From the NCBI GenBank assembly GCA_947259355.1, contig CAMYMF010000029.1:1-50677 (forward strand): a stretch of 50,677 nt of DNA. Reading direction: 5' to 3'. The notes under the pieces are model-generated. The model was not told where the DNA came from. It saw nothing but the letters and a program-made list of their open reading frames with translations, and did no database searches. The position numbers and the translations under genes were made by a program. Position 1 is the stretch's first letter. The number at the start of each line of letters is the position of its first letter. Source of the stretch: an uncultured Nitrospirota bacterium (GTDB lineage Bacteria > CG2-30-53-67). Positions 1-50,677 of this stretch are shown piece after piece.

Positions 1-138
1 AGAGTGGTGTATCCCTTGGTTCGCTTTCAGGTTCCGTATGCTTGCGGATCCGAATATTAGACCAGCCTTATATCCTTGTCAAGCACAAATTGCGAAAAAA
101 TTGCGTGAGCCTTCACCGCGGGGCAACGGGCGTGCACT

Positions 139-155
139 GTCCCGTTTTCCGGGAC
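139..155. promoter_or_regulatory. Inverted repeat upstream of the receiver/kinase gene
   Basis: Perfect 6-bp inverted repeat GTCCCG/CGGGAC around a TTTTC spacer, about 80 bp before the first gene. It could be an operator, or the end of an upstream transcript. A weak sigma70-like pair (TTGCAG at about 179, TATGGT about 16 bp later) lies between it and the gene. Nothing else was recognised in bases 1-231. Confidence 0.3.
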
Positions 156-231
156 TGGGCATCCCTCTGAGAAACTTTGCAGGCTTCGAAAACTGTGTTA
201 TGGTTCCCCAATAAGATCAACGGAGAGCCCC

Positions 232-1413
232 ATGGCCAGCAGAAGGAGAGCCAGGATCCTGATCGTCGAAGATGACCCGAAATCGGTCCAGGTGCTCCAA
301 GACCTTCTCGAATTTGAAGGGTTCCAGATTCTCACGGCGGGCAACGGACGGGAGGGCCTCGATCGGATTGGCGCTGAGCCCGTCGATCTGGTGATCACCG
401 ATTTCGAAATGCCGGTGATGAACGGCTTCGAACTGCTGCAGAGGGTCAACCAGGGCTATCCAGACCTGCCGGTCATCATGCTCACCGGTCGGCACCGGGA
501 GGACATGGAAAAGGTCATCTCCACCCTGAAGGAGGGGGCCTACGATTATCTCCTCAAGCCGGTGGATCTGGCCAAACTGCGCCACTCGGTGATGACAGCC
601 CTGAACATCAGCCGGGCCCGCAAGGAAACCCGGGCGCTCAACGACGTGCTGGCAGAGACCCTGCGGACACTGCACGCCAAGAGCGAGAAGCTCGAGGAGC
701 TCTCCCGAATCCACAACGATCTGCTCAAGATCATCTCTCAGGATCTGGAAACCCCGCTGACGATCCTCACCGGAACCTCCAAAATGCTCCTGAAAGACAA
801 GAATGTGGCCCTCTCCGGGGAGCAGCGGCGTCTCGTTGAATCGATCTGCAGCCAGGGTGAAATCGTTCAGGAGATCATCGCCGACCTGCTCGACCTGGCC
901 GTGGTGGACACCGATCAGGCGACGATTCAGAAGGTCGAGGCGGAACTGCACCCCATCGTGGACAAGTGTGCCCGCAACCTCCAGCCCATGGCCCGCAGCC
1001 GAGGCATCGCCATCCGGGTGCAGCCGCCGGGACGCCTGCGAACGGTCTACGTCGACCCGGGCAGGATGAAGCAGGTCTACTTCAACCTGATTCACCAGGC
1101 CATACAGATGAGCGAACGTGACCACGCCGTCCGCATCGGGATTCTACCGTTGGCCCATGCGCAGAAGGTGGAGATTCTCTTTCACAGCCGGCAGGTGCCG
1201 TTCGAACAGGTGGCGCAGATTTTTGCCGCGCGGGAGGAGATCGGAGATGTTGATCGGAACATGCGCTACCGCCTCAGTCTCTGCCGCGAGATCGTGGCGC
1301 TGCACGGCGGGAAAATCTGGGTGGAGCAGGGGATCGAGGGCGAGACCCTTTTCTGCACACAGGTGCCCAATCTGTTTCTGCCGGAGCAGCGAGCGCGGGA
1401 CGTCGTAAGCTAA
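232..1413 (+). CDS. Receiver domain fused to a degenerate histidine-kinase module
   Basis: Protein of 393 aa; ATG preceded by GGAGA 7 bases upstream. Residues about 7-125 form a response-regulator receiver with the acidic pair D14-D15, phospho-acceptor D57 in ITDFEMP and the conserved lysine in LLKPV. A dimerisation-like helix pair and an ATPase-like C-terminus follow. The H-box reads SQDLETPL, with Gln where the phosphorylated His should be. The N-box reads NLIHQAI, with Gln in place of the Mg-binding Asn, and the DxGxGI box is missing. The module therefore looks unable to autophosphorylate or bind ATP normally. Inference: the receiver is phosphorylated by a separate kinase and the rest is a protein-interaction platform. 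Its 3' end overlaps convergent rnfB by 4 bp. Confidence 0.88.
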   Translation: MASRRRARILIVEDDPKSVQVLQDLLEFEGFQILTAGNGREGLDRIGAEPVDLVITDFEMPVMNGFELLQRVNQGYPDLPVIMLTGRHREDMEKVISTLKEGAYDYLLKPVDLAKLRHSVMTALNISRARKETRALNDVLAETLRTLHAKSEKLEELSRIHNDLLKIISQDLETPLTILTGTSKMLLKDKNVALSGEQRRLVESICSQGEIVQEIIADLLDLAVVDTDQATIQKVEAELHPIVDKCARNLQPMARSRGIAIRVQPPGRLRTVYVDPGRMKQVYFNLIHQAIQMSERDHAVRIGILPLAHAQKVEILFHSRQVPFEQVAQIFAAREEIGDVDRNMRYRLSLCREIVALHGGKIWVEQGIEGETLFCTQVPNLFLPEQRARDVVS

Positions 1414-2414
1414 CCTGAGACTTTTTCCGCTGCCTTGCCGACTCGGGGTACCATCTCAATGACGTCGATGGGGCAGGCCGCCACGCAGGCCCGACAGCCC
1501 ACACATTTGGCCGGATCGACCAGATGGAGTTTCCCCGCTTCGCCCCGGATGGCCTCCACGGGACAGACCTTCACACAGTCGGTGCATCCATTGCACGTCT
1601 CGCCGATGACGGCGAGGGGATGAAGCCCCGCCAGCTGATCCTCGATCACCTTGGTGGGACACTTGGCCACGCAGAGCCCGCACTGCGTGCATTTCTCTGG
1701 CAGAATCCGGGCCAGCAGGCGGTCCATCTCAATGGCTTCAAAGGGGCACGCCTTCTTGCACAGGGTACAGCCGATACAGCCAACGGTGCACTTCTTCTTG
1801 ACCACCGCCCCTTTGTCATGGGAGCTGCACAGCACCGTGACCTTCTGGTTGAGGGGGAGAATCTGAATGATATCCTTGGGACAGGCGGCCACACAATTGC
1901 CGCAGCTGGTGCACTTGTCGGGATCGATGATCGGCAGCCCGTCAGGGCTCATGACGATGGCATCGAAGGGGCACGAGCGTTGGCAGGTCCCGAAGCCAAG
2001 ACATCCGTACCCGCAGGACTTGCTCCCGCCGGCGATCAGCGCCGCTGCGCGGCAATCCGACACCCCGTGGTATCGGAACTTCTCCGAGGCCTCCCGGCGT
2101 CCCCCTTTGCAAAGCAGCCGGGCCACCACCGGTTCCCGGGTGGTCGCCTCCACACCGAGGATTTCAGCAATCAGCTGCACCGCCTCGCTGCCCCCGACGG
2201 GGCATCCCGTAACGGCGGCGTTTCCCTTGGCCATGGCCTCCGCCATGCCACTGCAGCCCGGAAAACCGCAGGCCCCGCAGTTGGCACCGGGCAGTGCATC
2301 GGAAATCGCTTCGACCTTGGGGTCAACCTGGACGGCAAACTTCTTCGAGGCCACACCCAAACTAAAGCTCGCCAGTACGCCGAGCCCGCCTAAACTTAGA
2401 ATGGCTTCAATCAT
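1410..2414 (-). CDS. rnfB: Rnf complex subunit RnfB, ferredoxin-rich
   Basis: Iron-sulfur entry subunit of the Rnf ferredoxin:NAD+ oxidoreductase, which couples the reaction to Na+ or H+ translocation. A hydrophobic N-terminal anchor is followed by the CGACGFPGC cluster motif typical of RnfB. About six ferredoxin-type motifs follow, such as CTSCGNCVAACP, CTQCGLCVAKCP and CVGCRACVAACP. At 334 aa it is much longer than enterobacterial RnfB (about 190 aa), like the multi-cluster forms of anaerobes. I chose ATG 2414; the upstream TTG at 2426 lies directly against the AAGGAG and is too close. It follows rnfA by 88 bp. No rnfC, D, G or E is present in the window. Confidence 0.93.
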   Translation of the reverse strand: MIEAILSLGGLGVLASFSLGVASKKFAVQVDPKVEAISDALPGANCGACGFPGCSGMAEAMAKGNAAVTGCPVGGSEAVQLIAEILGVEATTREPVVARLLCKGGRREASEKFRYHGVSDCRAAALIAGGSKSCGYGCLGFGTCQRSCPFDAIVMSPDGLPIIDPDKCTSCGNCVAACPKDIIQILPLNQKVTVLCSSHDKGAVVKKKCTVGCIGCTLCKKACPFEAIEMDRLLARILPEKCTQCGLCVAKCPTKVIEDQLAGLHPLAVIGETCNGCTDCVKVCPVEAIRGEAGKLHLVDPAKCVGCRACVAACPIDVIEMVPRVGKAAEKVSG

Positions 2415-2502
2415 GGGGTTGATCAACTCCTTGTGAATCCGACTCTTTCAATCTCCCGTCGGCAGCGGTCGCACGGCACCTCCCATCCCACACGGGGCGG
2501 CT

Positions 2503-3081
2503 CTATTTCACGAGACCAGCAAATCCCATGAAGGCCAGCGAGAGAAGACCTGCCGTAATCAGGCCGATGGGGGTTCCCTTGAAGGTCTCGGGAACGCGCG
2601 AGAGCGCCACCCGCTCCCGCAAGCCCGCAAATAGGATGAGGGCCAGCGTAAAACCGAGGGACGCGGCAAATCCGAAAACGGTGGTTTCCACAAAGCTGTA
2701 GTCCTTCTGGATGTTAAGGATGGCCACACCGAGGACTGCGCAGTTCGTGGTGATGAGAGGCAGAAAAATACCGAGGGAGCTGTAGAGGGCCGGGCTGGTT
2801 TTTTGAATCACCATCTCCACAAACTGCACCAGCGATGCAATGACCAGAATAAAGGCGATGGTGCGCAGGTACTCGATGTCGTACGGTGCCAAGAGGAAGC
2901 GCTGGATGAAATAGGTGACCACCGATGCCACGGTCATGACAAAGACCACGGCCATCCCCATCCCCAGTGAGGTCTCCACCTTCTTGGAGACCCCCAAGAA
3001 TGGGCAGATCCCCAGAAACCGAGCCAGCACGAAGTTGTTGACCAGAACAGCGCTGATGATCAGCAGAAAAATCTCAAACAA
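2503..3081 (-). CDS. rnfA: Rnf complex membrane subunit RnfA
   Basis: Polytopic inner-membrane protein of 192 aa with about six hydrophobic segments. It has the family signature [16 protein letters not shown] near the N-terminus and [15 protein letters not shown] in the middle; each half carries one of the conserved cysteines that coordinate the intramembrane iron-sulfur centre in Rnf/Nqr complexes. The start appears to be TTG at 3081 with AGGGGAA about 8 bases upstream. Transcribed ahead of rnfB and divergently from the AlgH-like gene across a 170-bp gap. The paralog NqrE is less likely because an RnfB follows immediately. Confidence 0.95.
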
Positions 3082-3251
3082 GCCCTATTCCCCTTCTGTG
3101 AAACGATCCTATATTAGGGGGGACGCCTGGGCAAGTCAAGGCAAAAGCGAGCCGCCCGGTCGATGCTTCTCAAAAGCCGGTGCCGGAGATCCCTGTCAAC
3201 GGACGCGCTGCTTGCTTGACTCTGTGCTGGTTTTGGGAGTAGTTTAGATGC

Positions 3252-4022
3252 GTGAGGAAGCGCCGGAAGAGATTGAAAGGCATGGTCGATGCCGTTGTGG
3301 CGAAAAGGCGGTCCCCCCGAGCGGGCACCGTGCTCACAGCCATGCTATGCGCACTCCTCCTCGTGACGCTGTCAGGAGTTTTTCCGACGGGGGGCGCCCT
3401 TTCCGCACCCACGCAACCGACGCCCCCCGAGCCGGGCCTTCCCCTGCCGGCCGCCCCCAGCTACCCGCCTTCGACACAGCTCACCAAAGGGAAGTTCCTG
3501 GTTGCCAGCCGGGGGCTCGGCGACCCGAGATTTTCCCAAACGGTGGTCCTGCTCGTCGAATACGGCGCGACCGGCGCGGCCGGCCTGATCATCAACCGCC
3601 CCACTGAGGTGGCGCTGTCCACCGTCTGGCCCGATTTGGAAGGGTTGAAGCAGCACGAAGATCCCCTGCACATCGGCGGCCCCGTCGAACTCACTCTCTT
3701 GCAGATGCTGATTCAAACGCATCGCCGACGGGGGGGCTCGCAACACGTCTTTGCGGATATCTACGTCAGCGTCAGTGCCGACCTGCTTACCGAAATGGCC
3801 ACAGCCACAGACCCCGGGGAACGCTTTCGCGTCTATGCTGGTTACGCGGGATGGGCGGCGGGCCAGCTGGAAACTGAAGTGTTGCGGGGAGACTGGCACA
3901 TTTTTCCCGGAGATACCGTCACGCTCTACGACAAGGCCGCGGACGTCATCTGGCCCGATCTTATCCGGCGGACGGAAGGGCGGTGGACGTCTCTGGACAC
4001 CGCGTCCTGGCCCTCGCATTGA
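3252..4022 (+). CDS. AlgH/YqgE family (UPF0301) protein with N-terminal hydrophobic segment
   Basis: Protein of 256 aa. Residues about 75-245 match the AlgH/YqgE fold: GKFLVASRGLGDPRFSQTVV at the start, the GAAGLIINRP motif, an IGGPV turn and YAGYAGWAAGQLE. Function in bacteria is not settled. Unlike most homologs, which begin at the LTKGKFLVA segment, this one has a basic N-terminus and a hydrophobic stretch (about residues 27-45) followed by a Pro-rich linker, so it is probably exported or membrane-anchored. GTG 3252 has GGGAG 11 bases upstream; ATG 3282 is a possible alternative but its AAAGG is only one base away. Followed after 2 bp by the alcohol dehydrogenase. Confidence 0.85.
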   Translation: MRKRRKRLKGMVDAVVAKRRSPRAGTVLTAMLCALLLVTLSGVFPTGGALSAPTQPTPPEPGLPLPAAPSYPPSTQLTKGKFLVASRGLGDPRFSQTVVLLVEYGATGAAGLIINRPTEVALSTVWPDLEGLKQHEDPLHIGGPVELTLLQMLIQTHRRRGGSQHVFADIYVSVSADLLTEMATATDPGERFRVYAGYAGWAAGQLETEVLRGDWHIFPGDTVTLYDKAADVIWPDLIRRTEGRWTSLDTASWPSH

Positions 4023-4024
4023 TC

Positions 4025-5047
4025 ATGAAAGCCCTCGTTCTTGACGGCCCGAAACCGGTGGAACAGAGTCCGTTGCGATTGGCCTCTTGCCAGGACCCGT
4101 CACCGGGGCCCGGGCAGATCCGCGTCCGGGTCCACACCTGCGGGATCTGTCACACCGACGTGCACACGGTGGTTGGCGATCTTGCTCTGCCCCGTCTGCC
4201 GTTGATTCCCGGCCACCAGGTGGTGGGCGTCGTGGATGCCGCCGGGGACAGTGCTGAGCGCTTTGGCCTCGGTGACCGGGTGGGAGTGGCCTGGCTTCAC
4301 TGGGCCTGCGGCAGCTGCCGGTTCTGTGCCGCAGGCTCGGAGAATCTCTGCGAAGCAGCGCGCTTCACCGGCTATCACACCGATGGCGGTTATGCCGAAC
4401 AGACCGTCGTGCCGGAAGCGTTCGCCTACGAGATCCCCGAAGTCTTTACAGACGTGGACGCTTCGCCCCTGCTTTGTGCGGGCATTATCGGGTACCGGGC
4501 GCTGCGGTTGAGCGGCGCGAAACCCGGTGAGCGCCTTGGCCTCTACGGCTTCGGCGCATCCGCCCATATTACGCTGCAGGTCGCGCGTCACCTGGGCTGC
4601 GAGACCTATGTATTCAGCCGCGGCCGGGAGCACCTCCGCCTGGCGGAAAGACTGGGTGCGGCCTGGACCGGGCGGGCCGAAGAGTCGCCGCCGCACAAAC
4701 TGCACAGCGCCATCATCTTTGCCCCTGCGGGGAACCTCGTTCCCCGGGCCCTGGAGCACCTTGACAAGGGTGGCACCCTCGCCCTGGCGGGCATCACCAT
4801 GTCCGCCATTCCGCAGCTCGATTACCGCAGGCACCTCTACCATGAAAGGACCATCCGATCGGTGACGAACAGCACGAGAGCAGACGGCGAGGCACTGCTT
4901 CGGATTGCAGCGGAAATCCCCATTCGCCCCCAGACCCAATCCTTCTCTCTCAACGAGGCCAATCGGGCCCTGCAGCTGCTGGCCGATGGTCAAATCAACG
5001 GCGCGGGGGTGTTGGAAGTGAAGAGCGGGAAAGGCTATAGAGGCTGA
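4025..5047 (+). CDS. Zinc-dependent alcohol dehydrogenase, MDR superfamily
   Basis: Medium-chain dehydrogenase of 340 aa. Catalytic zinc ligands are visible in CGICHTDVH and PGHQVVGVV, and the structural zinc loop is CGSCRFCAAGSENLC. A Rossmann segment around GLYGFGASAH is present; it departs from the usual GxGxxG, as in the AdhP-like CAD2 subgroup. Substrate cannot be told from sequence; oxidation of a primary or allylic alcohol with NAD(P)H production is the usual activity. I chose ATG 4025, two bases after the upstream stop, because the frame upstream of it has no homology and overlaps the AlgH gene. The two are probably cotranscribed and end at the terminator at 5201-5230. Confidence 0.9.
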   Translation: MKALVLDGPKPVEQSPLRLASCQDPSPGPGQIRVRVHTCGICHTDVHTVVGDLALPRLPLIPGHQVVGVVDAAGDSAERFGLGDRVGVAWLHWACGSCRFCAAGSENLCEAARFTGYHTDGGYAEQTVVPEAFAYEIPEVFTDVDASPLLCAGIIGYRALRLSGAKPGERLGLYGFGASAHITLQVARHLGCETYVFSRGREHLRLAERLGAAWTGRAEESPPHKLHSAIIFAPAGNLVPRALEHLDKGGTLALAGITMSAIPQLDYRRHLYHERTIRSVTNSTRADGEALLRIAAEIPIRPQTQSFSLNEANRALQLLADGQINGAGVLEVKSGKGYRG

Positions 5048-5149
5048 AGGCCGAAGTCTAAAGGCTGAATGGTAACCCTGAACTTCAAAACGCTGAACTG
5101 GAAACCCCCTTCAGCTCCAATGGTCTTCCTTCACTCTCCCCTTGACCCC

Positions 5150-5216
5150 AAGATACCTTGCTGTGGCAGCCGTCGCAGACGGCAAGGTAGTGAGAGAAGC
5201 GGGACACGCGCAGCGT
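5150..5216. repeat. Dispersed palindromic repeat, family 1 copy A
   Basis: Starts CAAGATACCTTGCT, then a hairpin GCCGTC-GCA-GACGGC, then AAGCGGGACACGCG. A second copy lies at about 26532-26600 with the same start and end, but its stem is GCCGCT-GAA-AGCGGC, so both strands of the stem changed together. In this copy TACCTTG also pairs with CAAGGTA outside the inner stem. Its 3' part merges into the terminator that follows. Confidence 0.6.
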
Positions 5217-5230
5217 AATCCCTTTTTTTT
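5201..5230 (+). terminator. Intrinsic terminator after the alcohol dehydrogenase gene
   Basis: Stem GGGA/TCCC enclosing ACGC-GCA-GCGT, followed directly by eight T residues (5223-5230). It lies 154 bp after the adh stop. The rest of 5048-5359 holds degenerate GGCTGAAG-like repeats, family-1 repeat copy A and a weak promoter candidate for the next gene (CTGAAA 5275-5280, 16-bp spacer, TATAAA 5297-5302). Confidence 0.65.
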
Positions 5231-5359
5231 CATGGGCATCCACGCAACACTCAACTTAATGCTTGAAATCTGAGCTGAAATACTTCACAATGTAACTATA
5301 AATTCGTTTCAGACCATCAACTTCAGTCGAACATAATTCTTCAAGAAAGAGGGCCCCCT

Positions 5360-6910
5360 ATGAAGCGCGCGTTCTTCTTCCTCCTGGCGTTGTCCGTCTG
5401 GTTTGTCATGTCCGGCTGTTCCCATATCAGTCCGCCTGCCCCTAAGCAGCCGGTCGCGCTGACGGAGGATTACGGTGAGGAGCGAGACGTTCCCGAGACG
5501 GCGGCTGAATCAGAAGAGGTCTCGGAGCAGGCACTCATTGACGAGGCCCTGGAGTATTACCAGCAGTCGCAGGAGCTCTGGGAACAGGGCTTGATCGAAG
5601 AGACCATGGCCGCCCTGGACCAGAGTTACGCGTCCATCCTCGGCATCCCCCCTGACCGCGACCCGAACATCGCACAGCAGAAGGAGGACCTTCGGCTCCT
5701 GATCTCCAAGCGTATCCAGGAGATCTACGCGTTCCGACTCAGCGGATCCCAGGTTGGCAACAACGGCGCCATTCCTCTCGTCATGAACCGCTACGTGGAA
5801 CGCGAAATCAGGAATTTTCAGACCGTGGAGCGAGCGTTTTTCGTCGATTCCTACCGGCGCGCGGGGCGCTACCGCGATTACATCGAAGAGGAACTCCGCC
5901 AGGCGGGGCTTCCGGTGGAGCTGGTGTGGCTTCCCTTGATCGAAAGCGGCTACAAGGACAAGGCCTTTTCGCGCTCCCGAGCGCTGGGCATCTGGCAGTT
6001 CATCTCGTCCACCGGGGTGCGTTTCAACCTCAAGCGCGACCAATGGATCGATGAGCGGATGGATTTTCAGGAAGCAACCCGGGCCGCCATCGAATACCTC
6101 ACGGCCCTGCACGATCTGTTCGGCGACTGGACAACAGCCCTGGCGGCTTACAACTGCGGCGAAGGCAACGTCATGCGGGCCATCCGGCAACAGCGGGTCA
6201 ACTATCTCGACAATTTCTGGGACCTCTACCCCATGCTGCCCTCAGAGACGGCCCGGTATGTCCCGCGCCTACTCGCCACCCTGCACATCATCAATGCCCC
6301 GGAACAATATGGCTTCAATGATCTCGCGCAGGCCCCCCCTGTCACCTTTGACGAAGTCTGCACGCAAAAGCAGATGAAGCTCAGTGACATCGCCGCGGCC
6401 CTCCAGGTGAGCACCCGGACCCTGGAGGAGCTCAACCCCGCACTTCGCCAGAAGGTGACCCCCAACTACAGCTACACCTTGCGGGTGCCGGCACAAACGG
6501 GGGAGCTGCTGATGGCCAAGCTGGACGAGATTCCGCAATGCAAGGTAATGGTGCAGACCTACACCCGCCATCGCGTCCGAAACGGTGAGACCCTCTCACA
6601 AATCGCCCGCAAATACCGGACCTCCGTCCGCAAGATCGCCCGGCTCAACGGTATCCGGAACGTCTCCCGGATCCGGGTTGGTCAGAAACTGAAGGTGCCT
6701 CTGCGCTATCCGCTCACCAAGTTCAGCTCCGCCACGCAGGTCGCTTCGTCCTCGACGGGCTTCACCCGCTACCGTGTCCGTCGCGGAGACACGCTCTGGT
6801 CCATTGCGAGGAAATACAACACTTCCGTGAAGACCATCAAGAATCTAAACGGGTTGTCGAGCAATTTCCTCCACGCTGGGCAGGTGCTCCACGTCCCGGC
6901 GGGATCTTGA
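5360..6910 (+). CDS. mltD: Membrane-bound lytic murein transglycosylase D-like lipoprotein with LysM repeats
   Basis: Lipoprotein of 516 aa that cleaves peptidoglycan glycan strands in the periplasm. The N-terminal signal ends in lipobox VMSGC. The catalytic SLT domain spans about residues 170-290, with E195 of LIESGYKDKAFSRS as the likely catalytic acid, followed by ALGIWQF and the AYNCGEGNV motif. The C-terminal third carries LysM peptidoglycan-binding repeats: a diverged one near residue 345, then two clear ones beginning YTRHRVRNGETL and TRYRVRRGDTL. Length and order match MltD. Monocistronic: a terminator lies upstream and the next gene is convergent. Confidence 0.93.
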   Translation: MKRAFFFLLALSVWFVMSGCSHISPPAPKQPVALTEDYGEERDVPETAAESEEVSEQALIDEALEYYQQSQELWEQGLIEETMAALDQSYASILGIPPDRDPNIAQQKEDLRLLISKRIQEIYAFRLSGSQVGNNGAIPLVMNRYVEREIRNFQTVERAFFVDSYRRAGRYRDYIEEELRQAGLPVELVWLPLIESGYKDKAFSRSRALGIWQFISSTGVRFNLKRDQWIDERMDFQEATRAAIEYLTALHDLFGDWTTALAAYNCGEGNVMRAIRQQRVNYLDNFWDLYPMLPSETARYVPRLLATLHIINAPEQYGFNDLAQAPPVTFDEVCTQKQMKLSDIAAALQVSTRTLEELNPALRQKVTPNYSYTLRVPAQTGELLMAKLDEIPQCKVMVQTYTRHRVRNGETLSQIARKYRTSVRKIARLNGIRNVSRIRVGQKLKVPLRYPLTKFSSATQVASSSTGFTRYRVRRGDTLWSIARKYNTSVKTIKNLNGLSSNFLHAGQVLHVPAGS

Positions 6911-6980
6911 TCGCCAGGGCCAACAGACCTGCAAGATAGCTGCTGGCGGCGTCACGTACGCCATCCCTCGAAACCGTAGG

Positions 6981-7847
6981 CTAACCCATCAGTGTCCAGA
7001 ACCCCCGGGCCATGCCGTGAAAAAGTGCGGCCGCCAGACCGGGAACCGTGAAATCGCCGGATTGCCTTTCGAGAAAATCCCGAAGTGCGCCACCGTCGGA
7101 AGGCACGAAGAGGAGTTCGCCGTGTTCGTCCCTGTCGGGCGCCCCTTCGCAGAGCTCCCGGAGTTCCCCTTTCGTCCGCCTGACGGCAACGTCAAAGATC
7201 AGCTCCGGTTTGCGGGTCTGCCCATGGCGGATCAGCCCGAGGCAGTGCAGCGCCGACACGGCATCGGACGAGAGGTGGAATTCCTCCTGCAGTTCCTGCC
7301 CCATGGCGGTAAAGAGCAGGTTGCAACCGCTCAAGATTTGCTCGGGCACCACCAGCGCGTCCGGGTCCGGGTGGCCGCCGCAAACGTGCAGTTTGCCCCG
7401 ATCCGCGTAGACCTGCTCACTGCGTCGTGCGAAAAGGATGTACCCGTCGGCGGTGCTCACGGACCCGCAGACGGCGAGTCCGTCGGCCAGCGGCATCCCC
7501 TCGGGCGGCTTGTCGCCCCCGGACAGGGCGTAATTCGTACCCACCAGCTCCCGGTAATCGGTCTCGCCCAGCAATAGATGGAGCCCGCCGGCGCCCAGGC
7601 AAACCTGCTGCAGACTGAAGAGTTTCCCGTTGAAAAGATTGCGCTCGTGCGCCGCCGCGTCTTGCACGGCCGCCTGCCATGCGCGCGCCAACACGGGTTC
7701 GAACTTTCTTGCAGGCAGGGCGCGCTTTGCCGAAATGTGCAGTCGGAGGTCTTTTGGGCCGAAACGGCCGGCGGCCACAATCGTATATTGGTTGGTATGA
7801 ATGACGGGACGGTCCGCGCCGTCGTAGATGTGAAAAGGCCTTTTCAC
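6981..7847 (-). CDS. NUDT22-like Nudix hydrolase
   Basis: Protein of 288 aa with a C-terminal Nudix fold. The Nudix box is split as in animal NUDT22: GGHPDPDAL (157-165), a longer than usual insert, then QELQEEFHL (184-192), where canonical boxes have REUXEEXGU. TDYRELVGTNY (96-106) also resembles the TSYRDFLGTNW-type segment that precedes the Nudix domain in NUDT22. Human NUDT22 hydrolyses UDP-glucose and UDP-galactose; the same substrate here is inference. The catalytic Glu pair is kept but the first Arg is Gln. GTG start 20 bp after purN; cotranscribed with purM-purN, so a nucleotide or nucleotide-sugar role fits. Confidence 0.75.
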   Translation of the reverse strand: MKRPFHIYDGADRPVIHTNQYTIVAAGRFGPKDLRLHISAKRALPARKFEPVLARAWQAAVQDAAAHERNLFNGKLFSLQQVCLGAGGLHLLLGETDYRELVGTNYALSGGDKPPEGMPLADGLAVCGSVSTADGYILFARRSEQVYADRGKLHVCGGHPDPDALVVPEQILSGCNLLFTAMGQELQEEFHLSSDAVSALHCLGLIRHGQTRKPELIFDVAVRRTKGELRELCEGAPDRDEHGELLFVPSDGGALRDFLERQSGDFTVPGLAAALFHGMARGFWTLMG

Positions 7848-7867
7848 CGGACCCTGCCGTCTCAGAC

Positions 7868-8542
7868 TCAGGAAGCCTCCGTTTCGCCGAGCGGCGGGTT
7901 GATCAGGACCTGATCGCCCTCGATCCGATGATCGGAGATCACCACGTGGCGCCCCACGACCCGGACGCGTCCCTCGGAATAGAGACGGATGGCCTCGGGG
8001 TAAATGCGATGCTCCTGCTTGAGTATACGGGCCCCCAGGGTCTCTCCGGTGTCTCCGGGCAGCACAGGTACGACGGCCTGCAGGATGATGGGGCCCGTGT
8101 CCATTCCCTCATCGACGAAGTGGACGGTGCATCCTGAGAAGCGGACCCCATAGGCCGCAGCCTTCTGCTGAACGTGCACACCGGGGAAAGCCGGCAGCAG
8201 TGCGGGATGGATGTTCATGATCCGGTTGGGAAAGGCCTGCACAAACTCAGGTGAGATAATCCGCATGTATCCGGCCAGAATGACCAGTTCCACATCGTGC
8301 CGGCGCAGCGCGTCCATCATAGCCTGGTCGTGGGCCGCGCGGGTCTCAAAGGCACTTGGCTCGATCACCTCTCGGGGAATGCCGTGCCGCTCGGCCCGCT
8401 TCAGAACCCCCGCGCCGCGGTTGTCCGACAACAGGATGGCAATCTGTGCGTCGAGCCGGCGCGACTCGATCTGGTCGATGATGGATTGGACATTGGATCC
8501 ACCCCCGGAGGCCAGGGCACCCAACCGAATTGAACGGCTCAA
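7868..8542 (-). CDS. purN: Phosphoribosylglycinamide formyltransferase
   Basis: Third step of purine synthesis: transfers a formyl group from 10-formyl-tetrahydrofolate to glycinamide ribonucleotide. At 224 aa it has the usual length. Seen: the phosphate-binding LASGGGSNVQSI, the folate and catalytic region MNIHPALLPAFPG with catalytic Asn/His, and VHFVDEGMDTGPII containing the catalytic Asp. The start is TTG 8542, overlapping the purM stop by 4 bp (TTGA), so the two are translationally coupled. Confidence 0.95.
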   Translation of the reverse strand: MSRSIRLGALASGGGSNVQSIIDQIESRRLDAQIAILLSDNRGAGVLKRAERHGIPREVIEPSAFETRAAHDQAMMDALRRHDVELVILAGYMRIISPEFVQAFPNRIMNIHPALLPAFPGVHVQQKAAAYGVRFSGCTVHFVDEGMDTGPIILQAVVPVLPGDTGETLGARILKQEHRIYPEAIRLYSEGRVRVVGRHVVISDHRIEGDQVLINPPLGETEAS

Positions 8543-9576
8543 ACCAGCAACACCTCCCCCTGCCCGGAACAGACCTCACCAATCATCCAGGCCCTTTCAC
8601 CGCCTGCGTTCAAAACCGCCAGAACAGCGTCGGCCTGGTCTGCACCGACCACCAGGGCATAGCCGATCCCCATGTTGAAGGTGCGAAACATCTCGTGCTC
8701 CGGAATGTTTCCTTTCCGGGCGAGAAAGGTGAAGATTCCAGGCACGGGCCAGCCCTTCGTGGTTACGCGCAGGGCCGTCTCCTTCGGAAGCATTCTCGGG
8801 AGGTTCCCGGGCAACCCGCCCCCCGTAATGTGGGCCATTCCTTTGATGGAAAAACGCTGGAGAAGGGACAGCACCATTTGCACATAGATGCGCGTCGGCG
8901 CCAAGAGGACTTCCCCCATGGGGCGCTTCAAGGGCGGCACCGTCTCCTCCAGCGGGATCTGCAACCGGTCGATGATCACTCGGCGGACCAGAGAATAACC
9001 GTTGCTGTGCAGGCCGCTCGAGGCGATGCCGATCAGCGCGTCCCCCGGCGTAATGCTCGTGCCGTCGATCATTTCCGAGCGTTCCACAATGCCGACGGCG
9101 AAGCCCGCAAGGTCGTATTCACCTGCAGTATAGAAGTCAGGCATTTCGGCCGTCTCGCCTCCGATGAGGGCACAGCCCGCCTGCCGGCACCCTGCGACAA
9201 CCCCCCGCACCACATCGGCCTGCCGATCCACTTCCAGCTTGCCGCTGGCCATGTAATCGAGGAAGAACAGAGGCCGGGCGCCGGAGACCAGGATGTCGTT
9301 CACGCACATGGCCACTAAATCGATGCCCACACTGTCGTGCCGTCCGGTCAGGAAGGCAAGCTTCAGTTTCGTCCCCACGCCATCAGTGCCCGACACGAGC
9401 ACCGGTTCCCGGTACCGACCGGGCTCCAGGGCAAAGAGCCCGCCAAAGCCACCAATGTCGGTGATGACCTCGGGGCCGAAGGTGCTGCGTACCAGGGGCG
9501 CAATCTTTTCGACGAAGCGGTCACCAGCTTCGATATCGACGCCGGCGTCCTTGTAGGTCATCTTCTTGTCGGTCAC
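8539..9576 (-). CDS. purM: Phosphoribosylformylglycinamidine cyclo-ligase (AIR synthetase)
   Basis: Fifth step of purine synthesis: ATP-dependent closure of the imidazole ring. Protein of 345 aa, the normal family length. Seen: TYKDAGVDIEAGDRFV at the N-terminus, the FALEPGRYREPVLVSGTDGVGTK-like substrate region, IGGETAEMPDFY, and IASSGLHSNGYSLVR. GTG 9576 is chosen because GGAGG lies 4 bases upstream; the open frame extends 62 codons further without homology. First gene of the purM-purN-Nudix operon. Confidence 0.95.
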   Translation of the reverse strand: MTDKKMTYKDAGVDIEAGDRFVEKIAPLVRSTFGPEVITDIGGFGGLFALEPGRYREPVLVSGTDGVGTKLKLAFLTGRHDSVGIDLVAMCVNDILVSGARPLFFLDYMASGKLEVDRQADVVRGVVAGCRQAGCALIGGETAEMPDFYTAGEYDLAGFAVGIVERSEMIDGTSITPGDALIGIASSGLHSNGYSLVRRVIIDRLQIPLEETVPPLKRPMGEVLLAPTRIYVQMVLSLLQRFSIKGMAHITGGGLPGNLPRMLPKETALRVTTKGWPVPGIFTFLARKGNIPEHEMFRTFNMGIGYALVVGADQADAVLAVLNAGGERAWMIGEVCSGQGEVLLV

Positions 9577-9700
9577 GGGGCCTCCATCAAAGACTGCAGG
9601 CGGGGGAAGGGTTTCAGCGACTGCACGCCCGTGGCGGGTGCGCTTGCTGAGCAGGCAAACTCTATTCGATATGCCCACCACCGTCAAGGGAAAAGGCGGT

Positions 9701-11260
9701 TCATTCCGGCAGGGCCGGCAGGAGGATCGTGAAGGTGCTGCCCTCATCGGAGTTGTTCGCAACCCAGATGCGCCCGCCGTGTCCTTCGATAATGACTTTC
9801 GCGATATAGAGCCCGAGACCCGCGCCCTCTATGTCGGTGGTGCCGCGCACCCGTCGATACTTCTCGAAGATGGTGGGAAGGTCTTCCTCGGGGATGCCGG
9901 TGCCGTTGTCCACAATGGAGATCCGGAGCACCTTGGGCGCCACCTCCAGCTCCGGCGTCCCAGGATCGCCTGGTTCCAGCCGAACCCCATCCTTCGCTGT
10001 TACCCGGATCTTGCCCCCCTTCGGTGTAAATTTGATGGCATTGCCGATGAGGTTGATCATCACCCGCAGCAGGTAGTCCTTGTCGCCGTGAATGGGGTAA
10101 CGCTCGGCCGCGAACTCCTTCTCGATCTCGATCTCCTTGGTGTGGGAGATCATCCGCTGGGTATTGATCGATATTTCCATGATGTCGTTCATGTCGATCC
10201 GCTGGCAGTTGAACTCCATCGTGCCTGCCTCGAGTTTGGAGATATCGAGCAGGTCGTTGACCAGGTTCAGGAGATGATCGGCGCTGGCTTCAATGTTCTG
10301 CAGCAGGCGGACGAGATCCGCGTCGATGTTCCGGCGCGTTTCATTGAGGACGATTTTGTCGCAGATTTTGATGGTGGTCAGCGGATTCTTGAGATCGTGA
10401 ATGACCATGGAGATGAAATCGGCCTTCTTCTGTTCCAGTTCTTTTTCCTTGGTGATGTCCTGAAAGACCTCTACGCGCCCGATGATCTCATCGTCCGCTG
10501 CAAAGATGAAGCGGGTGCTCTTGCGAATGGGAATTCGGCGGCCGTCCTTGCGAGTCAGCAGGTACTCCTGGACAATTTTCTGGTCCCGCATCGGCATGAA
10601 ATCAGGACCAGGGCTGCAGCACTCTGCCGCGTCGGGGCAATCAAAGATATGCATGCATTTCTCGCCGATGGCCTCACGGAAATTGTACCCTGTGATTTCC
10701 TCCGCGGCAGAATTGAAGAAGACAATCTCCATGTTCTGATTGACAGAGAAGAGCCCCTCCCCCATGGTGTTGATAATGGTGTCGATCTGCTCCTTCTGAT
10801 TGGACAGCATCCGGTTGGTGTGGCGGACCTCATCCAGAAGATGCTTCATCTTGAGCGCTGCCTTGACTCTGGCAACGAGCTCCATCTCATTGTAGGGCTT
10901 GCGTATGTAATCGTCCGCGCCGTGACTGAGCCCCTTAATGGTGTCCTCGATGGAACCCTTGGCACTGACCAGAATGATGGGAATGTCCTGCGTGTCGGCC
11001 CCTCGCTTGAGCGTGTCGCAGACCTCATACCCGTCGATGCTGGGCATCATGATATCGAGTAGAATGAGGTCGGGCCGCTCCCGCGCCACCTGCGCCAGTG
11101 CCGCTTCTCCGGTCTCGGCTGTGCGGACGTAGTAGCCTTCGAGTTTGAGGATGTCTGAGAGGAGTTCCAGATTGTTCCGATTGTCGTCCACGACGAGGAT
11201 ACTCGGGACGATCTCCATCAGACGGGACGGGCCGGCCTGCTTTGCATCTTCTTCCTGCAT
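9701..11260 (-). CDS. Response-regulator/PAS/histidine-kinase hybrid protein
   Basis: Cytoplasmic signalling protein of 519 aa with no membrane segments. Order: receiver domain (VVDDNRNN, LLDIMMPSIDGYE with the phospho-Asp, ILVSAKG, KPYNEMEL), PAS domain with a C-terminal PAC-like segment, HisKA with an intact H-box DFISMVIHDLKNPL, and HATPase_c with NLIGNAIKFT, IVDNGTGIPEEDL and GAGLGLYIAK. All catalytic motifs are present, unlike the protein at 232-1413. The PAS region has several Cys (FDCPDAAECC) that could sense redox state, which is speculation. ATG 11260 has GGAG 4-5 bases upstream. Confidence 0.92.
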   Translation of the reverse strand: MQEEDAKQAGPSRLMEIVPSILVVDDNRNNLELLSDILKLEGYYVRTAETGEAALAQVARERPDLILLDIMMPSIDGYEVCDTLKRGADTQDIPIILVSAKGSIEDTIKGLSHGADDYIRKPYNEMELVARVKAALKMKHLLDEVRHTNRMLSNQKEQIDTIINTMGEGLFSVNQNMEIVFFNSAAEEITGYNFREAIGEKCMHIFDCPDAAECCSPGPDFMPMRDQKIVQEYLLTRKDGRRIPIRKSTRFIFAADDEIIGRVEVFQDITKEKELEQKKADFISMVIHDLKNPLTTIKICDKIVLNETRRNIDADLVRLLQNIEASADHLLNLVNDLLDISKLEAGTMEFNCQRIDMNDIMEISINTQRMISHTKEIEIEKEFAAERYPIHGDKDYLLRVMINLIGNAIKFTPKGGKIRVTAKDGVRLEPGDPGTPELEVAPKVLRISIVDNGTGIPEEDLPTIFEKYRRVRGTTDIEGAGLGLYIAKVIIEGHGGRIWVANNSDEGSTFTILLPALPE

Positions 11261-11343
11261 TCGTCTCCGCCCTTCCCGTTCCCGGCAGACCGGCGTCTGC
11301 GGCACCGCTCTCGGGTGCACCGTCCGGCCGTGCTGCGCCGTCG

Positions 11344-11369
11344 AAAAAAAACCGCTGATCTCTCAGCGG
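11344..11369 (-). terminator. Intrinsic terminator at the end of the 92-aa gene
   Basis: On the minus strand CCGCTGA-GAGA-TCAGCGG, a 7-bp perfect stem, is followed by eight T residues (11351-11344). The stop codon of the 92-aa gene lies inside the stem. It separates that gene from the hybrid kinase downstream. Confidence 0.85.
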
Positions 11370-11641
11370 CTGTCCGATTCCCCACTCGCGGGGCTGCGGG
11401 TTTCTTCCAGAAAGGCTCGGGCGCTCACCGGAACCCAGGCACCCCGGGCACCCTTTCCATCACTCACCTTCCGCCTGATCTTGACTCCGGACAGGTCTAC
11501 TTTCTTGAGCTTGGGAAGTATCTGGATTTTGGGCCCAAAATACTCGTCGATGCGTTGCGAATACTGGTCGAAACAGATCACCCGCCCGTCTGCATACTCC
11601 AGAATATGGCGGACTTCTCTTTTCCTGTCAGAGCGAACCAT
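11363..11641 (-). CDS. Small conserved-looking protein of unknown function
   Basis: Predicted protein of 92 aa, basic, no membrane segment. The central part (HILEYADGRVICFDQYSQRI, then EYFGPKIQILPKLKKVDLSG) looks like a folded beta-rich domain; I do not recognise the family. ATG 11641 has GAGG 6 bases upstream, and an intrinsic terminator overlaps the stop codon, which together support a real single-gene transcript. The opposite-strand frame over the same bases has low-quality composition and is taken as a shadow. The 234 bp upstream to 11875 are A-rich and hold two GC hairpins near 11805-11860. Confidence 0.55.
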   Translation of the reverse strand: MVRSDRKREVRHILEYADGRVICFDQYSQRIDEYFGPKIQILPKLKKVDLSGVKIRRKVSDGKGARGAWVPVSARAFLEETRSPASGESDSR

Positions 11642-11875
11642 GGTCTGCCTCAGGGTTGCCTGTTCGGCAAACAAAACGACATCGATAAGGTTAACAAAAC
11701 AGTATGATCATATCAAGAATCCCAGCCGTCAGAAATGATCCTCAATGCCCTAAAAAAGCCTAAAAAAAACAAATTTCAGACTATTTACTCTATTTTATGC
11801 TGAAATAAGGCCGGCCTTCCGGCGTCATTGCGGGCTTCGCCCAATGGCGGCTGCCCGGCGGGCATCGGGGGTCCT

Positions 11876-12739
11876 TCACACCACGTCGGGCACCGCGCGA
11901 AGCATAAATGAGAAGGTGCTGCCCTGCCCCGGCTTACTGTCGACCCGGATACTTCCTCCGTGAAGTTCTATGAGCTTGCGGCTGATATAGAGACCGAGCC
12001 CCACCCCCTGGTAGTCCGACCCTTGCGGTTCCTGGAGCTGACAGAATTGGCCGAAGATGGCTTCGTGATGTGCCGGCGCGATCCCGATGCCGCTGTCCCG
12101 GACCAGGATCTCGACCTTGACGCTCTCGTTGTCCGATGCCCTGAGCGCGGCCGCCTCAATCACGACGCGGCCGTGGTCAGGGGTGTACTTGATGGCATTG
12201 TTGAGCAAATTGATGATGACCTCCTTGATGCGCACTTCATCCGCCAGCACGGGGGGGAGGTCCTGCGGGATCGCATGCTCCACCTCCAGGACCCGGTCCA
12301 CCAGAAGGGGCTCCACGCTGACCAGAGACGAGAGGACGACCTTCTTCACGCTGACCGGGGCCATCTCCAAGGCCATCCGTCCGAGTTCGAGATTGGAAAG
12401 ATTCAGAAGGTCATCGATGAGACGCATGAGGTGTCGGGCGTTTTCGTAGACCTTTCTCAGATTTTTCTGCTGCTGTTCGTTGAGGTAGCCGTAACTCCCC
12501 TTCAGGAGCATCTTGGTGTAGCCCAGAATGGAGTTCATGGGGGTACGGAACTCATGGGAGACGTTTGCCAGGAACTCGGACTGAAGTCGATCCACCCCCG
12601 GCGCGGGGCGCTGCGCGCCCGACGGTGTCTGCGCTGCACGGCCTCCCCCCGGGCGCGGCCGCGCCCCTTTGCCGGCGCTTCGCCTTCCAGACCTTTTGCC
12701 GGCATGCTTTGCTTCTCCCGAGCGGCCCTTGGTTGCCAT
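11876..12739 (-). CDS. Sensor histidine kinase, soluble
   Basis: Protein of 287 aa. The first about 50 residues are Arg/Gly/Ala/Pro-rich and probably disordered. HisKA follows with intact H-box EFLANVSHEFRTPMNSILGY, then HATPase_c with NLLNNAIKYT, VRDSGIGIAPAHHEAIF and GVGLGLYISRKLIELHGG. There is no receiver, sensor or membrane segment, so the input must come through a partner. It starts 3 bp after tldD ends and is surely cotranscribed with it. The same region encodes several other stand-alone signalling proteins whose partners are not obvious. Confidence 0.92.
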   Translation of the reverse strand: MATKGRSGEAKHAGKRSGRRSAGKGARPRPGGGRAAQTPSGAQRPAPGVDRLQSEFLANVSHEFRTPMNSILGYTKMLLKGSYGYLNEQQQKNLRKVYENARHLMRLIDDLLNLSNLELGRMALEMAPVSVKKVVLSSLVSVEPLLVDRVLEVEHAIPQDLPPVLADEVRIKEVIINLLNNAIKYTPDHGRVVIEAAALRASDNESVKVEILVRDSGIGIAPAHHEAIFGQFCQLQEPQGSDYQGVGLGLYISRKLIELHGGSIRVDSKPGQGSTFSFMLRAVPDVV

Positions 12740-12742
12740 CTG

Positions 12743-14137
12743 TCAGACGTGCCCCCCCACAGTGATGTCCGGAATACGAATGGTCGGCTGGGCATCGGCA
12801 ACAGGCGCCCCCTGACCGTCTTTGCCGCAGGTCCCGATGGCGAAACCGAGATCACGCCCCACACGGTCGATCTGCATGAGCACATCCGGACCGTTTCCCG
12901 TCAACGTCGCCCCCCGCACCGGCTCCCCCACCTGTCCGTTCTCGATACGGTACCCTTCGCTCACTTCGAACACGAAGTCGCCATTGACCGTGTTGACCTG
13001 ACCGCCTCCCATACGAACGACAAAGAGCCCTGTCGGTGTGGACGCGAGAATGGCGGCGGGGTCTTCGGTACCTGACAGAATCATGGTGTTGGTCATGCGG
13101 GGGATCGGTCGGCAGCGGTAGGACTCGCGCCGGCCGTTGCCCGTCAGGGGGACTCCTGCCTTTGCGGCCGTGAGCCGGTCGTTCATGTATGCCTTGAGCG
13201 TACCTTGCTCGATGAGAACGGTCCGCTGGGCCACCGACGCTTCATCGTCAAATCGAAAGGAGCCGCGCCGGTTTGGAAGCGTGGCGTCATCCACCACCGT
13301 GATCGCTGGGGAGGCAATTTGATCTCCCATCCGCCCGCTGTATACAGAGAGGCCCTGCTGCGCCAGGTCGAGTTCCAGGCCGTGGCCGACTGCTTCGTGG
13401 ATCATCGTACCGCCCGCCTCGGCGGAGAGAATGACCGGCATCCGTCCGGCGGGCGCCGGAGCGGCATCCAGCATGAGTACCGACCGTCGGGCAGCTCGCG
13501 TGGCCACCGCTTCCAGCGGATCGGCGTCGAAGAGCTCCAAGCCGACGGCCCCTCCCGCGGTCTCGAGACCGGTCTGCAAGGTGTCGCCCTGTCGGGCCAA
13601 TACCTGCACCCGTCCCATGAGGGAGACCCGGTCGTCCTCGGCCATCTCACCAAGGGAATTTGCGATGAGCACCTGCTTGCGGCTGTCTGCATAGACCACA
13701 CTGACCTGGCAGATTCGGGGATCGACCCGGCGTGCAGCCGCGTCGGCGGCCAGGACCTGGGCCACCTTCTGTTCCGTCTCCACTGAGGCTGGGTCTATTT
13801 GAATCCGAAAATCGACGGGGGAGGTGAGCGCCGAGAGGATCGTCACTCTCTCCTGGGGCGCTTGCTGTATGGCCCGACTGACGATGCCCGCCAACGCCTG
13901 GAGCGATTTGGGGGAAAGATCGTTCGTGTAGGCATAGACCGTGCGACCCTCGATCAGCACCCGAAGGCCTACGCCGGTGGCCGTGCCGGTGACGACTTTC
14001 TCGATCCGGCTCTCTTCGAGCGCGATGGCGACCTGTTGTCCGGTCTCGAAATAGAGCTCCCCGTAATCGCCGCCGCGGCTCAACGCCTTCTTCAGGATAG
14101 CCGGGATATCCCCTTTGGGAAACATGGCGCCCCTCAT
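12743..14137 (-). CDS. tldD: TldD family metalloprotease
   Basis: Protein of 464 aa, the usual length. TldD pairs with TldE (PmbA) to degrade unfolded peptides and to mature some modified peptides. The zinc-binding HExxxH motif is in GGTMIHEAVGHGLE. Also seen: GVGLRVLIEGRTVYAYTNDL near the N-terminus and the conserved GNGRRESYRCRPIPRMTNT segment. No tldE partner is in the window. ATG 14125 is an equally possible start, with GAGGGG 4 bases upstream of it. Downstream kinase follows after 3 bp. Confidence 0.93.
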   Translation of the reverse strand: MRGAMFPKGDIPAILKKALSRGGDYGELYFETGQQVAIALEESRIEKVVTGTATGVGLRVLIEGRTVYAYTNDLSPKSLQALAGIVSRAIQQAPQERVTILSALTSPVDFRIQIDPASVETEQKVAQVLAADAAARRVDPRICQVSVVYADSRKQVLIANSLGEMAEDDRVSLMGRVQVLARQGDTLQTGLETAGGAVGLELFDADPLEAVATRAARRSVLMLDAAPAPAGRMPVILSAEAGGTMIHEAVGHGLELDLAQQGLSVYSGRMGDQIASPAITVVDDATLPNRRGSFRFDDEASVAQRTVLIEQGTLKAYMNDRLTAAKAGVPLTGNGRRESYRCRPIPRMTNTMILSGTEDPAAILASTPTGLFVVRMGGGQVNTVNGDFVFEVSEGYRIENGQVGEPVRGATLTGNGPDVLMQIDRVGRDLGFAIGTCGKDGQGAPVADAQPTIRIPDITVGGHV

Positions 14138-14191
14138 CTGCCGCCTTGCGCAGCCACAAGAACCCGTGTCACTTCGCCGCCCGATATGCTG

Positions 14192-15202
14192 CTATCGTAT
14201 CAACCGTTCCGCGATCTGCACTGCATTGAGCGCAGCACCCTTGCGCAGGTTGTCCGAGACAACCCAGAGGTTGAGCCCATTGGGAATGGATTCGTCTTCC
14301 CGGATGCGTCCCACAAATGTCTCGTCCTTGCCTGACGCATCGATGGGCATGGGGTAGACGTTGTCCGCCGGATCGTCCAGCACGCAGACCCCTTCTGCCC
14401 GCGCCAGGAGCTCTCGGGCCTCGAGGGCGGTGATCTTCTTTTCCGTCTCGATGTTGATCGACTCCGAATGGGACCGAAATACGGGCACACGAACCGTGGT
14501 CGCCGTGACCCCGATCCGATCATCATTCAGGATCTTGCGCGTCTCGTGAACCATCTTCATCTCCTCCTTGGAGTAGCCGCTAGGGAAGAAGACGTCGATA
14601 TGTGGCAGGCAGTTGAACGCAATCTGATGGGGGTACACTTCATGAATGACTTCCTGAAAGCTCAACAGCGCCCGCACCTGACCGAGGAGTTCGTCCATCG
14701 CTTCTTGCCCACTGCCCGACACGGCCTGAAAGGTGGTGACGACGATCCGCTGGATCCGGGCCACGTCATGGAGCGGCTTCAGGGCCACCACCATCTGGAT
14801 CGTTGAGCAGTTGGGGTTGGCGATGATCCCCCGATGATTCGCTAGAGCCGGCGTATTGACCTCGGGAACAACCAGAGGCACGTCGGGGTCCATTCGGAAA
14901 GCGCTGCTGTTGTCGACCACCACCGCTCCGCTTTCCGCGGCGATGGGCGCGAAGGTCTTGCTCCGCTCGGCGCCGGCCGAAAAAAGCGCAATGTCGACGC
15001 CCCGAAAGGAGTCTTCCCGAAGCTCCTCCACCGGGTATTCGCTGCCGCCGAAGGGAAGCCGCATCCCGGCCGAACGGGAGGAGGCCAGCAGATGCAGCCT
15101 TTCTACCGGGAAGTTTCTTTCTTCGAGGATGGCAAGGATTTCCCGTCCTACGGCACCCGTCGCACCAGCCACGGCGACATGATACGGGCCTTTTTTCTGC
15201 AT
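14192..15202 (-). CDS. asd: Aspartate-semialdehyde dehydrogenase
   Basis: NADPH-dependent reduction of aspartyl-4-phosphate to aspartate semialdehyde, the branch point to lysine, diaminopimelate, threonine and methionine. At 336 aa it has the normal length. Seen: nucleotide-binding VAGATGAVGREI, VVDNSSAFRMDPDVPLVVPE, the active-site Cys in ANPNCSTIQMV, and the HIDVFF and VRVPVFRSHSE segments of the bacterial Asd subfamily. It ends 54 bp before tldD starts. The 258 bp upstream to 15460 hold a GC-rich inverted repeat (GCCCGC/GCGGGC) near 15382 and nothing else recognised. Confidence 0.96.
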   Translation of the reverse strand: MQKKGPYHVAVAGATGAVGREILAILEERNFPVERLHLLASSRSAGMRLPFGGSEYPVEELREDSFRGVDIALFSAGAERSKTFAPIAAESGAVVVDNSSAFRMDPDVPLVVPEVNTPALANHRGIIANPNCSTIQMVVALKPLHDVARIQRIVVTTFQAVSGSGQEAMDELLGQVRALLSFQEVIHEVYPHQIAFNCLPHIDVFFPSGYSKEEMKMVHETRKILNDDRIGVTATTVRVPVFRSHSESINIETEKKITALEARELLARAEGVCVLDDPADNVYPMPIDASGKDETFVGRIREDESIPNGLNLWVVSDNLRKGAALNAVQIAERLIR

Positions 15203-15460
15203 GGGAACTCCCTAAAATCGATGATGGACAACCAAACCGCGCCCCCGCGAACTTACCCCCAGATTCATCCATCCGCCGATCCGGGGCCTGTCGATAACCA
15301 GGCGATTCGGATTCAGAACGAGATGATGATACTTTTCGGGCAAGGGGGTGTCAAGCGGATTCGGGAAGGGCGCCCGCTCGCGCGGGCTCTTTCGCATCCA
15401 AAACGGCACCGCGGCGCAACAGGTGCAACAGAGTGGCCTCGCGGCAGGCGAAGGGGCTGG

Positions 15461-16858
15461 CTACCCTCCTCCGCCCCGCCGGCGGATGGTTTCTTCGTCG
15501 GCAAATAGATCAGGCAAGTCACCGTCGGAGAGATCGACGCTGTCAGGCTCTGCGGCGGGACCAGCGGCTTGCTCGGGGCTGGGAGCCTCCGGAATATCCT
15601 CCAGTTCCAGCTTGAAATCGGTATCCCCGTCAGACAGATCGATCACCTCGTCGGCAGAGGGGGGATGGGCCTCCGGTGCGCCGCCGGCCTGCCGCACCCC
15701 CGGCTTCGGGGCCGCCGGTGCCGGAGAAGGTTCTCCCCGCAGGGCATCCTCGGCTTTCAAGAAGACCGAGCCATCATCCTCGGGCGGCTCCGGAGGCTTC
15801 TTGTCGGCCCACTCCGGATTTGGCAGGGCCATCGGCTCATCCGGGTTGCGCTCGCTCGCAGGACCGTCGGGCAACTCAAGCGTCTCCGGCTCGCGCTCCA
15901 CCCCAACAATATCCTCATAGCGCCCCGGCCCATAGTCGGACAGAGACCGGCCCTCGGCTGCGGCCTCCCCAAGAAAGTCCTCGACCTCCTCGTCGATGAT
16001 TTCCGGCTCTTCCTGGGTGCGCCGGCGCAGGAAAAAGATCACCGCCGCCCCGATCAGCGCGAGACCCAGAAGACCGGCGCCGACACTGATCCAGAGCTTA
16101 CGGCTCTTCGTTTTCTCAATGGCCGCCTGCTCTCTTCGCTTCTTCTCCAGCTCAGCCTTCTTCTGCGCCCGGGCCTGAGCGGCCGCGTTCAGCTCCGCCA
16201 TGGCTTGCGTGAGTTGCTCACGATAGGGCGTGTCGGGATATTTCCCCAGGAAGGCCTCCATGGCCCCCACATCCGCGCTCTTTATGACTCCCTCGTATTC
16301 CATCTTTTCAAGGGCCGCTGCAACGTCCGCAGCATGACGGCCCTCGGGGAACAAACGCAGATACTCGGTGTATTTCTCCGCGGCCGGCTGGCTCGCCGCA
16401 TCCTCGTAAGTGATTTCCTCAGCCCGATTCCGCGCTTGCTGAACGAATGGACTGCTGGGGTTGCGCTGGGCATAGTCCAGAAAGACCTGGGCCGTACCGA
16501 TTCGTCGGACTTCTTCGAATTGAAGTTCGATGATGCGCTCCTTCGCCTGCCCGGTAAACTCGCTCTTGGGGAAATTTTTCACGAAGCGCTGGTAGGCGTC
16601 GATGGTATCCGCGTTGCGGGTCTCATCGAAGGCCACCATGTCCGGCGTGATGATCTGTGCAACATCACTCAGGGAGAATCCCACGATGCCCGCGCGGGAC
16701 TGGTATTTTACCATCCCTTCTTCACGCCAGAAGGAGTCGACCTTGATGACGCGGCCGTCTTTGAGGTGAATCTCGGTTTCCGCCCGGCACTCGGGCGCCA
16801 CGAAGCCGATGAGAGCCACGGCGACGACAACACTGACAAGGAATATCTTGGAAAACAT
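15461..16858 (-). CDS. Membrane protein with periplasmic TPR-like region and acidic tail, function unknown
   Basis: Protein of 465 aa with a Sec signal (residues 1-26, ending in CRAE). After it comes a small beta domain, IHLKDGRVIKVDSFWREEGM, of the kind found in proteins that sense or bind envelope ligands. A helical TPR-like region (about 85-235, with FPKSEF, NPSSPF, FPEGRH and YPDTPY spacers) and a charged coiled-coil stretch follow. Then there is one transmembrane helix (about 255-277, VGAGLLGLALIGAAVIFFL) and a cytoplasmic, very acidic, Pro-rich tail with repeated DLSDGD motifs. I do not recognise a named family. Inference: an envelope scaffold whose tail recruits a cytoplasmic partner. 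Confidence 0.75.
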   Translation of the reverse strand: MFSKIFLVSVVVAVALIGFVAPECRAETEIHLKDGRVIKVDSFWREEGMVKYQSRAGIVGFSLSDVAQIITPDMVAFDETRNADTIDAYQRFVKNFPKSEFTGQAKERIIELQFEEVRRIGTAQVFLDYAQRNPSSPFVQQARNRAEEITYEDAASQPAAEKYTEYLRLFPEGRHAADVAAALEKMEYEGVIKSADVGAMEAFLGKYPDTPYREQLTQAMAELNAAAQARAQKKAELEKKRREQAAIEKTKSRKLWISVGAGLLGLALIGAAVIFFLRRRTQEEPEIIDEEVEDFLGEAAAEGRSLSDYGPGRYEDIVGVEREPETLELPDGPASERNPDEPMALPNPEWADKKPPEPPEDDGSVFLKAEDALRGEPSPAPAAPKPGVRQAGGAPEAHPPSADEVIDLSDGDTDFKLELEDIPEAPSPEQAAGPAAEPDSVDLSDGDLPDLFADEETIRRRGGGG

Positions 16859-17118
16859 GATTCCTTACCTCACAAGACCGATGAAGAATTTGGCGGCTTG
16901 CGTCCCTGTGACGGGGACCGGGAAATGGATCTAAACAATTAAATTCATTATACATTCATTTGCCCACCATGGCTATTTTTTTTTGCGCGGCCCACCGCGT
17001 ACCTCCCGCGCTGCCCGCGCAGGGCATCGCCTTGAATTCATTGACAATCCAAGACAATCTTCATAGAATGAACAGAAGGCTGAAAAGCAGATCCTCACTT
17101 CTTGCCGAGATTTCCATC

Positions 17119-17958
17119 ATGTTCGTCAACAGAGAGATCCTGATCGTTGACAGTGATGTCAATGCACTCAGGGTGCTGAAGAACATGCTTATCGAAAGCG
17201 GATTTATCGTCCATTTCGCGTGTGATGGGGATCTCGCGCTGCGGCTTGCCATCAGGCATCAGCCGGACCTGATTGTTTGCGACGCGTGCCTGCCGGATAT
17301 GGAAGGCCGCGAATTGATGGCGCGGGTTCATCAACGGCCGGAGGGCAGCGGAGTCCCTTTTATCCTGTTGACACCGGCAACGGATGTGCGCCTCAAAGTG
17401 GCGGCACTGGAGGCAGGGGCCGAGGACTGCCTGGAGAAGCCCTTCGACGAGACGGAACTGACCGCCCGCATCCACGTGGTGCTTCGCCGTTCAGCAAAGA
17501 CCTGTCAGCGCCCTTTGAAACCGGACGAAGCCATCCGGGGTAAGCTGGTGGACCTCAGTCTGATCGATCTGGCGCAGCTCTTTCATATGGGCCGCAAAAC
17601 GGCCGTCATCCAGGTTGAAGGGGCGCAAACCCAGGGGCAGATTTACTTCGAAGCGGGTGAGCTCGTCCATGCCGTCGCCGGAACGCACATCGGTCGGGAT
17701 GCCATCCTGAAGCTCTTTGCCATTCACGAAGGGATTTTCTTCGTGCATCTCAACGTGGGATCCAAGGTCCGCACCATTTACGATACGCTGACAAAACTGA
17801 TCATGGAATCGGCATGCCGCCTGGACGAATCCGCAGAGCAGACCCCGGTCGCGCCGGAGAAGATCCCGAAAGCCATCGGCCTGAACCGCTCCCCTTTCAG
17901 TGAAGGGATCAAGGAGCTGTTCGAGAAAGGGGTCATCGAGCAATTTGGTAAACCATGA
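17119..17958 (+). CDS. Response regulator with C-terminal DUF4388 (PATAN) domain
   Basis: Protein of 279 aa. The receiver has VDSDVNALRVL, phospho-Asp in VCDACLPDMEGRE and Lys in LEKPFDETEL. The output part is a DUF4388/PATAN domain, GKLVDLSLIDLAQLFHMGRK followed by QIYFEAGELVHAVAG. This domain is common in deltaproteobacterial and cyanobacterial response regulators and is linked to motility or gliding control. I chose ATG 17119 because it opens directly into the receiver; the frame upstream has no homology and no clear ribosome site. Fifty bp before the GAF protein, with a dispersed repeat between them. Confidence 0.87.
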   Translation: MFVNREILIVDSDVNALRVLKNMLIESGFIVHFACDGDLALRLAIRHQPDLIVCDACLPDMEGRELMARVHQRPEGSGVPFILLTPATDVRLKVAALEAGAEDCLEKPFDETELTARIHVVLRRSAKTCQRPLKPDEAIRGKLVDLSLIDLAQLFHMGRKTAVIQVEGAQTQGQIYFEAGELVHAVAGTHIGRDAILKLFAIHEGIFFVHLNVGSKVRTIYDTLTKLIMESACRLDESAEQTPVAPEKIPKAIGLNRSPFSEGIKELFEKGVIEQFGKP

Positions 17959-17973
17959 CGGCACCGACGCATC

Positions 17974-17996
17974 TCTTGCATCCGTGATCGTCATGA
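17974..17996. repeat. Dispersed repeat, family 2 copy A
   Basis: TCTTGCAT, two variable bases, then GTGATCGTCA, then TGA. Copies B (20338-20362) and C (31406-31490) share this core. Copies A and B lie in the same orientation directly before and after the GAF-protein gene. Confidence 0.5.
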
Positions 17997-18008
17997 AAGG
18001 CCGGTCAG

Positions 18009-20333
18009 ATGAAACCTGTCAAACGCATTGCCATCGTCGGGGGAAACAAAGAGGGGCTCAGTCTCCTTCCGCTGCTCGAAAAAGACCCCACTGTCGGCGT
18101 CGACCTCATTGTGGATCGCAACCGTGAAGCCCTGGTCTTTAAACTGAATGAACTCGGATTTCAACTGGCCCGGAGATTCAAAATCCGGGTCAGCGCCAAC
18201 CTGGAAGACCTGATTGCAGAAGAGCAGCTCGATCTGATCATTGACGCCTCCTCCGATCCCGGTACCCGGTCCTTTTTGGAAAAACAGGATTTCCGCAGCG
18301 CGGAGATCATCAGCGCCCTGAGCGCCCACCTGCTGTGGGAATACCGGGGTCGGGAAGTTCCGGAGACCGACCGCTCGAGACACGCGAAACTTCTGGCCAG
18401 CCTGAATGAAATCGTTGAGGCCGTGAACCTGACCAAGGACAAGAAACAGGTCTCCGAAATGATCCTCAAAGTGGCCATCGAATCGACAGGCGCCGACAAT
18501 GGGTCGTTGATGCTGCTCGACCCGGAAGAGCAGGTGCTGAAAGTGGAGGTGGCCGAGGGGATCCCGCCGGAAGTGGTGCCGAATATTCGATGCCCCCTGG
18601 GCGAGGGCATCGCCGGGAAAGTCGCCCGGGAAGGCAAACCGCTGCTGCTCTCGGGCAGCGCCGACGACCGGACCTTCAAAATCCTGCGTAAGCGGGAGGA
18701 TGTCAAATCGGCACTCTGCGTTCCCTTGACCATCAATGGCGAAACGGTGGGCGTGCTCAACCTCAACAACTTGGAGGACCTGGAAGGGTTCAACGAAGAG
18801 GACCTGGCCTTCATTACCAAACTGGCCGCCTTCGATGCCGAAATCCTGCTGAAATCCCAGGAATACGAAAACCTGCGGGGCGACGCACGGACCTTTCGGA
18901 TTTGGAAGCAGCTCAATGACGAACTGCGCGCCTCGCAGCCTCTGGGCGAGAAGCTTGTGCGGGTTTGCCGGGCGCTGTCGGAGCATTTCAGCCAGTCCGT
19001 CTGCTCCATCTATCTACTCGACCCGGACAGCCATGAGCTCACCCTGCGGGCGAGCAGCCTGAAATCTTTCTCGCCGTCCTTCGGCCACCGGATTCGCCTT
19101 CAGGAGGGGATCGACGGCTGGGCGGCCAGTGAACAGGAGGTGGTCGTTCTGAAGGAACACCCACCCATCGATACCGGTACCAACAAGACGTTCATGTCGA
19201 TCCCGCTTATTACCGACGGCCGAATCACCGGCGTCATGAACATCCAGCTTGTCTCCTCCCAGGGTCTGAGCGAAGAAGAAGAGGCTTTCCTCCGGGACGT
19301 CGGCGGCCACCTGTCTCACGCCATCAGCAGCGCGCAGAAAGAAGATCACGCCAACCTGCGGGCCACGCGGTTGGAGGCCATCAACGAGGCCGGCATCAAC
19401 ATCGTCTCCATCATGGACATGGACAAGCTACTCGAACTCATCCCGCCGTCAGCGGCCATGATCATGGACGCCGACGGCTGCGTTCTTCGCCTCCGGGAGC
19501 GGGACGGCCTGCTCAAGGTGCGCTCAACCTATGCCATGTGGGAGGATGAGATTCAGGACAAAGTGCTCGAACTCGACGGGACCCTCTGTGCAAAAGTACA
19601 GCAGTCCAAGCACGCCCTGCATATCCATGACCTGGGTGAGGCCAAAGGGTACGAGCAGTTTGGACGGGTGGTGAAATCGGTGCTGTCCTTCCCGCTGATG
19701 GACAACGGCGTCGTCCACGGCGTCCTGTCCATTTACGACAAGATTCCCAAAGGCGCCTTTCACGTCGTCTCATTCAGTGAAGACGACATGGAGATCTTCA
19801 AGAAGTTTGTTCACTTTGTGGAGAAAGCCATCGTCAACGCCCGGGGCCGGGGCCACTCACAGATCTTTCTCAACTATGACAAGCTGACCGGCCTGCCCAA
19901 CGAGGCCGCCTTCCGGCGGGAGATCCAGAACGAAATCAACCGATCCAAACGACACGAGCGCCGCTTCATCCTCCTCACCCTGCTTTGGAGTTACCATCGC
20001 CCGGGCATCTCCAAATACGATGTGGAGCTTCGAAACAACATCGTGCTGGAGATCGCCGATGTGCTCAAGGAAAGCATCCGTGAATACGATACCCTCGCCC
20101 GCACCGGCCCGCAGAAGTTTGCCATGCTTTTTCCCGAATCGTCAGAGAACATTCATGATCTCAGCACCCGCCTGACGCGTGCCATCCGACGGAGAAAGAA
20201 GGCGTCCGATCCCCCCTTCGCCGAGCTCGCTCTGAGTCTGAAATTCGGCTATGCCATCTTCCCCGACGACGGCACCGAATTCGAGGCCATCGTCGGTGGT
20301 GCAAACCGCCTACGCCTGGGCGCGAAGGTTTAA
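18009..20333 (+). CDS. Multi-GAF signalling protein with degenerate GGDEF domain
   Basis: Protein of 774 aa, cytoplasmic. Order: a Rossmann-like N-terminal domain (VKRIAIVGGNKEGLSLLPLL to about residue 115), a GAF domain (about 140-285), a second GAF (about 315-440), a third GAF-like domain (about 455-610) and a C-terminal GGDEF fold (about 620-774). The GGDEF fold starts FLNYDKLTGLPNEAAFRREI as usual, but the signature loop reads GPQKFAML instead of GGDEFxxx, so cyclic-di-GMP synthesis is not expected. It may bind nucleotide or act as a dimer switch. ATG follows GGCC-rich sequence 50 bp after the REC-DUF4388 gene; the two may work together. Confidence 0.85.
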   Translation: MKPVKRIAIVGGNKEGLSLLPLLEKDPTVGVDLIVDRNREALVFKLNELGFQLARRFKIRVSANLEDLIAEEQLDLIIDASSDPGTRSFLEKQDFRSAEIISALSAHLLWEYRGREVPETDRSRHAKLLASLNEIVEAVNLTKDKKQVSEMILKVAIESTGADNGSLMLLDPEEQVLKVEVAEGIPPEVVPNIRCPLGEGIAGKVAREGKPLLLSGSADDRTFKILRKREDVKSALCVPLTINGETVGVLNLNNLEDLEGFNEEDLAFITKLAAFDAEILLKSQEYENLRGDARTFRIWKQLNDELRASQPLGEKLVRVCRALSEHFSQSVCSIYLLDPDSHELTLRASSLKSFSPSFGHRIRLQEGIDGWAASEQEVVVLKEHPPIDTGTNKTFMSIPLITDGRITGVMNIQLVSSQGLSEEEEAFLRDVGGHLSHAISSAQKEDHANLRATRLEAINEAGINIVSIMDMDKLLELIPPSAAMIMDADGCVLRLRERDGLLKVRSTYAMWEDEIQDKVLELDGTLCAKVQQSKHALHIHDLGEAKGYEQFGRVVKSVLSFPLMDNGVVHGVLSIYDKIPKGAFHVVSFSEDDMEIFKKFVHFVEKAIVNARGRGHSQIFLNYDKLTGLPNEAAFRREIQNEINRSKRHERRFILLTLLWSYHRPGISKYDVELRNNIVLEIADVLKESIREYDTLARTGPQKFAMLFPESSENIHDLSTRLTRAIRRRKKASDPPFAELALSLKFGYAIFPDDGTEFEAIVGGANRLRLGAKV

Positions 20334-20337
20334 CCCC

Positions 20338-20362
20338 GATATTGCATGAGTGATCGTCACGC
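20338..20362. repeat. Dispersed repeat, family 2 copy B
   Basis: Begins GATATTGCATGA, then GTGATCGTCA. It starts 4 bp after the stop codon of the GAF-protein gene and runs in the same direction as copy A, so the 2.36-kb gene is bracketed by direct repeats. Confidence 0.5.
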
Positions 20363-20415
20363 ACGCCGTGTCTTGGCAGATGTCCATCGCCACGGCCTGG
20401 CCCCGTGGGACCGGC

Positions 20416-20985
20416 TCATTCCCCCCAGACTTCTGCCTTCTTCGCCCAGTCACTCCCGGGATACTTCTCCTTTAACTCCAGGAAGGCCTCCTTCAGGCGG
20501 ACGGGATCTCCCGAGTCCTTGTAGCGGCAGACCCCGCAGTAATAGACTGCGGCCGGGGCTGCAGAAGTTTCGGGATAGCGCGCCACGATCCGCTGGTACG
20601 CGTCAGCGGCCTCGCCGTAATGCTCCGCATGAAACGCTAGATTGGCAAGCCCCAGCTGCATCTCGCCGAGAAAATTCATCGGATCGAGAAAGCCCGTCAC
20701 GCGGTGGTGCTCCTTGCGGTTGGGATCGCAGATGATGAACGTGGGGGTCCACTGCACATCGAACTCTTTGAAATGCTTCATCTGGCTCGTTCCGTCGAGC
20801 TTGAGCGGGATAAAATGGCTCGAAACGAATTCGGCCACTTCCGGATTGGGGTACGTAACTGCACCCATCTTGTTGCAGCCGCCTCAACGGGGACTGAAAA
20901 AATCGAACAGGATCGGTTTGTTCTCCGAGGCACTCACCGCAAGCGCTTCGGCAAGATCTGTCTTCCAGGCAATTTCTCCTGCCAT
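20416..20985 (-). CDS. Thioredoxin-like selenoprotein candidate (UxxC motif) with TPR-like tail
   Basis: Reading through one in-frame TGA (20886-20884, codon 34) gives a 189-aa protein. ATG 20985 has a near-perfect ribosome site, AAGGAGGT, 6 bases upstream. The frame reads ILFDFFSPR-U-GGC-NKMGAVTYP, so TGA occupies the first position of a thioredoxin CxxC motif (U34-G-G-C37). The cis-proline loop is WTPTFIICD. The last about 80 residues form a TPR-like helical tail (AADAYQRIVARYPET). A bacterial-type SECIS-like hairpin lies 23 nt after the TGA. Sec-containing thioredoxin-like proteins are known in Desulfobacterota. Without readthrough the product would start at Met40 and lack the active site. 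selABCD genes are not in the window. Role inferred: thiol-disulfide or peroxide chemistry. Confidence 0.82.
20849..20866 (-). promoter_or_regulatory. Candidate bacterial SECIS element
   Basis: In the mRNA, GGGUGC pairs with GUACCC (6 bp, one G-U) around the 6-nt loop AGUUAC. The loop starts 23 nt after the UGA and has a G among its first two bases, which fits the general bacterial SECIS pattern. An alternative nearer stem CUGCA/UGCAG is also possible. Folding was judged by eye. Confidence 0.55.
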
Positions 20986-21071
20986 GACAACACCTCCTTA
21001 TGGTTTCTGTGTTCATCGTAGCCAGGAAGGTACTGCGGACACCGGGGTTTGTCAATCGGGTCCTGCGTCCT

Positions 21072-22019
21072 TTACCGGTATTCCCTGGACTGCACGAGCC
21101 GGCCGTTCAGGTAGACCTCGACCACCGCCTCGCCTTGGGTTTCAAGCATCAAATCGATGCGGCTCCCGGGCCGTTTGCGCTCGGAGAAAACGCGTCGGCG
21201 CCCCTGCCGGTCTTCCACGATGACATCGGCATGGACCGCCCGAAAACCGAAGGGAATCCTATAAGAAAAGGGCGTGCGCAGCAGAGGTGCCCCCGATGGA
21301 AAACTCTCTTCCCGATTCACCACCAACGTGACCGGCGACGATCGGCTGACCCGGTAGCCCTCCGCTGGAGACTGGTTGATCACCCGGTTGCCCACAACCC
21401 CTGGATACTGCTCATAATGAACGTTGCCGACGTTCAGGCCCGCCGACTCGAGCAGTGCCATGGCCGCGTCGAAATCCATCCGGATCAGGTCCGGCATGCG
21501 GTACGCGGTGGGTCGCGGGCCAAGGCTGACCAGAAGGTTCACCGCATTCTCCTGAATCCGTTCCGCCAAGGGCAAGGGGTTCTGGGCGAGCACCATCCTT
21601 TCTTCGCTCCCCGGCGCATAGACTTGGGTCACCCGTCCCACCGAGAGGCCGTTCTCGCTCAGAATCAGCTCCGCCTTGCGGATGGACTGGCCCCGCACGT
21701 CGGGCACGGCGATATCCCGCATCCCGAGACTGATCACCACTTCGATGTTACGATCCATCTTGAGGGACGTGCCGGCCTGCGGGTACTGGGCAATGATTCC
21801 GTGGCGTGCCACGGACGGATGATATTCCTCCCGAATGACCCGCAGGTCCAGACCAAGCTGCCCCACTTCCTTGAGTGCTGCCACCACGTTCCGGCCCTCG
21901 AGGTCCGGCACGCTCACTGTCTTCTCCGCGGTGACCCAACGGAGTGTCACCCAGGCCGACGCGACCGCTATCAGCAGAAAGACGGCCAGCGCCCCGAAGA
22001 ACTGCAAATAACGTTTCAC
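21072..22019 (-). CDS. PASTA-repeat membrane-anchored protein
   Basis: Protein of 315 aa: short basic N-terminus, one transmembrane helix (about 6-27) and three PASTA repeats (beginning VSVPDLEGRNVV, IAVPDVRGQSI and YRMPDLIRMDF). A C-terminal beta segment of about 80 residues with no family I know follows. PASTA repeats bind muropeptides in Ser/Thr kinases and penicillin-binding proteins, but here they are not attached to an enzyme. GTG 22019 has GAGGG upstream; the frame continues upstream into the UbiB gene, where no homology is seen. It starts 31 bp after the ubiB-like gene ends and is probably cotranscribed. Confidence 0.85.
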   Translation of the reverse strand: MKRYLQFFGALAVFLLIAVASAWVTLRWVTAEKTVSVPDLEGRNVVAALKEVGQLGLDLRVIREEYHPSVARHGIIAQYPQAGTSLKMDRNIEVVISLGMRDIAVPDVRGQSIRKAELILSENGLSVGRVTQVYAPGSEERMVLAQNPLPLAERIQENAVNLLVSLGPRPTAYRMPDLIRMDFDAAMALLESAGLNVGNVHYEQYPGVVGNRVINQSPAEGYRVSRSSPVTLVVNREESFPSGAPLLRTPFSYRIPFGFRAVHADVIVEDRQGRRRVFSERKRPGSRIDLMLETQGEAVVEVYLNGRLVQSREYR

Positions 22020-22050
22020 CCCTTCACCCTCACGGACAGATTCGCCTGCT

Positions 22051-23715
22051 CTAGCGCGGCGGTCCCGGCATGGGGCCCTTGCCCTTTTTCTTTCGCTTGC
22101 CCACATCGACCCAAAGATTGAACCCGTAGGTCGTGGAGATCGGAATGGCAATGACGCCAAGCAGGATCAGACCCGAAACGCTCAGCCCGCCAACCAGCAC
22201 GGGCAGATTCTGATTGTAGACATAGAGAATGGAGACGACAATGGCAATCATCACGCCGGCCATGGCGACGATGGTTCGGCGGAAAACACGAGCCACATAG
22301 CGTTCAGTCTGGCTGATGCTCACGGGATGAATGCGGAAGCGAAGATCCTCCCGCCGAAGGGTGCGCAGGACCTCCACGGCATCACGATAGAGGCCTCGCA
22401 GCGTCTTCAGCTCTTCCTCCACTCGCTTACACGGATTGAGCTCCTGCTCCGCCCGCAGCATCTGTTTGACCAGCGGCACGATGTCCTTGACGGCATTGAA
22501 ATCATAGCGGTATTGCGTACCGATGCCCTCCACGAGGGCCGCCGTCTTGAAGATATAAACGAGATTGCTCGGCAGCTCGAAGGGAAAGGCGTAGAAACTC
22601 TCGAGCACTTCAAAGGCGATCTCCTGGACCCGCCGCTGTGTAATTCCCTCCTCGGAGAGAATATCAAACATGGTCTCTGCCGCCTCTCGGAGTATGGTGG
22701 TGCTCACTTCCCGGTTGGCAATGCCCAGGTTGTAATACCCTTCAATCAACCGATCGAAATCCCGCCGCGCACCGGCCATGGTCGTTTCGATCAGCTCATG
22801 GCGCGTCTCGTGATCGAGCTCCACCACCAGTCCGTAGTCCACGAGAACGATCTTCTCATCCTGGGTCACCAGGATGTTGCCGGGATGCGGATCGGCATGA
22901 ACCACACCATCCATGAGAATTTGTTTTGCGTAGATTTCAATGAGATGCCGCAACACCCGATCGATATTGATACCGGCTTGTTTGAGCTGCTCAAATTCGG
23001 TGATCTTGATGCCGTGATAGAAACGAATCACCAGGATCCTCGGCGTCGTCACTTCCGGAAAGAACTCGGGAATCACGATGTCGGGACGGCCCTTCATGAG
23101 CTCCTGAAAACGGCGTATATTGTGCGACTCGTGCTCGAAATCCATCTCTTCGTAAATGGTGCGCGAAAATTCGTCTACCACCACCTGCAGGGAACGGAGC
23201 TGGTAGGAATTGAACAATCGGTTGAGAATCCCCAGAAGCCCCTGAATGATACTCAGGTCGTCGGCCACCAGTTCATGAATGCCGGGCCGCTGCACCTTCA
23301 CGGCGACCTCAATGCCGTGATACCGGGCCCGGTGTACCTGGCCCAGCGAGGCTGCTGCCAGGGGCTGTGCTTCGAACTGTTCAAACACTTCATCGAAGGG
23401 GCGCTGGTATTCCGCTTTGATCACCTCTTTGACCGCTTCCAGGGAAATGGGGGGCACTTCGTCGTGAAGCTTGGAGAGCTCCGCTAGGTAAATGGGCGGC
23501 AGTATGTCCGAACGTGTAGAGAGCACCTGGGTCAGCTTGATGAAGGAGGGACCCAGCATGGCGATTTTCTGTGTGAGCTTGCGCGCGCGGCTTACATGAA
23601 ATTCAAACGTGCGGTCCCGCCCCGGACCGAAAAATATGAACCGGTGCAAATCGAGGGCGATTGACACGATGAAGGGAAAGGCAGTCCAGAAAATTTTCAG
23701 GCTTCGTCTGATCAT
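22051..23715 (-). CDS. ABC1/UbiB/AarF family atypical kinase
   Basis: Protein of 554 aa. Seen: the KxGQ-like segment LGPSFIKLTQVLSTRSDILP; AAASLGQVHRARY, the Ala-rich loop replacing the usual glycine-rich loop; VAVKVQRPG with the catalytic Lys; HADPHPGNILV catalytic loop; and VDYGLV, the DFG equivalent. Two hydrophobic C-terminal helices (about residues 490-540) anchor it in the membrane. Family members support ubiquinone biosynthesis or lipid handling. An anaerobe of this type more likely uses menaquinone, so a quinone or lipid role is plausible but unproven. I chose ATG 23715 over upstream GTG/ATG codons because the homology starts there. Confidence 0.9.
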   Translation of the reverse strand: MIRRSLKIFWTAFPFIVSIALDLHRFIFFGPGRDRTFEFHVSRARKLTQKIAMLGPSFIKLTQVLSTRSDILPPIYLAELSKLHDEVPPISLEAVKEVIKAEYQRPFDEVFEQFEAQPLAAASLGQVHRARYHGIEVAVKVQRPGIHELVADDLSIIQGLLGILNRLFNSYQLRSLQVVVDEFSRTIYEEMDFEHESHNIRRFQELMKGRPDIVIPEFFPEVTTPRILVIRFYHGIKITEFEQLKQAGINIDRVLRHLIEIYAKQILMDGVVHADPHPGNILVTQDEKIVLVDYGLVVELDHETRHELIETTMAGARRDFDRLIEGYYNLGIANREVSTTILREAAETMFDILSEEGITQRRVQEIAFEVLESFYAFPFELPSNLVYIFKTAALVEGIGTQYRYDFNAVKDIVPLVKQMLRAEQELNPCKRVEEELKTLRGLYRDAVEVLRTLRREDLRFRIHPVSISQTERYVARVFRRTIVAMAGVMIAIVVSILYVYNQNLPVLVGGLSVSGLILLGVIAIPISTTYGFNLWVDVGKRKKKGKGPMPGPPR

Positions 23716-23784
23716 TGAAATCTCTGCAGCGCGCGCCCCGCGAGGCGGAAGTGGTCCGCGTACCAACCGGGAGTGGCTGGTCGA

Positions 23785-25569
23785 CTACCGGTATTTTCTC
23801 GCCAGGTAGGCCAACCATTCGTCCTGAATTCCCCCATAGTCCATGCCGAGCGCCGTAATGAGGGCCGCTTCGGCCTCCCCGTCTCTGGCCACTTCGGACA
23901 GAAGCCGCTGCACGGCATATACACCGTGTTCTTCAATGATATAATCGACCAGCGTGTAACTGACGGTGTAGGCCCTGGAGGCAGCGCGGGCGTTCAGATC
24001 GAGAAAGGAGGCTTCCAATTGTCTCAACGGCGGCACCGATGCACCCTGCAGCAGCTCTCGTATGTTCTGTTCGTGGCGGGCATCGGATTCTCCTGCAAAA
24101 TACTGCGCCAATCCTTCGTTGAGCCATGCCGGGCATTTCCCCCCGGTTTGCTGATGGATCAGTGCATGGGTGTATTCATGCAACACCACTTCCTCCAGGG
24201 CAGCTGTCTTCTCCTGCAGACCGCCAATGGGAATCCGAATCTTGCCGTCGTAGACCCCCAGGGCCCAGTCGGGGGACTGGGTCACCTCGTGAAAATCTGC
24301 ATCGGAGTAAAGAATGGTGGTGATATTCTCCGACGGATAGTAGTTCAACTGGGCCCCGATGCGCTGATACGCGTCTTCCAGAAGCTGCACCACGAAGAAT
24401 CCGGCACCCATGTTTTCCGCGCCATCATAACGGACATCGAAATGCTTTCCCGCCCGGGTCTCAAAATCCTGCTCCACGGCGGCCTCCCGCGCCACCTTCT
24501 CGAGGATCTCCCGCACGCGCGCATCTGCCGGGTTGACGGCGAGGTAGGCCTTCAGATATTCCATGGCCTCCTTGAGACGATTCTGTTTGTACAACAACTC
24601 CCCCAGCATGCGGTTCACGTCGGGATCCTTGGGCTCCCGCTCGAGATAGATCCTAAAGTACTGTTCTGCGGCCGACTCATCGGCCAGGTTGAGGATTGCG
24701 ATCCCCATGAGCTTGTAGACTTCAGGCGAGTCATCCAGCAATTTCACGGCCTCTTCGAACGAAAGAACGGCCTGCTCGTATTGCTTGTCGTCCAGCTGAC
24801 GGTAACCGCGCTGCACCCAGGCACGATGCAGATTCTGTAGGACGACCGACTCGCCGGGGAGTTCTTTCAACGCCTCTTCGAAGCTGCGAATGGCCTCGTC
24901 CAACCGCCCCTCGTTGAGCAGTGTCACGCCTGCGTTGTTCAATTGCACAGCCGTCTCCTCCTGGGCCTGGCTGTTCGCCACCGCTTGGGGTGCCGCCATT
25001 TTCGATGTCGCGACCTTCTTTTTCCCTGCGCCCAGACCAAAGGGCGATGTCACCGTTCGAACGGCCTTCTCCACACCGCCCTGGGGTGTCCCGGATTCCC
25101 TGAGGAAGAAATACCCCGCGATGGCCGCAGCGACGACCAACAATGCCAAGAAGAGCTTTCCGCCGCCGCCGGCGGCCGGCGAAGGCACTGGCCCGGGATC
25201 ATGGGGTACCGACTCCCGGTCGACCTTTTTCGCCACCCCCCGACCCATCATCCGCCGTCGGCGGAGCTCCACGATACCGCCGAGAGCCTCCAAGGCCCCG
25301 CGGAGTCTCTGGGCTCGCTCCTCGGGCATTTCCTTTACCAGCAACGCGGGATGCTCGGAGAGGCGGGCAATGAGTTTGTCACGGGAGTCCCAGAAGGTAT
25401 GGCGATGGAGAAAATCCAGGACTCCGTCATAGGAGGCAGGGTTGGAAACCCCCATGAGGAAGACGTCACAGACATGCTCGGAAGCGGTTGTGGCGCCCCC
25501 CGCCAGGACACAGCGGGGGCACAAAACGGTCTCCCGCTCAACTTTCCCGGCACAGGTGGGACACTGCAT
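23785..25569 (-). CDS. Membrane-anchored TPR protein with peptidase MA-like domain
   Basis: Protein of 594 aa. N-terminus: a zinc ribbon (CPTCAGKVERETVLCPRC), then a small domain with FLMGVSNPASYDGVLDFL and an Arg-rich end, then one transmembrane helix (about 137-155). About four TPR repeats follow (210-350, for example AIRSFEEALKELPGES and AVLSFEEAVKLLDDS). The C-terminus is a gluzincin-like domain with HEYTH in VVLHEYTHALIHQQ and the downstream Glu in LNEGLAQYFAG. All zinc ligands appear present. Substrate unknown. The gene ends 69 bp before the UbiB gene starts; the 203 bp upstream to coaE contain nothing recognised. Confidence 0.85.
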   Translation of the reverse strand: MQCPTCAGKVERETVLCPRCVLAGGATTASEHVCDVFLMGVSNPASYDGVLDFLHRHTFWDSRDKLIARLSEHPALLVKEMPEERAQRLRGALEALGGIVELRRRRMMGRGVAKKVDRESVPHDPGPVPSPAAGGGGKLFLALLVVAAAIAGYFFLRESGTPQGGVEKAVRTVTSPFGLGAGKKKVATSKMAAPQAVANSQAQEETAVQLNNAGVTLLNEGRLDEAIRSFEEALKELPGESVVLQNLHRAWVQRGYRQLDDKQYEQAVLSFEEAVKLLDDSPEVYKLMGIAILNLADESAAEQYFRIYLEREPKDPDVNRMLGELLYKQNRLKEAMEYLKAYLAVNPADARVREILEKVAREAAVEQDFETRAGKHFDVRYDGAENMGAGFFVVQLLEDAYQRIGAQLNYYPSENITTILYSDADFHEVTQSPDWALGVYDGKIRIPIGGLQEKTAALEEVVLHEYTHALIHQQTGGKCPAWLNEGLAQYFAGESDARHEQNIRELLQGASVPPLRQLEASFLDLNARAASRAYTVSYTLVDYIIEEHGVYAVQRLLSEVARDGEAEAALITALGMDYGGIQDEWLAYLARKYR

Positions 25570-25772
25570 AGACGCTCCTCGGCTGGGGTTTCATTCTAAT
25601 CGATTGCGGAATGGGAGTCAACCTCAGAGGTGTCCTGTCAGCGGCCTCGCCGGGCACCGGCGGGGAAAGAATTTTTCTTGCGGCAACGGATGTTTACGGC
25701 ACAGCATCCTCCTTCGCACCGGCCGGTGCGGGCCAGCGGAAGGGCGTGCGCACTCAGATGGCGAGGGGGGCG

Positions 25773-26369
25773 TTAGGCGCAAAGCCGTGAGAGCATCTCG
25801 TCCACCTGTCGGTAGGTTTCCGAACGTTTTCCCCGGTTGTCAATCACCCAGTCGGCTGCCTTGCGCTTTTGCTCGATGGAGATCTGGGCGGCGAGCCGCT
25901 TGCGTGCTTCGGCCTCGCACAGGCCGTTGCGCGCCATGAGGCGTTCAACCTGCGCCCCTTCGTCGGCGTAGACGACGACCGTCAGGTCGACCGCCCCCTC
26001 GTGCCCCGTCTCAAAGAGCAGCGGTACCGAGAAGACGACCAGCGCGTGCGGGTCTTTTGCCAGCAGGGAACGTATCTTCTTCCATCCGGCTTCGTACACC
26101 CGGGGGTGGACGATCGATTCCAGAACCTTTCGCTGCTCGGGCGCGTCGAACACCATGTTTGCCAACCGGGCGCGATCCAGTGTGCCGTTTTTCTTGAGAA
26201 TGGCGGGACCGAAGGCGGCCACGATTTCCCGATAGGCGGGACGATTCTTTCGGACCACTTCCCGGGCCAGCTCGTCCGCATCAATAACCGGAATTCCCCG
26301 CTGCTTTAGATAATCGCTGACCAGGCTCTTTCCGGTGGCAATCCCCCCGGTGAGACCAATGACCGGCAT
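25773..26369 (-). CDS. coaE: Dephospho-CoA kinase
   Basis: Last step of coenzyme A synthesis, ATP-dependent phosphorylation of dephospho-CoA. Protein of 198 aa, normal length. Seen: P-loop GLTGGIATGKS at the N-terminus, VIDADELAREVV, the HPRV lid-region motif and the C-terminal KxADWVIDNRGKRSE. ATG 26369 has GGGAGGT 3-4 bases upstream; the frame continues 33 codons further with no homology. The gap 26370-26707 (338 bp) contains family-1 repeat copy B and no gene. Confidence 0.95.
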   Translation of the reverse strand: MPVIGLTGGIATGKSLVSDYLKQRGIPVIDADELAREVVRKNRPAYREIVAAFGPAILKKNGTLDRARLANMVFDAPEQRKVLESIVHPRVYEAGWKKIRSLLAKDPHALVVFSVPLLFETGHEGAVDLTVVVYADEGAQVERLMARNGLCEAEARKRLAAQISIEQKRKAADWVIDNRGKRSETYRQVDEMLSRLCA

Positions 26370-26531
26370 GGTGACCTCCCTGCTGCCACCGGGACTTTTC
26401 GCCCGGGCAACGGGTGAAACGCTCCGTATTCGTAACGGCCAGGTTGCTTCTATTTTCTCGCAGGACAAGGCGGGAGGAGCGCAAAACCGGCGGCGTGTTT
26501 TTCATCCGTTGAGGATTTGAGCACCGCAACA

Positions 26532-26600
26532 CCTCAAGATACCTTGCTTTAATAGCCGCTGAAAGCGGCAACAATTATATTAAGCGAGGCACGCGACGCT
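26532..26600. repeat. Dispersed palindromic repeat, family 1 copy B
   Basis: Starts CAAGATACCTTGCT as in copy A at 5150. Stem GCCGCT-GAA-AGCGGC differs from copy A (GCCGTC-GCA-GACGGC) at paired positions on both sides. Outer segments GCTTTAATA and TATTAAGC also pair. Ends in AAGCGAGGCACGCG as in copy A. Confidence 0.6.
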
Positions 26601-26707
26601 CCGTACGTCCAGCGGGCCCCGCTTGTGTTCCAGGGCGACGCTGTGTTAGAGTCCTGCCCGGCGAGCGGCGGGGGTGCTGTGCAGCCCGAATGAGGAGAGG
26701 AGCGGCC

Positions 26708-26998
26708 ATGAGCCAGGACAGCGGTATGCGCCTCGACAAATTTCTGCAGACGACCCGGATCGTCAAGCGGCGCTCCGTCGCCAAGGAGGTCTGCGATCAG
26801 CAGATCGTTCGGGTGAACGGTCATCCCGCTCGGGCTGGCAGAACGGTACACTGCGGCGATCGCATTGAAATTGATTTCTACAATCGAGAACTGGTCGTAG
26901 AAATCCTTGAAATACCTGGCAGGGCGATGCGCAAGGGGGATGCCTCACGCTGCTACCGGGTGGTGAAGGATAAGAAGAAAACCGAAGGGTTCGAGTGA
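26708..26998 (+). CDS. S4-domain RNA-binding protein (Hsp15/RqcP type)
   Basis: Protein of 96 aa consisting mainly of one S4 domain: MRLDKFLQTTRIVKRRSVAK, then GHPARAGRTVHCGDRIEI. Members of this small family bind stalled 50S subunits and peptidyl-tRNA (Hsp15, or RqcP in ribosome quality control). Assignment to one or the other is not possible by eye. ATG 26708 is chosen because GGAGAGGAG lies just upstream; the ATG at 26690 would put that site inside the gene. Convergent with the GH57 gene; between them are four units of an 8-bp repeat. Confidence 0.8.
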   Translation: MSQDSGMRLDKFLQTTRIVKRRSVAKEVCDQQIVRVNGHPARAGRTVHCGDRIEIDFYNRELVVEILEIPGRAMRKGDASRCYRVVKDKKKTEGFE

Positions 26999-27067
26999 AA
27001 TGCAGATACAAACACGAAATACAGACAGATAAGAGCTGGACCCCGTGAGTTTTTTGGTCTTCTCCAC

Positions 27068-27099
27068 TTGGACCCTTGAACCCTTGGCCCCTTGACCCC
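27068..27099. repeat. 8-bp tandem repeat, four units
   Basis: TTGGACCC, TTGAACCC, TTGGCCCC and TTGACCCC in a row, between convergent genes and ending 8 bp before the GH57 stop. Similar CTTGACCCC text occurs at about 5139. Confidence 0.5.
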
Positions 27100-27106
27100 T
27101 TCGCTC

Positions 27107-28687
27107 CTACCTATATAGCTCAAAATTCATGTCCGGAAAAATGTTGTCCAGGGACTCGAGGTGCGTCAGGGCACCCTCGTCGATTCTGTCTTCAGAGATC
27201 TCCCGGTAGAGCCGGTCGAAGCGGAGCAGATGATCCTTGGTCCGTTTGACGGCGTATTCCACCATCGTGCCTGTCTTCATGATGAAGGCCCAGTCGGAAC
27301 TCTGGGCCAACAAGAGTTCCCGGGCGGCCTGATTGAGGGCCCGCCGCCGGATGCCGTTGGTGCCGCCGTAACGACCGGCCAGCTCGGACATCCTCTCGGC
27401 AGCCTTGTGTAGGTGGCGGTAGATCCAGTCATTGCTCCCCTCCAACCAGACTTCACAGTAGCCTTTGTAGCCCCAACTGGACATGGACGGCATGGAGACC
27501 TGGAGCCGCGGATTTTCACTGAGATACTCGGAGGGTGTGGTGAGGCGAACGGCCTGCTGGTCGTGAACCATTTTCCGAATGAGCATGTTGATCCACTCGG
27601 GCCCTTCATACCACCAGTGCCCGAAGAGCTCTGCATCGTAAGGGGCCACGATGATCGGTTTACGGCCCATGCGGTCAAAGAGAAATTCCGCCTGCCGCTC
27701 GCGATTAAACATGAAGTTGCCGGCATGGGTGGCCGCTTTTTCCTGAGCCCGGTGGGGATCGTAGGGCGCCTTGTACGGCGTGGGGCCGGTGATCCGATGA
27801 TACTTGATCCCTGTGTTGATGCGATGCCCGTCGCTGTGCAAGAAGGGGCGGATGTAATCATACTCCAGATCGAACCCGATGTCGCGGTAGAACTCGCGAT
27901 AGTCATAATCTCCCGGATAGCCCTCCTCCGCACTCCAGACCTGTTTGGAGGACTCCAGATCCCGCCCGAAGGCCGCCACGCCGGAGGGGGTGATGATCGG
28001 CGCAAAAACCCCGTACTTGGGCCGCGGCGAAGCGTGCAGCACCCCATGGGCCTCCGCAAAGAAGAACCGAATCCCCGCCTCCCGGAGCACTTCATCGATG
28101 CCGGGGGTGAAACCGCACTCCGGAAGCCAGATCCCTCGGGGGCGCCGGCCAAAAAGTTTTTCATAATGCTCGCAAGCCGTCTGCACCTGCGCGTGCACGG
28201 ACTTGGCGGACAGCGCCATCAGGGGAAAGAAACCATGGGTGGCACCGCAGGTGATGATTTCCAGCACCCCCCGCTCCTGGAAGGCTTTGAAGGCCTGCAC
28301 CAGGTCGCGTCCATGGCGGTTTTCGAAGAAGTCCCGGGCCTGATGAAAACGATAGAAATACATCTGGGCCAGCGGCTGGAACTCGGGCAACCACCGGGTC
28401 CGGGCAACCTCTTTTTCAGCCAGATCGATCAGTTTGTTCAGATGGCGCAGATATCGCTCCTGCAGCAGGGGGTCCGCCATCATGGAGAGCAAACTCGGAG
28501 AGAGCGTCATGGTCAGGCGGAATTCGACCCCGTCCTGCACGAGACCGTCGAAGACCTGAAGCAGCGGAATGTAGGTCTCCGTCATGGCCTCAAAGAACCA
28601 GTCCTCCTCCAGGAAGTCATCGTACTCGGGGTGCCGTACATACGGCAGATGGGCATGCAGTACCAGTGCCAGATAACCCTTGCTCAT
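27107..28687 (-). CDS. Glycoside hydrolase family 57, probable 1,4-alpha-glucan branching enzyme
   Basis: Protein of 526 aa, the size of GH57 branching enzymes. Seen: N-terminal LVLHAHLPYVRHPE; WLPECGFTPGIDEVL, where the Glu is the likely nucleophile; and YDAELFGHWWYEGPEW, where the Asp is the likely acid/base. The C-terminal helical domain has the SSWGYKGYCEVWL segment seen in the Thermococcus enzyme. It would add alpha-1,6 branches to glycogen-like glucan. I chose ATG 28687 rather than 28702 because family members begin with the S/KGYLALVLHAH strand. It follows the DUF4912 gene by 127 bp; these two families are frequent neighbours. Confidence 0.9.
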   Translation of the reverse strand: MSKGYLALVLHAHLPYVRHPEYDDFLEEDWFFEAMTETYIPLLQVFDGLVQDGVEFRLTMTLSPSLLSMMADPLLQERYLRHLNKLIDLAEKEVARTRWLPEFQPLAQMYFYRFHQARDFFENRHGRDLVQAFKAFQERGVLEIITCGATHGFFPLMALSAKSVHAQVQTACEHYEKLFGRRPRGIWLPECGFTPGIDEVLREAGIRFFFAEAHGVLHASPRPKYGVFAPIITPSGVAAFGRDLESSKQVWSAEEGYPGDYDYREFYRDIGFDLEYDYIRPFLHSDGHRINTGIKYHRITGPTPYKAPYDPHRAQEKAATHAGNFMFNRERQAEFLFDRMGRKPIIVAPYDAELFGHWWYEGPEWINMLIRKMVHDQQAVRLTTPSEYLSENPRLQVSMPSMSSWGYKGYCEVWLEGSNDWIYRHLHKAAERMSELAGRYGGTNGIRRRALNQAARELLLAQSSDWAFIMKTGTMVEYAVKRTKDHLLRFDRLYREISEDRIDEGALTHLESLDNIFPDMNFELYR

Positions 28688-28814
28688 AAACACCTCAGCC
28701 ATCCGACAAATCCGCCGGAGCCCCTCGCCATAGAGGCATCTTTACGATCCTGTGCAGCGCTTTGCCTGGAGTCTATCTGCCGAGCAGTGGCAGGGATGGA
28801 TCGATGGTTCGCAG

Positions 28815-29912
28815 TTACACAATGTCTGTTTTGCGCGTGACCTTGGGTATCACGGCCACATGGTCCACTTCATCCGCGGAGACAAAGGTGACGGGGATCT
28901 CCTGCCTGCCGTCGGGCAGGGCAAATCGGGCCGAAAAAGTGCCGTCGGGCCTGAGCTGCACGGGCCGGCCCAGCAGAGTCACTTTGGCGTCGGGCTCGGT
29001 AGCACCATAGACAATGAGCTCCGCATCGAGATAATACCAGAACCCTCGCGGCTTCTCCCGGAACCGTCCGCTGCCGAAGAAACTGCTGACCGCCCCCGAT
29101 GAAATCTCAGCGGCCAGACGTTTTTCCATCAACTCTTTGATCCCCATGGAGCCCGCCCAGAGACTCTCCATGTGAAACCCGCCGGAGAGGGCATACATCA
29201 TCTGGGCCTCTTCATCGAGGGTCATCCACTCTTCGTCGATCACGTCGGACATGCCGGCGCGGGGGGTTCGGACGCTGTTGGATCGCGCCAACGAAATAAA
29301 GTCCCCCGCAACGCATACACCAAAGTCCGCAAAGAATTCCGTGTCAGGCCGCCCCATGTTGATGTACCAGTTGTTGCTCAGGCCCTCCACTTGGACGTCC
29401 TGGAAGGTCGATTCGTCACCCGCGTAAACCCGGATCACCGTCTCGTAGGTCTGCCCGGACAGATGCCTCTCGTCCAGGGCCCCCGCGATGTGCGCCGGCT
29501 GAATCTCCCAGTAGCTGTACAGCCAGTAGGGGTCGCGCACCATCAGCACCAGACGGTTCTCGCCGTAATTGGACGGCAGCTCATATGGCGGCTCCTCAGT
29601 CAGCCCGACAGCTTCCGGTCGAACGGGCTCTCGGATTCCCAGCTCGAAGCGGCCCTGCTCGATCTCCTCCTGGAATGTCCGGGGTGCCCTCTCCCGCAAC
29701 ACCTGGGCATGGGCCACAACCTCCGCGCGAAGAACGGATTTCTTTTTCTTCGCCCGCACGGGCTGCCCGGACACCGGAACAGCTCGGCTCTTGCGGAGGA
29801 GCGCGGCCACCAACTCCTCCTTGGTCATCCGGCTGCGTCCCCGGATCTCCTGCTGCCGTGCCAACTTTAACAGCTCGTCCCGTTTCAGCTTCATGAGCTC
29901 ACTGCGCTTCAT
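28815..29912 (-). CDS. DUF4912 protein with N-terminal SAP/Rho-N-like motif
   Basis: Protein of 365 aa. Residues 1-45 resemble a Rho-N/SAP helix motif (MKLKRDELLKLARQQEI, then MTKEELVAALL). A basic linker follows. The DUF4912 region (about 115-330) includes NRLVLMVRDPYWLYSYWEI, VEGLSNNWYINMGRPDTEFF and SSFFGSGRF, and the C-terminus has an Ig-like strand set, VTLLGRPVQLRPDGTFSARF. DUF4912 is carbohydrate-linked by gene context; here it precedes GH57. ATG 29912 has a purine-rich GAGG 8 bases upstream. Confidence 0.82.
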   Translation of the reverse strand: MKRSELMKLKRDELLKLARQQEIRGRSRMTKEELVAALLRKSRAVPVSGQPVRAKKKKSVLRAEVVAHAQVLRERAPRTFQEEIEQGRFELGIREPVRPEAVGLTEEPPYELPSNYGENRLVLMVRDPYWLYSYWEIQPAHIAGALDERHLSGQTYETVIRVYAGDESTFQDVQVEGLSNNWYINMGRPDTEFFADFGVCVAGDFISLARSNSVRTPRAGMSDVIDEEWMTLDEEAQMMYALSGGFHMESLWAGSMGIKELMEKRLAAEISSGAVSSFFGSGRFREKPRGFWYYLDAELIVYGATEPDAKVTLLGRPVQLRPDGTFSARFALPDGRQEIPVTFVSADEVDHVAVIPKVTRKTDIV

Positions 29913-29960
29913 CCCATTCGCCTCCCCCTCCCGATACGCGGGTGCTCCCTCCCGTAGCAT

Positions 29961-30116
29961 CGAATTAGTTTCCATCCGGAAACGGCCCTTTTCCCGATGG
30001 GCTGCGTTCTCCGCGGGCTTACTTCCTCGACGTACAATGAGTACGCCTCGTCGTAAACCCTTGTGCGGCCTGGCTCATCGAAAAAATTGCTCATTTCCAA
30101 ATTGGAAACTAATTCG
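29961..30116. mobile_element. MITE-like element with terminal inverted repeats
   Basis: The left end CGAATTAGTTTCCA and right end TGGAAACTAATTCG are perfect inverted repeats, and weaker pairing continues inward (GGAAA, TTTT, CGATG...GC on both arms). About 156 bp, no coding capacity, with a small inner hairpin CGTAC/GTACG. TTTCC...GGAAA motifs occur at both ends, and CGTGTCC...GGACACG follows at 30115-30143. It fills most of the 29913-30334 gap; the remainder holds nothing recognised apart from the pdxA ribosome site. Confidence 0.5.
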
Positions 30117-30334
30117 TGTCCGTCTTGATTTCCGGATGGACACGAAATAGTAAACCTTATATCACCTTTTTCCGCTTTGTCAAACCCTTAAATCTGCCTG
30201 GTCACCCTGTTTTGCGCGCAGCCCGAAACCGGCCTCGGCCCGTGGCAATCTCAACTGATCACGGGTCTGTTGCGGTTGACAGAGAGCCCAGCGGGCTGTT
30301 ACTGTCGGATTCACTGAAACACGTAGGAATAGCC

Positions 30335-31364
30335 GTGAGAACGCCGATTATTGCATTGACCATGGGAGACCCCGCGGGGGTCGGCCCGGAAATTATCTTG
30401 TCTCTTCTGGCGCGACCGGAGGTTTATGAGGCCTGTCAGCCAGTGGTCATCGGCAGCGGGGCGGTTCTGGAGCACTCGGCCCGTCTGCTGGGGAGAACGA
30501 ATCCCTGCCGTCCGATTCAGGACCCCCAGGATCTCTCTGGCACCCCGAAGTGTGCGGGGCTCATCGATCTCGCGAACATAGACCCCAAGGCATATCGCCC
30601 GGGGAAAGCGTCAGCCGAGGCCGGCCGGGCCGCCGTCGAATATCTGCTGGCCGCCATCGATCTGGCCGTGCAGCGGCGGGTTGCGGGCCGTGCAGCGGCG
30701 GGTTGCGGCCATCGTCACGGCCCCCATCAACAAGGAGGCCATTCATCTCGGCGGTTATCGCTACGCGGGGCACACGGAGATCCTGGCGGAAAAAACAGGC
30801 GCCCGGGAGGTCGGCATGATGCTCATGGGGGGGCCCATTCGTGTCGTGCTCGTGACCACGCACCTGTCGCTGCAGCAGGTACCGGGAGCCCTTTCGACAG
30901 CGGCTATTTCCCAGAAAATCCGCCTGGCCCACGAGGCCATGCAGGCCCTCGGCTTCGACGCACCCCGCATTGCCGTGGCCGGACTGAACCCCCACGCCGG
31001 TGAAGGCGGACTGTTCGGGGATGAAGAGCACCGGCTCATTGCGCCGGCCGTGGCACAGGCCCGTCAGGCAGGCCTCAGCGTCTCGGGGCCGCTACCGCCG
31101 GACACCCTCTTTCATCACGCATACCACGGGGCCTACGAGGTGATCGTCTGCATGTACCACGACCAGGGGCTGATCCCACTGAAAATGATCGCCTTCGATC
31201 GGGGGGTCAACGTGACGCTCGGGCTGCCGATCATCCGGACTTCCGTGGATCACGGAACGGCCTATGATCTGGTGGGAAGCGGTCAGGCAAGCGATGGCAG
31301 CCTCTACGAAGCGCTGCTGGTCGCGCTTGAGCTGGCCGCACACAGAAAAAAAAGGCCGGCGTAA
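30335..31364 (+). pseudogene. pdxA: 4-hydroxythreonine-4-phosphate dehydrogenase, disrupted by a 22-bp tandem duplication
   Basis: Pyridoxal phosphate synthesis enzyme. GTG 30335 with TAGGAA upstream opens RTPIIALTMGDPAGVGPEI and continues in frame to AAIDLAVQRRVA. There an exact 22-bp duplication (30664-30685, 30686-30707) shifts the frame, and the rest of PdxA (AAIVTAPINKEAIHLGGY, HTEILAEKTG, AGLNPHAGE with metal-binding His, and MYHDQGLIPLKM) is in another frame to 31364. Deleting one repeat unit restores a continuous 335-aa PdxA of normal length. As written the gene is broken. It could be a real slip mutation, a reversible expansion, or an assembly error. A start codon inside the second part (30681) would give only an inactive fragment. 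Confidence 0.9.
30664..30707. repeat. Exact 22-bp tandem duplication inside pdxA
   Basis: Two adjacent identical 22-bp units beginning GGCCGTGCAGCGG; 22 is not a multiple of three, so the extra copy causes the frameshift. Confidence 0.95.
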
Positions 31365-31379
31365 ACCCGAACGCCGGCC
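31346..31379 (-). terminator. Intrinsic terminator at the end of the sulfur region
   Basis: On the minus strand GGCCGGCGT and ACGCCGGCC form a 9-bp stem around an 8-nt loop, followed by eight T residues (31353-31346). It lies 112 bp after the last minus-strand gene and overlaps the end of pdxA. Confidence 0.85.
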
Positions 31380-31405
31380 CCGCGGGATGCCATCGTTGCG
31401 CGAAC

Positions 31406-31490
31406 CCGGATCTTGCATAAGTGATCGTCACGAGAGGTCTTAAAAGCAACGTATGCGGCGTGGCGGTAGATTTGCTCATGCAATATCCGG
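31406..31490. repeat. Dispersed palindromic repeat, family 2 copy C
   Basis: Left arm CCGGATCTTGCATAAG and right arm CTCATGCAATATCCGG pair at 14 of 16 positions, with the GTGATCGTCA core next to the left arm. This is the most complete copy; A and B have only one arm. It sits between the convergent ends of pdxA and the ferritin-like gene. Confidence 0.6.
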
Positions 31491-31491
31491 C

Positions 31492-31947
31492 CTAATCACC
31501 GGCCTTGGCCATGGCGTCGTCATACATGGTTTCCAGCTTGAGCTTGTGTTTGGACTCCTCCTGGGAGAGCATCTGAAAGAGCTTCTTCTGGTCTTCCCCC
31601 TCGACGAGTGCCACACAGTCGTCGTAGAATTTCTTGGCATGCTCTTCGCGCTTCATCGCGAGACGCAGGATGTCCACGTAGGGCATCCCCGGTCTGTACG
31701 CCGTCTCAACCATGTAGTCGCTTCGCTTGAGATCGGGAATCTTGCCAAATTTGTAATTGGCCACCAACTGAGGGTCGAGGTTCTCAAAAAGAGCCTTGTG
31801 TTTCTTCTCCTCTTCGGCAAAGGCGAGAAAGGTGCCCTTGGCGGCGGCATATTCTTCCTGACGGCTGGCGTCAGTGTAGAACCGGATGGCCTCCGCCTCC
31901 TTTTCAACAGCATAGGTGACGATATCTTTGAAAGTCGTAAAGCTCAT
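31492..31947 (-). CDS. Ferritin-like diiron protein (rubrerythrin domain), copy 2
   Basis: Protein of 151 aa forming a four-helix ferritin-like fold. Helix motifs EKEAEAIRFY, AEEEKKHKALF, KREEHAKKFYDDC and SQEESKHKLKLE provide the Glu and ExxH ligands of a diiron site. There is no C-terminal rubredoxin domain, so it is not a full rubrerythrin. Likely removes peroxide or oxygen, or stores iron. ATG follows GGAG. Last gene of the sulfur region, 153 bp after nfnB, and a paralog of the protein at 34496-34960. Confidence 0.88.
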   Translation of the reverse strand: MSFTTFKDIVTYAVEKEAEAIRFYTDASRQEEYAAAKGTFLAFAEEEKKHKALFENLDPQLVANYKFGKIPDLKRSDYMVETAYRPGMPYVDILRLAMKREEHAKKFYDDCVALVEGEDQKKLFQMLSQEESKHKLKLETMYDDAMAKAGD

Positions 31948-32100
31948 GGGATCTCCTTTCTCCGTTGACCTGATGATGTTGTCACGCGTGCTATCTTGTT
32001 GCCCAACCGCGAAGCAATCTTACGTTGCAAGGTGCTGTGGAGCGGGACGAGCTGCTCACACCAGCCGGGCCACCGAAGTCTCGGGGCTGAGCAGACTGGC

Positions 32101-33576
32101 TCAGTTCTCTGGCGTCCCGTTGGGCGACCACCATTCACCGGTCTGCAGATAATTCTGAATGGCATTGGCCGCGTTGCGCCCGGCACCCATGGCCAGAATC
32201 ACCGTGGCACTTCCGGTGACGATGTCGCCGCCCGCGAAGACGCCTTTCTTGCTGGTGCGACAGGTTGTCTCGTTTTCGACCTCGATATAGCCCTTACGGT
32301 TCAGCTTCAAATCGGGCGTGGTCTGCGCAATCAACGGATTGGCACTTGTGCCGATCGCGATGACGACCGCGTCCATCTCCAGAATGAACTCGGAGCCCTT
32401 CACGGGGATCGGACGGCGTCGGCCCGAGGCATCGGGCTCGCCCAGCTCCATCTCCAGGCACTCCAGAGCGGTGACCCACCCCTCGTCATTCCCCAGGATA
32501 CGTACAGGGGCCGTCAGGTTCTTGAACTTCACACCTTCGTGTTCCGCATGTTCGATCTCTTCCTGCCGCGCGGGCATCTCCTCCCGGCCCCGACGGTAGA
32601 CGATATAGGCATTGTCTGCACCGAGTCTGAGCGCCGTCCGGACGGAATCCATGGCGACGTTGCCGCCGCCGATGACCGCCACATTCTTGAACTTCTTGAT
32701 GGGCGTGTCGTAGGACGGGAAATCAAAGGCCTTCATCAGGTTGTTCCGGGTCAGGTATTCGTTCGCCGAAAAGACCCCGTTGAGGTTCTCACCCGGAATG
32801 TCCATGAACCACGGCAGGCCGGCACCGCTGCCGATGAAAACGGCATCAAAACCATCCTCCTCCATGAGTTGATCGATGGTGCGGATCTTGCCGATGACGT
32901 GATTGAGTTTCAGCTCGACGCCCAGGCGCTGCAGATATTCCACCTCCCGCTCCACGATGGCTTTGGGAAGTCGAAACTCGGGAATACCGTAGACCAACAC
33001 GCCGCCGGCCTTGTGGAGCGCCTCAAAGATGGTTACATCGTGCCCCTGCTGAATGAGGTCCCCGGCCACAGTCAGTCCGCCCGGACCGGCCCCCACGACG
33101 GCCACCTTTTTACCGGTCTTCGGTGGAAACTCAGGCAGTGGGATCTCACCATGTTCAGCTTCGTAGTCGGCCACAAAGCGCTCCAACCGGCCGATGGCCA
33201 CCGGATCCTGTTTCTTGCCCAGCACGCAGACCGCTTCACACTGTTCTTCCTGTGGACAGACCCGGCCGCAAACCGCGGGCAGCAGATTCGTTCGTTTCAC
33301 GAGCTGTGCGGCCTTCAGGAACTCCTTGTCCTTGACCAGCTGGATAAAACCGGGAATATCGATGGCAACGGGGCAACCCCCGATACAGTAAGGCTTCTTG
33401 CACTGGATGCAGCGGGTGGCCTCCACCACGGCTTGTTCCATGGTGTACCCGAGGGTGACGGACTCAAAGTTCTTCGCACGCGCGTGGGCATCCTGTTCGG
33501 GCATCGGTTGCCGGGGTATCTTGGGCCGTTTCGGCTTCGGCTTGGGCGCTTCCTTGGTTTGCTTCTCCTCACTCAT
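32101..33576 (-). CDS. nfnB: NfnB: large subunit of NADH-dependent ferredoxin:NADP+ oxidoreductase (GltD family)
   Basis: Protein of 491 aa. N-terminal Cys motifs CIQCKKPYCIGGCP and CGRVCPQEEQCEAVC bind two [4Fe-4S] clusters. The FAD-binding motif is VAVVGAGPGGLTVAGDL, and the NADPH-binding motif is VAVIGGGNVAMDSVRTALRLGA. Size and the neighbouring small subunit match NfnL/NfnB of Thermotoga and Moorella, where the complex couples NADH, NADPH and ferredoxin by flavin bifurcation. Starts 38 bp after nfnA ends. A monomeric glutamate-synthase small subunit is less likely, since nfnA is adjacent and no gltB is present. Confidence 0.93.
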   Translation of the reverse strand: MSEEKQTKEAPKPKPKRPKIPRQPMPEQDAHARAKNFESVTLGYTMEQAVVEATRCIQCKKPYCIGGCPVAIDIPGFIQLVKDKEFLKAAQLVKRTNLLPAVCGRVCPQEEQCEAVCVLGKKQDPVAIGRLERFVADYEAEHGEIPLPEFPPKTGKKVAVVGAGPGGLTVAGDLIQQGHDVTIFEALHKAGGVLVYGIPEFRLPKAIVEREVEYLQRLGVELKLNHVIGKIRTIDQLMEEDGFDAVFIGSGAGLPWFMDIPGENLNGVFSANEYLTRNNLMKAFDFPSYDTPIKKFKNVAVIGGGNVAMDSVRTALRLGADNAYIVYRRGREEMPARQEEIEHAEHEGVKFKNLTAPVRILGNDEGWVTALECLEMELGEPDASGRRRPIPVKGSEFILEMDAVVIAIGTSANPLIAQTTPDLKLNRKGYIEVENETTCRTSKKGVFAGGDIVTGSATVILAMGAGRNAANAIQNYLQTGEWWSPNGTPEN

Positions 33577-33614
33577 CGTTTTCGATCCTCATGCAGAATG
33601 GATGGTCAGAGCAT

Positions 33615-34466
33615 TCAGCTCTTGTGACAGGTCTGTTTCTCGCAAAGCTCCACGGCCAGCTTCTCCTCCGGCAGATACTGCCGCTGGCGCATCATCATCT
33701 CTTCAAAGTCAACGGCATGCCCGTCGAATTCCGGCCCGTCGACACAGACGAACTTGGTCTTGCCCCCCACCGTCACCCGGCAGGCTCCGCACATGCCGGT
33801 GCCGTCAACCATAATCGTGTTCAAACTGGCGTAGGTCTGGATCTTGTGGGGCTCCGTCACCTTGCAGACGAATTTCATCATGATGGGCGGGCCGATGACC
33901 ACCACCAAATCGATGGGAATCTTCTCCTCTTCGATCATGGCCTTCAACTCATCCGTCACGAACCCATGCCGTCCATAGGATCCGTCATCGGTGGTGATCC
34001 GAATGTCGTGGCTGGCGGCCTTCATCCGCTCCTCATAGATGAGCAGATCCTTCGAGCGGGCCCCCAGGATGGAGATCACCTGGTTGCCGGCCGCCTTCAT
34101 GGCCTCCGCAATCGGATGGACCGGCGCGATGCCGATACCACCGCCCACACAGACCACCGTGCCGAACTTCTCGATGTGCGTCGGCTTGCCGAGGGGACCG
34201 GCAATGTGCAGGATCTCTTCCCCCTCCTTGAGCATGCCAAGACACATGGTCGACTTGCCGACCTCCTGGAAGAGAATGTTGATGGTTCCCTTCTCCACAT
34301 CTTTGTCGGCAATCGTCAGGGGAATGCGCTCGGCGTGCTCGTCGGCCACCAGAATGACAAATTGGCCCGCCTGGTGGGCGCGAGCGATTTCCGGGGCCCG
34401 CACAAGGAACTCAGTGATTCGCGGCTTCTGCTCCTGCCAGACCGTCTTTTTCAGAATTTCATACAT
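33615..34466 (-). CDS. nfnA: NfnA: small subunit of NADH-dependent ferredoxin:NADP+ oxidoreductase
   Basis: Protein of 283 aa, the same length as the Thermotoga small subunit. FNR-like FAD and NAD domains: HQAGQFVILVADEHAERIPL, then VVCVGGGIGIAPVHPIAEAM, then VIGPPIMMKFVCK. A C-terminal [2Fe-2S] motif reads GTGMCGACRVTVGGKTKFVC with D before it. This family is also annotated as sulfide dehydrogenase subunit. Located between the ferritin-like gene (29 bp upstream) and nfnB. Context suggests it supplies or uses NADPH and reduced ferredoxin in balance with the Dsr electron chain. Confidence 0.93.
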   Translation of the reverse strand: MYEILKKTVWQEQKPRITEFLVRAPEIARAHQAGQFVILVADEHAERIPLTIADKDVEKGTINILFQEVGKSTMCLGMLKEGEEILHIAGPLGKPTHIEKFGTVVCVGGGIGIAPVHPIAEAMKAAGNQVISILGARSKDLLIYEERMKAASHDIRITTDDGSYGRHGFVTDELKAMIEEEKIPIDLVVVIGPPIMMKFVCKVTEPHKIQTYASLNTIMVDGTGMCGACRVTVGGKTKFVCVDGPEFDGHAVDFEEMMMRQRQYLPEEKLAVELCEKQTCHKS

Positions 34467-34495
34467 GGTTCGTCTACCTCGAATCGGGATTGGGG

Positions 34496-34960
34496 TTAAT
34501 AATACTGGTTTTGAAGATCGTCGTAGTCTTCTTCGAACCGTTTCAGGTGCCGCCGTTCTTCTTCGGCGAGAAGATCAAAGAGCTTGCGTGCTTCTTCATC
34601 ATCGACGTAACGGGCGAAGCTCTCATAGTTCTGGATGGCCTCCTTCTCCTTGGCCATGGCCACCTCGAGGACATCCTTGTAGGTGGCGTCCGCGTCCAGG
34701 CTCACCGGCTCGATATAATCAGCATATCCCAGGTTGCGGACATCCTCATGCATCTGGGGGACGACACCCCGTTCGTGAATGGCCCTGCGAAGGGCCTCGA
34801 GCCGATCGCTGTGGGCCTGCTCCTCTGCCGCCAAGGACTCGAGGAATTCCTTCACATTTCGTTGTTGGGCAATGGCCGCTGCGTCGAGGTAGAACTTCTT
34901 GGCATTGTCCTCGGCAATCTTGGCGTAGCTGATGATCTCGTTGAACGTCATTTCTTCCAT
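34496..34960 (-). CDS. Ferritin-like diiron protein (rubrerythrin domain), copy 1
   Basis: Protein of 154 aa with helix motifs AEDNAKKFYLDA, AAEEQAHSDRLEAL, KEKEAIQNYESFAR and LAEEERRHLKRFEEDY, enough for a diiron site. No rubredoxin domain. ATG 34960 has AAGGAG 6-7 bases upstream; the open frame runs 67 codons further upstream without homology. Between the dsrL-like gene and nfnA. Probably protects oxygen-sensitive iron-sulfur enzymes encoded on both sides. Confidence 0.88.
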   Translation of the reverse strand: MEEMTFNEIISYAKIAEDNAKKFYLDAAAIAQQRNVKEFLESLAAEEQAHSDRLEALRRAIHERGVVPQMHEDVRNLGYADYIEPVSLDADATYKDVLEVAMAKEKEAIQNYESFARYVDDEEARKLFDLLAEEERRHLKRFEEDYDDLQNQYY

Positions 34961-35120
34961 GCTGACTCCTTGGTGCTTCGATTCGCAAATAGGGTGACGG
35001 ATCTTAAGGACCGTCAGAACGGGCGAAATGCTCCCGTAGTCCTCGGTGCATCCGTTGGGCCTTGAACGGATGTATCCATGGACCTGCCCCGAACCCCGGT
35101 GGTGTCGGTCGGTCGACAAT

Positions 35121-36806
35121 TTAGAGCATGTCGATAAATCCGCAGGGGCACTCCTCTGCACACTTCTTGCACCCCTGACAGGTGTCGAGGTGAAACTCGT
35201 AGTGCTCGCCGAACGGCAGGTCTTTGGACAGTTTCTTCACCGCGCTGTCGGAACAGAAAGTGAAGCAGTTGTCACAATCGAAGCATCGGCCGCAGCTCAT
35301 GCATCGCTTGGCCTCCTCGATGGCCTGCTCCTGCGTCAGGGCAAAACGGATCTCGTTGAAGTTTGTCTTGCGCTCCTCCGGTGGCAGGAAGCGCTCCTGC
35401 GTCCGCTCCAGCGTTACATAGTGTCCCAGATTCATCTTGTCCGTGCGCACCACCGGCCAGTCGGGATTCTTCTCGATACCGTTGCCCTGCAGGTGCGCGT
35501 GGATGGATGCAGCCGTGTTTCGTCCGATGCCGATGGCCTCCGTGGCAATGCCGAGCCCGATGGTCACGTCGCCACCGGCCCACACGCCGTCCATCTCGGT
35601 CTTGCCCTCATCGTCCGCGTTGATCCAGCCGCGATCGTTCTTGAACTGCTCCAAGCCTTCGTAGTCCGGGGCCTGGCCGATGGCCGAGATGACCGCGGTG
35701 GTCTCTACCGTAAATTCTGAGCCTTCGATGGGCACCGGGCGCCGCCGACCGGAGGCATCGGGCTCTCCCAGTTCCATGCGGAGACAGGTCATGGCCGTGG
35801 CCCGTCCGTTGCCGTCCTTGGTGATTTCCACGGGGGCGGCGAGGAATTCGAAGTTGATCTTTTCCTCTTCGGCCAGGACGATATCGTGGTCAATAGCGGG
35901 CATCTCATTGCGGGTCCGCCGATAGAGGATGGTCACATCCGCACCCAGCCGCAAAGACGTCATGGCCGCATCGATGGCCGTGTCCCCGCCGCCGATGACA
36001 ATCACCTTGTTGCCGATGTCCACTTTCTCCCCGGCACTGATCCTGTGGAGAAAATCCGCACCGGTCCAGACATTGGTCGCATCTTCTCCGGGGATATTCA
36101 TGTCCCATCCGGTGTGGGCGCCAATGGAGACGTAGATGGCTTGGTACTCTTTTTTCAGATCGTCGAAACTGATGTCCCGCCCGATCTTCGTGTCGTACTT
36201 GATGCCAACGCCGAGATCGGCAATCTTCTGTATTTCCGCATCGAGTACATCATCGGGAAGCCGATAGATGGGGATGCCGAAGCGGAGCATCCCGCCGCCC
36301 TTGTCAAACATCTCAAAGACCGTGACCGGGTATCCCCGCCGCGCCAGCTGATAGGCACAGGAAAGGCCTGAAGGACCGGCCCCAATGACGGCGACCTTCT
36401 CCGCGTGGCTGTCGCCGTTGAGCTTTTTCAGCGCCAGCTTGTTCTCGATTCCATAATCCCCGATGAAACGTTCCATGTTGTTGATGCCCACCGCCCGATC
36501 TTTCTCCTTGCGGTTGCACTCCGCTTCGCAGGGATGGGGGCAAACCCGACCCATGACAGCGGGGAAAGGATTCTTGTCGGTGATCGTGTGCCACGCTTCC
36601 TCAATGGCTTCCTCATGGGACCAGGCATAGTTGTCCGTCTGGGCGATCTTCACCAGATAGCCCCGGATGTCCTCGCCGCTGGGACATGCGTACGTGCAGG
36701 GCGGCGTTTTGAAGGTGTACTGAGGTCTCAGGGTGGAACTCTCGGCGCCCCGTCCGCCGCGTCGAATCCCGATCTTTCGCTTTATCTTTCTCACCACGAT
36801 CGCCAT
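35121..36806 (-). CDS. dsrL: DsrL-type iron-sulfur flavoprotein, NAD(P)H oxidoreductase of the Dsr system
   Basis: Protein of 561 aa. N-terminal FeS motifs TPPCTYACPSGEDIRGYL and MGRVCPHPCEAECNRKE are followed by FAD site VAVIGAGPSGLSCAYQL and nucleotide site VIVIGGGDTAIDAAMTSLRLGA. The C-terminal two-cluster ferredoxin has CMSCGRCFDCDNCFTFC and CQGCKKCAEECPCGF. This order and the NFNEIRFALTQEQAIEEAKRC linker match DsrL, which in Allochromatium moves electrons between NAD(P)H and DsrAB. It is shorter than the about 650-aa DsrL of phototrophs. A GltD or AegA-like enzyme is the alternative, but position after dsrABD favours DsrL. ATG with AAGGAG upstream. Confidence 0.85.
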   Translation of the reverse strand: MAIVVRKIKRKIGIRRGGRGAESSTLRPQYTFKTPPCTYACPSGEDIRGYLVKIAQTDNYAWSHEEAIEEAWHTITDKNPFPAVMGRVCPHPCEAECNRKEKDRAVGINNMERFIGDYGIENKLALKKLNGDSHAEKVAVIGAGPSGLSCAYQLARRGYPVTVFEMFDKGGGMLRFGIPIYRLPDDVLDAEIQKIADLGVGIKYDTKIGRDISFDDLKKEYQAIYVSIGAHTGWDMNIPGEDATNVWTGADFLHRISAGEKVDIGNKVIVIGGGDTAIDAAMTSLRLGADVTILYRRTRNEMPAIDHDIVLAEEEKINFEFLAAPVEITKDGNGRATAMTCLRMELGEPDASGRRRPVPIEGSEFTVETTAVISAIGQAPDYEGLEQFKNDRGWINADDEGKTEMDGVWAGGDVTIGLGIATEAIGIGRNTAASIHAHLQGNGIEKNPDWPVVRTDKMNLGHYVTLERTQERFLPPEERKTNFNEIRFALTQEQAIEEAKRCMSCGRCFDCDNCFTFCSDSAVKKLSKDLPFGEHYEFHLDTCQGCKKCAEECPCGFIDML

Positions 36807-36955
36807 AGGACATACTCCTTCTTATCTGTTGCTGTTAGAATGTTCTCCAGATTGGGCTCCGGTGCCCGAAAGTGCTCCACAGCGCGTCCTCGCACCCGCC
36901 GGCACGGCCCATCAGGCCCCTGCGGCTTGTCACAGTCGAAGGTCAAGGAGCCTAC

Positions 36956-36996
36956 CTTTTCCGCTGTTGTCCCCCTCCCGCACAACAGCGGAAAAG
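36956..36996. promoter_or_regulatory. 15-bp perfect inverted repeat between dsrD and dsrL
   Basis: Arms CTTTTCCGCTGTTGT and ACAACAGCGGAAAAG around an 11-nt loop, in the 278-bp gap between dsrD and dsrL. No T-run follows on either strand, so it is not a standard terminator. It more likely acts as an mRNA-stabilising or processing hairpin, or an operator. The rest of the gap holds only the ribosome site of dsrL. Confidence 0.7.
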
Positions 36997-37084
36997 ACAG
37001 CCGGGCGCGTCTAACGGGAGGCGACCGACCGCCTGAAACATCACCCTGGCCGACGGGAGTGGCTCTGCGTTCGCCCGGGTTGGC

Positions 37085-37339
37085 TTAATCGCTCTTGGCA
37101 GCGCCTTCTTCACCGGGCAGCGCGCTGAAGCTTCCCCCGGCGTAACCGTAGACACAGCGTCCTGAGTCCATGAGTTCCCGGATGGCGGCCTTACAGTCCT
37201 TCTTGTTAACCTTGTCGCCGTGCTTGCTGATGATCTCCTTGGTCAAATCGCTCGCTTTGAATCGCTTCTTCCCGGCGTATTCCTTGACCATGTTGTACAT
37301 CTCGTCCGCAATCTGGGCAGTGGGCATGGCATCTGACAT
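37085..37339 (-). CDS. dsrD: DsrD, sulfite reductase-associated protein
   Basis: Protein of 84 aa with the winged-helix-like DsrD fold: EMYNMVKEYAGKKRFKASDL, then NKKDCKAAIRELMDSGRCVY. DsrD has been reported as an allosteric activator of DsrAB in sulfate reducers and is widely used as a marker of the reductive pathway. It starts 15 bp after the true dsrB stop, with GAGGAGG upstream. No change in base composition against its neighbours is visible. Confidence 0.93.
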   Translation of the reverse strand: MSDAMPTAQIADEMYNMVKEYAGKKRFKASDLTKEIISKHGDKVNKKDCKAAIRELMDSGRCVYGYAGGSFSALPGEEGAAKSD

Positions 37340-37354
37340 TTCTCAGGCCTCCTC

Positions 37355-38369
37355 TTAGAATTTGATCTGCGCCGAGCGTGCAAAGGTCTCGCCGGCGTGA
37401 CGGAAATCGTCAATGTGATATTTGGTGAATTCGAAGCCGGTCATATCAAAGAACCTCGGCCAGCCAATCCGCTCGATCCACTCGCCGACAGCGGGGCGGA
37501 TTGTTCGGCAGGAAGGGATGGGCCAGTTTGGTAAACATCGGTTCCGAGCGGGCATTGGACACCTTACCGCCCACCCAGAGAGACACACCGTCATTCAACG
37601 CATCGGCGATGGGCATGGCCGGACAAACGGTGTAGCAATTCGCACAGAACATACAGCGGTCCTCATCGACCTTGACGGTCTGCTTGCCTTCGACAGTGGT
37701 CGGCCGGATGGCCGCGGTCGGGCAGGACGACACGGTCGTCGGGATCTCGCACACCCGGGAGACCTGCTCATCCTTGATTTTCGGCGGTCTCCGGTGGATC
37801 CCCAGGATGGCGATGTCGGAGCAGTGCACAGCACCGCACATATTGAGGCAGCAGGCCGCCGCGAGTTTCAGCTTGTAGGGAAGCTTCATGTCGACGAAGT
37901 ACTCATAGAGCTCATCCATGGTCGCCTTGACCAGACCGGACACATCGGTCGCGGCGGAATGGCAGTGGACCCATCCCTGGGTATGGATGATGTTGGAGAT
38001 GGCGTTGCCCGTACCGCCGACGGGGTAGCCCTGCGCCTCAACGTCCTTGATCAGGGGCTCGATGCTCTTCTCCTTGTCCGTGAGGAACTCGACATTGTTC
38101 CGGCTGGTGAACCGGAGGAACCCATCGCAGTACTTGTCCGCCAGGTCGGCGAAGAGGCGGATCACGTCCACACTAATGAGGCGGGGTGATCCGACGCGAA
38201 TGGAATAGATCTTGTCGCCGCTCTCTGCCACATGGACCATGACGCCCGGCTTGAGGTACTCGTGGTATTTCCACTGGCCATAGTTCTTCTTGATAACCGG
38301 ATGGAGGAACTGCTCATAGTGGGGCGGTCCAATATCTGTCTTTCTCGGTGCACTCGGTTGTGTTGCCAT
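37355..38369 (-). CDS. dsrB: Dissimilatory sulfite reductase beta subunit, C-terminus frameshifted
   Basis: Beta subunit of siroheme sulfite reductase. Seen: [30 protein letters not shown] for the siroheme-linked cluster and ferredoxin [12 protein letters not shown]. The frame is correct from ATG 38369 to PFLPNNPPR at 37491, then runs on to a spurious stop at 37446. The genuine C-terminus ([20 protein letters not shown] to AQIKF, stop 37355) is in another frame. Compared with D. vulgaris DsrB about 24 residues that follow PPR are missing, a loss of about 71 nt. No cofactor ligand is lost, but the subunit tail is. dsrD follows the true stop by 15 bp. Either a real mutation or an assembly fault. 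Confidence 0.88.
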
Positions 38370-38445
38370 CGGTTCTTACCTCCTATTGATCGGTTCTGAC
38401 TTTTCAGATGAATGATGGAGCCGCTGCCTGTCTCACATGTCGCTA

Positions 38446-39651
38446 CTAACCCGTACCGTCATCCTCGAAATACTCTTCGTAGAAGATGTACGGATTGGTC
38501 CGGGGGTGCTTCACATGTTCAGGCTGGGGATCCACCTCGATGGCTTCCAGGAAATTGCCGAGACCGACCCGCTCGATACACTCACCGATCCGCTCGCGGT
38601 TGACACCGTGCTCATCCCAGAATTCCCAGATCCGCTCCATGAGGTCCTTGAACTCCTGGTAATCGTCGTCCTTGTCCATCTTCATGAAGGGGACCAGAAC
38701 CGACGAGAGCAGGGCCCCTTCGATGATGGGCGCCTTGCCGCCGATAAGAATCGTCGCCCCTGTGTCCTTTCCGGGCCGCAGGGCCTTGGGCATGGCATTG
38801 ATGCAGTGCATGCACCGGTTACACTGTCGGTTGTTGATGTGAATTTCCTTGCCGTCGTACCGCATGCAGGCTGTCGGGCACTTGCGGGTGACATCGGCAC
38901 GAATGTCCATCCCGGTGTCCGCGTAGGCCTTCACCGCGGCCTGGTCGATCCGGATGTCGTCCCGCCAGGTTCCGATCACCGAGAGGTCCGACCGGGCGAT
39001 GGACGCCACGCAGTCGTTCGGACAACCGGCAAACTTGAATTTCCACTTGTAGGGGAAGGCGGGACGGTGCAACTCATCCTGGTATTCCATGGTGATGTTG
39101 TAGCAAACATCCATGGCGTCGTAGCAGGCATACTCGCACCGGGCCATCGCATTGCAGCAACTGGGCGTTCTCACGTCCGAGCCAGACCCCCCGAGGTCCC
39201 ACCCTTTTTCGGTCAGTTTCGCGAAGATCGGCTCCAGCTCCTCCGACGTGGTTCCCAGAAAGACACAGTCTCCCGTGGAGCCGTGCATGTTGGTCATCCC
39301 CGATCCGTGGGCCTCCCAGATATCGCAGAGGTCTCGCAGCGCCTGAGAGGTGTAGAACCAGCCTGAGGGCTGATTGACGCGCACGGTGTGAAAGTGCGCG
39401 ACATCGGGGAACTTGTCGGGAGAGTCGGAGTACCGGCCGATGACACCGCCGCCATATCCGATCACGCCGACGAGGCCGCCGTGCTTCCAGTGCCCGACGC
39501 GCTCCTTGTAGGAAAGCTCCAATTGCCCCAGCAGGTCGTTGACCATGGGCTTTCTCTCGGCAATCTTCTTCATGTCCGTCACGAAACTCGGCCACGGCCC
39601 CTTTTGCAGGTCATCCAGAAGAGGCGTCTCTCTTAATTTGTGATCTGCCAT
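38446..39651 (-). CDS. dsrA: Dissimilatory sulfite reductase alpha subunit
   Basis: Alpha subunit of 401 aa, intact. Seen: [67 protein letters not shown] and [11 protein letters not shown] for the siroheme-coupled [4Fe-4S] site, and ferredoxin [15 protein letters not shown]. It reduces sulfite, handing a trisulfide to DsrC, or runs in reverse in sulfur oxidisers. It is shorter than D. vulgaris DsrA (437 aa) mainly because the loop before the KCPTAC motif is short. ATG with AAGGAG 9 bases upstream. A terminator lies just upstream of its leader, so it is probably transcribed separately from dsrMKJOP. Confidence 0.96.
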
Positions 39652-39730
39652 GCTCGGTTTCTCCTTTCATTGCTCCCCGACACCGCCGGGAAATTCCATA
39701 TGATAACCAAACCAAAACCTTTATAGATCT

Positions 39731-39750
39731 AAAAACGGCCTGGCCCAGGC
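39731..39750 (-). terminator. Intrinsic terminator between the HEAT-repeat gene and dsrA
   Basis: On the minus strand GCCTG-GGC-CAGGC followed by CG and five T residues (39735-39731), 6 bp after the HEAT gene stop. A short stem, so perhaps only partial termination. Confidence 0.55.
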
Positions 39751-39756
39751 ATTGCG

Positions 39757-40419
39757 TCACCGGTTGAGATGTGCCAAAGCTTCCCGGGCAATTGCGGCCA
39801 CCGTCTTTTCGTTGAGTTGCTCGTCTTCATACAACAGCGTAACGCCGGCATCCTCGGTGAGCCCCTGCAGCCGCGCTGTCGCGTCGGCACCACCGATCTG
39901 CCCCAGGCTCCAGGCGGCCATGCCCCGAACCGCCGCGTCGGGGTCCTCCGTGAATGAGAGCAGCACGGGCATGACCTTTTGCACCCGCTTCGGTTTGCCC
40001 CCGCCGAGTCGTCCGAGGGCCCACAGCACACCGACGAGGATCTCCGTGTTGCGGTTCGGCGGGCGGCAGGTCTCGGGATCCTCGATATAGTGGATGACGA
40101 CGTCTACGCCGTGCTGCACGAGCCCGATGTTGTTCCGCCCGATCTCACCGATACACTCAGGGGCGCCCCGCCCGATGCTTCCGGCTTCATCGTTCAGGGA
40201 CCAGATCAGCCGGTCCACTTCCTGTGCAATGAGATCGGGTCGCTCGGCGGCAAGCCATCCAAACATGCTCACGGTCCGCCACTTGACCAGCGCCTCTTCC
40301 GCGTAGAGCAGGGACCGTAACGACCGAACCGTTTTGCGATGGGCGCCGAACGTCACCAGTACTTCCGGATACTTTCTGGCCCGCAGCAGTTCCACAAGCG
40401 CTTGCCGGGATCTTTTCAT
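39757..40419 (-). CDS. HEAT-repeat protein linked to the dsr cluster
   Basis: Protein of 220 aa made of HEAT/PBS-lyase-like helical repeats: TVSMFGWLAAERPDLIAQ, ILVGVLWALGRLGG and AAVRGMAAWSLGQIGGAD. No catalytic motif, signal or membrane segment. Such repeats mediate protein-protein contacts. It starts 6 bp after dsrH, so it is translated with the sulfur-relay proteins, and a terminator follows. Inference: an adaptor or scaffold for DsrEFH, DsrC or an iron-sulfur partner; function unknown. Confidence 0.8.
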   Translation of the reverse strand: MKRSRQALVELLRARKYPEVLVTFGAHRKTVRSLRSLLYAEEALVKWRTVSMFGWLAAERPDLIAQEVDRLIWSLNDEAGSIGRGAPECIGEIGRNNIGLVQHGVDVVIHYIEDPETCRPPNRNTEILVGVLWALGRLGGGKPKRVQKVMPVLLSFTEDPDAAVRGMAAWSLGQIGGADATARLQGLTEDAGVTLLYEDEQLNEKTVAAIAREALAHLNR

Positions 40420-40425
40420 GTCGGG

Positions 40426-40719
40426 CTACAGCCAAGAGTGAGGACGGTGTTCCTCCACGAGCCGGACAAAACCGGCATAATCACACACCGTCACTCCGTC
40501 GACCACCCCCTCGATCCCGCGGGCCTTGAGATCTGCCTGCAGCGCGTAGACAGGATGGCGCCCAACGGTCTCCTTCATCCGTCCTTCAAGGGACGTGCCC
40601 TTCTTGACCGCAAAGACACCGTCCTCAATGAGCAGAATCGGATCATCGGCCTGGGCAATACGAAGACAGGTGTCCAGATTTCCATTCGAAAAAGGGGACT
40701 TATTCACGATGTGAAGCAA
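40426..40719 (-). CDS. dsrH: DsrH, sulfur-relay protein (TusB family)
   Basis: Protein of 97 aa. MLHIVNKSPFSNGNLDTCLR closely follows the DsrH N-terminus; C18 corresponds to the sulfur-carrying Cys20 of Allochromatium DsrH, which enteric TusB lacks. IEDGVFAVKKG and VCDYAGFVRLVEEH also match. In sulfur oxidisers DsrEFH passes persulfide sulfur to DsrC. Third gene of dsrE-F-H; 33 bp after dsrF. Confidence 0.9.
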   Translation of the reverse strand: MLHIVNKSPFSNGNLDTCLRIAQADDPILLIEDGVFAVKKGTSLEGRMKETVGRHPVYALQADLKARGIEGVVDGVTVCDYAGFVRLVEEHRPHSWL

Positions 40720-40752
40720 GGTATCTCCTCCTCAACCAATGCGGACTCGGCG

Positions 40753-41124
40753 CTAGAACGGGAGCAGCACATCCTGTTCTCCCATGGCCTTGCGAAGTGT
40801 GGCGCCGTCGACCACCTCCACATCTACGATCAGATCATCCGGCGTCAACCCGCGCTTCTCCAGAGATTCCTTCTCCACATATCGATTTTCCACACCGTAG
40901 GCCTCCAGCACGCGGAAGGTGGCGGAGAACTCCTTCACGCCCAGCTCCGAGGTGTCCTGTCCTTTCTTGAGGGAAAAGACGGCATCGTCCAGAAAGGCGG
41001 CACTGATTTCCTGGTCGTAGGCCCCGAAAATCAGGACCACTTCCAAGCCTTCGTAGGCGTAAATGGACCCGTGCGGCGCCCGCCGATTCACAAACATGAT
41101 TTTTCTCGGTGCTTGCTCTTCCAT
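40753..41124 (-). CDS. dsrF: DsrF, sulfur-relay protein (TusC family)
   Basis: Protein of 123 aa. VNRRAPHGSIYAYEGLEVVL, GAYDQEISAAFLDDAVF and GVKEFSATFRVL are typical DsrF/TusC segments. It is the structural partner in the DsrE2F2H2 hexamer and carries no catalytic Cys in characterised homologs, nor here. It begins 26 bp after dsrE. Confidence 0.92.
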   Translation of the reverse strand: MEEQAPRKIMFVNRRAPHGSIYAYEGLEVVLIFGAYDQEISAAFLDDAVFSLKKGQDTSELGVKEFSATFRVLEAYGVENRYVEKESLEKRGLTPDDLIVDVEVVDGATLRKAMGEQDVLLPF

Positions 41125-41150
41125 ATGATGGCGACTCCTTGTGGATTCCC

Positions 41151-41507
41151 TCAGTCCCCGAAAGTGATCAGCCGGTCCGATTCGATGCAGAGTTCACTGA
41201 GCTGTCCCAGCCCGTCGATACGGGCATGGTCGATCAGAACGTCTGAATTGATCCCACGCCGCTTGGCCGCAGCGACACAGACGATCAACGGGACGCCCTT
41301 GGCACCCAGTTCAGACCAACGCTTGCTGATATGACGGTCGTCCGCAGGGATGTCCATCAGCTTGGTCGTATTGGTCACGCCATCGTTGTAGAAGAAGACG
41401 CCCGTGATCTTATGCCCCTCGGCCAGTGCCGCCTGAATAAAATGGTAGGCACTGTCCGAGGCCTCATGATTGTAAGGGCCCTCCTGAACGAGAATTCCGA
41501 ATGTCAT
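41151..41507 (-). CDS. dsrE: DsrE, sulfurtransferase (TusD family)
   Basis: Protein of 118 aa. MTFGILVQEGPYNHEASDSA, GVFFYNDGVTN and LIVCVAAAKRRG match DsrE/TusD, with C77 aligned to the active-site Cys78. In sulfur oxidisers it receives sulfur and, with DsrH, passes it to DsrC; in E. coli the TusBCD version serves tRNA thiolation. Location directly after dsrC and the conserved DsrH Cys support the Dsr role. GAGGAG 5 bases before the ATG. Confidence 0.92.
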   Translation of the reverse strand: MTFGILVQEGPYNHEASDSAYHFIQAALAEGHKITGVFFYNDGVTNTTKLMDIPADDRHISKRWSELGAKGVPLIVCVAAAKRRGINSDVLIDHARIDGLGQLSELCIESDRLITFGD

Positions 41508-41548
41508 CTCTGCTCCTCAACTCACCGCCGGGCAAGGCGGTCAGGATC

Positions 41549-41583
41549 GGAGGGACCACCCTCTTGAGATCAGTGATCCCTCC
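41549..41583. promoter_or_regulatory. Stem-loop in the dsrC-dsrE gap
   Basis: In the mRNA GGAGGGAUCAC pairs fully with GUGGUCCCUCC (11 bp, one G-U) around a 13-nt loop. A short palindrome GACGGTACCGTC (41672-41683) lies just after the dsrC stop. No T-run follows. It may stabilise the dsrC message end, since dsrC is usually made in excess. Confidence 0.5.
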
Positions 41584-41687
41584 GGATAACCACTTGTGAA
41601 ACCGTGATGCCGCCGGCTGCCGGGACGTTGCATCCAAGAACACCCGGCGCCCCGCCGGCCAAAAGAACGCTGACGGTACCGTCCGGC

Positions 41688-42023
41688 TTAGACGCAGCCC
41701 GTCGGTTTGGGGAGCCCGGCAATCTTGCAGGCCTGCTTGGCCGGTCCCGCCGGATAAAGCTCATAGAGGTATTTGGTGTTGCCCTTTTCTTTGCCGAGCT
41801 TCTTGCCGATGGCCTTGGTCAGGATGCGGATCATGGGCGCAATCTTGTATTCCGCGTAGTAGTCCCTGAGGAAATTGACTACTTCCCAATGGGCGTCGGT
41901 CATGTCGACATTTTCGGTCTTGGCCAGCGCCAGTGCAACCTCCTCATTCCAGTCCCCGATGTCGGCCAGGAAGCCGTCCTCGTCCAGCGCGATGTTCTTG
42001 CCGCCTACTTCGATAGCACTCAT
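41688..42023 (-). CDS. dsrC: DsrC, sulfur-carrier protein
   Basis: Protein of 111 aa. The C-terminal swinging arm GPAKQACKIAGLPKPTGCV has both functional cysteines, C99 and C110, 11 residues apart as in Desulfovibrio (93 and 104), so it is a true DsrC and not a one-Cys TusE-like paralog. It forms the DsrC trisulfide with DsrAB, which DsrMKJOP reduces. ATG 42023 has GGAGGG 8 bases upstream. Between dsrP (97 bp) and dsrE (180 bp). Confidence 0.96.
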   Translation of the reverse strand: MSAIEVGGKNIALDEDGFLADIGDWNEEVALALAKTENVDMTDAHWEVVNFLRDYYAEYKIAPMIRILTKAIGKKLGKEKGNTKYLYELYPAGPAKQACKIAGLPKPTGCV

Positions 42024-42120
42024 GTTCAATTCCCTCCATACCGTGTTAAATAACAGGGTTTAATAAAACGGGGTGCTCCCCCCGAACAACGTCCGCGTGG
42101 CCTCGACCCGCGCCAAGCCC

Positions 42121-43278
42121 TTATGCTGCCGTCTCTTCCTTGACGCCGACGGCCACTTTGTAAAGAATCGTCAAGATCAGAAAACCGATGGCCCACACAC
42201 CCAGTGTGATCAGCAGCTCCGCACCCGTCGGTGCATACTCGACGACCCGCTCAAAGGGATTGGGGATGAACCCGCCGACGACGAGTCCCATGCCTTTGTC
42301 GATCCAGGTCGACACCACCACCGCCGCCGCGGCCGCGGCCAGCAGATTCTCCTGCCGGCGCCATTTCGGAACGAGTAGCAGGGCAATCCCCACGGCCGCC
42401 AACACCACGAAGGTCCACATGAAGGGCACCAGCTTGCCATGCCCGTCCAGCCCGAAGAAGAGATACTGCAACGAGTGCATATGGCCCGGAATGCCGCTGT
42501 AGAAGGCGGTGAAGAACTCCAGCAGCAGGAAGAAGACATTGGTGATCATGGCATAGGCCACGATTTTGGCCAGGGTCTGAATCGCTTCTTTGCCCGGATC
42601 GAATCGGCTCACCCGCCGGACAATCAGACAGAGAATGATGAGCAGGGCCGGCCCCGAGGCGAAGGCCGAGGCGAGAAAGCGCGCCGCCATGATGGCCGTT
42701 AGCCACAGGTGTCTGCCCGGAAGCCCCGCATAGAGAAAAGCCGTAACGGTATGAATACTGACCGCCCAGGGAATGGACAGATAGATGAGCGGTTTCACCC
42801 AGCCAGCGGGTTGCACCCCTTTACGCTCAGCCCCCAGGGTGGCCCAGCCGATAATGATGTTCAGCAGGAAATAACCGCTCAGCACGATCATGTCCCAGAA
42901 CATGACCGAATTGGGCGTGGGATGGAGCACGACGTTCATGACTCGAAAGGGCTGGCCCAGATCGACGAAGATAAATAGCACGCACATGCTCACTGCGGAA
43001 ACTGCCAGAAACTCACCCAAGATCACAATCTTTCCGAACGTCTTATAGTCGTGCAGATAGTACGGCATCACCAGCATCACTGCAGACGCGGCCACCCCGA
43101 CCAGATAGGTGAACTGCGCCACATAGAAGCCCCACGAGACGTCTCGGCCCATACCGGTGATGGTCAGACCGTCTCGGAGCTGCTGTAGATAGAAGAGGAA
43201 CCCCACCCCGATGATGCCCAAGAGCAGGGCGATCCAAAGCCAGTAGCCGCGACTGCCGCGCAATGCCTTTTCAAGCAT
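42121..43278 (-). CDS. dsrP: DsrP, NrfD-family integral membrane subunit
   Basis: Protein of 385 aa with about ten hydrophobic helices, beginning [40 protein letters not shown] and [19 protein letters not shown] are family segments. It is the quinone-interacting membrane subunit of DsrMKJOP, paired with DsrO. 12 bp after dsrO. Confidence 0.95.
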
Positions 43279-43290
43279 GGTTGCTTCCCC

Positions 43291-44103
43291 TCAGACAATA
43301 TAGAAGACAGAAGGATCCGTACCCAGTTCCGGTTTGCGTCGGATGGTGTAGTGCTCCCGAAGTATCTGACGCACTTCGGAATGCTCATCGGCCACGTCCC
43401 CGAAGACCAGCGCGCCGTGCCGGCAGGCTTCGACGCAGGCCGGAATCTTCCCCTCGGCCAGCCGTTCCACGCAGAAATTGCACTTTTCCACCACACCCTT
43501 GTTTCGCGTGGGGTATTCTTGATTGATCTCTTTCAGGAAAGGCTCCCCCTGGGCGTTCTTGCCTCGCGGGTCGCGCCAGTTGAAGCTTCGCGATCCGTAG
43601 GGGCAACCCGCCATACAGAAGCGGCAGCCGATGCAGCGATGCATGTCCATGGTCACGATCCCGTCCTGTTTGCGCTTGAACGTGGCCTTCGTCGGGCAGA
43701 CCCGCACGCAGGGGGGATGGGCGCAGTGGTTGCACAGCACCACGAAGGGCTCGTGATGAAGGTGCTCGGCCAGATACTCGCTCTCCTGCTCCGGAAAGGC
43801 GTGGGCAAAGGCTTCCTTCCAGATCCACTTGATTTCATCTTTGGGATTGCCGAAGTCGGGCACGTTGTGGATCCGGTGACACCGTTCCATGCAATCCTTG
43901 CACCCCGCCTCGGGCAGGCACTTGCCCATGTCGATGACCATGGCCCAGCGCTTGGCCGTGAGTGCACTCTCCTTGGCCGCATAGGAGACGCTGGTGGCTT
44001 CGAGTTCTCCCGGCCCGAGAAGTTCAAAGGCCGCCCGGCTCCCCAGCCCGGCCAGCGCCGAGAGTCCAGCGATCTTTATGAATTCCCGTCTGTCGAAGCC
44101 CAT
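43291..44103 (-). CDS. dsrO: DsrO, Tat-exported ferredoxin subunit
   Basis: Protein of 270 aa. The N-terminus FDRREFIKIAGLSALAG is a Tat signal, so it works in the periplasm. Ferredoxin motifs include CNHCAHPPCVRVCP, CIGCRFCMAGCPYG and CNFCVERLAEGKIPACVEAC, plus a CLPEAGCKDCMERCH set near the N-terminus. It connects DsrJ to DsrP. ATG 44103, with AAGGAG 8 bases upstream, overlaps dsrJ by 28 bp; the longer frame from 44142 has no support. Confidence 0.95.
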   Translation of the reverse strand: MGFDRREFIKIAGLSALAGLGSRAAFELLGPGELEATSVSYAAKESALTAKRWAMVIDMGKCLPEAGCKDCMERCHRIHNVPDFGNPKDEIKWIWKEAFAHAFPEQESEYLAEHLHHEPFVVLCNHCAHPPCVRVCPTKATFKRKQDGIVTMDMHRCIGCRFCMAGCPYGSRSFNWRDPRGKNAQGEPFLKEINQEYPTRNKGVVEKCNFCVERLAEGKIPACVEACRHGALVFGDVADEHSEVRQILREHYTIRRKPELGTDPSVFYIV

Positions 44104-44507
44104 AGGTTCTTCTCCTTGGTCGGATCGAGATGGCAGTCCCAACAGTACAGCTCGCTGACACCCATATAGCCGTGGCAGCGATCGCAGAATTTGTCTTTAT
44201 TGGCATGACAGTCCATGCAGGTGTTCTGCAGACTTACGGTGTAGGACTTGCCGGCACTGTTGGTGTAGGTTCGGTTGCCATCCCGAACGGCCGCGTCCCG
44301 CCAGTCGTCGAGCAGCTGCATATGGTTCTGCCGCATCTGTTCCTTGGGCTCCACGCACTGCCCGGCCTGTTTGGCCTTGGCGGTCAACTCCAGCTTCGGC
44401 ATCTCCGAGGTCTTGTCGCTGCCGTACCAGAAGGGTACCGTGAAGAACGCGGCAAAAATGACCAGCCCGGCAATGATCTTACCGGCATCATACAGCATCT
44501 TCTTCAC
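44076..44507 (-). CDS. dsrJ: DsrJ, triheme cytochrome c
   Basis: Protein of 143 aa with one N-terminal membrane anchor (about 9-28) and three heme-binding motifs CMDCH, CDRCH and CWDCH near the C-terminus. A Cys at CVEPKEQMRQNHM corresponds to the unusual extra axial ligand region of DsrJ. Periplasmic part of the DsrMKJOP complex. The ATG lies 20 bp inside the end of dsrK, so translation is coupled. Confidence 0.95.
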   Translation of the reverse strand: MKKMLYDAGKIIAGLVIFAAFFTVPFWYGSDKTSEMPKLELTAKAKQAGQCVEPKEQMRQNHMQLLDDWRDAAVRDGNRTYTNSAGKSYTVSLQNTCMDCHANKDKFCDRCHGYMGVSELYCWDCHLDPTKEKNLWASTDGNS

Positions 44508-46107
44508 CCTCCACGTCTGCGAGATCCTCCTCCCTCAAATCGGTGGTGCGCTCGCCTTCCCCTTCCATGACCAGGGCATTGCCTACGAGTTCGTGAACGC
44601 CGGCCACCTCGACCATGGGGATCCAGTACTGCATCAAGGTGGAGAGGGTGGCCCGGTCGATGGCGCAGATACACGAGAGCAGGTCGACCCCGTGTTTCTC
44701 GTGCACATACTTGACGGCATTGGCCCGGGGAAACCCGCCCCGCATTCGCATCTCCATATACTCATCGGTATTAAGGCCGGTGCCGCTCCCGCAGCAGAAC
44801 GTCTGCTCGCGGATGGCATTCTCCGGCATTTCGTGGAAATTGTTGACCACATTCTTGAGAATATATCGGGGCTCCTCGAAAAGCCCCATGGCCCGGGAGG
44901 GGTTGCAGGAATCGTGAAAGGACACCGTCCGGTGGTCGTTGCGTCTGGGATCGAGTTTGAGTTTGTTGTGCTGGATCAGGTCTGCCGTGAATTCGGTGAT
45001 GTGGACCATCTTGGTCGATTTGGCGTTTTCGAACTTCGTTCCCGTGATTGGAGAGACCGGCGCTTCCAGGAAGTCTGCGGGACCGTTCATGGTATCCATA
45101 TACTGATGGATCACCCGCCACATGTGACCGCACTCCCCGCCCAGGATCCACTTGACGCCGAGCCGTTTGGCCTCGGCATACATCTTGGCATTGAGCTTCT
45201 TCATGGTCTCCTGGTTGGTGAAGAGCCCGAAATTGCCCCCCTCGGAAGCATAGGTACTCATGGTGTAGTCGAGACCGATGTGCTCAAAGAGAAGTATGTA
45301 TCCCATGAAAGTATAGATGCCGGGGTCCGCGAAGGCATCGGCCGACGGCGTGATAAACAAAATCTCCGCCCCCTTTTTGTTCAGGGGCACCTCGATATGA
45401 ACACCCGTCACATCTTCAATGTCCTCGCAGAGCGAATCGATGCTGTCCCGTAACGTGTGGGGCTGCAGGCCCAGGTGATTGCCCGTGCGGGAGCAGTTCG
45501 AGGCGGGCTCCAGGATCCAGTTGATGTTGACCCCCACCAGGTGCAGCAGTTCCCGGGCCATCATGGTGATCTCCGCCGTGTCGATGCCGTAAGGGCAAAA
45601 AACGGAGCAGCGGCGGCACTCGGTGCACTGATAGAAATAGTAGAACCACTCCTTGAGCACATCTACCGTCAATTCCCGGGCGCCGGCGAAATGGCCCAGG
45701 ATCTTACCGGCCGTGGTGAAGTCCTTGCGGTACACCGAGCGAAGCAGCTCCGCGCGCAGCACGGGCATGTTCTTGGGATCCCCCGTGCCGAGGAAGAAAT
45801 GACACTTATCCGCGCAGGCACCGCAGCGCACGCAGATATCCATGAAGATTTTCAGAGAACGGTACTTGTTGAGCCGATCTTTGAACCCTTCGTAAATGAT
45901 CTTCTGCCATCCTTCGGGCAGCTTCCAGTCCTCGTCCGGCGGCGACCACTCCCGCACATTGGGCAACCCCAGCGCTTCCAGCGCCTTGGGTTTGCCGCTG
46001 TAACACCAGGTGCCGGGCCGAAACTCCACCGGGGTCTCCATCCAGGGGGTTTCGGGCGGTTGATGACTGATCTTGGCCAGTTCAGCGGGTGGTGGCGTCT
46101 TGCTCAT
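44488..46107 (-). CDS. dsrK: DsrK, HdrD-like iron-sulfur catalytic subunit
   Basis: Protein of 539 aa, cytoplasmic face of DsrMKJOP. Two [4Fe-4S] motifs (CVRCGACADKCHFF and CTECRRCSVFCPYG) are followed by two CCG-type regions (HMWRVIHQY and neighbours, then CCGSGTGLNTDEYMEMRMRGG) that hold the noncubane cluster thought to reduce the DsrC trisulfide. ATG 46107 starts MSKTPPPAELAKI 13 bp after dsrM; the frame continues 23 codons upstream without homology. Confidence 0.95.
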   Translation of the reverse strand: MSKTPPPAELAKISHQPPETPWMETPVEFRPGTWCYSGKPKALEALGLPNVREWSPPDEDWKLPEGWQKIIYEGFKDRLNKYRSLKIFMDICVRCGACADKCHFFLGTGDPKNMPVLRAELLRSVYRKDFTTAGKILGHFAGARELTVDVLKEWFYYFYQCTECRRCSVFCPYGIDTAEITMMARELLHLVGVNINWILEPASNCSRTGNHLGLQPHTLRDSIDSLCEDIEDVTGVHIEVPLNKKGAEILFITPSADAFADPGIYTFMGYILLFEHIGLDYTMSTYASEGGNFGLFTNQETMKKLNAKMYAEAKRLGVKWILGGECGHMWRVIHQYMDTMNGPADFLEAPVSPITGTKFENAKSTKMVHITEFTADLIQHNKLKLDPRRNDHRTVSFHDSCNPSRAMGLFEEPRYILKNVVNNFHEMPENAIREQTFCCGSGTGLNTDEYMEMRMRGGFPRANAVKYVHEKHGVDLLSCICAIDRATLSTLMQYWIPMVEVAGVHELVGNALVMEGEGERTTDLREEDLADVEGEEDAV

Positions 46108-46120
46108 ATCATGTATTCCT

Positions 46121-47146
46121 CTATTCTGCCGTTTCAGAAGGTGTTGCGGCCTGCTTCTCAACGGGAAGGCCGGCACCGATCATGGCCTCACGGAACTCGT
46201 CCTCGTACTCTTCGTACGTATGATACTTGACCGGATAATTCCAGGGGTTCACATGGCGGACCTCCCGGCTGTTGTTGGTCTGGTTTCTCGTAGGGCTCAG
46301 AAACACACCGCCCATATGGACAAGCTTGCTGAACGGGAAATAGGCAAAGAGCACGCATATCAGAAAGAGATGGACATAAAACACGGCACCGATGGGTCCC
46401 TCGGGCATCCGGGGGCTGAGCGTGACCAGGCTCATGGTCAACGCTTTCACGCTCACCAGATCGACCTTGATGAAATAGCGCATCAGGATTCCCGAAATAG
46501 CGATCCCCAGAATGAGGAAGAGCGGGAAAAAGTCGGCCGGCAAGGAAATGTAACGGACCTGCGGCAGCATCAGTCGCCGTACGACCAAGAAGGTCACCGC
46601 CGCCAGAATGACCAGATCCGTCATGAAGAGCCGGGGCACACCGATCTGCAGCAACCCGTCGAGCCCCTCGAGAAAGGGTACGAAGAAGGGAATCGGTTCC
46701 GAGAAGAACCGCAGGTGCCGCAGGAAGATGTAGAGAAACGTCCAGTGAAAGGCCAGTCCCGCCAACCAGAGGAATTTCTCCGAACCGTAGACCAGTTTCT
46801 GCTCCCCCCCGCTGTAGTCGGCCTGGGTGTTGCGGAAGAGAGAGCGGAAGAAGAACACTTCCAGAGCCATGCGACCGATGACGCCGGCGGTATTGTGGGG
46901 GGTCTCCAGATTGTCCGCTTTGATCCACGGCAGTGATTTCTGCTGGCCGCAGGTCGACGGAATCTTGAAGGGCACCGGTGAGCGGGCCCACCCGATCACC
47001 CGGGCAATCATGCCGCCCAGAAAGATCACGAAGGCTGCATAGGGGATGACGATACCGAAGAGCCCGCTCAGGTGCGCTCCCTTGACGCCGACAATGGCGA
47101 GCACGACCAGGGCGATGACAGCAAAGAGGGGCAGCATTACGTTCAT
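46121..47146 (-). CDS. dsrM: DsrM, NarI-like cytochrome b membrane subunit
   Basis: Protein of 341 aa with five to six membrane helices and His residues suited to b-heme binding (AFHWTFLYIFLRHLRFF, FYVHLFLICVLFAYFPFSKL). It oxidises menaquinol and passes electrons to DsrK. First structural gene of the complex, 59 bp after the RsbRD-like gene. Confidence 0.95.
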   Translation of the reverse strand: MNVMLPLFAVIALVVLAIVGVKGAHLSGLFGIVIPYAAFVIFLGGMIARVIGWARSPVPFKIPSTCGQQKSLPWIKADNLETPHNTAGVIGRMALEVFFFRSLFRNTQADYSGGEQKLVYGSEKFLWLAGLAFHWTFLYIFLRHLRFFSEPIPFFVPFLEGLDGLLQIGVPRLFMTDLVILAAVTFLVVRRLMLPQVRYISLPADFFPLFLILGIAISGILMRYFIKVDLVSVKALTMSLVTLSPRMPEGPIGAVFYVHLFLICVLFAYFPFSKLVHMGGVFLSPTRNQTNNSREVRHVNPWNYPVKYHTYEEYEDEFREAMIGAGLPVEKQAATPSETAE

Positions 47147-47205
47147 TGCATAACCTCGCGCAGGGGTCCTTGAAGGGTCCTCTTGAATATACGCACGGCC
47201 ACTGC

Positions 47206-47733
47206 CTATCCTTGCGCCGTGCCTCCCATCCGGTTCGCTCTCTCGAGCAGTTTGTGGGTTTGTCGCTTCAACTCATCCGTCTTGAGCTGATAGATGGCTT
47301 CCCGGCATTTCATGTACACATCGAAGCCCATGAGGGCAAGCGCATCGATGCGCGACTCAAAGAGCACCAGACTGTCGGCAATACCGTCTTCCCTCAGTTC
47401 GGTCGCCAGATGCGTGCGAATCGCCTCCTTCAGTGAGAAGATGAACGCCATGGCTTCGGACGGAGCGAAATCCTGAACCGCCTTGATCCGAAGGAGACGG
47501 TCCAGCGAGGGCTTGACCTGCTCGGCATCAGCCCCGCTCAACAGGGCATCAAAAAGCGTTTCGATTTCACGGGAGATGGTGGAGCCGAGTGGATTGGCGA
47601 AACGATCCTCCTTCTTGAGCATTCTGGACGCATCCGACGGGTAGGACGAGACGATCAGGTCAAACCATCTGCCCAGAATAGTTACTTTTCTTTGATTGAG
47701 AAGGCTCTTCAAGTCCATTGCAGGGTACATCAC
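47206..47733 (-). CDS. RsbRD N-terminal-like domain protein upstream of dsrM
   Basis: Protein of 175 aa (170 if ATG 47718 is used), all helical: LKSLLNQRKVTILGRWFDLI, FANPLGSTISREIETLFDAL and EAMAFIFSLKEAIRTHL. This matches the RsbRD N-terminal domain (non-heme globin-like), which in Bacillus sits in stressosome proteins; the STAS domain is absent here. Single-domain versions are known next to dsrM in sulfate reducers. Role unknown; an assembly or sensing factor is possible. First gene after the promoter and operator at 47882-47943. Confidence 0.8.
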   Translation of the reverse strand: MMYPAMDLKSLLNQRKVTILGRWFDLIVSSYPSDASRMLKKEDRFANPLGSTISREIETLFDALLSGADAEQVKPSLDRLLRIKAVQDFAPSEAMAFIFSLKEAIRTHLATELREDGIADSLVLFESRIDALALMGFDVYMKCREAIYQLKTDELKRQTHKLLERANRMGGTAQG

Positions 47734-47881
47734 CCTTCACGACCCGGAGGCGGAAACGTATGGCGATATGAAAATATTACAGATCCCGAATGCGTTAGTA
47801 TATGAAAATCCCGTCAAAGGATCATCTGTTGATATGACTTGGTTGAGTATAAGTGACTGAATGGTAACCTGGAAAAAGCTA

Positions 47882-47907
47882 CGTTATATGCTCCCGTACA
47901 TATAACG
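47882..47907 (-). promoter_or_regulatory. Perfect 9-bp inverted repeat at the dsr transcription start
   Basis: CGTTATATG and CATATAACG around an 8-bp spacer. It begins 7 bp after the -10 box, thus at about +1, the position of a typical repressor site. It does not fit the common FNR, Rex or Fur patterns as I know them. Confidence 0.6.
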
Positions 47908-47914
47908 AGTTGCT

Positions 47915-47943
47915 AATATATAAATTTGGAAAGACCTTGTCAA
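47915..47943 (-). promoter_or_regulatory. Sigma70-type promoter for the dsrMKJOP operon
   Basis: TTGACA (47943-47938), 17-bp spacer, TATATT (47920-47915) on the minus strand. Near-consensus in both boxes and spacing. The leader to the first gene is about 175 nt. The wider gap 47734-48356 is AT-rich; apart from this promoter and the operator it shows no gene, and no convincing plus-strand promoter was identified. Confidence 0.75.
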
Positions 47944-48356
47944 GGGGTTTTTGTGGCCAAATCAAAAAAAAATAAAACGATGTTTGAAGGATTGGTGATT
48001 AGCGAAAAGGGGCGTTTCTATAAATAAGATGAACTTTTACACTAATTTATCGACATATTTCACAGAAAAAACGTAAATATCTGGCTATATTGTCAATGAA
48101 GTCCCATTCTTATTCAGCCATATTATCAGTCATTGAAAGAATACACTTACGCTACGGCTCCCGCACCGAAACGCCCCCCGTGTCCACACGAATTCTTGCA
48201 GATGAGTGCGGGAATCGCGTGCGGCACGATCTTGGGGCCTCCTGTCAGCCGCATTTTTTTGACATCCCTCGGGGTTTCAGGTTATTTTAATATCAGTGCA
48301 CCGTCGCATTTCCAAGGACCAATACCACGAAGCACACCTAAGGAACCTGTCCTGCC

Positions 48357-48797
48357 ATGACCCGAAGATCTTTTCTCCTTGCCTGCTTCGGTTTGTTCGT
48401 ATTCACACCATCCGCTGCAGGCCAGCCGGACACCGTCATCACCGATGACGAAATGCTGCGGCACCTTTTGGACGCACTGATCCCGACGGATGACACCCCG
48501 GGAGCCCGGGAGGCGGCGCTTCACCGCAAGCTCCTTGCCCGCATCTCCCGGAACCGCGCCAAACAACAGAGGTATGCGGCAGGGTTGTCCTTGGTCAGAA
48601 AAGAAATCCAGAATGCGGGGGTAAACACCGTTGTTTGGGACGATATTCTGGAGGAGATCTCCTCATCGCGCTTTTTTGCCGAGCTAAGGCAGGATGCTCT
48701 CCTTCTCTTTTATGCGGACCCCATCGGTTGGAAAGCGGTGGGATATGAAGGCCCGCCGCTGACGGGATACCCGGATTACCATCGTTGCCGATCCTGA
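48357..48797 (+). CDS. Gluconate 2-dehydrogenase subunit 3-like protein, Tat signal
   Basis: Protein of 146 aa. N-terminus TRRSFLLACFGLFVF is a twin-arginine signal. The mature part matches the small subunit 3 family: ITDDEMLRHLLDALIPTDDTPGA and VWDDILEEISSSRFFAEL, then PIGWKAVGYEGPPLTGYPDY. Such subunits escort the GMC flavoprotein partner through the Tat system. It lies 28 bp before that partner. Confidence 0.82.
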   Translation: MTRRSFLLACFGLFVFTPSAAGQPDTVITDDEMLRHLLDALIPTDDTPGAREAALHRKLLARISRNRAKQQRYAAGLSLVRKEIQNAGVNTVVWDDILEEISSSRFFAELRQDALLLFYADPIGWKAVGYEGPPLTGYPDYHRCRS

Positions 48798-48825
48798 ACC
48801 GGTCGCACAATCCATCGGAATACCT

Positions 48826-50478
48826 GTGAAAGAAGTTTACGATGCCATCATTATCGGTTCGGGCGCCGGCGGCGGAACCGTGGCCTATCGCCTGACGCGG
48901 GCTGGGATGAAAGTCCTGCTGCTGGAGCAGGGCCGACGATACGATCCTTTGGAAGACTTCCCTCTGGGACAAAACAACTGGGAAAGATGGGATCACTTCG
49001 ACACGCAGAACCCCGACAGCTATGTTTCGCCACCGCAGTATCTGGGCAAACGAGCCATGGGGCTCGTCTCTACGCTCCACGGCAGCCCCGTGGTTCAGAA
49101 CCCGCGGCTGGCCCTCAATTATGTCCGCGCTTCGGGTCTCGGCGGGACGACCCTTCGCTACCAGGCCGAAGCGCATCGATTTCCGGAGCATGCCTTCACG
49201 ATGAAGAGCCTCTTTGGGATCGCCGACGATTGGCCGCTGAGCTATCAGGAACTGGCACCCTATTATGCGCAAGCCGAGCAGCTCCTGGGGGTGGCCGGCG
49301 ATCACAGAAACCCCTTCAAGCCAGCCCGGGAGCCCTTTCCCATGCCCGCGCATCCGCTCGGCTGCCCCAGTCAGCACATCGCCGCGGGGGCGGCCAGGCT
49401 GGGACTCACCCTTTCATCCAATTCGTTGGCGATCCCCACCCGTCCTTATCGGGGCCGACCGGCCTGCATCTATTGCCGCGGCTGCGGCCACGGCTGCCCT
49501 GTCGGCGACAAGGGGAGCATCGACGTGGTGATGATCGCTCCTGCAGAGGCCACGGGGAAGCTCACGATTAAGACGGGCGCCCGCGCCCTTCGCATCGAGG
49601 TCAACCGCCAGGGACTGGCCGAAGCGGTCATCTGGAAAGGAGAGGGAGGGATTCAGCGAACCTACGGGCGCACCATTGTGGTGGCCGGCGGGGCCATCGA
49701 GACGCCCCGGCTTCTGTTGAACTCGGCGTCTCGGTCATTTCCGCACGGTCTGGCCAATACGAACGGCCTGGTCGGGGCCTACCTGATGACCCATCTCTCG
49801 GTGGTGCTCGTCGTCCTCTTCGACGAGCCGGTGAAGTCGTATCAGGGCCTCCCCATCGATTCGCGCATCTGGGATTTCTCCAGCCCCGAGCGGGTGCGCG
49901 AACAGGGAGGCGGATTCGCGCTGGGGGTCATGGGATCGCCCGAGGGAATTGTCAGCCCGGCCATGTTTGCCCTCACCGCGCCGGGATGGGGCCGCAAACA
50001 CAAGGCCTACATGAAACAGTATTACGGCGCCCACAGCTCCATCTTCGGGGTCGCCGAGGAGATCCCGAAGAAGGAGAACCGGGTCCGACTCAGCGAGACG
50101 AAGGACACCGACGGCGTGCCGAAGGCTCAAGTCAGCCTGGCACTGCGCGACGGCGACCTGAAACTCCTGGAGCTGATGAGAGACAGGTGCCGCGAGCTCG
50201 CCCGCGCTTCCGGAGTCCAGGAGATCGCCCTGTACACCTCCATCGATTCGATGGGAGCGACCCATGTGGCGGGTACAGCCAGGATGGGACGCGATGCCCG
50301 GGATTCCGTCGTGAATGCCTCCGGCCAGACGCACGACGTGCCGAACCTCTTCATCGCAGACAGCAGCGTCCTCGTTACACAGGGCTGCGGCGATTCCCCC
50401 TCTCTCACGATCACCGCCCTCGCATTGAAGATTGCGGACCACATCGTCGCAAAGCTGAAATCAGGAAATGGAAAATAG
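48826..50478 (+). CDS. GMC-family FAD oxidoreductase (gluconate dehydrogenase large-subunit type)
   Basis: Protein of 550 aa. FAD-binding YDAIIIGSGAGGGTVAYRL and LLLEQGRRY at the N-terminus, VVAGGAIETPRLLLNSA in the middle, and the GMC C-terminus HVAGTARMG and LFIADSSVLVTQGCGDSPSL. A Cys-rich loop CIYCRGCGHGCP is typical of the gluconate/sorbitol dehydrogenase branch. It lacks its own signal and is likely co-exported with the preceding small subunit. The usual cytochrome c subunit is not seen before the window ends. Substrate (sugar acid, polyol or sterol-like alcohol) is not determined. GTG start. Confidence 0.88.
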   Translation: MKEVYDAIIIGSGAGGGTVAYRLTRAGMKVLLLEQGRRYDPLEDFPLGQNNWERWDHFDTQNPDSYVSPPQYLGKRAMGLVSTLHGSPVVQNPRLALNYVRASGLGGTTLRYQAEAHRFPEHAFTMKSLFGIADDWPLSYQELAPYYAQAEQLLGVAGDHRNPFKPAREPFPMPAHPLGCPSQHIAAGAARLGLTLSSNSLAIPTRPYRGRPACIYCRGCGHGCPVGDKGSIDVVMIAPAEATGKLTIKTGARALRIEVNRQGLAEAVIWKGEGGIQRTYGRTIVVAGGAIETPRLLLNSASRSFPHGLANTNGLVGAYLMTHLSVVLVVLFDEPVKSYQGLPIDSRIWDFSSPERVREQGGGFALGVMGSPEGIVSPAMFALTAPGWGRKHKAYMKQYYGAHSSIFGVAEEIPKKENRVRLSETKDTDGVPKAQVSLALRDGDLKLLELMRDRCRELARASGVQEIALYTSIDSMGATHVAGTARMGRDARDSVVNASGQTHDVPNLFIADSSVLVTQGCGDSPSLTITALALKIADHIVAKLKSGNGK

Positions 50479-50557
50479 AAAATGGGATCTTGCCGGTATT
50501 TCGGCTGAAGATTGAAGGCAGATCAGAAAATGGTAAATGGAAAATAGAAAACGGGAG
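50466..50557. repeat. Purine-rich direct repeats after the GMC gene
   Basis: AATGGAAAATAGAAAA followed by GGGA-like text occurs twice (near 50468 and 50535), with GGCTGAAGATTGAAGG between. It resembles the degenerate repeats after the alcohol dehydrogenase gene at 5040-5100. Confidence 0.4.
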
Positions 50558-50601
50558 AGACTCTTGCTTTTCCTTTGTGCCCTGGTTTATTGTTGTCAAG
50601 T

Positions 50602-50613
50602 TGTTAAAGAGCA
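50602..50613 (-). promoter_or_regulatory. boxA-like antitermination sequence
   Basis: TGCTCTTTAACA on the minus strand is identical to the E. coli rrn boxA. No rRNA gene lies downstream of it (to the left) in the window; it could be a remnant, a leader of something else, or chance. Confidence 0.3.
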
Positions 50614-50677
50614 AAAAAGAGATTTTATTCGGGCGTCTCCTGTGTAGCACCTTGCCCAATCCTGGTCATTTTCGAGA

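Follow-up and report, generated by a model that had tools for sequence, protein, structure and literature searches.

Coding sequence and gene call

The window, the whole 50,677-nucleotide stretch that we analyzed, comes from an uncultured Nitrospirota bacterium. A frame of 189 codons (20416..20985) lies on its minus strand, starting with an ATG at 20985 and closing with a TGA stop codon (20418-20416); a further TGA stands in frame as codon 34 (20886-20884). This codon opens a UxGC motif, UGGC in the window, within the peptide FDFFSPRUGGCNKMGAVTYP, where U denotes codon 34 and the putative resolving Cys is encoded by codon 37. A ribosome-binding site, AAGGAGGTG, lies 5 nt before the ATG (20999-20991), and the same layout is found in L028 and L029. 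The preliminary description of this DNA had proposed a strong ribosome site with an ATG at 20985 and a TGA opening a UxxC redox motif, and all of these elements can be read directly in the sequence. Its expectation that standard gene calling would start at Met40 and lose the active site was also borne out, as the table-11 call comprises only a 150-amino acid ORF (20868-20416, minus strand) that lacks both Sec34 and Cys37.

Scans for sigma-70 promoters and terminators at the locus found nothing, and Rfam gave no credible match at the site. Inspection of about 20 loci by eye did not reveal a conserved gene neighborhood; genomic context therefore gives no function for the gene.

Homologs and the distribution of Sec and Cys

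Genome searches recovered 35 full-length homologs, bringing the family to 36 members with the window. The profile searches covered two sets, 386 genomes from across the domain and 396 from one other phylum, and one further member came from the phylum of a Cys-bearing genome. The nearest relative, from an uncultured Nitrospirae metagenome-assembled genome, is 85% identical and has TGA at the same codon, as do a second homolog from the same family (57% identity) and a planctomycete homolog (32–34%); distant homologs share 27–43% identity with the window protein. Codon 34 is TGA in 32 of the homologs and the Cys codon TGC in three (33 and three in the whole family), and no other residue occurs at this position; homologs with neither Cys nor Sec here, one of the two observations that the preliminary description had named as refuting it, were thus not found. 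Sec/Cys34, Cys37, Pro81, Gly98, and Ala126 are invariant in all 36 aligned sequences. Among the 396 genomes sampled from one phylum, 25 carried a member, in 24 cases with UGA, so that the family is fairly common where present. Plasmid records yielded weak thioredoxin matches only. Just upstream of the homologous gene of the nearest relative, there is a long inverted repeat, CGGTCCTGTTCGTAAATACGG ... CCGTATTTACGAACAGGACCG (L009, about 2910-2966), which was not seen at the corresponding place in the window.

These comparisons bear on the view that the gene is a pseudogene or carries a sequencing error, with a Cys codon mutated to TGA and only the Met40 ORF, or nothing, translated. A 150-amino acid ORF that could start from the ATG of codon 40 does exist, but it would lack the first part of the thioredoxin fold and Cys37, and we rejected this view, leaving it practically no probability, since TGA is conserved at the same codon in 32 homologs from many genera and several phyla and since protein and ribosome site show conservation upstream of it.

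Selenocysteine machinery

The window's own genome (3.1 Mb, 94 contigs, 90% complete) contains all four of the genes whose presence the preliminary description had proposed to check: selC, encoding a tRNA-Sec with the anticodon UCA (71 bits), selB (404 bits), selA (630 bits), and selD (208 bits). The second observation named there as refuting, a lack of selB/selC, is therefore not seen. The selD gene (L025, contig C32, about 6674-7393) itself has an in-frame TGA, in the motif GAGUACK. In this assembly, it has an internal in-frame deletion of about 65 codons between two "VDD" stretches, where the nearest relative (L086) is intact. The deletion may be an assembly collapse or real; if real, the supply of selenium could be impaired. 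The genome of the planctomycete homolog, which is outside the set checked for tRNA-Sec, also has a selD with an in-frame TGA.

A check for tRNA-Sec was positive in 29 of 32 genomes with the Sec form and in none of three with the Cys form (Fisher p = 0.003, a value that ignores relatedness, the species not being independent). The three Sec-form genomes in which it was not found, G417, G571, and G633, are drafts of 230, 410, and 950 contigs and probably incomplete. The Cys members occur in two places in the tree, inside otherwise Sec-bearing groups, which suggests that Cys replaced Sec after loss of the machinery, a direction that we infer from an unrooted tree.

Hairpins downstream of the UGA codon

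A short hairpin, GGGTGC-AGTTAC-GTACCC (20849..20866, minus strand), follows directly 3′ of the UGA codon in the window. The preliminary description had placed a SECIS-like stem-loop 23 nt after the TGA; this distance fits the loop, whereas the stem begins at 17 nt. The stability of the window hairpin, taken by itself, does not exceed that of shuffled sequence (z = 0.36), so that the claim was a weak one as made and could not be decided from one sequence. Comparative evidence, by contrast, was strong. Sixteen members including the window have a hairpin of the form GGRURC-loop-GYAYCC (type A), with the stem 17 nt after the UGA, and all six pairs form in all 16 sequences (96 of 96 cells). Pair 3 is A-U in 12 members and G-C in four, and pair 5 is G-U, A-U, or G-C. 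The four cells in which both sides have changed, all at pair 3, occur at two distinct places in the tree, the group of the window and L083, and the covariation score exceeded those of all 500 shuffles and of every slid version. Loop position 2 is always G; the bacterial SECIS as described in the literature calls for a guanosine in a small apical loop (PMC1088965).

Sixteen members of a second clade (support 99/95) have a different hairpin, CYCGGC-UGGAW-GCCGAG (type B), in the same stretch and closer to the UGA. L073, an additional member of the type-B clade, has a third hairpin at the same place, TGCGGCTC-GAACAA-GAGTCGTA. L078 branches beside the type-B clade yet keeps a type-A hairpin, GGATAC-CGTGAC-GTATCC, indicating that the SECIS design has been swapped within the family. 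No comparable hairpin was found at this place in the three Cys genes, where folding energies were −4.2 to −5.9 versus −8.8 to −24 kcal/mol in the UGA genes.

Codon choice was frozen at the same positions. When uniformity was scored relative to codon usage, with relatedness inflating the z-scores of all columns alike, the most uniform columns of conserved residues were, for type A, +10 (Thr ACG, 14/14) and +7 (Asp GAT, 12/12); for type B, they were +6 (Leu CTG), +8 (Ala GCC), and +5 (Arg CGG), with 16/16 in each column. All of these codons lie in the stem or loop of the hairpins. A comparison of the window gene with its 85% relative showed no nucleotide difference in codons 34–46, the lowest value for any such segment of the gene, and conserved residues are encoded by identical codons in 12 of 12 cases there versus 91 of 141 elsewhere; the same test against the 57% relative was not significant. 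Thus, protein constraint is not the only reason for the conservation of the hairpin, and, on this comparative sequence evidence, we conclude that the hairpin 17 nt after the UGA is a SECIS element.

UGA read-through is a known phenomenon, and codon 34 could in principle be decoded by a near-cognate Trp tRNA, through a code change, or by plain read-through rather than as Sec. We rejected this reading as very improbable: the gene's own stop codon is TGA, tRNA-Sec and SelB are present, the substitute residue is Cys, in three homologs whose genomes are without tRNA-Sec, and the hairpin is confined to the UGA genes, which fits SelB-dependent decoding. With read-through and the pseudogene set aside, the locus very probably encodes a selenoprotein with Sec at UGA codon 34, as judged from sequence comparison, and this protein is one that standard annotation has overlooked.

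Domain architecture and predicted structure

The conserved thioredoxin-like protein that the preliminary description had predicted to continue past the TGA is supported by the full-length homologs and by Pfam, as Thioredoxin_2 and Thioredoxin_7 (PF13098 and PF13899) match residues 6–106 with 47.2 and 46.5 bits, against a gathering score of 27. With these scores, the redox motif, and a cis-Pro at P81 that is invariant in the 36 members, a thioredoxin fold can be assigned to approximately residues 6–110 (20656..20970, minus strand). PF13098 is matched by 36 of 36 members. The C-terminal part, approximately residues 101–189 (20419..20685, minus strand), is a TPR-like helical domain, where TPR_6 (PF13174) matches residues 110–140 just above its cut-off.

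An AlphaFold2 model built on three sequences had a mean pLDDT of 83.5 and consisted of an N-terminal alpha/beta domain and five C-terminal helices of high confidence (pLDDT >90). The active-site loop is loose in the model, residues 34–39 having a pLDDT below 50. Foldseek ranked two YbbN/CnoX-type Trx-TPR chains first and second, with TM-scores of 0.31–0.33 of the query, followed by thioredoxin-like and TPR proteins; TPR structures matched residues 101–189. The VIA-align rows mostly reflected the TPR part and were of little use for judging the thioredoxin domain. By sequence, the nearest matches of the thioredoxin part (residues 5–110) were a putative disulfide isomerase and the C-terminal domain of DsbD. 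Inspection of the N-terminus by eye showed no evident signal peptide, and the protein is probably cytosolic.

Discussion

We describe a Trx-TPR protein in which SelB and tRNA-Sec would insert Sec at UGA codon 34, with the downstream hairpin as the SECIS element. The Sec34 selenolate would attack an oxidized partner, either a disulfide or a sulfenic acid, Cys37 would resolve the mixed selenenylsulfide, and the thioredoxin/thioredoxin reductase system of the cell would recharge the protein, while the TPR part might bind this partner. Where a lineage has no Sec machinery, Cys would take the place of Sec. Since the structure and matches of the thioredoxin and TPR parts, the lack of an evident signal peptide, and the lack of conserved neighbors point in this direction, we favor, as the somewhat likelier function, a Sec-dependent disulfide reductase of the cytosol that docks through its TPR part and of which the substrate and the reductant are presumed.

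The main functional alternative is that the selenoprotein acts not as a simple reductase but as a CnoX-like chaperedoxin, its TPR part serving as a holdase while clients receive redox protection. The biology of CnoX, which has a thioredoxin domain at the N-terminus and a TPR domain at the C-terminus (PMC6282202), the same domain order in our protein, and the two top Foldseek ranks speak for this possibility. Against it, the TM-scores are low, the thioredoxin domain is by sequence nearer to the DsbD C-terminal domain and Thioredoxin_2/7, the predicted TPR part is short, and no match to the CnoX family was seen. We consider a chaperedoxin role unlikely, though well worth weighing beside the reductase that we favor. 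An architecture that combines Sec chemistry with a protein-binding module offers a testable function.

It is similarly doubtful, in our view, that the protein simply belongs to a family already known by a vague label, the listed category "thiol:disulfide interchange protein". This category is defined by PF13098/cd02953 and UxxC (PMC13188914 Table 1, PMC2398784), with WP_011366075.1 as the reference protein; its selenoproteins were reported in early surveys, in Geobacter and Syntrophus, and were tagged cd02953 in the GOS survey. The match of all 36 members to PF13098 and the shared UxxC motif favor membership, whereas no TPR is mentioned for the category in the literature that we searched. The category is loosely defined and, compared by description only, may overlap with the Trx-TPR family. 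Our tentative proposal, somewhat less probable than its negation, is that the members form a distinct, unnamed selenoprotein family of Sec "mini-chaperedoxins", in which Sec is usual and Cys exceptional, which spans several bacterial phyla, and in which two clade-specific SECIS elements have been accommodated in one reading frame.

Annotation pipelines still cut selenoproteins at UGA, and the occurrence of UGA at the same codon in 32 other genomes means that a whole family is cut short by standard annotation. The preliminary description had missed that the protein has a TPR part at its C-terminus, how far the family extends, that its SECIS elements covary and are swapped between clades, and that curated selenoprotein models do not include it. 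The occurrence of two SECIS designs within a single gene family amounts to a natural experiment on how a recognition site for SelB is replaced under protein-coding constraint.

Comparison with known systems

Among curated models, the Trx-TPR family matches the NCBIfam selenoproteins VPGUxxT, Trx7/PDZ, and TsoB as distant thioredoxin-fold relatives, which differ from it in architecture and Sec motif. The window protein did not reach their cut-offs (35 of 275, 20 of 300, and 44 of 805 bits, respectively), nor did any other NCBIfam model reach its cut-off for this protein, and the best E-values over all 36 sequences suggest scores well short of these limits. As the family lies outside the NCBIfam models, the active site is probably missing from the annotation of its members.

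The protein resembles the C-terminal (gamma) domain of DsbD, which is partly the best match of residues 5–110 among solved and curated sequences, but it is not fused to a membrane part, is apparently cytosolic, carries a TPR domain, and scores 36 bits against a cut-off of 330. With CnoX/YbbN, its top Foldseek matches, it shares the order of the domains, thioredoxin at the N-terminus and TPR at the C-terminus. It differs from them in its length (189 versus about 285 amino acids), in having Sec instead of Cys or Ser, and in a thioredoxin domain closer to DsbD-gamma/Thioredoxin_7; no YbbN/CnoX entry appeared among the sequence-based matches listed, and the fold match is at a low TM-score.

Among described selenoproteins, there is a close likeness to the "thiol:disulfide interchange protein" type, which likewise has a Thioredoxin_2-type fold with Sec as the first residue of UxxC; as compared by description only, the category differs in that no TPR fusion is described for it. 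None of the 119 prokaryotic selenoprotein families in a 2026 review is TPR-bearing (PMC13188914), and our literature search found no paper joining a UxxC thioredoxin-fold selenoprotein of this kind with TPR. UxxC thioredoxin-fold selenoproteins as such were already known; the fusion of a TPR domain to one of them is probably new.

Follow-up and report, generated by a model that had tools for sequence, protein, structure and literature searches.

Introduction

The dsrAB genes are the standard marker of dissimilatory sulfur metabolism. For the phylum CG2-30-53-67, two studies describe reductive and oxidative DsrAB in one genome, accompanied by DsrD, DsrL-2 and DsrEFH (Diao et al., 2023, PMC10591310; 2024, ISME J, PMC11406059), and a mixed content of oxidation and reduction markers is already on record for this phylum. 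In uncurated metagenome-assembled genomes (MAGs), as Chen et al. (2020, PMC7111523) set out, local assembly errors propagate incomplete or incorrect genes, and perfect read support serves as the test.

Here, we describe a broken dsrB gene in the draft genome of an uncultured Nitrospirota bacterium of this lineage (GCA_947259355.1). The MAG comprises 3.1 Mb in 94 contigs, is 89.7% complete and contains a single dsrB. We analyzed the contig that carries it, CAMYMF010000029.1, over a stretch of 50,677 nucleotides (positions 1 to 50,677, forward strand), referred to as the window in the following. Judging from sequence comparisons with close and more distant relatives, we consider it probable that the 71 nt lacking from this gene were lost to a local assembly (or consensus) fault of the metagenome draft.

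Results

The break in dsrB

As reference we used locus L033 of a genome of the same genus, G001:C88 (CALZGC010000088.1, uncultured Nitrospirae FCS_M_CG2-30-53-67_02), which shares 87-88% DNA identity with the window across the dsr region and whose intact dsrB encodes 361 residues. From its start at 38369, the window's dsrB encodes a normal DsrB for 293 residues, the last of which are PFLPNNPPR; 14 unrelated residues follow, and then a stop codon at 37446-37448. The genuine C-terminus (...QIKF) is read in another frame up to a stop at 37355-37357 and is 93% identical to the relative's final 44 residues. The ATG of dsrD lies at 37339, 15 bp past this true stop. Two collinear BLASTN pieces against G001:C88 abut in the window (37489/37488), whereas the relative has 71 nt between them, which is not a multiple of three. 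Likewise, the relative has 25 codons (residues 294-318) from PPR to GEWIER, where the window keeps only 4 nt. An earlier note on this DNA, which had described a dsrB shorter by about 71 nt, with about 24 residues absent after PFLPNNPPR and its C-terminus displaced towards a true stop at 37355 just ahead of dsrD, is therefore borne out in its geometry, the figures being exactly 71 nt and 25 residues against this ortholog. Table 1 collects the coordinates.

Table 1. Features of the dsrB locus and of the other loci discussed; positions without a contig label refer to the window.
Feature	Position	Strand	Remarks
dsrB ORF	37446-38369	-	307 aa, early stop
dsrB codons 1-293	37491..38369	-	in frame, conserved
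Junction with 71 nt missing relative to the same-genus ortholog	37488..37489	-	position uncertain by 1-2 nt
Out-of-frame dsrB tail with premature stop	37446..37490	-	as read in the ORF
True dsrB C-terminus and stop	37355..37489	-	other frame than the upstream part
dsrA	38446..39651	-	intact, 401 aa; TIGR02064, 581 bits
dsrD	37085..37339	-	intact, 84 aa; named from context and length, no NCBIfam match
pdxA	30665..30708 (gene 30116-31364)	+	exact 22-bp tandem duplication, frame break; halves match PF04166 in different frames
NtrC-like regulator	G000:C2 near 19,923 (L123, L195)		58 nt lost, frame-broken relative to the same-genus genome
Radical-SAM-like gene	G000:C15 12,810 (L126)		loss of about 19 coding nt at a single N
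Second dsrAB loci in relatives	G001:C53 (L115), G002:C90:30692-31543 (L117), G003:C16, G004:C37, G005:C186

At the junction itself, neither an N nor a repeat is visible in the window sequence, and a comparison by eye of the deletion ends in the relative found no obvious direct repeat (microhomology). A search elsewhere in the MAG for the intact missing segment yielded DsrA, at 31%, as the best other match; the segment itself was not found.

To place the break in a wider context, we compared 97 related dsrB loci, 80 from one search and 17, part of the second set of matches, from another, with a few genomes counted twice. In 96 of them, one alignment runs from the N-terminal region through the site, free of gaps in residues 294-318 and of stop codons; the 97th (L016), truncated at the 5' end, likewise gives one uninterrupted alignment (residues 121-360). 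As far as these sequences reach, the lesion is confined to this one genome among the loci examined. One further peculiarity lies at codon 284 (37518..37520, minus strand), nine codons ahead of the last conserved one on the near side of the junction: the window encodes His here, while the position is occupied by Ile (74), Val (16), Thr (4) or Ala (2) in all 96 relatives. This His fits poor local sequence, without proving it.

The truncated product

The reading frame lacks the last 68 of the relative's 361 residues. With 413.7 bits, the truncated DsrB still scores above the curated TIGR02066 cutoff of 341.5 bits, but its match covers only positions 1-274 of the 341 of the profile, and the ORF does not contain the C-terminal remainder. 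Similarly, the Pfam NIR_SIR match ends at profile position 107 of 158 rather than at 149. The lost part is found end to end in solved DsrB chains, for example 2v4j_B. All cysteines of the relative's DsrB lie within codons 1-293 and none in the lost part, so the cluster ligands remain in the truncated protein. Nevertheless, if the deletion were real, the subunit would presumably be non-functional.

The dsr cluster and its neighbors

On its minus strand, the window encodes dsrM, dsrK, a dsrJ-like ORF, dsrO, dsrP, dsrC, dsrE, dsrF, dsrH, a HEAT-repeat gene, dsrA, dsrB, dsrD and a DsrL-like oxidoreductase; we take the genes named dsrJ, dsrD and dsrL to be such from their position, length and domain make-up. 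Apart from dsrB, the cluster (dsrMKOPC-EFH-A-D-L) is open and constrained. The earlier claim of an otherwise intact Dsr system is thus correct for the genes tested, but it does not extend to the second dsrAB of family relatives, which we searched for and did not find in the MAG. A second dsrB, with about 53-60% identity, is present in all five family relatives (G001-G005; one partial), and the second dsrAB of G002 is followed by its own dsrL-like gene. Since the MAG is only about 90% complete, the missing second dsrAB is not evidence of loss. A possible trace of its synteny near the end of G000:C50 was rejected: a gene there is a 66% homolog of a neighbor gene in G002, but its own neighbors differ and no dsr gene adjoins.

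Three further observations concern the window at large. The span 35121-41507 combines dsrEFH, dsrD and the DsrL-like gene beside dsrAB, that is, markers of sulfur oxidation and of sulfite reduction on one contig. Positions ~26430-26605 hold a repeat of about 175 bp that recurs in more than 10 full or partial copies (87-95%) across contigs of the same-genus genome, and a motif of about 30 bp (~20330-20359) has about 20 occurrences there. A search of the window for Rfam elements found none.

Selection on both sides of the junction

The strongest alternative to a fault, although we think it unlikely, is a real and very recent 71-nt deletion, fixed or present as the majority allele, which inactivates DsrAB in a cluster that has not yet decayed. 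The locus itself has features in its favor: the junction is clean sequence without any N, and the loss of frame in the tail is precisely what a deletion would produce. By contrast, the relaxed selection that would accompany such a loss is not seen in dsrB, dsrA, dsrD or the electron-transfer genes. In Nei-Gojobori counts with the same-genus ortholog as reference, dN/dS is 0.043 for dsrB codons 1-293 and 0.030 for the 43 codons that follow the junction, next to 0.047 for dsrA and 0.092 for dsrD; over all 19 segments compared, from the cluster and its neighbors, the range is 0.03-0.14. Neither a raised dN/dS nor a further stop or frame change, the marks of a decaying pseudogene, was found in the dsr genes. 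Because the values are low on both sides and resemble that of dsrA, both parts have stayed under selection up to the present or nearly so, and the lesion is accordingly either very young or not biological. Nothing in these sequences points to a release of dsrB from selection of any duration.

The distribution of changes between lineages is slightly less favorable to a fault. Changes were assigned with four outgroup loci, leaving out 5 ambiguous differences in dsrB and 10 in dsrA. In dsrB codons 1-293, 6 changes fall to the window lineage and 3 to its sister; in the 43 codons past the junction, each lineage has 1. The His at codon 284 is one of the six. The window lineage's 7 dsrB changes are slightly more than the sister's 4, while dsrA has 5 in each.

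Other frame-breaking lesions in the draft

We also took a census of frame changes flanked on either side by a coding substitution pattern, comparing six MAG stretches (169,677 bases, of which 146,353 aligned) with the matching G001 contigs in both directions and covering 121 and 118 non-overlapping genes. It flagged five events in the MAG and one in G001, of which one per direction was dropped on inspection: the change at G000:C5 6848-6853 lies between genes, and that at G001:C214 5852-6092 lies upstream of the start of a gene that we take to be aroC-like. In these hand-chosen stretches, with the window sampled owing to its dsrB lesion, there remain four conserved genes frame-broken by changes of 19-71 nt in the MAG versus none in G001, over about 146 kb. 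If both drafts were equally prone to such lesions, all four would fall into one named genome by chance with a probability of 1/16; the sample is small, and the difference is suggestive only.

Besides dsrB, the affected genes are pdxA, a regulator that is presumably NtrC-like, given its motifs, and a radical-SAM-like gene that we take to be MqnE/CofH-like. The duplication in pdxA lies about 7 kb from the dsrB lesion on the same contig. An exact 22-bp tandem duplication is a common kind of real mutation. Being typical of slippage, this one lends some support to a real deletion in dsrB as well; it may have arisen by real slippage or be another assembly fault. N runs number two in 228,895 bases of the MAG (1 kb counted twice) and none in 197,332 bases of G001. 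One of the two, 17 bases long, may be something other than a join, but the single N on C15 more likely is one, and the loss of about 19 nt at this place indicates that coding bases are indeed lost at joins in this draft. That unrelated conserved genes are similarly struck elsewhere in the draft argues against a real deletion in dsrB, as does the finding of no dsrB in the MAG besides the broken copy.

Discussion

The earlier note had left the choice between a crippling lesion and a sequence or assembly fault. Both alternatives were sound, but the evidence of selection on both sides of the junction and the three other lesions in the draft favor the fault, and a real lesion is the less likely of the two. 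We infer assembly rather than mutation as the cause because several mid-sized frame breaks affect conserved genes that are unrelated to each other, in one case at a visible join, and because selection on dsrB is intact. The structure of dsrB is inconsistent with its orthologs while selection is preserved on both sides, and similar faults occur elsewhere in the draft and are absent from a comparable one, albeit in small numbers; these are features expected of a local assembly error. During assembly, two ends would have been joined with tens of bases dropped, and the organism itself would have a normal dsrB of about 361 residues in the normal order dsrA-dsrB-dsrD.

A real deletion would allow a bolder reading, which we regard as improbable: it would just have removed the only DsrAB left in a lineage of CG2-30-53-67 that has relatives with two sets, one reductive and one oxidative, and we would be looking at a sulfite reducer at the first step of pathway loss, with dsrMKJOP, dsrC, dsrEFH, dsrD and dsrL still intact. 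Still less probable is a mixture of strains with intact and deleted dsrB alleles, of which the assembler took the deleted one or a path belonging to neither; co-occurring strains do confuse de Bruijn assemblers, according to a passage in PMC7111523, but a search of the MAG contigs revealed no further dsrB fragment. A programmed event that yields a working product (ribosomal frameshift, bypass or a split DsrB of two polypeptides) can practically be dismissed, for although a downstream 79-aa ORF (37355-37594) holds the true C-terminus, it starts in unrelated sequence, and frameshifting would restore the frame without supplying the 24-25 missing residues that all 96 relatives keep.

With an assembly fault as the preferred reading, the biology behind the dsrB observation is probably ordinary. 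Left unrecognized, however, the fault would lead automatic annotation to list DsrB as truncated, or the pathway as lost when it probably was not, and the other truncated genes of this draft, pdxA among them, call for caution.

Compared with known systems, the locus resembles the local assembly errors of MAGs, at least as characterized in part of PMC7111523, in having wrong or missing bases within an otherwise well assembled contig and, as a result, an incomplete protein gene. It differs from those cases in that the dsrB fault was inferred from relatives, whereas the defining test given there is a lack of perfect read support. As for its gene content, it differs from the reductive dsrAB-dsrD-dsrL-2 cluster of CG2-30-53-67, as presented in the relevant section of PMC10591310, in its broken dsrB and in that a second, divergent dsrAB was not found in the MAG; it shares with that cluster the gene order, in which dsrD and a DsrL-like oxidoreductase come after dsrAB. 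At the protein level, finally, the last 68 of 361 residues are out of the reading frame, unlike in the DsrB proteins represented by TIGR02066 and the PDB chains 2v4j_B and 3mm5_B, but residues 1-293 follow these proteins in order, including the cysteine-rich and ferredoxin parts.

Follow-up and report, generated by a model that had tools for sequence, protein, structure and literature searches.

We propose, at a probability of roughly 45%, that the palindrome lying over the predicted transcription start of the dsr genes is a genus-specific 5'-terminal mRNA hairpin, carried on a promoter that is conserved throughout the family. The window, meaning the whole stretch of 50,677 nucleotides analysed here, comes from an uncultured candidate-phylum bacterium, a congener of the CG2-30-53-67 group, and its genome (G000; 3.1 Mb, 89.7% complete) was compared with five others of the same family (G001 to G005, giving n = 6), among which G001 (L015), an uncultured bacterium binned as CG2-30-53-67, is the closest relative and the sole congener. 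An earlier sequence-only reading had taken the palindrome for a repressor operator controlling the whole dsr operon; its observation is good and its promoter sound, and the palindrome was over-read.

A family-conserved promoter ahead of the dsr genes

The promoter, here called P1, is made up of the following elements:

47943-47938, reverse strand: -35 box TTGACA, found by promoter scan and kept in all six family genomes
47920-47915, reverse strand: -10 box TATATT, sitting in the conserved CTA(T)TATATTAGCAAYYCRWTATAT
47900..47906, reverse strand: predicted +1 purine at 47906 with the AT-rich initial transcribed sequence GTTATAT

With its layout of TTGACA-17 bp-TATATT, P1 has 11 of the 12 consensus bases of a sigma-70-type promoter, its hexamers stand within the 16-18 bp spacing of that class, and the near-consensus description given earlier was correct in all its coordinates and spacings. 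It was the top-scoring of the four promoter matches in 4.7 kb, where shuffled sequences lead one to expect 2.0. In the aligned leaders, each of the six family genomes has the -35 box, the -10 box and the +1 region in front of one and the same gene, which bears out the claim of a strong dsr promoter, and that gene is the RsbRD_N-domain gene ahead of dsrM, not dsrM itself. The blocks common to these leaders are CAAACRYYGTTTTATT (block A), CTTGACA and CTA(T)TATATTAGCAAYYCRWTATAT. The module TATATTAGCANNNNGTTATAT occurs at the dsr locus of every family genome and nowhere else except for background matches with 3 mismatches. The initial transcribed sequence, RTTATAT across the family, is likewise AT-rich and conserved, and it reappears at a second tandem promoter (P2), and ATAT stands at a fixed distance after a purine in 12 of 12 sites (P1 and P2 in six genomes). 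Given that the genes upstream of dsr differ among the relatives, all these conserved elements belong to dsr. P1 is thus strongly supported as a real and strong dsr promoter, with a start site predicted from its sequence.

The genes behind and beside P1 are as follows:

47206-47718, reverse strand: first gene, 170 aa, with an RsbRD_N domain (PF14361, E 6.6e-20)
46121..47146, reverse strand: dsrM, second gene (PF02665 and gene order)
42121..46107, reverse strand: dsrK, dsrJ, dsrO and dsrP (NCBIfam NF045796, NF038038, NF045797 and NF045798, above cut-off)
40426..42029, reverse strand: dsrC (PF04358) and dsrE, dsrF and dsrH (TIGR03012, TIGR03010 and TIGR03011, above cut-off)
35121..40419, reverse strand: a HEAT-repeat gene, dsrA, dsrB, a small gene placed like dsrD, and a DsrL-like oxidoreductase
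48357 onwards: a GMC oxidoreductase pair, the divergent neighbour of the dsr run

The operon had been given earlier as dsrMKJOP-C-EFH, and all of these genes are indeed present, but the RsbRD_N gene comes first, with a leader of 188 nt from the predicted P1 start, and the run extends past dsrH to dsrA, dsrB and the DsrL-like gene. The genes from the HEAT-repeat gene to the DsrL-like gene lie on the same strand as the upstream dsr genes and are probably on their transcript, and P1 is probably the main sigma-70-type promoter of an RsbRD_N-dsrMKJOP-dsrC-dsrEFH-dsrAB-... operon, whose extent we infer. An RsbRD_N gene stands ahead of dsrM in 77 of the 80 dsrM loci searched, from many phyla; among the three loci lacking a match, the sequence ends almost directly upstream of dsrM in two and covers 500 bases there in the third. 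Nothing useful was found in the literature on RsbRD together with dsrM or on dsrMKJOP promoters, and the small gene in the dsrD position gave no family match. Two further observations concern this run. The reading frame of dsrB is broken close to the 3' end (window 37446-37500, reverse strand), with the C-terminal part in another frame, owing either to an assembly error or to a real frameshift. The gap between the dsrD-like and DsrL-like genes holds a perfect inverted repeat with 15-bp arms and an 11-nt loop (36956-36996).

The palindrome over the predicted start

The feature under discussion overlaps the P1 start:

47907-47882, reverse strand: palindrome CGTTATATG-TACGGGAG-CATATAACG, a perfect 9-bp inverted repeat with an 8-nt loop

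It starts 7 nt past the -10 box, so its arms, spacer and position had been described correctly. When arms of 9 bp or more and loops of 3-12 are counted in dinucleotide shuffles, a palindrome of this kind appears in 0.3% of shuffled pieces for the 90 bp around the promoter (P ~0.003) and in 2.5% for the 623-bp intergenic region (P ~0.025), and the whole window of 50 kb holds three comparable repeats as against 1-6 in five shuffled windows. The palindrome is notable, then, for its position at the start site and not for its mere existence. Most of its left arm consists of GTTATAT, the start sequence conserved in the family. The right arm, perfect in G000, is otherwise found only in G001, whose version, CGTTATATG-TACGGGAG-CGTATAACG, has one A to G change in that arm; alignment of the dsr leaders of G002 to G005 showed it to be absent there, although the promoter is kept. 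Within the genus, the palindrome is 25/26 identical, which is no better than much of the adjoining leader.

These data bear directly on the proposal that the start site is covered by a DNA operator, at which a genus-specific repressor with a single target would act on the dsr operon. A perfect 9-bp dyad overlapping the +1 of a strong promoter, its retention with one mismatch in the congener and its low chance probability in the 90 bp at the promoter all speak for such an operator, whereas four of the six family genomes keep the promoter without any right arm, and no regulator gene adjoins the locus. The sequence-only reading had looked to further copies of the motif near sulfur genes or in relatives; none was found in the 3.1-Mb genome itself, either exact or with up to 3 mismatches, nor was the dyad found in the aprB leaders of all six family genomes, and the congener alone shares it. 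Repression of the whole dsr operon through this palindrome finds no support in view of the missing right arms, the lack of a second copy in the same genome or of one at aprB, and the mismatch to ModE described below. A repressor operator with a regulon is therefore not supported by the distribution of the sequence, since the dyad is not conserved across the family and has no further copies, and we consider even the single-target operator rather unlikely.

It may also be that the palindrome is a chance outcome of an AT-rich conserved start region, where only the promoter matters. The family-wide conservation of RTTATAT would already explain the left arm, the count of such repeats in the window lies within that of the shuffled windows, and the palindrome is conserved within the genus no more than the leader around it. 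Nevertheless, the probability that a fixed left arm meets a perfect 9-nt complement within 20 nt is about 8e-5 (a figure calculated after the fact), and the palindrome is nearly intact in the congener; we hold a chance origin to be unlikely, and somewhat more so than the single-target operator.

The 5'-terminal mRNA hairpin, in turn, is suggested by the predicted fold of the first 40 nt of the P1 transcript, with -10.6 kcal/mol in G000 and -10.5 in G001, in which pairing begins at the predicted +1, as is expected of a stable stem-loop at the 5' end. The A to G change of G001 turns a U-A into a U.G pair, so that RNA pairing is kept and the symmetry of the DNA is broken. As a sign of covariation there is this single change from U-A to U.G, seen between two species, which is weak evidence and cannot separate an RNA from a DNA function; it is the combination of this G.U-compatible change with pairing from the predicted +1 that favours the genus-specific hairpin. 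Compared with shuffles of the same 40 nt, the hairpin stands out in G000 (z -2.65) but not in G001 (z -0.98), and the folding of the whole dsr leader is unremarkable (z 0.0). RNAalifold did not find a common structure for five dsr leaders, no Rfam match above the gathering score was found in the window, and the remaining family members (G002-G005) manage without a hairpin at +1. It has been reviewed elsewhere that 5'-terminal structures hiding the end of the transcript from RppH and RNase E stabilise mRNA (PMC3997798). Following our reading, a sequence complementary to the conserved start GTTATAT would have become fixed downstream of it in this genus, giving rise to the palindrome; the dsr mRNA would then begin with a base-paired hairpin; and most likely this hairpin would shield a very long mRNA from decay initiated at its 5' end, with a corresponding effect on mRNA life.

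Two other roles for the same hairpin were considered. A GGA in an apical loop is the core of CsrA sites, and the hairpin has a GGA in its apical loop UACGGGAG, so that CsrA or another RNA-binding protein might bind there. CsrA genes were found in five of the six family genomes, G001 included, but none was found in G000 (89.7% complete); moreover, the site lies ~170 nt from the start codon and the loop sequence is not kept outside the genus, all of which makes such a binding site very unlikely. The terminator scan also flagged the hairpin, with its 10-bp stem and TAGCTTTTTC tail, as an early intrinsic terminator, that is, an attenuator. However, there are just 3 G-C pairs in this stem, the T-run is 4 nt off it, and this T-run is interrupted in G001 (TAGCTGTTTC) and missing in the other relatives; such a weak and non-conserved terminator was rejected, and we find it scarcely credible.

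Conserved elements around P1 and their meaning

Two more elements flank the start region of P1:

47971..47986, reverse strand: block A, CAAACATCGTTTTATT, whose inverted repeat AAAC-N3-GTTT has its centre at -74 relative to the predicted +1
47766..47780, reverse strand: remnant of P2, with decayed boxes in G000; its element GTAATATTTTCATAT follows the P1 start at a distance of 126 nt

Block A is identical in all six family genomes apart from its 3-nt centre, and CAAAC-N3-GTTTTATT has its centre 73-74 bp upstream of the conserved +1 purine in each of them, a constant distance although the spacers between boxes vary by one or two bases. This makes block A a candidate binding site for an activator or some other regulator, which would be active at dsr. 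P2 lies 102-133 bp downstream of P1 across the family; its -35 and -10 boxes are good in G002, G004 and G005 and have decayed in the remaining three genomes, yet RTNATAT-NYTYATRT persists at P2 even where they have decayed, which suggests that this element has a function independent of promoter P2. Most likely, family-wide regulation would act by way of the upstream inverted repeat and the AT-rich start region, and not by way of the palindrome. A doubtful extension of this idea is that the candidate phylum has a regulator dedicated to dsr, reading CAAAC-N3-GTTTTATT and possibly also ATATTA-N8-TWATAT at the two tandem promoters; if true, it would help to set whether sulfur metabolism runs forward or backward in these bacteria.

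Outside the dsr locus, the 16-mer CAAACACTGTTTTATT of block A was observed in reversed orientation directly ahead of the nuoA Shine-Dalgarno site in three genomes of two genera (G002:C61:2567, G003:C46:47418 and G005:C116:298), and single-mismatch matches to block A occur near folE and eno. A block A regulon was rejected, as these nuoA copies and the folE and eno matches add up unconvincingly.

A separate case is that of the aprB leaders in these six genomes (L183-L189, with two copies in G000 at C5:120155-120520 and C34:1048-1413). Strong conservation extends over about 400 nt upstream of aprB, where no sigma-70 promoter is obvious; this stretch contains a hairpin around CCGGGTAG whose stem shows compensatory changes, the elements ATAAGAACWATTAACTTTAC and ATATTCTAATTT, a second hairpin GTTCCTGCACAGGAAC / ATTCCTCTTCAGGAAT, and GAAGGGAGGTGAA. 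RNAalifold found 5 pairs with double-sided changes in these leaders, and a comparison with Rfam gave no match. The APS reductase operon may have a structured leader in this region.

None of the papers found describes a direct regulation of dsr. It has been reported that a CG2-30-53-67 MAG has both reductive and oxidative DsrAB, and a switch of direction by regulation was proposed (PMC10591310); hence, the upstream site and the start region of the dsr operon are worth testing, and their conservation across the family makes them concrete sites at which to do so. The palindrome is not the starting point for work on dsr regulation, and the present analysis is of value mostly for the elements that the comparison revealed to be conserved across the family.

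Comparison with known systems

The closest look-alike in sequence would be a ModE box, at which a molybdate-loaded regulator blocks transcription, in this case that of dsr. The E. coli ModE consensus is ATCGnTATATA-N6-TATATAnCGAT, and the half-sites CGTTATAT and ATATAACG of the palindrome fit it as CGnTATAT and ATATAnCG (PMC545781). As in the modA Mo-box of E. coli, these half-sites form a dyad at the predicted start of a strong promoter, and the left half is identical to that of the modA operator CGTTATAT-TGTCGCCT-ACATAACG. In contrast to the Mo-box, their spacing is 10 instead of the canonical 8, that is, 2 bp too long, and the target is dsr and not molybdenum genes. A TIGR00637 search of G000 and G001 (drafts 90% and 93% complete) gave no match, and G004, the sole family genome with a ModE match, has no right arm at dsr. 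A ModE box at dsr was rejected on its spacing and on the lack of a ModE match in both genomes carrying the palindrome, and we regard it as highly improbable. As an observation apart, G004 has a single-domain ModE gene ahead of modABC (L201:6384-8997) and, beside modABC at L201:6393, a Mo-box-like site CGTTATTC-N8-ATATAACG with canonical spacing.

In Desulfovibrio, the sites of HcpR at sat and apsAB offer a likeness in the predicted repression of sulfate-reduction genes from a site over the -10 box, and the HcpR regulon there covers sat and apsAB, not dsrAB (PMC545781). Read by eye, the HcpR consensus TTGTGAnnnnnnTCACAA is unlike the palindrome or block A, and CIRCE (TTAGCACTC-N9-GAGTGCTAA), which the TTAGCA behind the -10 box had brought to mind, has no inverted partner here.

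As for the proposed 5'-terminal hairpin, the stabilising stem-loops of E. coli ompA and papA (PMC3997798) provide its comparison. The dsr hairpin differs from these stabilisers in being limited to one genus and in having a start site predicted from the sequence, but it is like them in lying at or within one base of that +1, and in heading a long and presumably abundant mRNA.
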